Shown: in pieces, positions 1 through 37,262 of the stretch | Layout of the letters: every line of letters begins with the position of its first letter | Numbering within the stretch: the stretch's first letter is position 1 | Assembly: GCA_012960115.1 (NCBI GenBank) | Contig: DUBX01000044.1 | Coordinates: forward strand, 26,604-63,865 | Source of the DNA: Porticoccaceae bacterium | GTDB lineage: Bacteria; Pseudomonadota; Gammaproteobacteria; Pseudomonadales; Porticoccaceae | Direction: 5' to 3' | DNA: 37,262 nucleotides | The notes under the pieces: model-generated | The model's database searches: none | Told to the model about the DNA's origin: nothing | Seen by the model: the letters and a program-made list of their open reading frames with translations, nothing else | Position numbers and translations under genes: made by a program

Positions 1-1764
1 CGGAATTTGAAGTACGCGAGTGTAATAAAAAGCCGAATGCCCAGGGTTAAAATCAGGATCAACCCACAGCACTGCCAGTTCAGCTTGGCCAATGGTGTTG
101 GTATAACGACCAGACTTTAAATCAACCGTATTGCCAACCTCTGGCAACTCTCCTTCGGCATTCAATTCTCTATTATCCGACCAAGCGACGTTATACACTT
201 TCTCTTGTTGTTGACCGCTATTATCAATCCAGCCCTTGACGACCTGGACCCGATCTAAATTGGCATCAACAGGACCTTTGACCGCTCTGATGAGAAAACT
301 AGGCGCCTTATTATCCTCGTCAGTAGCTGTCAGATCACCGCCCATTGGAACGCCGTACTGGTTACCAATGCCGCCAAAATCCTCAGCCATCGCTGCATTC
401 TCTGGAAAATCCCATCCAGCGAACATCTGCACGCGCATACGAGGGCCTGATGTTGCATAAACCTCTTTACGTTTAAAAGCCGCATAGAGGGCTTCGCGTG
501 TATTTTCTGTGGCCCACACTGCTGCCACACCCGAGGCTGACATATCCCAACCATTACTACTTACTGGGGTTATACCTCCCCGCTCTTTTGTTTCTGGGGT
601 GGAGTCCTTGGCCATTTTTCCCCAAAAATTACCCTCTTCTGACGAAGAAAGACCTGAGTGAGCATCAGTTGACCCTATCAATCCAAATTTATAGGGATTG
701 ACGCCAATTTTCTGACCAATAGCTAAGCCCTTTTTAAGTGCTGGTCGAATAAAATCAGCTTCACTTGGAACATACCCTGCCTGGCCTTGCTGAATGTAGT
801 GCTCATAATTTTCAAAATCAGCGAACGTATCATCCGGCGAAAAATCACTGTGCGTTTCGCTATCGCCCTTAATTTGCGTGACCTCAGCGACAGGCTCCCA
901 CTTAATTCTGCGCCGAGCATAGTCTGCATCGATGGGTTGGCCTCGCAAGGTTGTGTCGTCAAACATATAACCTTTGGAAATATTGGAGTTATGAGGAATT
1001 GCAAGAAACCGAGTGCCGGTGCGTTGCTGTGTGTCATCTAACCACTGCCAAAGGTCCTCTGGATACTGACTTTGATCGGAGCCATAGGGTAAAAATTGTT
1101 TAGCTTTATCAGCGCCATCCGGCGTAATCACAATTCGGTGTAAATTAGCCCCCACAGGAATTGAACTCCACTCCCACCCCAATAAACTCGTGAATGTACC
1201 AGGTTCATTATGGCGTTCTGCTGCATCGACAATATCATGCCAAGCAAGGGTAGACGTTTTAGTGGTATCGCCAAAAATACCGACATCTGAAATATTATTA
1301 CTGGGGTCTTTAACGGGGTCACCATGGCCATCGTTTGAGGCGTTCTTAGGTAAAAATCGACCAAAAAATTGCAGCCCAGTGTCATCGTCGATAGCTTGAT
1401 TCATCAGCCTAAAGGCATACCAACGCTTCAAACTAGCCCACCATCCAAGATCTTCACTTACGAATTTATCATTACGAACGGCCCGCATAACACCCAACAT
1501 CTCCGCATGATCTGAGACCACCAAGAAATCTAACGGAGTATTAATTTGAACTCGCGTGCGGTTATAAGGATGAATGACAGGCTGGCCCTTAGCCCAACGA
1601 TAGGCGGTGTCGGGATCGGCACTATGGTTGTTATTTAAAAATGCGTCAAAAGAATAGGAGCTATGCAGGTGAGTATCGCCAAAATAGACCTGTTTTTCTG
1701 ACTCCGCTGCCACCACCATGCTAATAGCCAAGCCACAGATAAGCGCTGTTGTTTTTATCATCAT
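1..1764 (-). CDS. DUF3604 domain protein, exported PHP-like hydrolase (3' end off the window)
   Basis: The frame is open from the double ATG at 1764 to the left edge (588 codons), so the C-terminus is missing. A GGGGAA ribosome site lies just upstream of the start. Residues 1-20 form a signal peptide (MMIKTT, hydrophobic core, VVAA), so the protein should be periplasmic. Metal-binding signatures of the PHP-like fold are visible: GDTHLHSSYSFDA (about residues 29-41), later VVSDHAEMLG, and LIGSTDAHSG towards the C-terminus. These are the hallmarks of DUF3604, a family of unknown substrate that often resembles metal-dependent phosphoesterases. The small membrane-protein gene ends only 25 bases upstream on the same strand, so the two may be co-transcribed. 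The family assignment is confident; the reaction is unknown. Confidence 0.85.
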   Translation of the reverse strand, partial: MMIKTTALICGLAISMVVAAESEKQVYFGDTHLHSSYSFDAFLNNNHSADPDTAYRWAKGQPVIHPYNRTRVQINTPLDFLVVSDHAEMLGVMRAVRNDKFVSEDLGWWASLKRWYAFRLMNQAIDDDTGLQFFGRFLPKNASNDGHGDPVKDPSNNISDVGIFGDTTKTSTLAWHDIVDAAERHNEPGTFTSLLGWEWSSIPVGANLHRIVITPDGADKAKQFLPYGSDQSQYPEDLWQWLDDTQQRTGTRFLAIPHNSNISKGYMFDDTTLRGQPIDADYARRRIKWEPVAEVTQIKGDSETHSDFSPDDTFADFENYEHYIQQGQAGYVPSEADFIRPALKKGLAIGQKIGVNPYKFGLIGSTDAHSGLSSSEEGNFWGKMAKDSTPETKERGGITPVSSNGWDMSASGVAAVWATENTREALYAAFKRKEVYATSGPRMRVQMFAGWDFPENAAMAEDFGGIGNQYGVPMGGDLTATDEDNKAPSFLIRAVKGPVDANLDRVQVVKGWIDNSGQQQEKVYNVAWSDNRELNAEGELPEVGNTVDLKSGRYTNTIGQAELAVLWVDPDFNPGHSAFYYTRVLQIP

Positions 1765-1789
1765 TATTTTATTCCCCTTTGATAATATT

Positions 1790-2158
1790 CTAAAGAGTGC
1801 GTCGTGCTCTCTCAAGTAACACTAAACCCACCAATTCAATCACGATCGAGCGAATAGCATCCTGTGTTAGTCCATCTAATACGACATGAACCATACGTCC
1901 AAACAAAATAGCGCATAGAAAAACCACGGGGACTGCCAACCACTTAGCGTTTCCCGGCCGAGATCCATATAGTGTAAAGGCAGCTAACGACAAAAAGGCA
2001 CCACCAAGATCGCCGCGCAGTGTCCCCATACCATGGCTCTGAATCGCTCTAACTGAAAAATAGGGCTCCATTATCGCTGGGGAAAAAACGAACGCCAATC
2101 CACCCAGTAACATCAATAACCCCGCTAAAACGGTTAAACCCTGCAATCCCATTTTCAT
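1790..2158 (-). CDS. small DUF4345-like integral membrane protein
   Basis: A protein of about 122 residues with roughly four hydrophobic segments. It carries the pattern LRGDLGGAFL in the middle and GRMVHVVLDG before the last segment, which resembles the DUF4345 family of four-helix membrane proteins of unknown function. I chose the ATG at 2158 because AGGGAT stands six bases upstream. An in-frame ATG at 2191 would add 11 residues but has no evident ribosome site. It lies directly upstream of the DUF3604 gene on the same strand and diverges from the permease gene across about 280 bases. Its role is unknown; the family call rests on motif memory only. Confidence 0.7.
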   Translation of the reverse strand: MKMGLQGLTVLAGLLMLLGGLAFVFSPAIMEPYFSVRAIQSHGMGTLRGDLGGAFLSLAAFTLYGSRPGNAKWLAVPVVFLCAILFGRMVHVVLDGLTQDAIRSIVIELVGLVLLERARRTL

Positions 2159-2441
2159 AGATATCCCTATTATTTTAGCTTTATTATGCATCTAAACGGA
2201 GTTTACTCAGTTTGTCTTACTTAACCTTCAAAGGTGTTTTGAGTTTGTAGTGTAATATCTATCGAAAATGAATACCTGTCATATTCGGACGCATTTAATA
2301 CGTGCATAGGAGTGCTGGGTTAAATCGATTGATTATCTTATGACCTTATAGGTGTCATTACAATGGTGCGCGGAATTTACTGCACTCAATCTCAAGCTCC
2401 TGTAAAGTGCGAAAAACTGAGCATTAAGTTACCGGATAGTC

Positions 2442-3743
2442 ATGCAAAAATTCTCAAAAACTACGGGCATCTCGGTGGTGATCGCCAACATGGTGGGCAC
2501 AGGCGTGTTTACCAGCCTGGGTTTTCAGCTGCTGGGCATTCAATCTTTCTTTGTCTTGATGATGCTATGGTTTATTGGCGGTTTAACCGCTCTATGTGGC
2601 GCGCTAACCTATGCTGAACTCGGTGCAAACTTACCACGCTCAGGTGGTGAATATAATTTTCTAGGTCGGCTCTATCATCCCTGCGCCGGCTTTATTTCGG
2701 GCTGGGTCTCTGCAACTGTTGGATTTGCCGCGCCGGTGGCCTTGGCCGCCATGACTTTTGGCGCCTATCTGTCGGCGGTATTCCCTGGACTATCTGGAAC
2801 CTTGTCGGCAGTGACCTTAGTTGTATTGCTCACCATTGCCCATTGCCTTTCCCATAGCACGAGCAGTAAGGTACAACAGGTTTTTACAGTGTTGAAAGTA
2901 CTCTTGATTTTGTTGTTTTGCCTGATTCTTTTTGTCTGGGGAAACAGCCCGCAGGCCATCAATTTAATGCCTCAAGCAGGCGATGAGACGCTTTTATTCG
3001 GTGGGGCTTTCGCCGTGGCTCTAATCTATGTGAACTACGCTTACACTGGCTGGAATGCAGTCACCTATGTCACCAGTGAACTGGACAACCCACAACGCAG
3101 CCTACCCATCGTTTTATTTTTCGGAACCGGCACCGTTATGGTTCTTTATTTACTGCTGAACTTTACTTTCTTAAACTCAGCGCCGATTAACATATTAGAG
3201 GGTAAGTTAGAGATCGGATTGATCGCTGCTGAACATGCTCTAGGCGGCAATGCCGGAAAAATTATGGGAGGCGTTTTGGCCTTACTGCTTATCTCAACGG
3301 TCAGTGCTATGACGATGGCCGGCCCGCGCGTATTACAAGTCATTGGGGAAGACTTTACGCTGTTCAATAAACTCAGTGGCGTCAACGGCGCCGGAATACC
3401 TGCTACTGCAATTGTCTTTCAATGCCTGCTGGCAATCACCTTTATTGTTAGCGCAACCTTCGAGTCGGTGCTGATTTTCTCGAGCTTCGTACTAGGTATT
3501 AATACCTTATTTTCGGTGATCGGTGTTTTTGTACTGCGCTATAAAAAACTTAATGTGGAAGGCGCATACCGTACATTTGGATACCCTGTGGTTCCTTTGA
3601 TCTATCTGGCGGTCACTTTATGGACTCTTGCCTACGTTTTAATTTCACGTCCACAAGAGGGTTTGATTGGATTAGCCATTATTGTTGCGGGTGGACTTGT
3701 CTATGCAGTCACTGCAAATAAAGAGCAATATTCGGGTCGATAA
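2442..3743 (+). CDS. APC-superfamily amino acid permease
   Basis: A 433-residue inner-membrane transporter with about 12 hydrophobic segments, the normal length for amino acid-polyamine-organocation permeases. The first helix carries NMVGTGVFT (residues 16-24), the unwound substrate-binding GxGxF-type motif of the family. The segment TYAELGANLPRSGGEY follows helix 2, as in other APC carriers. It probably imports an amino acid by cation symport or exchange; the substrate cannot be read from sequence. Translation is taken from the ATG at 2442, with a weak CGGA ahead of it. It stands alone, divergent from the DUF4345-like gene and convergent with the aldehyde dehydrogenase. Confidence 0.88.
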   Translation: MQKFSKTTGISVVIANMVGTGVFTSLGFQLLGIQSFFVLMMLWFIGGLTALCGALTYAELGANLPRSGGEYNFLGRLYHPCAGFISGWVSATVGFAAPVALAAMTFGAYLSAVFPGLSGTLSAVTLVVLLTIAHCLSHSTSSKVQQVFTVLKVLLILLFCLILFVWGNSPQAINLMPQAGDETLLFGGAFAVALIYVNYAYTGWNAVTYVTSELDNPQRSLPIVLFFGTGTVMVLYLLLNFTFLNSAPINILEGKLEIGLIAAEHALGGNAGKIMGGVLALLLISTVSAMTMAGPRVLQVIGEDFTLFNKLSGVNGAGIPATAIVFQCLLAITFIVSATFESVLIFSSFVLGINTLFSVIGVFVLRYKKLNVEGAYRTFGYPVVPLIYLAVTLWTLAYVLISRPQEGLIGLAIIVAGGLVYAVTANKEQYSGR

Positions 3744-3859
3744 TGTCGCGGCTGTCGAAGACACTGTCTTTATAGGCTCCAACAACCGAACAATACCAAC
3801 CCTTAGTGGCCGATCAAGCATGTTTTTTATGCTTGGAAACATGCCTCAGAATAATCCTG

Positions 3860-5278
3860 TTAGCTAGTTATCCCTTTTATTTCCAAGTAATCATCAAAAC
3901 CAAACTCGCCCCACTCTCTGCCATTACCTGATTGCTTGTATCCCCCAAATGGCGCGGCATAATCCTGAGAGGCACTATTTACACTTACCATACCAGCCCG
4001 CAATTGCCCCCCCACTCGCTGAGCTCGCTCATCACTAGAAGTGCTGAAATAGGCCGCCAGCCCATAAGGGGTGTCATTGGCGATTTCTATGGCTTGCTCC
4101 TCAGTATCAAACGGAATCATAGTCAACACAGGTCCGAATATTTCCTCCTGCGCAATCGTCATTTGATTGTTAACCCCAGCAAAAACCGTTGGCTTTACGA
4201 AATAACCAGAATCAAATCCTTCAGGCTTGCCTAAACCTCCGGTCACCAATTTTGCGCCTTCTGAAATACCTTTTTCAATTAGTCCCTGCACCCTTTCAAA
4301 CTGCACTCGACTAGACAATGGCCCTATATGCCCCCCTTGACTAGTGGGCTCATCAACCACAACGCTCTCTGCTGCCTGTTTTGCAATCTCAACAGCCTGA
4401 TCATAAACCGAAGACTGCACTAACATTCGTGAAGGCGCATTACAGGACTGTCCAGTATTACTCATCATGTTCATAACACCGCCACTAACTGCACTCTCGA
4501 GGTCCGCATCTTCAAAAATGATGTTAGGTGACTTGCCGCCCAGCTCTTGAGTCACTCTTTTGACTGTTGGAGCGGCCGCTTGAGCCACTAATATTCCAGC
4601 TCGTGTGGAGCCTGTAAAAGAAACCATATCAACATCAGGATGACTAGCAATTACAGCACCTACATTGGGTCCATCGCCATTAACCATATTGTAAACACCT
4701 GCGGGAAACCCAGCTTGGTGCATTATTTCGGTGAACAAATAGCCCGATATTGGTGCAATTTCGCTGGGTTTAAGTACCATGGTGCATCCAGTCGCTAGGG
4801 CTGGTGCAACCTTGCAACTGATCTGATTAATAGGCCAATTCCAAGGGGTAATAAAACCACAAACGCCAATCGGCTCTTTCACAATTCGTGTGTTGCCAAC
4901 TTGACGCTCAAATTCAAATTTCTTTAATGCTTCCAACGCAGCATTTATGTGCCCGCGACCACAGTCTGCCTGGGCAGCAGTAGCGAAAGAAATCGGCGCA
5001 CCCATCTCCACGGAAATAGCGACCGACATCTCGTCGTAACGCTCCATGTAGATTTGTAGGAGTTTCTCCATTAAGGAAACCCGCTCCTCGACACTGGTCT
5101 GCGAGTAACTTGCGAACGCCCGCTTAGCCGCAGCAACCGCCAAATTAACATCGGTATCACCACCAAGAGAGATCGTCGCAACCATCTCTTCGTTGGCTGG
5201 ATTTTCAACCTCCAGGTCATTGCTGTGAGTTGGATCAACCCACTCGCCATTAATATAAAACTTGCGTAAATCCTTCAT
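3860..5278 (-). CDS. NAD(P)-dependent aldehyde dehydrogenase
   Basis: A 472-residue enzyme of the aldehyde dehydrogenase superfamily, oxidising an aldehyde to its acid with NAD(P). Visible landmarks are PWNWP (145-149, with oxyanion Asn147), KPSE with Lys170, the dinucleotide-binding FTGSTRAG (221-228), the general base Glu245 in ELGGKSP, and the nucleophile Cys279 in GQSCNAP. All catalytic residues are present. The ATG at 5278 is preferred because GAGAGG lies six to seven bases upstream; a GTG two codons earlier (5284) is also open. No neighbouring gene suggests the natural aldehyde. Length is typical of the family. Confidence 0.92.
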   Translation of the reverse strand: MKDLRKFYINGEWVDPTHSNDLEVENPANEEMVATISLGGDTDVNLAVAAAKRAFASYSQTSVEERVSLMEKLLQIYMERYDEMSVAISVEMGAPISFATAAQADCGRGHINAALEALKKFEFERQVGNTRIVKEPIGVCGFITPWNWPINQISCKVAPALATGCTMVLKPSEIAPISGYLFTEIMHQAGFPAGVYNMVNGDGPNVGAVIASHPDVDMVSFTGSTRAGILVAQAAAPTVKRVTQELGGKSPNIIFEDADLESAVSGGVMNMMSNTGQSCNAPSRMLVQSSVYDQAVEIAKQAAESVVVDEPTSQGGHIGPLSSRVQFERVQGLIEKGISEGAKLVTGGLGKPEGFDSGYFVKPTVFAGVNNQMTIAQEEIFGPVLTMIPFDTEEQAIEIANDTPYGLAAYFSTSSDERAQRVGGQLRAGMVSVNSASQDYAAPFGGYKQSGNGREWGEFGFDDYLEIKGITS

Positions 5279-5367
5279 AAACACCTCTCATAAACCATTT
5301 CGTAAACTCAACATAACTGCACTTTAAACCAATAAGATCGATTACTCATATACCCTATCGGGGGTTT

Positions 5368-5799
5368 CTATTCTAAAAGTGCCTCGATAGAAGCAAATGT
5401 CTGAGGACCGATCAATCGATGCAATAACTTACCCTCGGGACTAATAATCAGCGTCTCCGGAAGTATAGTGACAGGCTCAAGCCCCCAAATAGCCCGCGGA
5501 TCTCCAACCAGACTAGGAAATTCAATACCCAACTTTTCTATTTCACCCAATAATTCTTGACCCTGAGAACCATCAAAATTAACGCCCACCACAGTGACTG
5601 TTTCAGTATGATGAGATGCCAACTCGTTAAGTTCAGGGATTTCTTTGCGGCAAGGTGCACACCAAATCGCCCAATAATTAATCACGATTAATTTTTCGGG
5701 GTTCGCAAGGTTGAGAATGCCGCCTTGCACTAAAGGGTAATTGGCCTCGCTTGAACAGCCAAACAGCAAACAAGTCGCCAGCATCATTCTTTTTAACAT
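5368..5799 (-). CDS. TlpA-like thioredoxin-fold lipoprotein
   Basis: A 143-residue protein. It starts MLKRMM and has a lipobox LLFGC, with Cys15 the likely lipidated residue, so it is probably membrane-anchored in the periplasm. The redox motif WCAPC is at residues 46-50, preceded by the VINYWA strand typical of the TlpA/ResA family. It is likely to reduce or maintain cysteines in exported proteins or in cytochrome c assembly (family knowledge; the partner is not known). The ATG at 5799 was chosen because GGAAAG precedes it and it opens exactly at a signal peptide; the frame stays open to 5967 but that extension has no export signal at its start. It diverges from the arsC-wrbA block. Confidence 0.87.
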   Translation of the reverse strand: MLKRMMLATCLLFGCSSEANYPLVQGGILNLANPEKLIVINYWAIWCAPCRKEIPELNELASHHTETVTVVGVNFDGSQGQELLGEIEKLGIEFPSLVGDPRAIWGLEPVTILPETLIISPEGKLLHRLIGPQTFASIEALLE

Positions 5800-6020
5800 A
5801 AAATTTTCTTTCCACTTATTGCCAATATAATGACAGCAGGTTACCGGTAACGAAAAATGGTTCATTACACAGCTAAGGCTTTTATTACTGCATCTCGGTT
5901 TCGAGCGCAGTCTAATCAAGACGCCACAGTTTACACCATATGATTTAGTTGAAGTAGCGAGAATCATGTGAAATCAGTGCGTCGATCAGCAGGCTTTATG
6001 GACATGTCTTTTGGTTTTTC

Positions 6021-6048
6021 TTGATTGGCCTTACAATGAGTGTAAATT
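6021..6048 (+). promoter_or_regulatory. candidate sigma-70 promoter for arsC-wrbA
   Basis: TTGATT (6021-6026) and TAAATT (6043-6048) are separated by 16 bases, 20 bases before the arsC start. It is a reasonable but unremarkable match to the housekeeping consensus, found by eye in the 268-base gap between the divergent tlpA-like and arsC genes. Confidence 0.3.
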
Positions 6049-6067
6049 CGCAATCCTATTAAATTCC

Positions 6068-7008
<941 letters not shown>

Positions 7009-7038
7009 AATACATTTTACGAACCCTAACATTAAATA

Positions 7039-7401
7039 ATGACAAGGCATCCAATCTTGAAAATTGAATCAATATTATCTACCGCACAACTTACCACCCG
7101 CGGGAGCTTTTTTATCTTGCTCATTACGCTGACAGTAAATCTTTGGCAGCAACATGCACCTGGCGTGATTTACTTTTTATACCTACTACCGCTGGTAATC
7201 TTCATCCCTGGAATTATTAGAGGTGAAACACGCACTCTAATCTGGCTAGGCTTTGTGCTCTTGCTATACTTTGCTATAGCCATCGCCAAGATAAGCAAGC
7301 CAGAACCATTAGTTCTAGATATGATAGAGCTAGCGTTGACTGTTATATTATTTAGTTCAGCCTCTGTAACAGCGCGCGTGAAACAAAAACATAACCTGTG
7401 A
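7039..7401 (+). CDS. DUF2069 domain membrane protein
   Basis: A 120-residue inner-membrane protein with about four hydrophobic segments, around residues 22-37, 43-60, 66-85 and 92-110. The PLVIFIPGIIRGETRTLIW stretch and overall layout fit DUF2069, a short family found next to wrbA in gammaproteobacteria. Its function is unknown. It starts 30 bases after wrbA and ends 30 bases before sppA, so it is probably read with both. Confidence 0.82.
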   Translation: MTRHPILKIESILSTAQLTTRGSFFILLITLTVNLWQQHAPGVIYFLYLLPLVIFIPGIIRGETRTLIWLGFVLLLYFAIAIAKISKPEPLVLDMIELALTVILFSSASVTARVKQKHNL

Positions 7402-7431
7402 TAACCCATAGGACTTTAAGAGGATCTTTAG

Positions 7432-9288
7432 ATGACCGAGAAAAAACCAGCCCTTTTCAAGCGTGCCTTTAGGGTACTTGGAAGTATTTTTAGCACTATT
7501 CGGAATATCTTTAGTTTTTTGATTATTGGTTTTTTTATCCTCGCTATTGGCGGTATGTTTGGTGAGAACCTACAGGCCATACCAGAGAAAGGTGCGCTTT
7601 ACCTTGCTCCGCAAGGATTTCTTGTTGATCAAAAAACCTATAAGGATCCTTTCAATCAGATTTTATTCCAAGATGATCAGCAAAATTCTGAAACACTCGT
7701 CAGAGATGTCGTTGAGGCAATAGACACGGCACTTGATGATGAAAGAATTACACATCTGCTTCTTGATACGGACTATATGGCCGGCGGCAGTCTGAGCAAA
7801 CTGGAAGAAATTGGCTCAGCTCTAAAGCGCTTTGGTGTCGAAAAAACGATTATTGCCATAGGCGATAACTTCACTCAATCACAATATTTTCTTGCTGCTC
7901 ACGCCGATGAAATTATGCTAAATCCGCTTGGTGGGGTAATGATAACCGGCTTTGGCTCTTATCGCAGTTACTTTAAAGAGGCCCTCGACAATTTGAAAAT
8001 CACAATGAACATTTTTCGTGCTGGACAATACAAAAGTGCAGTAGAGCCATTAATGGGCAATACCATGTCTCCTCAGGTACGTGATGAAACACAGCATTTA
8101 CTTGGAGACCTGTGGCAGTTCTATATTGCAGAGGTTGAAGGTTTGAGATTCCTTGAAACTGGCACTATTAATGACTATGCCAACAATCTTCATCTCACAC
8201 TGGCAGACAATGGTGGTGACTCGGCAGCACTTGCCAAAAAGATTGGATTAATTGATGTCATTGCTACTCGCACAGAGATCATCGGTTATTTGAACGATAA
8301 CATCCCAGGCTCAGAGGGCGAATTTGACAGCATCGACATGGATAGTTACCTCGCAAATATCAGGCTCAACACTCGCCAATCTTCTGACAAAGAAAACCAA
8401 ATTGCCCTAGTCGTAGCCAGCGGTACCATTATGGATGGTCAGCAACCTGAGGGAAGTATTGGAGGAGATACGCTTGCAGGTATTTTCACGGAATTGCGCG
8501 AAGACGAGGCTGTAAAGGCCGTTGTATTGCGCATTGATAGTGGTGGTGGCAGTGCTTTTGCCTCGGAGATTATTCGCGATTCCATCAATGCTACACGCAA
8601 GAAAGGAATCCCAGTGGTCGTTTCAATGAGCGGTGTCGCCGCTTCTGGAGGGTATTGGATTGCGGCAGAAACTGACCGAGTCTTGGCTATGTCGACGAGT
8701 ATAACAGGCTCAATTGGTGTTTGGGGGGTGATCCCAACTATCGACCAATCCCTCGCTAATTGGGGTATCTATTCAGATGGCGTTGGTACCACCGACATCT
8801 CGGCTATGATGAAAATTGATCGGCCCTTATCCCTGCAAACAAAAGCTATTTTCCAATCCGGTGTCGATAATATATACACTCGCTTTCTTGAACTTGTCGC
8901 TAACGGCCGTGGCTCGACACCTGCTGATGTCCACGAAATTGCTCAAGGCCGAGTTTGGACCGGCAATCAAGCATTAGCGAATGGTTTAATTGATGAACTA
9001 GGAGACCTCAATGATGCTATCGAAGTAGCCGCTGGACTTGCAAATATAGAGGACTATGAGATTGACTACCGCCGCAAACAGATGTCACCTATCGAAACCC
9101 TGTTAACTGAAATCAGCGGTAATGTCACCGAATCTCTGCACTACTTAGGATTAGGTTCTAATGTTAAAACGGCCATTCCTCAAAGCCTTCGGCGTTATGC
9201 CAAGAAGATCTTTGGCCCCCTGATAATGATCGACAATCTTAATGATCCCAGAGGACTTTATTTATACTGCGAAGACTGCCCTCTGTAG
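7432..9288 (+). CDS. sppA: signal peptide peptidase SppA, 67K type
   Basis: A 618-residue membrane-anchored serine protease that digests signal peptides left in the inner membrane. One N-terminal membrane helix (about residues 25-42) is followed by two tandem S49 peptidase domains, the double-length form seen in E. coli. The Ser-Lys dyad is intact: Lys201 in RAGQYKSAVEPL of the first domain and Ser405 in SGVAASGGYWIA of the second. A good AGAGGA ribosome site precedes the ATG. The gene sits between DUF2069 and hda, two genes that are often closer together in relatives, so it may be a later insertion into this block. Confidence 0.95.
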   Translation: MTEKKPALFKRAFRVLGSIFSTIRNIFSFLIIGFFILAIGGMFGENLQAIPEKGALYLAPQGFLVDQKTYKDPFNQILFQDDQQNSETLVRDVVEAIDTALDDERITHLLLDTDYMAGGSLSKLEEIGSALKRFGVEKTIIAIGDNFTQSQYFLAAHADEIMLNPLGGVMITGFGSYRSYFKEALDNLKITMNIFRAGQYKSAVEPLMGNTMSPQVRDETQHLLGDLWQFYIAEVEGLRFLETGTINDYANNLHLTLADNGGDSAALAKKIGLIDVIATRTEIIGYLNDNIPGSEGEFDSIDMDSYLANIRLNTRQSSDKENQIALVVASGTIMDGQQPEGSIGGDTLAGIFTELREDEAVKAVVLRIDSGGGSAFASEIIRDSINATRKKGIPVVVSMSGVAASGGYWIAAETDRVLAMSTSITGSIGVWGVIPTIDQSLANWGIYSDGVGTTDISAMMKIDRPLSLQTKAIFQSGVDNIYTRFLELVANGRGSTPADVHEIAQGRVWTGNQALANGLIDELGDLNDAIEVAAGLANIEDYEIDYRRKQMSPIETLLTEISGNVTESLHYLGLGSNVKTAIPQSLRRYAKKIFGPLIMIDNLNDPRGLYLYCEDCPL

Positions 9289-9313
9289 ACAACCCACACC
9301 AAACTCTCAGCCA

Positions 9314-9346
9314 ACAGAAAATCTCGAAATTCGAGGAGTTTTCTGT
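9314..9346 (+). terminator. imperfect hairpin after sppA, possible terminator
   Basis: An outer stem ACAGAAAA/TTTTCTGT (9314-9321 with 9339-9346) encloses an inner stem CTCGA/TCGAG (9323-9327 with 9331-9335). The T run lies in the stem instead of after it, so it is not a canonical intrinsic terminator. It lies 26 bases after the sppA stop and touches the start of the HD-GYP relic. Confidence 0.4.
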
Positions 9347-9532
9347 CATGAAATACCCCTAGCGGCGTGCATAGTAGCGTTAGTCGATGTGTTTGATGCC
9401 TTGGTTAACAAACGTTGCTATAAAGAAGCCTGGACTATTCAGCATGCGTTGGATTATTTGCAAGTTAATAAGGGAAAGCAGTTTGACCCAGAGGTGGTGG
9501 ACGCATTCGATCGACTAAACGCTCAGGGCTAA
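9345..9532 (+). pseudogene. remnant of an HD-GYP phosphodiesterase domain
   Basis: About 62 codons ending in TAA at 9532 encode what looks like the C-terminal tail of an HD-GYP domain (cyclic-di-GMP phosphodiesterase family): EIPLAACIVALVDVFDALV, then KRCYKEAW, ALDYLQ and GKQFDPEVVDAF. The metal-binding HD and GYP motifs, which lie upstream in the intact domain, are absent, and no upstream sequence restores them. Two usually conserved positions look altered (LAAR to LAAC, RPYK to RCYK). An ATG at 9242 inside sppA opens the same frame, but that is out of phase with sppA and unlikely to be real. This relic occupies most of the 327-base gap between sppA and hda; nothing recognisable lies in 9533-9615. 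Confidence 0.7.
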
Positions 9533-9615
9533 GTCGCAAAATTAATTAAAGACAGCGCGACATTAGAGCTAGGACTAGACTGATTCAAAACAGCACTAAT
9601 GGCTCAATATTAGCG

Positions 9616-10317
9616 TCATAAATCAAGAAACTCTTTCACAAAAGGTAATGTTAATCTTCGTTGTTCCCGCAGTGAGGCCTTATCCAGTACCTCTAAAGCT
9701 TGCATCATGGAATGACTGTTTCTAGGTAACCGATTCAGCAAGAAATTAGCCGCTTCATCGGACAAATATAAACCACGGCTATTAGCGCGATACTGTAAAA
9801 GCCGTCTTTGATCTTCGTCTTTGTAGGCTGGTAGATGCAGAGATACGCCGGATTTCAACCTGGACAGTAAATCCTGTAATTTCAAGCCCAAATGATCTGG
9901 ACTGCTGTGCGCAGAGATGATGAGACGGCAGCCACTATCCCGGCATCGATTAAATAAGTTAAAAAGTGGTACTTGCCACTCCTCAAGATGCGCGACCAAT
10001 TGCAGGTCGTCAATACAGACTATTGGGGCCAATTCAAGGGCTTCAAAAACCTGTTCCGGGGGGTAGCCACACAATTCCTTTAAGGGTAAATAAATCGCGC
10101 CAGAATTATGCCCAAGTGCAGTGATCTGGCAGCTCGCCTGAAGAAGGTGCGACAAGCCCACACCACTAGCGCCAGACAAATAAGCGAAACGCCTACCATC
10201 ATCTTTTAGTAAAAAGGTTGCCATGTGCTGCGGCGTGCCATTGGGTGCATAAAAGTTATCAAAGGTCGCCTGGTCGTCTAGGGCAACTGGCAAACTAAGT
10301 TGCTGAAAATTTTGCAT
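9616..10317 (-). CDS. hda: DnaA regulatory inactivator Hda
   Basis: A 233-residue AAA+ protein homologous to the ATPase domain of DnaA. Bound to the sliding clamp, Hda stimulates hydrolysis of DnaA-ATP after initiation and so limits re-replication. The clamp-binding motif QLSLPV is at residues 6-11. The P-loop region GASGVGLSH (49-57) lacks the usual GK(S/T), as does the E. coli protein as I recall it, so this is not a defect. CIDDLQ is the Walker B strand. Its ATG shares one base with the stop of the DUF2066 gene upstream (TAATG), indicating coupling. Confidence 0.93.
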   Translation of the reverse strand: MQNFQQLSLPVALDDQATFDNFYAPNGTPQHMATFLLKDDGRRFAYLSGASGVGLSHLLQASCQITALGHNSGAIYLPLKELCGYPPEQVFEALELAPIVCIDDLQLVAHLEEWQVPLFNLFNRCRDSGCRLIISAHSSPDHLGLKLQDLLSRLKSGVSLHLPAYKDEDQRRLLQYRANSRGLYLSDEAANFLLNRLPRNSHSMMQALEVLDKASLREQRRLTLPFVKEFLDL

Positions 10318-11414
10318 TATTTAATCCAATCGAATGTAAGCTGCTGATTTTCTATCTCTATATCAGCATTCCGATCGCGAAATCGGCCACTGCGCACAAG
10401 GGCATTACTCAGTAATTCTTGGCCACCTTCAGCCTCTACCGACATTATAATCTGATTTCCTCTAGCAGAAAATAGATCAACCGAGTCTATAACCTCTAAT
10501 TTTTTGAGTTGCTTAAGTACCGATTGATAAGCGCTGTATGAATTAATATTATAAATTTCTAGCAATAATTCATTGGTGTCTGATCGAGGTATATAGCTAA
10601 AAGATTGGGTCATACGATCGAGCAAATTATCAACGGTCATGGCTAAAAAATGCTCGTCCCCCTCAGAGCGAAAATCGTTTAACTGCCGACGCCCCCCAGC
10701 CTCATATAACCACGAACCACGAACCTCCCCAGTGGATGTACGATAAAACCGTAAAGCAATCCAACCGTCTGCTTGGTAGCGCTGGGAAGCCAGCGCAAGG
10801 TCATCAGCTTTTAGATTCCAAGCTTGCTCTATCGATAAGGCTAATTGATCCTCTAGGTCAAAAGTAGGGAGTATGTAAGGAATCCCACGGGATCGCATAG
10901 CTCGGTCAAAACGCGTCAAAAAATCTGTGTCGCCAGAATCTATAGCGCTATTTACCGCTACCTCTTCTCCGATAAACCCACGACCCACAGTTGGGTCATC
11001 ACGGATAATCCAAACTAGGAACTTGGGCCTATTTGAGGGTAAGATCGGCAATTGTGCCTGTCGGATCAATAGATCTATTGCCGAACGCGAAAATTTAACT
11101 CTCAAGCCAAAACTAGGACTATCAGACTGAGAATCCTTTGCGCTTACGCTAAGGGGCAAGTCCTCAAAACTCAAGGCGTCGACGTAACCATTAGCATCAC
11201 TCAAATATGGAGCGAGACGAGTTGATTGGAATGTTTTACTATTGCCCGTTAATTTTATGAGCACATTTTGTAAGGCTTCTACCACCCCCCGTTCGCGTGC
11301 AGAAGAGCCTTGATCTGCTATAGGCACCATGGCGCTATATAAATCATTAACCTCTTCAGCCGCACAATAAGGGCTAACAAAGAACAATACTAGAATCAAA
11401 AGACGCCGTAACAT
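10317..11414 (-). CDS. DUF2066 domain exported protein
   Basis: A 365-residue protein with an N-terminal signal peptide (MLRRLLILVLFFV, then AAEE), so it is probably periplasmic. The sequence, with a conserved VEALQNVLIKLTGN helix near residues 45-58 and a C-terminal alternating strand-helix region, fits DUF2066, a family regularly encoded beside hda and purM in gammaproteobacteria. Its function is unknown. It is the first gene of a two-gene operon with hda and diverges from purM across about 150 bases. Confidence 0.85.
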   Translation of the reverse strand: MLRRLLILVLFFVSPYCAAEEVNDLYSAMVPIADQGSSARERGVVEALQNVLIKLTGNSKTFQSTRLAPYLSDANGYVDALSFEDLPLSVSAKDSQSDSPSFGLRVKFSRSAIDLLIRQAQLPILPSNRPKFLVWIIRDDPTVGRGFIGEEVAVNSAIDSGDTDFLTRFDRAMRSRGIPYILPTFDLEDQLALSIEQAWNLKADDLALASQRYQADGWIALRFYRTSTGEVRGSWLYEAGGRRQLNDFRSEGDEHFLAMTVDNLLDRMTQSFSYIPRSDTNELLLEIYNINSYSAYQSVLKQLKKLEVIDSVDLFSARGNQIIMSVEAEGGQELLSNALVRSGRFRDRNADIEIENQQLTFDWIK

Positions 11415-11567
11415 ATTTACTCCAACCTAATGTCTGACATTGTACCAGTGGTTAATCAAGATTAGACTCCTCTACTGAGAAATACACAGAGTAAAATAAG
11501 ATTAATTAAAAAATAGCGCCCGCCTAACAGCCGCGCTAAAATACCGATTTTCCAAAGGAACCCTCTC

Positions 11568-12623
11568 ATGTCCGAAAAAAATCAATCTTTGAGCTACAAA
11601 GATGCTGGTGTCGATATTGATGCAGGTAACGCCCTGATCGAAAAAATAAAAGGCGCCGCAAAGCGTACTCGCCGCCCTGAAGTAATGGCCGGTCTGGGTG
11701 GTTTTGGCGCACTTTTTGAGCTACCCACAGGATACAAAGAACCCGTGTTGGTGTCTGGCACTGACGGTGTAGGCACCAAACTTCGGCTCGCACTGGATCA
11801 TAACAAGCATGACACTGTTGGTATTGACCTGGTGGCCATGTGCGTTAACGACCTCATTGTGTGTGGCGCAGAGCCTCTCTTCTTCTTAGACTATTACGCA
11901 ACAGGGAAGCTCGACATAGACACTGCGGCAGCTGTCGTTAATGGTATAGCTGACGGATGTGAACTTTCCGGTTGTTCTTTAATTGGCGGTGAAACTGCTG
12001 AAATGCCTGGGATGTATGAAGATAAAGACTATGACCTTGCTGGCTTTTGTGTCGGTATTGCCGAAAAGTCCAAACTCATCGACGGCAGCCAAGTTGCAAT
12101 AGGTGATACATTAATTGGCTTGGCCTCTAGCGGCCCCCATTCCAATGGCTATTCTCTGATACGCAAAGTACTTGAGGTTACCAACACAGATCCCGCGAAC
12201 ACAAAGCTTGATGGGGTCCCGATCATTGATTTACTAATGGCCCCTACAAAAATCTACGTAAAGCCACTACTTGGTCTGATTGCACAATCTCCTGTAAACG
12301 CTCTCGCCCATATTACAGGTGGTGGTTTACTCGAAAATATTCCGCGTGTACTGCCGGAAAATGCTAAAGCAATTATTGATACCAACTCATGGGTACGGCC
12401 ATCTGTTTTCGATTGGTTGCAGCAAGGTGGCAATATTGACGAACATGAAATGCATCGCACCCTTAATTGTGGTGTCGGCATGGTGATCTGTGTGCCCTCA
12501 TCAAGTGCACAGACTGCATTGACTATTTTGGCTGATAGCGGTGAAACTGCCTTTATCCTCGGGTCTATTGATGAGATGAAAGCTGGCGACGATCAAGTCC
12601 AACTATTAGGGCTAGCCCAATGA
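11568..12623 (+). CDS. purM: phosphoribosylformylglycinamidine cyclo-ligase (AIR synthetase)
   Basis: A 351-residue cytoplasmic enzyme closing the imidazole ring in de novo purine synthesis: FGAM plus ATP gives [15 protein letters not shown] (42-53) and [13 protein letters not shown] (63-75) are the ATP/substrate-binding signatures, and the [11 protein letters not shown] segment is intact. Length is standard. AAAGGA lies ahead of the ATG. It overlaps purN by four bases (ATGA), so the two enzymes of the same pathway are co-translated. I saw no PurR-type operator in the upstream gap. Confidence 0.97.
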
Positions 12624-13294
12624 GTACTGGCCAAAAGCCAACTTTTCGCATAGTCGTCCTTATTTCCGGTAGCGGATCTAATCTGCAGTCACTCATTGAT
12701 GCATGCCATAATAATCAAATAAAAGCTCAGATCACTGCGGTGATTAGCAATAAGCCTAGCGTTAAAGGATTAGATCGGGCTACTGCAGCCAATATTCCAA
12801 CCCTTGTTATTGATCATCGTGACTTTAGTTCTAGGCAGAAATTTGATCAACATCTTTTAGAGGCCATCCAAAACTTCTCGCCCGACCTAGTCATCTTGGC
12901 TGGCTTTATGAGGATCCTAACCTCTGACTTTGTTAGTCAGTTTGAAGGCAAACTACTCAACATACATCCCTCACTGTTACCCGCCTACCAAGGCCTAGAC
13001 ACGCATCAGCGCGCAATAGATGCGGGTGATTCAAAAGCGGGCACTACCGTGCACTTTGTGACTCCAGAACTAGATGGCGGGCCTCCAGTGCTTCAGGCTG
13101 AAGTCGCCATTAGCCCCACAGATGGCCCTCAGGATTTAGCCGCGCGGGTCTTAACAATGGAACATAAAATATACCCAGCGGCGGCTCAATGGTTTTGTGA
13201 CGGTCGCTTAACATCGCAAAATGGCAAAGCCTTCTTGGATGGTGTGGTGATCGGAAAAAACGGAATATTATTTGATATTAATAATGAACACTAA
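12620..13294 (+). CDS. purN: phosphoribosylglycinamide formyltransferase (GART)
   Basis: A 224-residue enzyme transferring a formyl group from 10-formyl-tetrahydrofolate to GAR in purine synthesis. [12 protein letters not shown] (15-26) binds the substrate phosphate. The catalytic residues are present: Asn114 and His116 in [12 protein letters not shown], and Asp152 in PELDGGP. It is translationally coupled to purM through an ATGA overlap. The DUF3108 gene follows after 56 bases on the same strand. Confidence 0.96.
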
Positions 13295-13350
13295 TCGTTT
13301 TTGTCACTCTAAGGCCTAATCGATTTGCTTAAAAACTTGTGTAGGTATAA

Positions 13351-14130
13351 ATGAATAGATCAGCAACGCTGAAGAGATTTACCCTAGTCATCGGTTTCAT
13401 AACGATTTCGGCCGCAGTCTCACTGCTAAGTCCCTCATTGACCGCAGCATCGATTACCAATAACGAAATAGCCACTTATAGCGCGAAATACAGCGCTAAT
13501 TACAATGGATTAGCCATCAAGGCCCACCACCAACTTCGTCAGTTAGAGGACGGTTCTTACATAGAAACCTTGAACGCTAAAAGCATTCTTGGCAAAATTA
13601 AAGAAAGCGCTAAATTTACAATCGATGATCACCAGAAAATTCTTCCTTACCAATACAACTACAAACGTTCACTGGTCGGTATATCCCGAGTGGAAAATCA
13701 AGTCTTTGATTGGCCCAACAAACAACTTAGATATGTTAAGAACGATAAAGTGCAGGTTGTTACTCTCGAGTCTGGTGCGCTTGATATTGTTACTCACAAG
13801 TTACAATTACGGCATGACCTGCAAGAAGGAAAAACGGTACTTTCCTATCCTGTCATGGTGCGTGATAAGCGAAAGCAGTATGATTATGAGGTTGTAGCGT
13901 CAGAGGTCCTAACCACTGCGATCGGCCTCCTGAATACAACCAAGATTCGTAGAATCAGTAACAGTAATACTCGTGAAACTGTTATTTGGCTAGCGACCGA
14001 CTGGAACTTCTTAGTGGTACAATTAAGTCATACTGAGAAGGGCGACAGTCACCAACTAAAAATTATCCAAGGAAGGGTGAACGAGCGCGATATTTTACCC
14101 TTAGAGCCCATTGGAGAGAAAAAGACATGA
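13351..14130 (+). CDS. DUF3108 domain exported protein
   Basis: A 259-residue protein with a signal peptide (about residues 1-32, ending SLTAAS). The remainder is strand-rich, with YSAKYSANYNGLAIKAHHQL at the start of the mature part and a conserved RDKRKQYDYEVV stretch, which fits DUF3108. The family is common downstream of purN in Pseudomonas-like genomes; its biochemical role is not established. The mature protein is probably periplasmic or outer-membrane associated. It overlaps the next gene by four bases (ATGA). Confidence 0.85.
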   Translation: MNRSATLKRFTLVIGFITISAAVSLLSPSLTAASITNNEIATYSAKYSANYNGLAIKAHHQLRQLEDGSYIETLNAKSILGKIKESAKFTIDDHQKILPYQYNYKRSLVGISRVENQVFDWPNKQLRYVKNDKVQVVTLESGALDIVTHKLQLRHDLQEGKTVLSYPVMVRDKRKQYDYEVVASEVLTTAIGLLNTTKIRRISNSNTRETVIWLATDWNFLVVQLSHTEKGDSHQLKIIQGRVNERDILPLEPIGEKKT

Positions 14131-14987
14131 CTGAACGAGAAGCAACCAATAAGAATAAATCCACCCTTACTCTCGGCACTCTCGCCTCGCTCATTATCGT
14201 GGGGGGTGTACTCTACCAAGCTCAAAAAGATCTACCTAATGACCCTGAACTTCTCTCAATACCTGAACAAGTCGTCGAAGCTGTCATTGTCCCTGCACTA
14301 GTTCCAGAAGCCACCATACCAGAAGCGTTGAATCAGTCAGATAGAGCCGATGTAGTATCCAAGACGCCGTCAGAGCCTGTAAAAACGCCGTTACCACCGT
14401 TGGATACGAGTGATGAGTTTGTGCGAGAACGCATTGTATTAATGAGCAACAAGGCTGAAATAAATAACTGGCTGGCGACCGATGACCTTGTTCGACGAAC
14501 TGCTAGTTATCTTGACGGACTCTCAAGAGGCATAATACTGGGTAAGATTTTCCCGCTAAGTTCTCCCCAAAGTAGCTTCGCAACTCATAACGACGGTGAT
14601 GTGATTTGGCTGAATGCCGGTAACTATGAGCGATATAACACTACAGTTGCGGTGCTCGCATCGCTAGACATGAAATCCATGGCGCAAATGTTCCACTTTG
14701 CCCGCCCATTGCTAGAAAGCGCATTTCTTGAGATGGGGTATAAGCCCCGTCAGATGGATGGAATATTGTTAACCGCAATAGATCAGGTTCTCAATACGCC
14801 CATTATAGTCGAGCCTATTAGCCTCACTCGGGATTCTGTGGCCTACAAATATGCCGACATGTCGCTAGAATCTTTAACACCACTGCAAAAGCAGCTCATA
14901 CGCACGGGTCCTGAAAATACTCAAAGACTGCAACAGCAGGCGCTCTTATTGAAGAACGCTTTGCTCAATCCAAACAGCAATCAATAA
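14127..14987 (+). CDS. DUF3014 domain membrane-anchored protein
   Basis: A 286-residue protein with one N-terminal membrane helix (LASLIIVGGVLYQ, about residues 18-30), a Pro/Glu-rich linker to about residue 95, and a helical C-terminal domain containing LVRRTASYLDGLSRG and YNTTVAVLASLD. This architecture fits DUF3014, of unknown function. It is the last gene of the purM-purN-DUF3108 run and converges on dcd, with 29 bases between the stops. Confidence 0.82.
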   Translation: MTEREATNKNKSTLTLGTLASLIIVGGVLYQAQKDLPNDPELLSIPEQVVEAVIVPALVPEATIPEALNQSDRADVVSKTPSEPVKTPLPPLDTSDEFVRERIVLMSNKAEINNWLATDDLVRRTASYLDGLSRGIILGKIFPLSSPQSSFATHNDGDVIWLNAGNYERYNTTVAVLASLDMKSMAQMFHFARPLLESAFLEMGYKPRQMDGILLTAIDQVLNTPIIVEPISLTRDSVAYKYADMSLESLTPLQKQLIRTGPENTQRLQQQALLLKNALLNPNSNQ

Positions 14988-15016
14988 CCATATCAACGTG
15001 TAAAGATGGCCTTAAA

Positions 15017-15583
15017 TTACGCCTTAGGCAAAGTCACACCAGTTTGCCCCTGATATTTACCGCCTCTATCCGCATAGGATGTGGCACAAACTTCATCGGA
15101 TTCAAAAAATAACATTTGGGCAACACCTTCATTGGCATAAATCTTTGCCGGAAGGTTAGTGGTGTTAGAAAACTCGAGTGTCACATGTCCTTCCCATTCT
15201 GGCTCAAGCGGCGTCACATTGACAATAATGCCACATCGAGCATAGGTCGATTTACCCAAGCAGATAGTCAAGACCGAACGTGGAATTCTGAAATATTCAA
15301 CCGTTCTTGCTAGAGCAAAAGAGTTAGGTGGAATAATGCAATAATCTCCCCTGACATTAACAAAGGAGTCATCGTCAAAATTCTTTGGGTCCACGGTTTT
15401 TGAATGGACATTGGTGAATATTTTAAACTCATTAGCGCAACGAACATCGTATCCATAACTAGAAACACCGTAAGAGATAACTCTCTCCTCTCCATCATAG
15501 CGAACCTGCTCTGCTTCATAGGGCTCGATCATTTTATGCTGCTCGGCCATACGACGTATCCAATTGTCTGATTTAATGCTCAT
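15017..15583 (-). CDS. dcd: dCTP deaminase
   Basis: A 188-residue enzyme deaminating dCTP to dUTP, the main route to dTMP in gammaproteobacteria. The conserved [13 protein letters not shown] block (38-49), the [17 protein letters not shown] segment and the catalytic Glu137 in HVTLEFSN are present. AGAGAAG precedes the ATG. It lies 127 bases after apbC on the same strand, an arrangement common in this class. Confidence 0.96.
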
Positions 15584-15710
15584 GAATTAACTTCTCTTAG
15601 TTAGATTATTACGCGCAAAATACTCGATAAAAGTCGACTTAAAAACGCCAACGGTATGATACGCATTTATAGCTTTTCAGCAAGGCCCACCACCGTCGGA
15701 TTAGTCTCTG

Positions 15711-16514
15711 TTATTCGAACTCTATGTCGGGACCACTATCGACATGTGCTGATTCTAGGGCTGTCATCACAGATCGAGCAATTTCTCGATACTGTTGTGC
15801 AATAGGTTGATCTGGAAAAGCCGCCGCCAAAGGCAGCCCTTTATCGCCCTGTTGTCTAATCGAAAGGTCTAAAGGAAGACTACCCAGCAGCGCAGTACCG
15901 TAATCAGCTGCCACTCTCTGACCCCCACCGTCGCCAAAAATATGCTCCGCATGCCCGCACTCAGTACAAACATGGACTGCCATATTCTCTACAATGCCTA
16001 ACACGGGTATTTTCACTTTAAGAAACATCTCAATACCTTTTTGGGCATCAAGCAAGGCAATATCCTGAGGAGTCGTGACAATAACGGCCCCCGCTACCTG
16101 AGCCTTTTGCGACAACGTAAGCTGAATGTCACCCGTACCAGGAGGCATATCCACCACCAGTATATCGAGCTCACCCCACTGAGTTTGCTGTAATAATTGT
16201 TGTAGCGCGCCAGCTGCCATAGGACCACGCCATGCCATCGGCGTCTTATCTGTTACCAAATAGGCCATAGACATAGTAGCAACACCATGAGCCTCAATAG
16301 GCTTAAGGTATTTTTCATCTACGGCTTCAGGGCGAGTGTTTTCTTCGACACCAAGCATCATACCAACACTTGGACCATAGATATCTGCATCTAGAAGCCC
16401 TACTCGATAGCCTCCCTGATGCAATGCCAGCGCCAAGTTTACCGCCGTTGTTGACTTACCTACTCCGCCTTTGCCTGATGCAACTGCAATAATAAATTTC
16501 ACCTGAGTTAACAC
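15711..16514 (-). CDS. apbC: iron-sulfur cluster carrier ApbC/Mrp (short form)
   Basis: A 267-residue P-loop ATPase of the Mrp/NBP35 family, a scaffold that carries and delivers Fe-S clusters in the cytoplasm. The deviant Walker A GKGGVGKST is at residues 14-22, VVDMPPGTGD at 120-129, and the cluster-binding pair Cys183/Cys186 in VCTECGHAEH. The protein begins at the ATPase core and lacks the roughly 90-residue N-terminal MIP18/DUF59 domain of E. coli Mrp; the bases upstream show no in-frame remnant that I can recognise. It is divergent from metG, the usual gammaproteobacterial order. Confidence 0.92.
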   Translation of the reverse strand: MLTQVKFIIAVASGKGGVGKSTTAVNLALALHQGGYRVGLLDADIYGPSVGMMLGVEENTRPEAVDEKYLKPIEAHGVATMSMAYLVTDKTPMAWRGPMAAGALQQLLQQTQWGELDILVVDMPPGTGDIQLTLSQKAQVAGAVIVTTPQDIALLDAQKGIEMFLKVKIPVLGIVENMAVHVCTECGHAEHIFGDGGGQRVAADYGTALLGSLPLDLSIRQQGDKGLPLAAAFPDQPIAQQYREIARSVMTALESAHVDSGPDIEFE

Positions 16515-16584
16515 TAAATCACCCCAACCTATACTCTATTTAATTACTACGACAACTTAGCTCCGCTATTTCGCTCAATAGCCC

Positions 16585-16613
16585 ATGAAAAGTTACTATA
16601 AAATCGCTATACT
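16585..16613 (+). promoter_or_regulatory. candidate metG promoter
   Basis: ATGAAA (16585-16590) and TATACT (16608-16613) are spaced by 17 bases and lie 36 bases ahead of the metG ATG. The -10 element is strong; the -35 matches four of six consensus positions. Confidence 0.45.
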
Positions 16614-16649
16614 CGCATCTCTTTCAAGCTGCCGAAAAAGATTTCTAAC

Positions 16650-18671
16650 ATGCCGTCAAAACGTCAAATTCTGGTTACCAACGCCTTGCCTTATGCTAAT
16701 GCCGCTTTGCATCTGGGCCATATCTTAGAGTACACCCAAACCGATGTCTGGGTGCGCTTGCAAAAGATGCGCGGCCACGAATGTTACTACGTTTCCGCAG
16801 ATGATGCTCACGGCACTGCAATTATGTTAAAAGCGGACGAGAAAGGTATTAGCGCCGAAGAACATATTGCAGACATGCGTGCTATTCATGAAGCAGATTT
16901 TAAAGATTTTTTGATTGGTGTTGATAACTATCACTCCACACACTCTGATGAAAACCGCGAATTTTCTGAGCTAATTTACAATCTACTGAAGGCAAATGGG
17001 CATATCGCGCAGCGGTCCATTACTCAAGCATTTGATCCAGAGAAGAATCTTTTTCTCGCAGATCGCTACGTCAAAGGCGCCTGCCCCAAATGTAAAGCTG
17101 ATGATCAATATGGCGATAACTGTGAAGCCTGCGGTGCCACCTACTCACCGGTCGATCTTATTAATCCCATATCCGTCATTTCAGGTGCCACGCCTGTTGA
17201 AAAAGAGTCAGAGCATTATTTTTTCAAATTACCTGAATTTACAACATTCTTAAAAGACTGGGTCGGCAGCGGTACCGTGCAAAAAGAAGTCGCTAACAAG
17301 CTAAGTGAATGGCTAGACAGCGGTTTACAAGAATGGGACATCAGCCGCGACGCACCCTATTTTGGCTTTGAAATTCCTGACGCTCCCGGCAAGTACTTTT
17401 ATGTCTGGCTAGATGCGCCCATCGGTTACATGGCGAGTTTCAAAAACCTCTGTGATCGAGATGGGTTAGATTTTGATCATTTTTGGAAAAAAGACAGTCC
17501 AACCGAGCTATATCATTTTATCGGCAAAGACATCGTTAATTTCCATGCCCTATTTTGGCCCGCGATGCTGAAAAGCGCTGAATATCGTACACCGACCAAA
17601 ATTTGCGTGCATGGTTTTGTTACGGTCAATGGTAAAAAGATGTCTAAGTCTCGTGGCACCTTTATCAATGCACGTTGCTATCTAGATCATCTACATCCTG
17701 AGTATCTTAGGTACTACTATGCCTCTAAATTATCTGGCACGATCGAAGATATTGATCTCAATTTGGAAGACTTTATACAAAAAGTAAACAGTGATTTAGT
17801 CGGCAAGGTTGTCAATATCGCCAGTCGCTGTGCCAAGTTTATTGCCAACGGCAACGATGGGGTACTTTCATCGGCTATTGATAATCCTGAACTATGGGCA
17901 CAGGTCAGTGGCGCTGCCGATACAATTGCTAACCACTATGAAAATCGAGATTACGGTAAGGCTATTCGAGAAATTATGGCGCAAGCGGATGCGGCGAATG
18001 AATATATCGCCCTCAAAGAGCCATGGAAACTCAATAAAGATGAATCACAGCAACAAAGTGTTCAGGACATTTGCTCGCTGGGTATTAACCTATTCCGCGT
18101 ATTGCTCACCTATCTAAAACCAGTCCTTCCTGCAATGGCTGAAGCGGGCGAGTCATTCCTAAATGACACCTTAACGTGGGACAGCGTGAAGCATCCCTTA
18201 GTCGAACATAAGATTAATCAGTTTAAGCCACTTATGCAGCGAATCGAAAAAGAGAGGGTCGATGCCATGGTTGAAGCCAGCAAACAGGATCTTGCTAAGG
18301 AAATCCCGAAACTCATCAGTGGTGCCTTAGCAGATGAGCCCCTAGCCGATGAAATTAGCTTTGATGACTTCATTAAGGTCGACCTGCGTGTCGCTCGAAT
18401 TGTGAGTGCGAGTCATGTCGAAGGAGCAGACAAGCTACTGCAACTTAATCTAGATATTGGTGGTGAAATGCGTCAGGTATTTTCAGGAATTAAATCATCC
18501 TACGACCCAGCAGACCTAGAAGGCAGACTTACCGTAATGGTGGCTAACTTAGCGCCACGAAAAATGCGTTTTGGCATGTCCGAAGGGATGGTTTTGGCAG
18601 CAGCAGACAAACAGGGTATTTATCTATTAGAACCTGATAGCGGGGCTCAACCAGGTCAAAGAGTCACCTAA
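16650..18671 (+). CDS. metG: methionyl-tRNA synthetase
   Basis: A 673-residue class I synthetase charging tRNA-Met. The HIGH motif appears as HLGH (21-24) and KMSKS at 330-334. A zinc knuckle has Cys145, Cys148, Cys158 and Cys161. The anticodon-binding helical domain follows. A C-terminal EMAP/tRNA-binding domain begins near residue 570 ([12 protein letters not shown]) and gives the dimer-forming long form. All parts of the normal enzyme are present. It is transcribed away from apbC and followed after about 160 bases by the Rnf operon. Confidence 0.97.
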
Positions 18672-18817
18672 TAATGACGCCGATGGTGGATTACTCATAT
18701 TTATTTGGCCACCAAATTATGGGGATGTCATGATAGTAAAAAAACTGCCTATAGGTGCATTTTAGTTATTGAATAGCACCGCCAGATTGCACCATACTAG
18801 TTATCCGCTACATCTAT

Positions 18818-18823
18818 TATACT
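18818..18823 (+). promoter_or_regulatory. candidate -10 element of the rsxABCDGE operon
   Basis: TATACT ends six bases before the rsxA ATG at 18830, with no good -35 hexamer at the proper distance. If used, transcription would begin at or next to the start codon, giving a leaderless message. The only ribosome-site candidate is a short GAG five bases upstream of the ATG. Confidence 0.3.
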
Positions 18824-18829
18824 GAGCAC

Positions 18830-19405
18830 ATGCAAGAATTCGCCATCATCCTGGTCAGCTCTATTCTGATCAACAATTATGTACTCGTTCAGTTCCTTGG
18901 GCTCTGTCCTTTCATGGGCGTGTCAAAAAAGCTTGAGTCAGCCATTGGTATGTCAGCGGCTACAACCTTTGTATTGACCCTCACCGCCATGGCTAGTTAT
19001 ATCGTCAATGAGCTCGTGTTAATGCCCCTAGGGCTTATTTACCTTCGCACTATTGCGTTTATTTTAGTCATCGCCGCAGTGGTTCAATTTACCAAGATGT
19101 TTATCGAAAAAACCAGCCCACTTCTGTATCGAGTATTGGGCGTCTTCTTGCCCCTGATAACCACCAATTGTGCGGTACTCGGCGTGGCACTACAAAATGC
19201 CAGCAAAGACCTCAACTTTATGCAATCGTCGCTATATGGCTTTGGTGCAGGTGCCGGTTTTTCACTGGTATTAATCTTATTCTCGGCAATGCGCGAACGT
19301 TTGGCCGCTGCTGACATCCCCCAACCGTTTGAAGGGGTCGCCATCGCCATGATTACCGCCGGTCTAATGTCATTGGCATTTATGGGATTTAGTGGGTTAG
19401 TGTGA
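18830..19405 (+). CDS. rsxA: electron transport complex subunit RsxA/RnfA
   Basis: A 191-residue inner-membrane subunit with six hydrophobic segments. [20 protein letters not shown] near the N-terminus and [17 protein letters not shown] in the middle are the two half-repeats whose cysteines are thought to hold an intramembrane iron-sulfur centre together with RsxE. The Rnf/Rsx complex couples electron transfer between NADH and ferredoxin to cation movement, and in E. coli it keeps SoxR reduced. First gene of the operon; its stop directly abuts the rsxB start (TGAATG). Confidence 0.95.
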
Positions 19406-20017
19406 ATGATTGATAGCATAGCGCAACAACCAATGCTTGCCGCCCTCATAGCCCTAGTGAGCCTAGGGATTGTTTTTGGAGCCCTGCTTGGGTTCGCTGC
19501 TGAAAAGTTCAGAGTACAGGGCGACCCGATTGTTGAGCAAATTGATAATCTGCTACCACAAACCCAATGTGGTCAATGTGGATTTCCCGGCTGCCGCCCC
19601 TACGCTCAATCTATTGCCGATGGCGATGCGATTAACAAGTGTCCTCCGGGAGGCCAAAACACCATTAACGCTATAGCTAACCTGCTTGATGTGCCAGCCC
19701 CAGCATTAGACGAAGAACACGGTGAAGAGGAAGAAATTAAAACTATCGCCTACATCCGAGAAGACGAATGTATCGGTTGCACCAAATGCATACAAGCCTG
19801 CCCAGTAGATGCAATATTGGGCGCAGCCAAACTCATGCATACTGTTATCGTGTCGGAATGCACAGGGTGCGACCTCTGCATTGAGCCCTGCCCAGTGGAC
19901 TGTATCGACATGCTGCCAGTTGTCCAAGGTATCGTGCAATGGCACTGGCCGACTCCTCCCACTACTATTGACCTTATAGCTACCAGCAAAATGTCATCTC
20001 AAGAGGATGCCGCATGA
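19406..20017 (+). CDS. rsxB: electron transport complex subunit RsxB/RnfB
   Basis: A 203-residue protein with one N-terminal membrane helix (about residues 10-31). A four-cysteine cluster motif follows (Cys55, Cys58, Cys63 and Cys79, with QCGFPGC), then two ferredoxin-type 4Fe-4S motifs, [12 protein letters not shown] (122-133) and [12 protein letters not shown] (152-163). It is the soluble-side ferredoxin-like subunit passing electrons into or out of the complex. It overlaps rsxC by four bases (ATGA). Every cluster ligand expected of the family is visible. Confidence 0.96.
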
Positions 20018-21741
20018 GTCGCACCTGGGAGACTCCCGGCGGCGTTCACCCGCCAGAAAATAAATCACAGTCAATGACTCAGAGTATTGGGCACTTACCC
20101 ATCCCGGGTACTCTAGTGATTCCACTGCATCAACATATAGGCTCTCCATCAAAAATCGATGTCACCATTGGGCAGACTGTACTCAAAGGTCAGACATTAA
20201 CAACGGCAACCCATTCAAATAATTTACCAGTACATGCATCGACCTCAGGGACTGTGATTGCTATCGACGATCAGCCAGTCGCACACCCTTCAGGCTTAAA
20301 CGCCCCCTGTGTCACCATCGCTAGCGATGGTAGAGACCAATGGATCGAGCATGTCGGTGTTACAGATTTCCGAGGATGTGGCCCCCTAGATTTATTACAG
20401 ATAATTACCGATGCCGGCATCGCAGGGATGGGCGGAGCAGGTTTTCCATCCGCCATCAAACTAAGTCCTAGTAAAGACAAAGCCATCGACACCCTCATTA
20501 TTAATGCGACAGAATGTGAGCCCTATATCACCGCCGATGATGCCGCTATACGCGAAAAAGCCCAAGATCTGATTCAAGGGATAGAGGTCGTCTGCCACAT
20601 TTTGAACGACCCAAAGAGAGTTGTGATTGGCATCGAAGATAACAAACCCCAGGCTATTAAAGCGCTGCGATCATATATCCAAGAGAGTCCTATTGAAATA
20701 GTGCCCTTTCCGACTAAGTACCCCTCTGGGGGCGAAAAACAATTAATTTATATACTTACCGGCCGTGAGGTTCCTAGTGGTGGTTTGCCTATCGATCTAG
20801 GTATGGTTTGTTTAAATATCGGAACGCTTATAGCCATCAAACGAGCTGTCATTGATGGCGAACCACTCATTTCACGAATCACCACCGTCACTGGCGAAGC
20901 CTGCGGAGTTAACCGTAATTATGAGGTTCTTATTGGCACGCCAATCAGCCATCTTCTGACGCACAATGAGTTTGATGAAAACAACTGCAGTCGCCTAATT
21001 ATGGGCGGCCCCATGATGGGCTTTAGCTTAACCTCTACCGATGTTCCCGTGGTTAAAACAACCAACTGTATACTGGCGCCCGGTCATTCTGAAATTCCAG
21101 CTGATACACCTGCTCAAGCCTGTATACGTTGTGGACTGTGTGCTGAAGCCTGTCCGGTTTCGCTCTTACCCCAGCAACTGTTCTGGTATGCACAGTCTAA
21201 AGACCAAGAGCGTTTAGAAGCACATAATCTGTTCGACTGTATAGAATGTGGTGCCTGCTCTTACGTGTGTCCAAGCAATATTCCTCTGGTTCAGCACTAC
21301 AGAAGTAGTAAAGGCGAGATTCGCAAAGCCAATATCGATAAAATTGACGCCGACAACGCCAGACAGCGTTTTGAATTTCGTAAACTGCGTCTAGAGCAAG
21401 CTGATGAGCAACGGCAAGCTAAACGTGAAGCGCGACGACTGGTGACCGAACAAGCAAGAGCGACTAGCAATACATCACAACCCGGATCCTCTGCAGCCGA
21501 TATTATCGCCGCCGCGCAGCAACGAGCCATGATCAAACAAGCATCTCCTGAGCAACAAAAAGCCAAGTTCGAACGCGCTCTATTGGCAGCGCAGTCTAGA
21601 CTGCAAGAGGCCGAAAAACGATTAATAGAAGCCACCGCAAATGGCAGCAAACAACAGCAAATTATATGCAGTGCAAGTGTCGAAAGCGCGAGACAAAAAG
21701 TTGATCAGACACAATATCGACTGAGGGAGCTAACTGACTAA
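20014..21741 (+). CDS. rsxC: electron transport complex subunit RsxC/RnfC
   Basis: A 575-residue peripheral subunit, the predicted NADH/FMN-binding entry point of the complex. An N-terminal barrel-like region ([14 protein letters not shown]) is followed by the glycine-rich [12 protein letters not shown], similar to the NuoF fold, and then two 4Fe-4S motifs starting at Cys370 ([12 protein letters not shown]) and Cys409 ([12 protein letters not shown]). The C-terminal tail is Ala/Gln/Arg-rich and helical but short; the E. coli protein carries a much longer repetitive tail. Its stop and the rsxD start overlap as TAATG. Confidence 0.95.
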
Positions 21742-22808
21742 TGGCATTTAAACAAATAAGCTCACCTCACGGGCACAACCCTCAAAGCACGAGTTGGATT
21801 ATGCAACTCGTACTGCTTTCTACCTTGCCTGGATTTCTGGCGCTGAGTTATCAATTCGGCTGGGGCACCTTCATTAATTTAATCATCGCAGTAGTGACCT
21901 CGCTAATAGCCGAAGCAGCGATCCTTGCACTTAGAAACAGACCCATTGCTTTTTATCTAAAAGACTACAGTGCAGCCGTAACTGCTGTTCTCCTTGCCCT
22001 AGCTCTACCGCCTCTGGCGCCATGGTGGGTGGTGGTTGTGGGGTCTCTATTCGCCATTGTGGTCGCCAAGCAGCTCTATGGTGGGATTGGCTATAACCCC
22101 TTTAATCCGGCCATGGTTGGCTATGTAGTACTACTTATTAGTTTCCCCATTGAAATGACCACCTGGGTTACGCCGATATCTCTTTTGTCTGAAGGAGTAA
22201 ACCATCCGGGCCTATGGAAATCACTTAGCATCGTGTTTGCTGGCAACACCCCTATCGATGGCGTCACCGGCGCAACACCGCTTGATGTCTTCAAACACAG
22301 TAGCGGGCTAGTGGTAGACCAAATTTATCAGAGGGAAACTCTATTTAACCAAGCAAGCTTTGCGGGTGTTGGGTGGGAATGGGTCAATGTTGGATTTTTA
22401 ATCGGAGGCATAATCTTACTTAAGACCCGTATTTTTACATGGCATGCTCCCCTTGCAATGCTCGGTACTCTAGCATTAATGTCGATCTTATTTTGGGATG
22501 GTGGTAGCTCAGCCAGTCGCGGCTCGCCGGTTATGCACCTATTTAACGGAGCATCGATGATGGGTGCATTCTTTATCCTAACCGACCCCGTTTCTTCGGC
22601 GGTAAGTAATCGCGGCCGGCTTATTTACGGTAGCCTTATAGGGCTCTTAGTTTATGTTATCCGCGCTTGGGGTAATTATCCAGACGCCGTAGCCTTTGCG
22701 GTGCTGCTGGGCAACTTTGCCGCGCCCTTTATCGACAACTACACATTGCCACGTACCTATGGTCACACTGACCGGCGCAAGGCCACTGACAAAGGTGAGG
22801 ATGAATGA
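21741..22808 (+). CDS. rsxD: electron transport complex subunit RsxD/RnfD
   Basis: A 355-residue integral membrane subunit with about nine or ten hydrophobic segments. It carries covalently bound FMN: the flavinylation motif TGATP (176-180) points to Thr179 as the attachment site. GYNPFNPAMVGY (118-129) and the late LFNGASMMGAFFILTDPVS segment are characteristic of RnfD/NqrB. It overlaps rsxG by four bases (ATGA). Confidence 0.95.
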   Translation: MAFKQISSPHGHNPQSTSWIMQLVLLSTLPGFLALSYQFGWGTFINLIIAVVTSLIAEAAILALRNRPIAFYLKDYSAAVTAVLLALALPPLAPWWVVVVGSLFAIVVAKQLYGGIGYNPFNPAMVGYVVLLISFPIEMTTWVTPISLLSEGVNHPGLWKSLSIVFAGNTPIDGVTGATPLDVFKHSSGLVVDQIYQRETLFNQASFAGVGWEWVNVGFLIGGIILLKTRIFTWHAPLAMLGTLALMSILFWDGGSSASRGSPVMHLFNGASMMGAFFILTDPVSSAVSNRGRLIYGSLIGLLVYVIRAWGNYPDAVAFAVLLGNFAAPFIDNYTLPRTYGHTDRRKATDKGEDE

Positions 22809-23467
22809 TCATTAAGTCGATTAGCTCTAACAGTATCGCCTTGGCACTCTTTGCTCTGGTCACTGCTCTGGTACTGTCTTCTGTAGACAACCTTACCCGC
22901 GATAAGATCGACTATGCCGAACGTTTAGCTGCCCAGCGAGCACTACTAGAAATAGTCCCACCAGAACGTCACAACAATGATCTACTATTAGATACCCAAC
23001 CTGTGCCAGAAGCCTTTTGGTCAATCTTGGGCCTTATTAAAGGCGGCAATATCCATATCGCACGCTATAACGGTGAGCCTATAGCTGCAATTATTCCCTC
23101 AGTAACTGCCGATGGTTACAGTGGTGATATTGCCATGATTATTGGGGTTAACAGCGAAGGCACCATTGCCGGTGTGCGCGTAGTACAGCATAAGGAAACA
23201 CCTGGCCTAGGTGATAAAATTGACCTTAAAAAGAACGATTGGATTCTCGCCTTTAATGGTAAGTCTCTATCCAATACGGCACGCTCGCAATGGGCTGTTA
23301 AAAAAGAAGAAGGTCAATTCGACCAGTTTACCGGGGCTACTATTACACCCAGGGCAGTAATTAATCAGATTGTGGCAACTTTAGATTATTTTAATCAAGA
23401 CAGTGACAGACTATTTAACCAACCGCAGAAAAAAGACACGAACAGCACCGGACAGGTGGAACAATGA
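22805..23467 (+). CDS. rsxG: electron transport complex subunit RsxG/RnfG
   Basis: A 220-residue subunit with one N-terminal membrane helix (about 9-26) and a periplasmic FMN-binding domain. [11 protein letters not shown] (129-139) and the flavinylation motif TGATI (176-180, Thr179) are intact. The motif needs the ApbE flavin transferase, which is not in this window. It is coupled to rsxE by an ATGA overlap. Confidence 0.94.
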
Positions 23468-24177
23468 GCGATGCAACCGTAAGGGAAGTCGCCGGAAATG
23501 GTCTTTGGCATAACAACCCAGCACTCGTTCAGTTGTTAGGCCTATGCCCTCTTTTGGCGGTCAGTTCGACAGTGGCTAACGCTTTAGGCTTAGGCTTGGC
23601 CACGATGATGGTGCTTATTGGCTCCAACACTATCGTGTCTTTAATCCGTAATCACGTTAATGACGCCGTTCGATTACCTGTGTTCGTGATCATTATTGCC
23701 GCCTTTGTCACCTGCGCTGAATTACTGATGAAAGCTTACACTTATGATCTGTATCAAATACTCGGTATATTTGTACCGCTCATTGTAACCAACTGTGCTA
23801 TTTTGGGCCGCGCAGAAGCCTTTGCCAGTAAAAACAATGTGGGTCTTGCTGCCCTCGATGGCGTCATGATGGGAATGGGATTTTTATTAGTGTTAGTGGC
23901 ACTAGGTGCCATTAGAGAATTGCTCGGCCAAGGTACTTTGTTTGTGGATATGCATCTATTGTTCGGACCCATTGCCGTCAACTGGCTGATCCAGCCCTTT
24001 GGCCCAAATTACAGCTTTTTAATTATCGTCCTACCGCCCGGTGCATTCTTAGTTACAGGGCTGTTAATCGCACTCAAAAACATTATCGACAATGTACTTA
24101 AAGCCCGCGCTGACAAGTCCCGAAATAAGCCCATTAAGGGAGCAAAGCGGGTACGCACTACGGGTCATATTAGTTAA
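23464..24177 (+). CDS. rsxE: electron transport complex subunit RsxE/RnfE
   Basis: A 237-residue membrane subunit with about six hydrophobic segments, paralogous to Rsx[19 protein letters not shown] near the N-terminus and [19 protein letters not shown] in the middle hold the paired cysteine motifs. A basic tail ([12 protein letters not shown]) follows the last helix. It is the last gene of the operon. The endonuclease gene nth, which follows rsxE in E. coli, is absent; instead the stop overlaps by four bases the stop of a convergent VOC gene. Confidence 0.94.
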
Positions 24178-24620
24178 TAATTATCGATGTCTTTGTCAAA
24201 CAGCATATCAAGGTCGCGAAAGGCTTTGAATTCTAAATAGTTGTTGCTGGGATCACGAACAAAGAGGGTCACTTGCTCGCCTTTGCGCCCTTCAAAGCGC
24301 AGATAGGGTTTAATCACAAATTCAGCATCTGCAGCTTTTAGCCGAGCAACAAAAGTCTGGTGCTGGGACCATTCTAGAATCACACCAAAATGAGACGCGG
24401 GCACCGCGTGACCGTCTACTGCATTAGTAACTGCAGAGGGATGATCTGCTGGGTCAACTAAATGGGCCACAAGTTGGTGGCCAAAGAAGTCAAAGTCAAT
24501 CCAACGGTCTGACTCGCGGCCTGTGGAACAGCCTACAACGTCACAGTAGAATTTCCTCGCCGCCTCAAGGTCAGTAACAGGAAAGGCGAGATGAAAGCGT
24601 GGCTGACTATCTTTACTCAT
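24174..24620 (-). CDS. VOC-fold (glyoxalase/bleomycin-resistance/dioxygenase) protein
   Basis: A 148-residue protein with two beta-alpha-beta-beta-beta repeats. It opens with [22 protein letters not shown], cut here to [12 protein letters not shown] (9-20) and RKFYCDVVG (22-30). A metal-binding triad is plausible: His10, His77 in SHFGVIL, and Glu130 in NNYLEFKAF. It is probably a metal-dependent lyase or dioxygenase of unknown substrate. It overlaps the rsxE stop by four bases on the opposite strand and lies downstream of another VOC gene and an inverted repeat. Confidence 0.85.
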
Positions 24621-24661
24621 AGTAATTTTAAGTGCTCTTTGAAAACTATTAGGTGATCAAA

Positions 24662-24693
24662 CTTGGTCTGACCCACGATTGGAGCAGACCAAG
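24662..24693. promoter_or_regulatory. 9-bp inverted repeat with GntR-like half, between the VOC genes
   Basis: CTTGGTCTG (24662-24670) and CAGACCAAG (24685-24693) form a perfect 9-base-pair stem with a 14-base loop. On the minus strand it is followed by TTTGAT, a weak U run, so it could end transcription of the upstream VOC gene. The left arm extends to TTGGTCTGACCCA, itself a near-palindrome resembling FadR-subfamily GntR operators (TTGGTC-N-GACCAA), so an operator 42 bases ahead of the next gene is equally possible. Confidence 0.45.
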
Positions 24694-24734
24694 ATGACTA
24701 TTGCTACTGTCTTAATATAGTCGTTATTTAATCT

Positions 24735-25109
24735 CTAAGCCATATGACAGAGAGCACAAATTTTGTTTCCTGCAGGATCGCGTAAATAAGCCAAATACAT
24801 CTTATCTCCTTCGCGGACGCCCGGAGGTTCTTCGCAATTAATTCCGCCGTTGGCAATGCCCGCTGCATGCCAAGCATCACCAGCTTCTGGGCTTTTAACT
24901 GCAAAGCCTATCGTACTGCCATTACCATTACAGGCTGGCTCGCCATCGATAGGTATACTTAAACAAAACACGTTAGAGTCTGCGGTGTAAAAACAACGTC
25001 CTTTAGGATCCATAAAACCTGGTTTATGGCCAATAGCGCCCAAGATAGCGTCGTAAAATGCTTTTGATTCGTCGATGTCATTGGCACCAATCATAATATG
25101 GCTAAACAT
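24735..25109 (-). CDS. VOC family protein, small
   Basis: A 124-residue protein opening MFSHIMIGANDIDESKAFYD and ending LRDPAGNKICALCHMA, the pattern of a widespread VOC subfamily. His4 is kept, but the positions that usually supply the other metal ligands read Thr (GSTIGF) and Cys (NKICAL), so a metal-dependent reaction is doubtful. Its function is unknown. A very strong AAGGAGAGAGATT site fixes the start at 25109. It is on the same strand as the next VOC gene, 114 bases away, with the inverted repeat between them. Confidence 0.85.
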   Translation of the reverse strand: MFSHIMIGANDIDESKAFYDAILGAIGHKPGFMDPKGRCFYTADSNVFCLSIPIDGEPACNGNGSTIGFAVKSPEAGDAWHAAGIANGGINCEEPPGVREGDKMYLAYLRDPAGNKICALCHMA

Positions 25110-25319
25110 AATCTCTCTCCTTGTAAATCTTCTTCGTTAATAACCCATGTTGGGGTTGGTTTTTACCACTCTGTACTTACTGTAAACTATGGTCTCTTTT
25201 GTTGTCGCATTGGCCGCGCTGACAGTGGATTTCCGCTAACCCGTTGGTTAGTAAATACACCGCAGGTAAAGTACCGGTAGGACATTGGTAAAATCTTCGT
25301 CTAAGTAGTGAATGAAAGA

Positions 25320-26270
25320 TCACCAGGGCAAGGCATCCAGGTCAAGATTGCCACCACTCAAAATGATCGCAATGCGCTTACCTTTAAACAGCTCGGGCTG
25401 ATCCATAATGGCCGCTAGAGGAACCGCCGCTGAGGGTTCTACGACGACTTTCAACCTTGTCCAGATAAGTTTCATCGCCTCTACGATGCGCGCTTCTGAG
25501 GTCAAAAAAATATCATCAACATGCTCGGTTATGATCTCAAAATTGCGCACCCCAAGGGTCCCACGCAAACCATCCGCAATGGTATTTGGCACAAATTTCG
25601 CGACTCTGACACCAGACTTATAGCCCTGCCAAGCATCATTAGCCATCTCGGGCTCTGCACCTATGACCTGAGTCGAATTACCCCCTGAAGATTGTTTAAC
25701 CACCAACGCGGAGCCACCAAGTAAACCCCCGCCACCCACCGGCACCATGAGAATATCGATAGGTTGCTCAATCTGTGACAGGGTTTCCAGTGCTGCTGTG
25801 CCCTGACCCGCAATAATTCGATCATCGTCATAGGGATGTACCAAGCTGGCGCCCGACTGCTGCATCAGGCTAGCGACTGTCCCTTCGCGGGCAGTCATAG
25901 TCGGTTCGCAGTAAACCACCGTCGCACCATAACTAATCACCGCATCTTTTTTGGCTTGGGGGGCATTGTTCGGCATGACCACAGTACAGGGCGTGTTGCG
26001 CATAGCCGCGGCCCAAGCTAGGGCGGCACCATGATTACCTGAAGAGTGAGTCACCACGCCTCTGTGGAGACTGTCCTGCTCCATCGAGAAAACTGCATTG
26101 CAGGCACCGCGAGCCTTGAAGGCACCCACCTTTTGCATATTGTCCGCTTTGAAAAGCAGCTCGCAGTCTAAGAGTGTATTCAGTTGTGAGCTATGTAGTA
26201 TCGGAGTGCAATGGATATAAGGCTTGATACGTCCATGTGCGTCTTTAACATCAGCAATACTGAGTGCCAT
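25320..26270 (-). CDS. PLP-dependent threonine/serine dehydratase
   Basis: A 316-residue fold-type II PLP enzyme. Lys52 in GAFKARGA is the Schiff-base lysine, SSGNHGAALA grips the substrate carboxylate, and the VPVGGGGLLGG loop binds the PLP phosphate. It has only the catalytic domain, with no ACT-type regulatory domain, so it resembles catabolic threonine dehydratase, serine racemase or hydroxyaspartate ammonia-lyase more than biosynthetic IlvA. The reaction cannot be fixed further from sequence. A near-perfect AAGGAGG site sits before the ATG. argG is upstream on the same strand, 90 bases away. Confidence 0.88.
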   Translation of the reverse strand: MALSIADVKDAHGRIKPYIHCTPILHSSQLNTLLDCELLFKADNMQKVGAFKARGACNAVFSMEQDSLHRGVVTHSSGNHGAALAWAAAMRNTPCTVVMPNNAPQAKKDAVISYGATVVYCEPTMTAREGTVASLMQQSGASLVHPYDDDRIIAGQGTAALETLSQIEQPIDILMVPVGGGGLLGGSALVVKQSSGGNSTQVIGAEPEMANDAWQGYKSGVRVAKFVPNTIADGLRGTLGVRNFEIITEHVDDIFLTSEARIVEAMKLIWTRLKVVVEPSAAVPLAAIMDQPELFKGKRIAIILSGGNLDLDALPW

Positions 26271-26360
26271 TGATCCCTCCTTTACTACATTAAGCCAAAG
26301 TTTGCTGCCATATCAGAGTCGACTTTATTCACTACACAGCTGGCTACCTCACCGTACAGC

Positions 26361-27575
26361 TTAAAATTTTCGTCCAGCATTGGAGGCAATACGCAGACGC
26401 AAGGCATTAAGTTTAATAAAGCCTTCGGCATCCGCTTGATTGTACGCTCCACCATCATCGTCAAAGGTCGCTATATTGGCGTCAAACAAACTGTCATTAG
26501 ACTGTCTGCCCACCACACGCACATTACCCTTATAAAGCTTAATTCGCACATCACCGTTAACCACATCCTGACTTTGATCGATCGCGGTCTGCAGCATCAG
26601 TCGCTCCGGAGCCCACCAATAACCGTTATAAATAAGCTTGGCGTAACGTGGCATTAACTCATCTTTAAGATGTGCCACTTCACGATCCAGTGTCAGCGAC
26701 TCAATGGCACGGTGGGCCTTCATCATCACCGTGCCGGCAGGCGTTTCGTAACACCCACGAGACTTCATGCCCACATAGCGATTCTCAACAATATCCAAAC
26801 GACCGATACCATTAGCACCAGCAACAGCATTCAAGTGCTCAATGACAGTGGCTGGCGACATCAAGGTGCCGTCAATGGCAGCAATGTCGCCTTTTTCATA
26901 GGTAATCGTCATGTAAGTTGGCTTATCGGGTGCTTGCTCAGGAGACACTGTCCAACGCCACATATCATCTTCGGCCTCAGACCAAGGGTCCTCGAGGTTA
27001 CCGCCTTCATAAGAAATGTGCAGTAAATTGGCATCCATAGAAAAAGGTGACTTTTTACCACGCTTCATTTCCACTGGAATGTTGTGGGTTTCACAGTATT
27101 CCATAAGCTTGTCGCGGGAATTAAGATCCCATTCACGCCAAGGTGCAATCACGGTGATGCCGGGCTTCAATGCATAAGCGCCCAATTCGAAGCGAACCTG
27201 ATCATTACCTTTACCTGTGGCCCCGTGTGAAATAGCTTCGGCGCCGGTTTCATTGGCAATTTCGATCAATCTCTTGGCAATTAATGGGCGAGCAATAGAG
27301 GTGCCAAGCAGGTACTCGCCTTCATAGATAGCATTGGCTCTAAACATAGGGAATACGAAATCGCGCGCGTACTCTTCACGAAGATCATCGATATAAATTT
27401 CTTTAACCCCAAGAGCTTCAGCTTTTGCCCGAGCAGGTTCTACTTCTTCACCCTGACCAATGTCGGCGGTAAAGGTGACTACTTCGCATTGGTACTCTTC
27501 TTGAAGCCACTTAACGATAACCGAGGTATCTAAACCTCCTGAATAAGCGAGAACAACTTTATTAACTGATGACAC
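26361..27575 (-). CDS. argG: argininosuccinate synthase
   Basis: A 404-residue cytoplasmic enzyme joining citrulline and aspartate, with ATP, in arginine synthesis. The PP-loop AYSGGLDTS is at residues 10-18. [15 protein letters not shown] and the C-terminal [18 protein letters not shown] are further signatures. The length is normal for the ubiquitous form. Only 69 bases separate it from the formyltransferase gene upstream on the same strand. I looked for an ARG box in that gap and found no convincing one. Confidence 0.97.
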
Positions 27576-27644
27576 TGTATAAACCCTTAACTTTTGAATT
27601 AGCCGCGAATTTTACCTTAACCGAGTGAGGGATTCACTGTTTGT

Positions 27645-28418
27645 CTAATTTAAAGCATACAGGCGAGTAATCGCTGTTCGTTCTTGAGGGTCAAAAAACT
27701 TATAACCCTGGGCGGAAAAATGGTTTAACTCGGCCGTCGTAGGAAACGTAAAGTAACTGGGAGTTCCCTGCTGAGTAAAAGCCTCTAGCGCCTGCAAATC
27801 TGACAGAAACCTGACTGCATTTATGATCTGCTTAACACCACCACTATAAAGCGATAGAACATTAAATAAATAGGATGATTGTCTCTGTAAGGGGATAGTT
27901 TTCACCGAAATAATATCTCCTGTATCAATACCTGAGTCCTGAATAAAATGCAGAGTCGAACCTATATCGGCATCACCATTGAGCATAGCCCTTAAAGTTG
28001 CCATCACCCCACGATAGCTAGGTAGAACCCCAGAATGTAAATTAATCACACCATACCGAGGGATCTCAATAATATCCTGCCCTATAATCAGACCAAATCG
28101 CACCGAGATGATTAAATCTGGCCGGGTGGCTTTAATACGCTCGAGACCCACACTACCATTAACCTTATTGTCGATATCAACAAAGCCCTGCAATGAACCG
28201 CCCGCCTTTACGGCTAACTGCTCAAAGCTAGGTCTTCCGTCTTGTAATAGCTCTAGTTCAAAGCTCTGCAAAGCCATCAATGGAGATGGTAAAAGATAAT
28301 CCGAGCCCACCTTTTCAGAGATAAAAATTGATATTTCATGGTCGGCAAGTTGCCGAACTAGCTGGCTGAGCGCCAGATGACTGGGTAAATCTCTGTTTGT
28401 TAGCAAGGTAATACGCAT
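27645..28418 (-). CDS. formyltransferase-family protein, substrate unknown
   Basis: A 257-residue protein with the formyl-tetrahydrofolate hydrolase/transferase fold. The catalytic set is complete: Asn126 and His128 in INLHSGVLPSYRG, and Asp161 in QDSGIDTGDI. It is too short for methionyl-tRNA formyltransferase and lacks its C-terminal tRNA-binding domain. It is also distinct from the purN product in this window. The target may be a sugar nucleotide or other amine (inference). The ATG at 28418, with GAGAG upstream, is preferred over the TTG five codons earlier (28433). It diverges from pyrC and precedes argG. Confidence 0.82.
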   Translation of the reverse strand: MRITLLTNRDLPSHLALSQLVRQLADHEISIFISEKVGSDYLLPSPLMALQSFELELLQDGRPSFEQLAVKAGGSLQGFVDIDNKVNGSVGLERIKATRPDLIISVRFGLIIGQDIIEIPRYGVINLHSGVLPSYRGVMATLRAMLNGDADIGSTLHFIQDSGIDTGDIISVKTIPLQRQSSYLFNVLSLYSGGVKQIINAVRFLSDLQALEAFTQQGTPSYFTFPTTAELNHFSAQGYKFFDPQERTAITRLYALN

Positions 28419-28557
28419 AGCAACTCTCGACAATGGGACCTAAAATTCACCTCAAACTCATGTTATTTTGATTCAGTATGCCGTTCTTTGCCACAAAAAC
28501 TATTATGCAGCCACGGTTTGCGGTAGCATTCACCCCATAACAGCGGAACCATCTTTC

Positions 28558-29592
28558 ATGGATAAAATTTCTATCATCCTACCTGACGACTGGCATCTGC
28601 ATCTGCGTGATAATCAGGCTCTTGAAACTACCGTACCTGCAGCTGCCCGAGGTTTTGGCCGCGGTATTATTATGCCCAACCTGACCCCACCAGTAACACA
28701 TGTTGCTGATGCTGTTGCCTACCGCGAACGGATTATGGCACAGCGGCCCGAGGGCTCGACATGGCAACCGCTGATGGTGCTTTATCTCACTGACAATACC
28801 ACTGTCGATGAAATTCGTGCCGCTAAAGACAGCGGATTCATCCATGGTTGTAAATATTATCCGGCAGGCGCCACCACTAACTCGGCCTCAGGAGTGACCG
28901 ACCTAGATAAAATGTCGCCTGTTTTTGAAGCCATGCAGGACGTGGGCATGCTGTTGCAATTACACGGTGAAGTGACATCTGCAGATGTTGACATCTTCGA
29001 TCGAGAAGCGGTGTTTATCGATCGTCATCTTCGCGGTATGGTCCAACAATTTCCCGACCTTAAAATAGTATTGGAGCACATCACCACCCAACAAGGGGCT
29101 GACTTCGTGCTCGAGGCTAACGATAATGTCGCTGCCTCAATCACACCTCAACACTTGTTATACAACCGCAATCACATGCTGGTTGGCGGTATTCGACCTC
29201 ACCTATTTTGCTTGCCAATCTTAAAACGAGATATTCATCAGCAAGCACTTGTTAGCGCGGCTACGAGTGGTAGTATCAAGTTTTTCTTGGGCACTGACTC
29301 TGCGCCCCATGCGCAAGGCGCAAAAGAAAATGCCTGTGGTTGTGCCGGCTGTTTCAGTCACCATAGCGCTATCGAGCTATATGCTGAAGTATTTGACCAA
29401 GCCGGCGCCATGGATAAGTTAGAAGCTTTTGCTAGCACCAATGGACCAGATTTTTATGGCCTGCCCCACAATTCATCTTCGATTGTGCTGAAGAAACAGC
29501 AATGGCAGTTACCTGATAGTCTGCCGTTTGAAGACACCCAGATAATTCCCCTAGGTGCAGGCACCACATTAAACTGGAAGATGGTGGAATAA
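28558..29592 (+). CDS. pyrC: dihydroorotase
   Basis: A 344-residue class II (PyrC-type) amidohydrolase closing carbamoyl-aspartate to dihydroorotate in pyrimidine synthesis. The zinc site is visible: HLH (13-15), the carboxylated Lys99 in GCKYYPAG, then LHGEV, LEHITT and GTDSAPH. The ATG at 28558 was chosen because [18 protein letters not shown] is the family's N-terminus; a longer open frame from 28468 lacks homologous sequence. Its stop overlaps the rnt start (TAATG). Confidence 0.95.
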
Positions 29593-30233
29593 TGGATATT
29601 CTCGATGAAAGTACCGATACATTGATGGCCAAACGCTTTCGGGGCTTTTTACCCGTGGTGGTTGATGTTGAAACTGGTGGCTTTGATTCACACAGTAATG
29701 CTCTGCTTGAGGTTGCTGCGGTGTTGTTGGAGATGGATAGCCAAGGAAATCTGCAAATTAAAGAAAGCTACAGCAAAAATATCGAACCCTTCCCTGGTGC
29801 AATCGTTGAAGAGTCTGCATTAGAATTTACCGGCATTGACCTTTATGATCCTGATCGAAATCCAGAGGAAGAAGGCGAAGCCCTGCGTGAAATTTTTCAA
29901 CCGATTCGCCGTGAAGTCTCTATTACTGGCTGCACCCGTGCCGTGATGGTTGCCCACAACGCTCACTTTGATCTTGATTTTATTAATGCTGCAGTGGACC
30001 GTTGTCGCATCAAACGGAACCCCTTTCATCCGTTTTCTTGCTTTGACACCTCTGGTCTAGCGGGGCTTGCCTATGGCCAAACTGTGTTGGCTAAAGCCTG
30101 CCAGGCCGCGGGAATCGAGTTCAATAATCGTGACGCTCACAGTGCGCTGTATGACACCATCAAAACCGCAGAGTTGTTCTGCGGCATCGTTAACCGCTGG
30201 AAAGAATTGGGTGGATGGCCATCGAATAACTGA
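29592..30233 (+). CDS. rnt: ribonuclease T
   Basis: A 213-residue DEDDh exoribonuclease trimming the 3' ends of tRNA and other stable RNAs. All catalytic residues are visible: Asp25 and Glu27 in VDVETGG, Asp127 in HNAHFDLDF, His183 and Asp188 in DAHSALYDTI. It is translationally coupled to pyrC by a one-base overlap, a pairing common in Pseudomonas-like genomes, and is followed by a strong terminator. Confidence 0.95.
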   Translation: MDILDESTDTLMAKRFRGFLPVVVDVETGGFDSHSNALLEVAAVLLEMDSQGNLQIKESYSKNIEPFPGAIVEESALEFTGIDLYDPDRNPEEEGEALREIFQPIRREVSITGCTRAVMVAHNAHFDLDFINAAVDRCRIKRNPFHPFSCFDTSGLAGLAYGQTVLAKACQAAGIEFNNRDAHSALYDTIKTAELFCGIVNRWKELGGWPSNN

Positions 30234-30271
30234 CTGCGATTGAGACTTTACCTATTAACCTCGCAACTAAA

Positions 30272-30296
30272 AAAAGGCCGCCAATGGCGGCCTTTT
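30272..30296. terminator. bidirectional intrinsic terminator between rnt and the AGCS symporter gene
   Basis: A perfect stem AAAAGGCCGCC/GGCGGCCTTTT with an AAT loop; the GC core is seven base pairs, flanked by A and T runs on both sides. It lies 38 bases after the rnt stop and 16 bases after the convergent symporter stop, so it can serve both strands. Confidence 0.93.
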
Positions 30297-30312
30297 AGCT
30301 AAACAGAAACCA

Positions 30313-31752
30313 TTATTTAACTTTGTTTTTAACCCAAAAGTCAGCATTTTCAATGCCCACGGCCTCGGCATCAAACACAGGATCAATACCCTCTTTAAGT
30401 TGCGCCTCGTAGTCTTTTAACACCAATAATGCAGGGCGCTGAAGAATTAAAATAGCCACAATATTCAACCACGCCATGGCTCCCACGCCAACATCGCCCA
30501 AAGCCCATGCGAGGTCAGCAGATTTAATACCACCGTACATGACTGAAGTGAGAACTAGCCATTTTAGAAAAATCATCAACCAAGGACGATGAACCGCACG
30601 GTTAATATAGGTGACGTTAGTCTCGGCAATGTAGTAGTAGGCCAAAATCGTAGTGAAGGCAAAGAAGAATAACGAAATTGCCAACAGACTGGCACCCAGA
30701 CCTGGCAATATGGTTTCAAAGGCACTTTGCACGTAAATCGGCCCCGCTTCTACGCCGGCTAAACCTGTGTATAGCATGGTGCCATCAGGCCCTTGCACAT
30801 TGTAAAGGCCGGTGAGCAAAATCATAAAGGCTGTAGCGGTACAGACGAATAGGGTATCGATATACACGGAGAAGGCTTGCACTAAGCCCTGCTTAGCCGG
30901 GTGCGAAACTTCTGCAGCCGCTGCAGCATGGGGTGCTGTACCCTGCCCTGCTTCATTGGAGTATATGCCGCGCTTAACGCCCCACTGAATGGCCATACCA
31001 ATAATCGCACCGTAACCGGCATCAAAGCCAAAGGCGCTGTCGATGATCAAGCTAAACATCGCTGGGATTTTTTCATAGTTGGCTGCCATCACCATCAATG
31101 CAATCAGGATATAGCCCAGTGCCATGACAGGCACCACGACTTGGGTAAAGCGGGCGATACGCCGAACACCACCAAAGACAATTGCAGCAACACCAGCGGC
31201 AATAACTGAGGAAGCTACCACTGGCGAAACGCCCCAGGCATTTTCAACGGCAGCGACAATACTATTGGCTTGAATACCCGGAAGGCAGAATCCAACGGCA
31301 ATAATGGTGCACACAGCAAACACCCAGGCGTACCATTTTTGTCCCATGGCCTTTTCGATAAAGTAGGCTGGGCCGCCCCGATACATACCTTGCTCATCTT
31401 TTTCTTTGTAGATTTGGGCTAGAGTGGCTTCGACATAGGCGGTTGCAGCACCCAAAAAGGCTACCAACCACATCCAGAACACCGCTCCGGGCCCACCCAT
31501 GGCAATCGCGGTAGCAACACCAGCAATGTTACCTGTACCAACGCGCCCAGACAGCGAAATCGCTAGGGCTTGGAACGAGGACACCCCAGAGTCAGAGCTT
31601 TTACCCTGAAACATCAGCTTTATCATATGACGGAAGTGTCGAACCTGAAGAAATCGCGTGCGAACTGAAAAATACAAACCGGTGCCCAGACACAGATAGA
31701 TCAGTGCCGAACTCCAAATAATACCGTTTAAATAATTTACAAATGTTTCCAA
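30313..31752 (-). CDS. AGCS-family sodium:alanine (glycine) symporter
   Basis: A 479-residue inner-membrane carrier with about ten to eleven hydrophobic segments, importing alanine or glycine with sodium. The family signature GRVGTGNIAGVATAI followed by GGPGAVFWMW spans residues 69-95. The start codon appears to be TTG at 31752: GGAG stands seven bases upstream, the N-terminus METFVNYLNGIIW matches the family, and the next ATG lies inside the first cytoplasmic loop. It is a single gene between the rnt terminator and the thioesterase gene. Confidence 0.92.
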   Translation of the reverse strand: METFVNYLNGIIWSSALIYLCLGTGLYFSVRTRFLQVRHFRHMIKLMFQGKSSDSGVSSFQALAISLSGRVGTGNIAGVATAIAMGGPGAVFWMWLVAFLGAATAYVEATLAQIYKEKDEQGMYRGGPAYFIEKAMGQKWYAWVFAVCTIIAVGFCLPGIQANSIVAAVENAWGVSPVVASSVIAAGVAAIVFGGVRRIARFTQVVVPVMALGYILIALMVMAANYEKIPAMFSLIIDSAFGFDAGYGAIIGMAIQWGVKRGIYSNEAGQGTAPHAAAAAEVSHPAKQGLVQAFSVYIDTLFVCTATAFMILLTGLYNVQGPDGTMLYTGLAGVEAGPIYVQSAFETILPGLGASLLAISLFFFAFTTILAYYYIAETNVTYINRAVHRPWLMIFLKWLVLTSVMYGGIKSADLAWALGDVGVGAMAWLNIVAILILQRPALLVLKDYEAQLKEGIDPVFDAEAVGIENADFWVKNKVK

Positions 31753-31842
31753 GATCTTTCTCCGTTTTGATTATTAGTTGCCCTGTCAATGGTACAGTCC
31801 AGGTGACAATGAGCAAACGTTAAATTTGCGTGAGCGCTCAAT

Positions 31843-32322
31843 TTATAGAGACTTAATCTCGAGTCGAAGAGGAATATCAATTTCTGTCTGGGTATGCTGT
31901 TGCATTATCCGTTGCAGATTATTGATAAATGAACCTGTCATCTCAGCAGTTTTCCTTGTACTCATATCTATATGCCCTAGCACTGTCTCATAGATGGCAC
32001 ATAACTGATTACGCTCATTGAGCATAATAGCTGTCAGATGAATAAGTTTTTTGTTCACACGATGCAGCCTATAGCGAGTAACAATAATGTCATCCAGCAA
32101 ACACTCGTTAACATATTTAATGTTATCTTCAAGGGTGAACGAAGAAAATCCAGAATCAAAGTATTCTTGTGAGAATCCGAGTTTGTTGGCATAAAAATCT
32201 TCAATAGACTCACCAAATATTTGTGAATAATACAAAACATTCATGTGCCCATTTTGATCACACATATCCTGAGTTATTGAGATAGGCTTTGAACTGTAGG
32301 GAAAAGTAAGTTGCGTAGTCAT
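31843..32322 (-). CDS. hotdog-fold acyl-CoA thioesterase family protein
   Basis: A 159-residue protein with the hotdog signature DQNGHMNVLYY (22-32), in which the Asp acts in 4-hydroxybenzoyl-CoA-type thioesterases. FTLEDNIKYVNECLLDD and the LIHLTAIMLNE strand complete the fold. It probably hydrolyses an acyl-CoA; the chain specificity cannot be read. The region is AT-rich and no clear ribosome site precedes the ATG at 32322. It diverges from maeB across about 245 bases. Confidence 0.82.
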   Translation of the reverse strand: MTTQLTFPYSSKPISITQDMCDQNGHMNVLYYSQIFGESIEDFYANKLGFSQEYFDSGFSSFTLEDNIKYVNECLLDDIIVTRYRLHRVNKKLIHLTAIMLNERNQLCAIYETVLGHIDMSTRKTAEMTGSFINNLQRIMQQHTQTEIDIPLRLEIKSL

Positions 32323-32509
32323 AAATAGTCAAAATCCATTGATTTACAAAATAAAATAAAAATACTGTTCGAAGAAAAGTTACCCTCGACCAAGTTTGAT
32401 ACAAGCCTAGTAGCTCGGCCATGCGTATTCTTTTCCTAAATAGTCGCAATTACAAGCCTGTCTGCCATCGAGTTGGCTATTTTAAGGCTCCCAGCGTTAA
32501 AATGCCGAG

Positions 32510-32521
32510 CTGAAATTTCAG
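32510..32521. repeat. perfect 12-base palindrome upstream of maeB
   Basis: CTGAAATTTCAG lies 48 bases ahead of the maeB ATG, in the divergent gap with the thioesterase gene. It could be an operator, but a 12-base palindrome can arise by chance and no factor is implied. Confidence 0.3.
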
Positions 32522-32568
32522 TTCGCAACGATAACCCGCGTGCTCCTCCGCCACAATAGGATAAATTC

Positions 32569-34839
32569 ATGACCGACTCCTTTAAAGAAAGTGCGCTTAG
32601 ATATCACACGCACCCATTGCCTGGAAAATTGGAAATCCGACCCACAAAACCTTTGGCCAATAAACGAGACTTGTCACTAGCCTACTCTCCGGGAGTAGCT
32701 TATGCCTGTGAGTTAATCCAAGAGAATCCCACTTCGGTGGCCTCAGTTACCGCAAGAGGAAATTTGGTGGGTGTTATTACCAATGGCACGGCCGTATTAG
32801 GACTGGGTAATATTGGTCCGCTGGCATCCAAGCCGGTCATGGAGGGCAAGGCGGTATTGTTTAAAAAATTCGCTAATATTGATGTTTTTGATATCGAGAT
32901 AAACGAAACAGATGTCGATAAGTTAGTGGATATCATTGCCTCTTTAGAGCCCACCTTTGGCGGTATTAATCTGGAAGATATTAAAGCGCCCGAATGCTTT
33001 ATGGTTGAAGAGAAACTTCGCCAGAGAATGAAGATTCCCGTTTTCCATGATGACCAACATGGCACCGCTATTGTTGCCGCCGCTGCCATTTATAATGGAT
33101 TAAAAATTGTCGACAAGAAAATCGAAAACGTAAAACTAGTGGTCTCAGGCGCTGGAGCTGCCAGTATTGCCTGCGTTGATCTTCTAGTAAGTATGGGATT
33201 ACAAAAGAAAAATGTTCGAATGATTGACCGTACTGGCGTTATTTATAAAGGTCGTAAAGAGGGCATGAATCCATGGAAAGAAGGTTATGCCATTGAGACC
33301 ACTGATCGCACCATAGAAGACGCCATTGATGGTGCTGACCTGTTTATGGGCCTCTCTGGGCCGGGCGTATTAAACGGTGATCTTCTGAAAAAAATGGGTG
33401 AAAAGCCCATTATTTTAGCCATGTCTAATCCCATTCCCGAAATCATGCCTGAAGATGCCTTAGCCGCCCGCCCCGATGCTATTTTGGCAACTGGTCGGTC
33501 GGACTATCCTAACCAGGTGAATAACGTACTCTGCTTTCCGTTTATCTTCCGTGGAGCATTAGACTGCGGCGCCTCCACTATTAACGAAGAAATGAAGATG
33601 GCTGCGGTAAGAGCCATAGCTGATCTTGCCACCAAAGAAACATCCGATGTGGTGGCTGCGGCCTACGCTGATGAAAAGCTTAAGTTTGGGCCTGAATATT
33701 TGATCCCAAAAGCCTTCGACCCGCGCTTGATCGAAGAGGTGCCTTTGGCTGTAGTTAAGGCTGCAATGGCTAGTGGCGTAGCGACAAGGCCAATAGAGGA
33801 CCTTGAGGCCTACCGCCAAAAGTTGCATGAGTTTATCAATCAAGCCGGTTTATTCATGCAGCCCATTATTGAAGTGGCGAAAAAATCACCGGCTAAAATT
33901 GTCTATGCAGAGGGCGAAAATGACGATGTGCTGCTAGCGGTGCAAGCCGTTATTGACGAAAAGATCGCCCGACCAGTTTTGATCGGCGCGCGCCATAAAA
34001 TCGAGATTAAAATTGACCGTCTAGGCTTGCGTATCGACCTTGATAACGAGGTTGATATAGTCAACCCAGATGATCATGAAAAATATGAAGAATACACCTC
34101 TCTCTATCACCAGATGGTGGGCCGCCAAGGTGTTTCTGTGGCAGCTGCACGCAAAATCATGCGCGATGACAATACTGCTATTGCCGCAGTCATAGTCGCC
34201 AATAACGATGCCGATGGTCTAATTTGTGGCAAAGTGGGTAGATTTGACTTTCACCTTAGAGAAATCATGCATTTGCTGGGCCCGGAGGATAAGGGCCAGC
34301 TAGTCTCGTCTGCGGCCGTCTTATTAATGCCTGATGGTCCTTTATTTTTAGCTGACACGACTATGAACATCGATCCTACCGCAGAGGAATTGGTTAAAAT
34401 AACGGAAGCAAGTATCGATCTTGTGGCTCGTTTCGGGATTGAACCTAAGGTCGCACTGCTGTCACATTCAAACTTTGGCACCTCAAACACTGCCTCGGCG
34501 AAAAAAGTTCGTGAGGCATCAGAATTACTACGCAACAAACACCCAGATTTGCAACTGGATGGCGAGATGCATGTATTAAGTGCTCTGAATCCGATGCTTC
34601 GGGATACTGTTTACGCCCAAGCCAACCTGCAAGGCCGCGCCAATGTGCTAGTAATGCCTAACTTAGACTCGGCTAATATTGCGATGGGTCTCATCCGCTC
34701 ATTAACAGACGCATTATTGATCGGGCCTTTCATCACTGGATTTAGTAAACCCGCGCATATTGTCATTCCGTCGGTGTCTTCTCGGGGAATTTTCAATATG
34801 ACGGCGTTAACTGTCGCCGACATACACGCGGGACGCTAA
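32569..34839 (+). CDS. maeB: NADP-dependent malic enzyme with phosphotransacetylase-like domain
   Basis: A 756-residue two-domain enzyme. The N-terminal malic enzyme converts malate to pyruvate, CO2 and [18 protein letters not shown] (39-50), the metal-binding [10 protein letters not shown] (160-169) and the Rossmann loop VSGAGAAS (192-199) are present. From about residue 430 ([10 protein letters not shown]) a phosphotransacetylase-like domain follows, which in MaeB is regulatory and senses acetyl-CoA. Length and domain order match MaeB. AGGATAA precedes the ATG. A terminator hairpin overlaps its stop. Confidence 0.96.
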
Positions 34840-34865
34840 GGCGACCTTAGCTTGTTAGTTTTTTT
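34835..34865 (+). terminator. intrinsic terminator of maeB overlapping two stop codons
   Basis: The stem GCTAAGG/CCTTAGC (34835-34841 with 34845-34851) with a CGA loop is followed, after seven bases, by seven T (34859-34865). The left arm contains the maeB TAA, and the T run lies in the last codons of the convergent rsmI gene. On the opposite strand there is no T run after the stem. Confidence 0.8.
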
Positions 34866-35703
34866 GCAGGGATAGCGCCAACTGATAAAGCTGTTTCTTG
34901 TCGCCGCCAGTGATTTTGGCAGCGATGGATGCCGCTTTAGTCAATGGCAATTCTTTGATCAAAAGTCCTAATAACTTCTCTGAATCTGCAGGCATGGTCT
35001 CACCCATTTTCTCTTGACCAGCAACAACCAAAACAATCTCCCCTCGTTGCTGATTACTGTCCTCTGTCACCTGCTCTAATAGATCACTAAGATTACCATG
35101 CAAGTACGTTTCGAATTTTTTAGTAATTTCACGCGCTATAAAGGCTAAACGCTGAGGGCCAAAAATATCGCTAAAATCTGCGATAGTATTGGCTATACGA
35201 TGGGGCGCTTCGTAACAAACGATAGTGTCTGTCACTGCTTTTAATGCTTCAATAGCCGTCTTGCGCTGACTTGACTTTGAGGGTAAAAAACCAATAAATC
35301 GAAATTTATCCGTCGGTAGCCCCGATACGCTCAAAGCGGCTATGACCGCGCTAGCACCGGGAATGGGCACAACGGAGAACCCATTTAAACGTGCCTCATG
35401 CACTAATCTGTACCCCGGATCAGAGATCAACGGTGTACCCGCATCGGAAATTAGGGCAATATCGTCGCCAGCGCTAAGTCTTTTCAATATTTTATCGGTG
35501 CTGCGTTTATCACTATGATCATGGTAAGCAACACAGATCGTCGTGATCCTAAAATGATCGAGCAACCTTTTGCTGTGACGTGTATCTTCACAAGCAATTA
35601 GACTAACAGACTGGAGAGTGGTGACCGCGCGAGGTACCATATCCCCTAGATTGCCAATAGGCGTGGCAACAACATACAACGTACCGGATTGATTTGAATT
35701 CAT
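34855..35703 (-). CDS. rsmI: 16S rRNA 2'-O-ribose methyltransferase RsmI
   Basis: A 282-residue SAM-dependent enzyme of the tetrapyrrole-methylase fold that methylates the ribose of C1402 in 16S rRNA. ATPIGNLGD (13-21) and the SAM-site motif SDAGTPLISDPGY (86-98) are characteristic. The ATG at 35703 opens just before the conserved GTLYVVATPIGN; the frame stays open to 35823, but that extension lies inside lppC. The ATG shares two bases with the ATG of the divergent lppC. A TTG at 35709, with AGAAG upstream, is a possible alternative start. Confidence 0.95.
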   Translation of the reverse strand: MNSNQSGTLYVVATPIGNLGDMVPRAVTTLQSVSLIACEDTRHSKRLLDHFRITTICVAYHDHSDKRSTDKILKRLSAGDDIALISDAGTPLISDPGYRLVHEARLNGFSVVPIPGASAVIAALSVSGLPTDKFRFIGFLPSKSSQRKTAIEALKAVTDTIVCYEAPHRIANTIADFSDIFGPQRLAFIAREITKKFETYLHGNLSDLLEQVTEDSNQQRGEIVLVVAGQEKMGETMPADSEKLLGLLIKELPLTKAASIAAKITGGDKKQLYQLALSLQKN

Positions 35704-36481
35704 GGACAAAAAGTTTCTTCTGCAGATTGTTGGTTTAGGTTGTATCTTAGCCTTTATTAGCGGTTGTACGCCAACTACAACGACACAGAGTGGGAGTGTG
35801 CCCGTTGCTTTTATCGCTACCACCGAAGATGCTTCTCTTTATGAGCAAGCTGAAACCTTATTTGTCAGAGCTCAATCAGTCGAGGTGCCAAGCGAAATCT
35901 TGTTGCAAGCAGCAATTTTGTTCGCCAAAAGTGGCGACAAGAACAGGACTGTTGAATCGCTGGCGCTAATCGATCCAGATGAGCTGAAAAATGTCGACTT
36001 TATCAGCTACACCCTACTCGGCATCGAACTAAATTTGCAGTCCGCCTCTCCGGCTGAAGCACTGCTAAAGTTACAAGCTACACGTTTTATCGCACTGAAA
36101 TCATCATTTAAACGCCAAGATGTCCTGCACATACTAAGCCTTGAGTCAGATATTAGTGCCAAACTTGGCAACATAGAATCAAGCATTAACGCGTCTATAC
36201 AATTGGCTCAATTACTGAACAAAAAAAGTGACGTGCTCAATGTTCACAATAAGATTTGGCGACAGCTATCTGCACAGCCCTACAATGTTTTGCAACAATG
36301 TTTTAACGAAGCCGAACCTATTCTCGGACTGTGGTGCAACTTAGCAGCCGACATGCGGTTGTTTCAAAGTAACCACCCTGGCCAACTAACACAATTTAAT
36401 ACCTGGAAGACTGCCAATTTTTCTCATCCCGCGGCTCGAACACCACCATCAGGAAAAACCAGGCAATGGCGAACATGGTGA
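35702..36481 (+). CDS. lppC: LppC/LpoA-type penicillin-binding protein activator lipoprotein, 3'-truncated
   Basis: It begins with a lipoprotein signal peptide, lipobox FISGC with Cys22. About 220 residues of the helical N-terminal repeat domain of the LppC/LpoA family follow; this outer-membrane lipoprotein stimulates class A penicillin-binding proteins. The divergent position next to rsmI supports the identity. The family is usually around 600 residues or more, but here the native sequence ends near residue 244 (about 36,432-36,441). The last 15 or so residues to the TGA at 36,481 are read from antisense acr3 DNA. The periplasmic-binding-protein-like C-terminal domain is wholly missing. Confidence 0.8.
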   Translation: MDKKFLLQIVGLGCILAFISGCTPTTTTQSGSVPVAFIATTEDASLYEQAETLFVRAQSVEVPSEILLQAAILFAKSGDKNRTVESLALIDPDELKNVDFISYTLLGIELNLQSASPAEALLKLQATRFIALKSSFKRQDVLHILSLESDISAKLGNIESSINASIQLAQLLNKKSDVLNVHNKIWRQLSAQPYNVLQQCFNEAEPILGLWCNLAADMRLFQSNHPGQLTQFNTWKTANFSHPAARTPPSGKTRQWRTW

Positions 36482-36788
36482 AGGGCTTGATCAGCCAGTT
36501 CACAATGGTGGTGATGGCCAGGCCTTTTGGCTCCTTGCGCACGCCCACCACTGCGCTGAAATCGATCTGGGCCATCATCGGGAAGATCATGGCCCAGATC
36601 AGAATGGCAATAGGGATCGACACCTGAGCGTATTCGAAGCGAGCCAGAGTTTCCGGTACCGAGGGCGCCAGTTGGCCGAGGGCTATGCCAGCGATGATGG
36701 CCAAGGCGACCCAGATGGACAGGAATCTTCCGAACAAATCCATGCCACCGCTAGTGTCTTCGTTAGTAACTTCTGTATGGGCGCTCAT
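36396..36788 (-). CDS. acr3: ACR3-type arsenite efflux permease, 3'-truncated
   Basis: The first roughly 118 residues match the N-terminus of ACR3 arsenite permeases: MDLFGRFLSIWVALAIIAG as helix 1, IPIAILIWAMIFPMMAQIDF as helix 2, and the NWLIKPFTMFAIAWFFLMVV region as helix 3. After FEP the frame passes into lppC antisense sequence and stops at 36,396. Seven of the ten expected helices are lost, including helix 4 with the conserved cysteine, so this product cannot work as it stands. AGGGATAGG precedes the ATG. arsH lies ten bases upstream on the same strand. Composition is GC-richer than the rest of the window. Confidence 0.85.
   Translation of the reverse strand: MSAHTEVTNEDTSGGMDLFGRFLSIWVALAIIAGIALGQLAPSVPETLARFEYAQVSIPIAILIWAMIFPMMAQIDFSAVVGVRKEPKGLAITTIVNWLIKPFTMFAIAWFFLMVVFEPRDEKNWQSSRY
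36432..36441. other. sequence junction: lppC joined to GC-rich ars DNA
   Basis: Left of this point the plus strand reads LppC; right of it the minus strand reads Acr3. Both reading frames lose homology to their families here. By hand count, 36,181-36,240 has 22 G+C of 60 and 36,541-36,600 has 35 of 60. I see no insertion sequence, target duplication, att site or tRNA at the join. Confidence 0.75.
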
Positions 36789-36798
36789 TACCTATCCC

Positions 36799-37262
36799 TT
36801 ACATGGACCGTTGATTGACGCGTGTTGAGACTTCATCGGTGCTTTCCACCCGCTCGGAATAGCGGTCCGTCAGAAAGTCGCTGCGGTCCCGTATCAGCAG
36901 GGTGAATTTCACCAGCTCCTCCATGACATCCACGATGCGGTTGTAATAGGGCGAGGGCTTCATACGGTTATTGTCGTCAAATTCCATGAACGCCTTGGGT
37001 ACCGACGACTGGTTGGGAATTGTCACCATCCGCATCCAGCGCCCCAACACCCGCAACTGATTCACCGCATTGAACGACTGGGAACCACCACACACCTGCA
37101 TCACCGCCAGGGTCTTGCCCTGGGTAGGGCGTACGCCGCCGATGGATAGGGGAATCCAGTCGATCTGGGTTTTCATGATGCCAGTCATAGCGCCGTGGCG
37201 TTCCGGCGAGCACCACACCATGCCTTCCGACCACTGGGCCAGTTCCCGCAATTCCTGAACTT
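36799..37262 (-). CDS. arsH: ArsH-type NADPH-dependent FMN reductase (5' end off the window)
   Basis: The frame is open to the right edge, so the N-terminus is missing; about 153 codons are present. [20 protein letters not shown], the following [30 protein letters not shown] and [20 protein letters not shown] match the ArsH flavoprotein family, which oxidises trivalent organoarsenicals or reduces quinones and oxygen. It is coupled to acr3, ten bases downstream, as in many ars operons. The high GC content fits the acr3 segment and not the core genes to the left. Confidence 0.92.

Follow-up and report, generated by a model that had tools for sequence, protein, structure and literature searches.

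A divided lppC joined to a foreign acr3-arsH fragment at a contig end of a Porticoccaceae genome, almost certainly a chimera and not real DNA

Misassembly is known to yield chimeric contigs and is itself described as relatively rare when compared with mis-binning in the available part of one study (PMC8201837), and the available part of a second study counts such contigs by assembler, megahit having produced more of them than SPAdes in its test (PMC11261854). The locus described here comprises a join that is present in the sequence but almost certainly does not exist as real DNA, in a 2.43-Mb genome assembled into 54 contigs. The window, the whole stretch of DNA analysed (37,262 bases), corresponds to bases 26604-63865 of contig C44, and its last base (37262) is also the last base of this contig of 63,865 bases. 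The window thus ends where the contig ends, so that the arsenic-related piece beyond the join amounts to a tail of 831 bases only, and arsH is cut there too. The features at the join and next to it are as follows:

34855..35700, minus strand: rsmI, a host gene and the left synteny anchor (TIGR00096 / PF00590)
35702..36448, plus strand: 5' part of lppC, host sequence (PF04348), the remainder being at G000:C29:1-1031
36432..36448, no strand: 17-base word common to lppC and acr3, the joining site of the two sources, identical in the lppC of congener G003 and in the foreign acr3
36432..36788, minus strand: foreign acr3 (arsenite efflux transporter), N-terminal part, TIGR00832 positions 1-103 of 327
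36799..37260, minus strand: foreign arsH, C-terminal part, cut by the contig end, TIGR02690 positions 81-219 of 219

The longest frame of rsmI (34855-35823, minus strand) has a GTG start and extends over the beginning of lppC (35702). Since the family matches start no earlier than residue 43 of this frame, the ATG at 35703 is probably the true start.

Both genes at the join are broken, as an earlier note made from the letters of the window had described. The plus-strand frame 35702-36481 matches the LppC profile (PF04348) over positions 24-204 of 563 only, the match of the minus-strand frame 36396-36788 to ACR3 (TIGR00832) stops at position 103, and 36396-36481 is a tail-to-tail overlap of the two frames, in full agreement with that description. 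The same note had placed both truncations at one same base; the truncations stand, but the single base does not, since 36432-36448 belongs to both families. The GC content rises across the join, as had been noticed, from 0.459 before it to 0.564 after it. The reported absence of tRNA genes, inverted repeats and duplications was likewise borne out, as the window contains no tRNA gene and each repeat pair found is confined to one side of the join. More generally, no mobility gene, terminal repeats, target duplication or tRNA target indicative of a mobile-element or island insertion was found, and acr3 and arsH are the only genes recognised in the 831-base tail.

The rest of lppC is found in the same assembly, on contig C29 from base 1 onwards. 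The LppC profile, searched against the whole genome, has two matches, (i) C44:62494-63051 (profile positions 24-204) and (ii) C29:21-1007 (profile positions 233-563), the latter in an open frame at the very start of this 263,356-base contig, which supplies the second lppC fragment that the earlier note had proposed to look for. The two pieces together account for a full-length LppC profile with 28 positions missing between them. From the end of lppC, C29 continues into UPF0102/yraN, the gene named beforehand as the usual downstream neighbour of lppC, and then into a DiaA/GmhA-like gene; it begins directly inside lppC, with no ars sequence ahead of it. No contig of this assembly was found to join the two pieces through the approximately 75 bases between them, and from the arrangement in relatives we infer that C44 and C29 are adjacent in this genome.

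Relatives normally carry lppC at full length, in keeping with the earlier note. The LppC profile was searched against 34 congeners (G001-G034): 30 display a single full-length match (G007, one of them, has a second match below the cut-off), two display LppC in two pieces (G021 on one contig and G022 on two contigs), and two gave no match, those genomes being 80% and 71% complete. The lppC of G021 (L151, G021:C9 6420-8271, minus strand) comprises two overlapping frames of 273 and 451 aa, which suggests a frameshift between the N- and C-terminal parts, whether a sequencing error or real; in G022 the gene is spread over two contigs, cut by the end of one and the start of the other (L152, L153; G022:C85, G022:C56).

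The synteny comparison covered 33 stretches from 32 congeners. In 31 of the 32, rsmI and the genes of C29 are found on one contig and in the same orientation, the projected spans ranging from 2358 to 3249 bp with a median of 2990, of which the value of 2358 (L138) stands apart; the remaining congener is G022, with lppC itself divided between two contigs. A match to yraN was detected by DNA comparison in 15 of the 33 stretches. The nearest congener compared, G003 (L132), is 96.2% identical to the part of lppC on C44 and 96.5% identical to the part on C29, and has 75 bases between the two pieces, with the reading frame open throughout. The corresponding gap measures 75 (L133), 78 (L129) and 78 (L144) bases in further close congeners and, with only 75-78 bases to account for, an inserted segment is not needed.

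The alignment of the window to G003 follows lppC as far as 36448, and its alignment to a foreign acr3 (L155) follows acr3 from about 36432 (36431/36432), the 17 bases at 36432-36448 being identical in the lppC of G003 (L132:6570) and in this acr3 (L155:5724). The word held in common with L154, the closest DNA match of the tail, comprises 13 bases, not 17. In a chance test of 200,000 random registers between the G003 stretch and 2 kb of L155, in which runs through the sampled point were recorded, no run reached 17 and the longest was 11. A shared word of this kind is the expected trace of a false overlap in assembly; the word alone is not decisive, because microhomology-driven recombination in the cell would leave the same trace.

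The lineages of best hits, which the earlier note had advised comparing, differ between the two sides of the join, with the host side 96% identical to a congener and the tail 92% identical to a Marinobacter-like sequence of another family. The tail found no DNA match in any of the 49 other congeners searched (50 including the own genome), and matches in 211 of 390 genomes of the order, a sample that includes the own genome. The best foreign match, G384, belongs to another family and shows 92% identity over 829 of the 831 bases, with intact acr3 (355 aa) and arsH (238 aa) in the order observed in the tail; the intact 355-aa acr3 homologue is the one in L154. Within the same family, three genomes of another genus match the tail weakly, with E values from 6e-10 to 9e-8. 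In a scan of named genomes, the first five rows of the best 80 loci are all Marinobacter, with protein identities of 93-95%. A tree of 83 rows groups the tail with five named Marinobacter ArsH rows together with G384 and G367, the fork uniting the tail and Marinobacter having moderate support (86/75), and places four other Marinobacter rows (L047, L049, L050, L055) elsewhere. The exact donor was not found among these matches, the best of them reaching 92%. The search of the own genome returned one acr3 and one arsH match, both of which are the tail itself, and no others, and none of the four close congeners searched has an ACR3 profile match.

The last 0.8 kb of C44 is thus, with very little room for doubt, a chimeric tail, however formed: its true continuation is found elsewhere in the assembly, on C29, apart from about 75 bases, and the join carries a word shared by the two sources (17 bases with L155 and 13 with L154). 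The true chromosome would run through lppC into C29, with the end of lppC followed by yraN and the DiaA/GmhA-like gene. Near 36432-36448, one word of 17 bases or more is common to the host lppC and a Marinobacter-like acr3, and over it the assembler most likely stepped into the foreign operon, a chimera formed in the library being the less likely source; the path would then have continued through the foreign operon to the contig end within arsH. We infer that assembly is where this step took place. The chimera of two genomes, one of two readings offered by the earlier note, gains its backing from the C29 fragment, the lineages of the two sides and the lppC of the congeners.

In addition, C29 contains a second assembly join, at 1567-1687. 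A 17-base word occurs there twice, at 1567-1583 and 1671-1687 (L004), and the copies are separated by 77 bases that have no equivalent in either G003 or G024, and then by 10 Ns. This second join lies about 95 bases past yraN; if C44 and C29 adjoin each other as their counterparts do in G003, about 1.6 kb separates the two joins. A SIS-domain gene, intact in G003, is broken by the second join close to the start of the gene; its top NCBIfam matches are to DiaA and phosphoheptose isomerase and score under the cut-offs. The extra piece (C29:1567-1656) corresponds to 30 residues with a weak match to NAMPT_N, the NAMPT N-terminal domain (21.2 bits against a cut-off of 25); it found no match in NCBIfam that would reveal its source, none in the 397 other genomes of the phylum sample (398 including the own genome) and none in phage records at E 1. 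The occurrence of two such joins within so short a distance speaks for a fault in how this genome was assembled and not for biology.

The second join also bears on the manner in which the chimera arose. A physical origin before assembly, by PCR, ligation or whole-genome amplification, with the product then faithfully assembled, is unlikely: such chimeras too form at short shared words, but a tail that stops at the contig end, and a similar second join with 10 Ns in C29, both fit a graph or scaffolding error better.

A false step in assembly remains the preferred reading when set against a biological origin. The earlier note had also offered the illegitimate insertion of an arsenic-resistance segment, which is not supported, as all the checks run point to a chimera. 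According to this alternative, a real segment would have entered lppC by microhomology-mediated recombination and inactivated it, the right junction being located in the unassembled gap before C29; we regard it as very improbable. A single junction is seen in lppC, and a second would have just enough room in the approximately 75 bp left unassembled there. Plasmids often carry arsenic genes, the tail has matches in 2710 plasmid records, and the 17-base microhomology at the join would suit such an event. However, a coverage of 80% of the tail or more is reached by only three of the 2710 records, whose identity is 72.6-74.5%, so that a known plasmid source is not indicated. The same join that breaks lppC also breaks acr3, C29 starts directly in lppC without ars sequence, no more than 75 bp separate the two parts of lppC in G003, the segment is without DNA match in all 49 other congeners and no second piece of acr3 or arsH was found in the genome. 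Equally hard to credit is a minority strain in the sampled population in which an arsenic segment derived from Marinobacter has recombined with lppC at the 17-base microhomology. A genuine rearrangement, in which a translocation breakpoint parted the two halves of lppC, is the most far-fetched of all: the halves do lie on different contigs, but each stops at a contig end or close to it, the two stopping points are neighbours in relatives, the sequence of C44 beyond the break is foreign, and nothing precedes lppC on C29.

The broken lppC and acr3 are, most likely, not a biological event, and the significance of the locus is one of data quality only. The window is no basis for calling this genome lppC-deficient or arsenic-resistant. 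The contamination estimate of the genome is 0 and does not reveal the foreign tail of 831 bases; short foreign tails at contig ends can mimic horizontal transfer or gene loss.

The comparison with known systems comprises three cases. (i) The LppC (PF04348) genes of the same genus resemble the present one in the rsmI-lppC order and in the 96% DNA identity with G003, but here the gene is divided between two contig ends. (ii) The acr3-arsH pairs of Marinobacter share with the tail the gene order and the 92% identity over 829 of 831 bases observed for G384, whereas both genes are incomplete in the window. (iii) The chimeras of metagenome misassembly (PMC8201837, PMC11261854) offer no material difference in the available parts of those sources, the foreign piece here being small (831 bases), and the likeness resides in two sources brought together in one contig, with lineages that differ by side.
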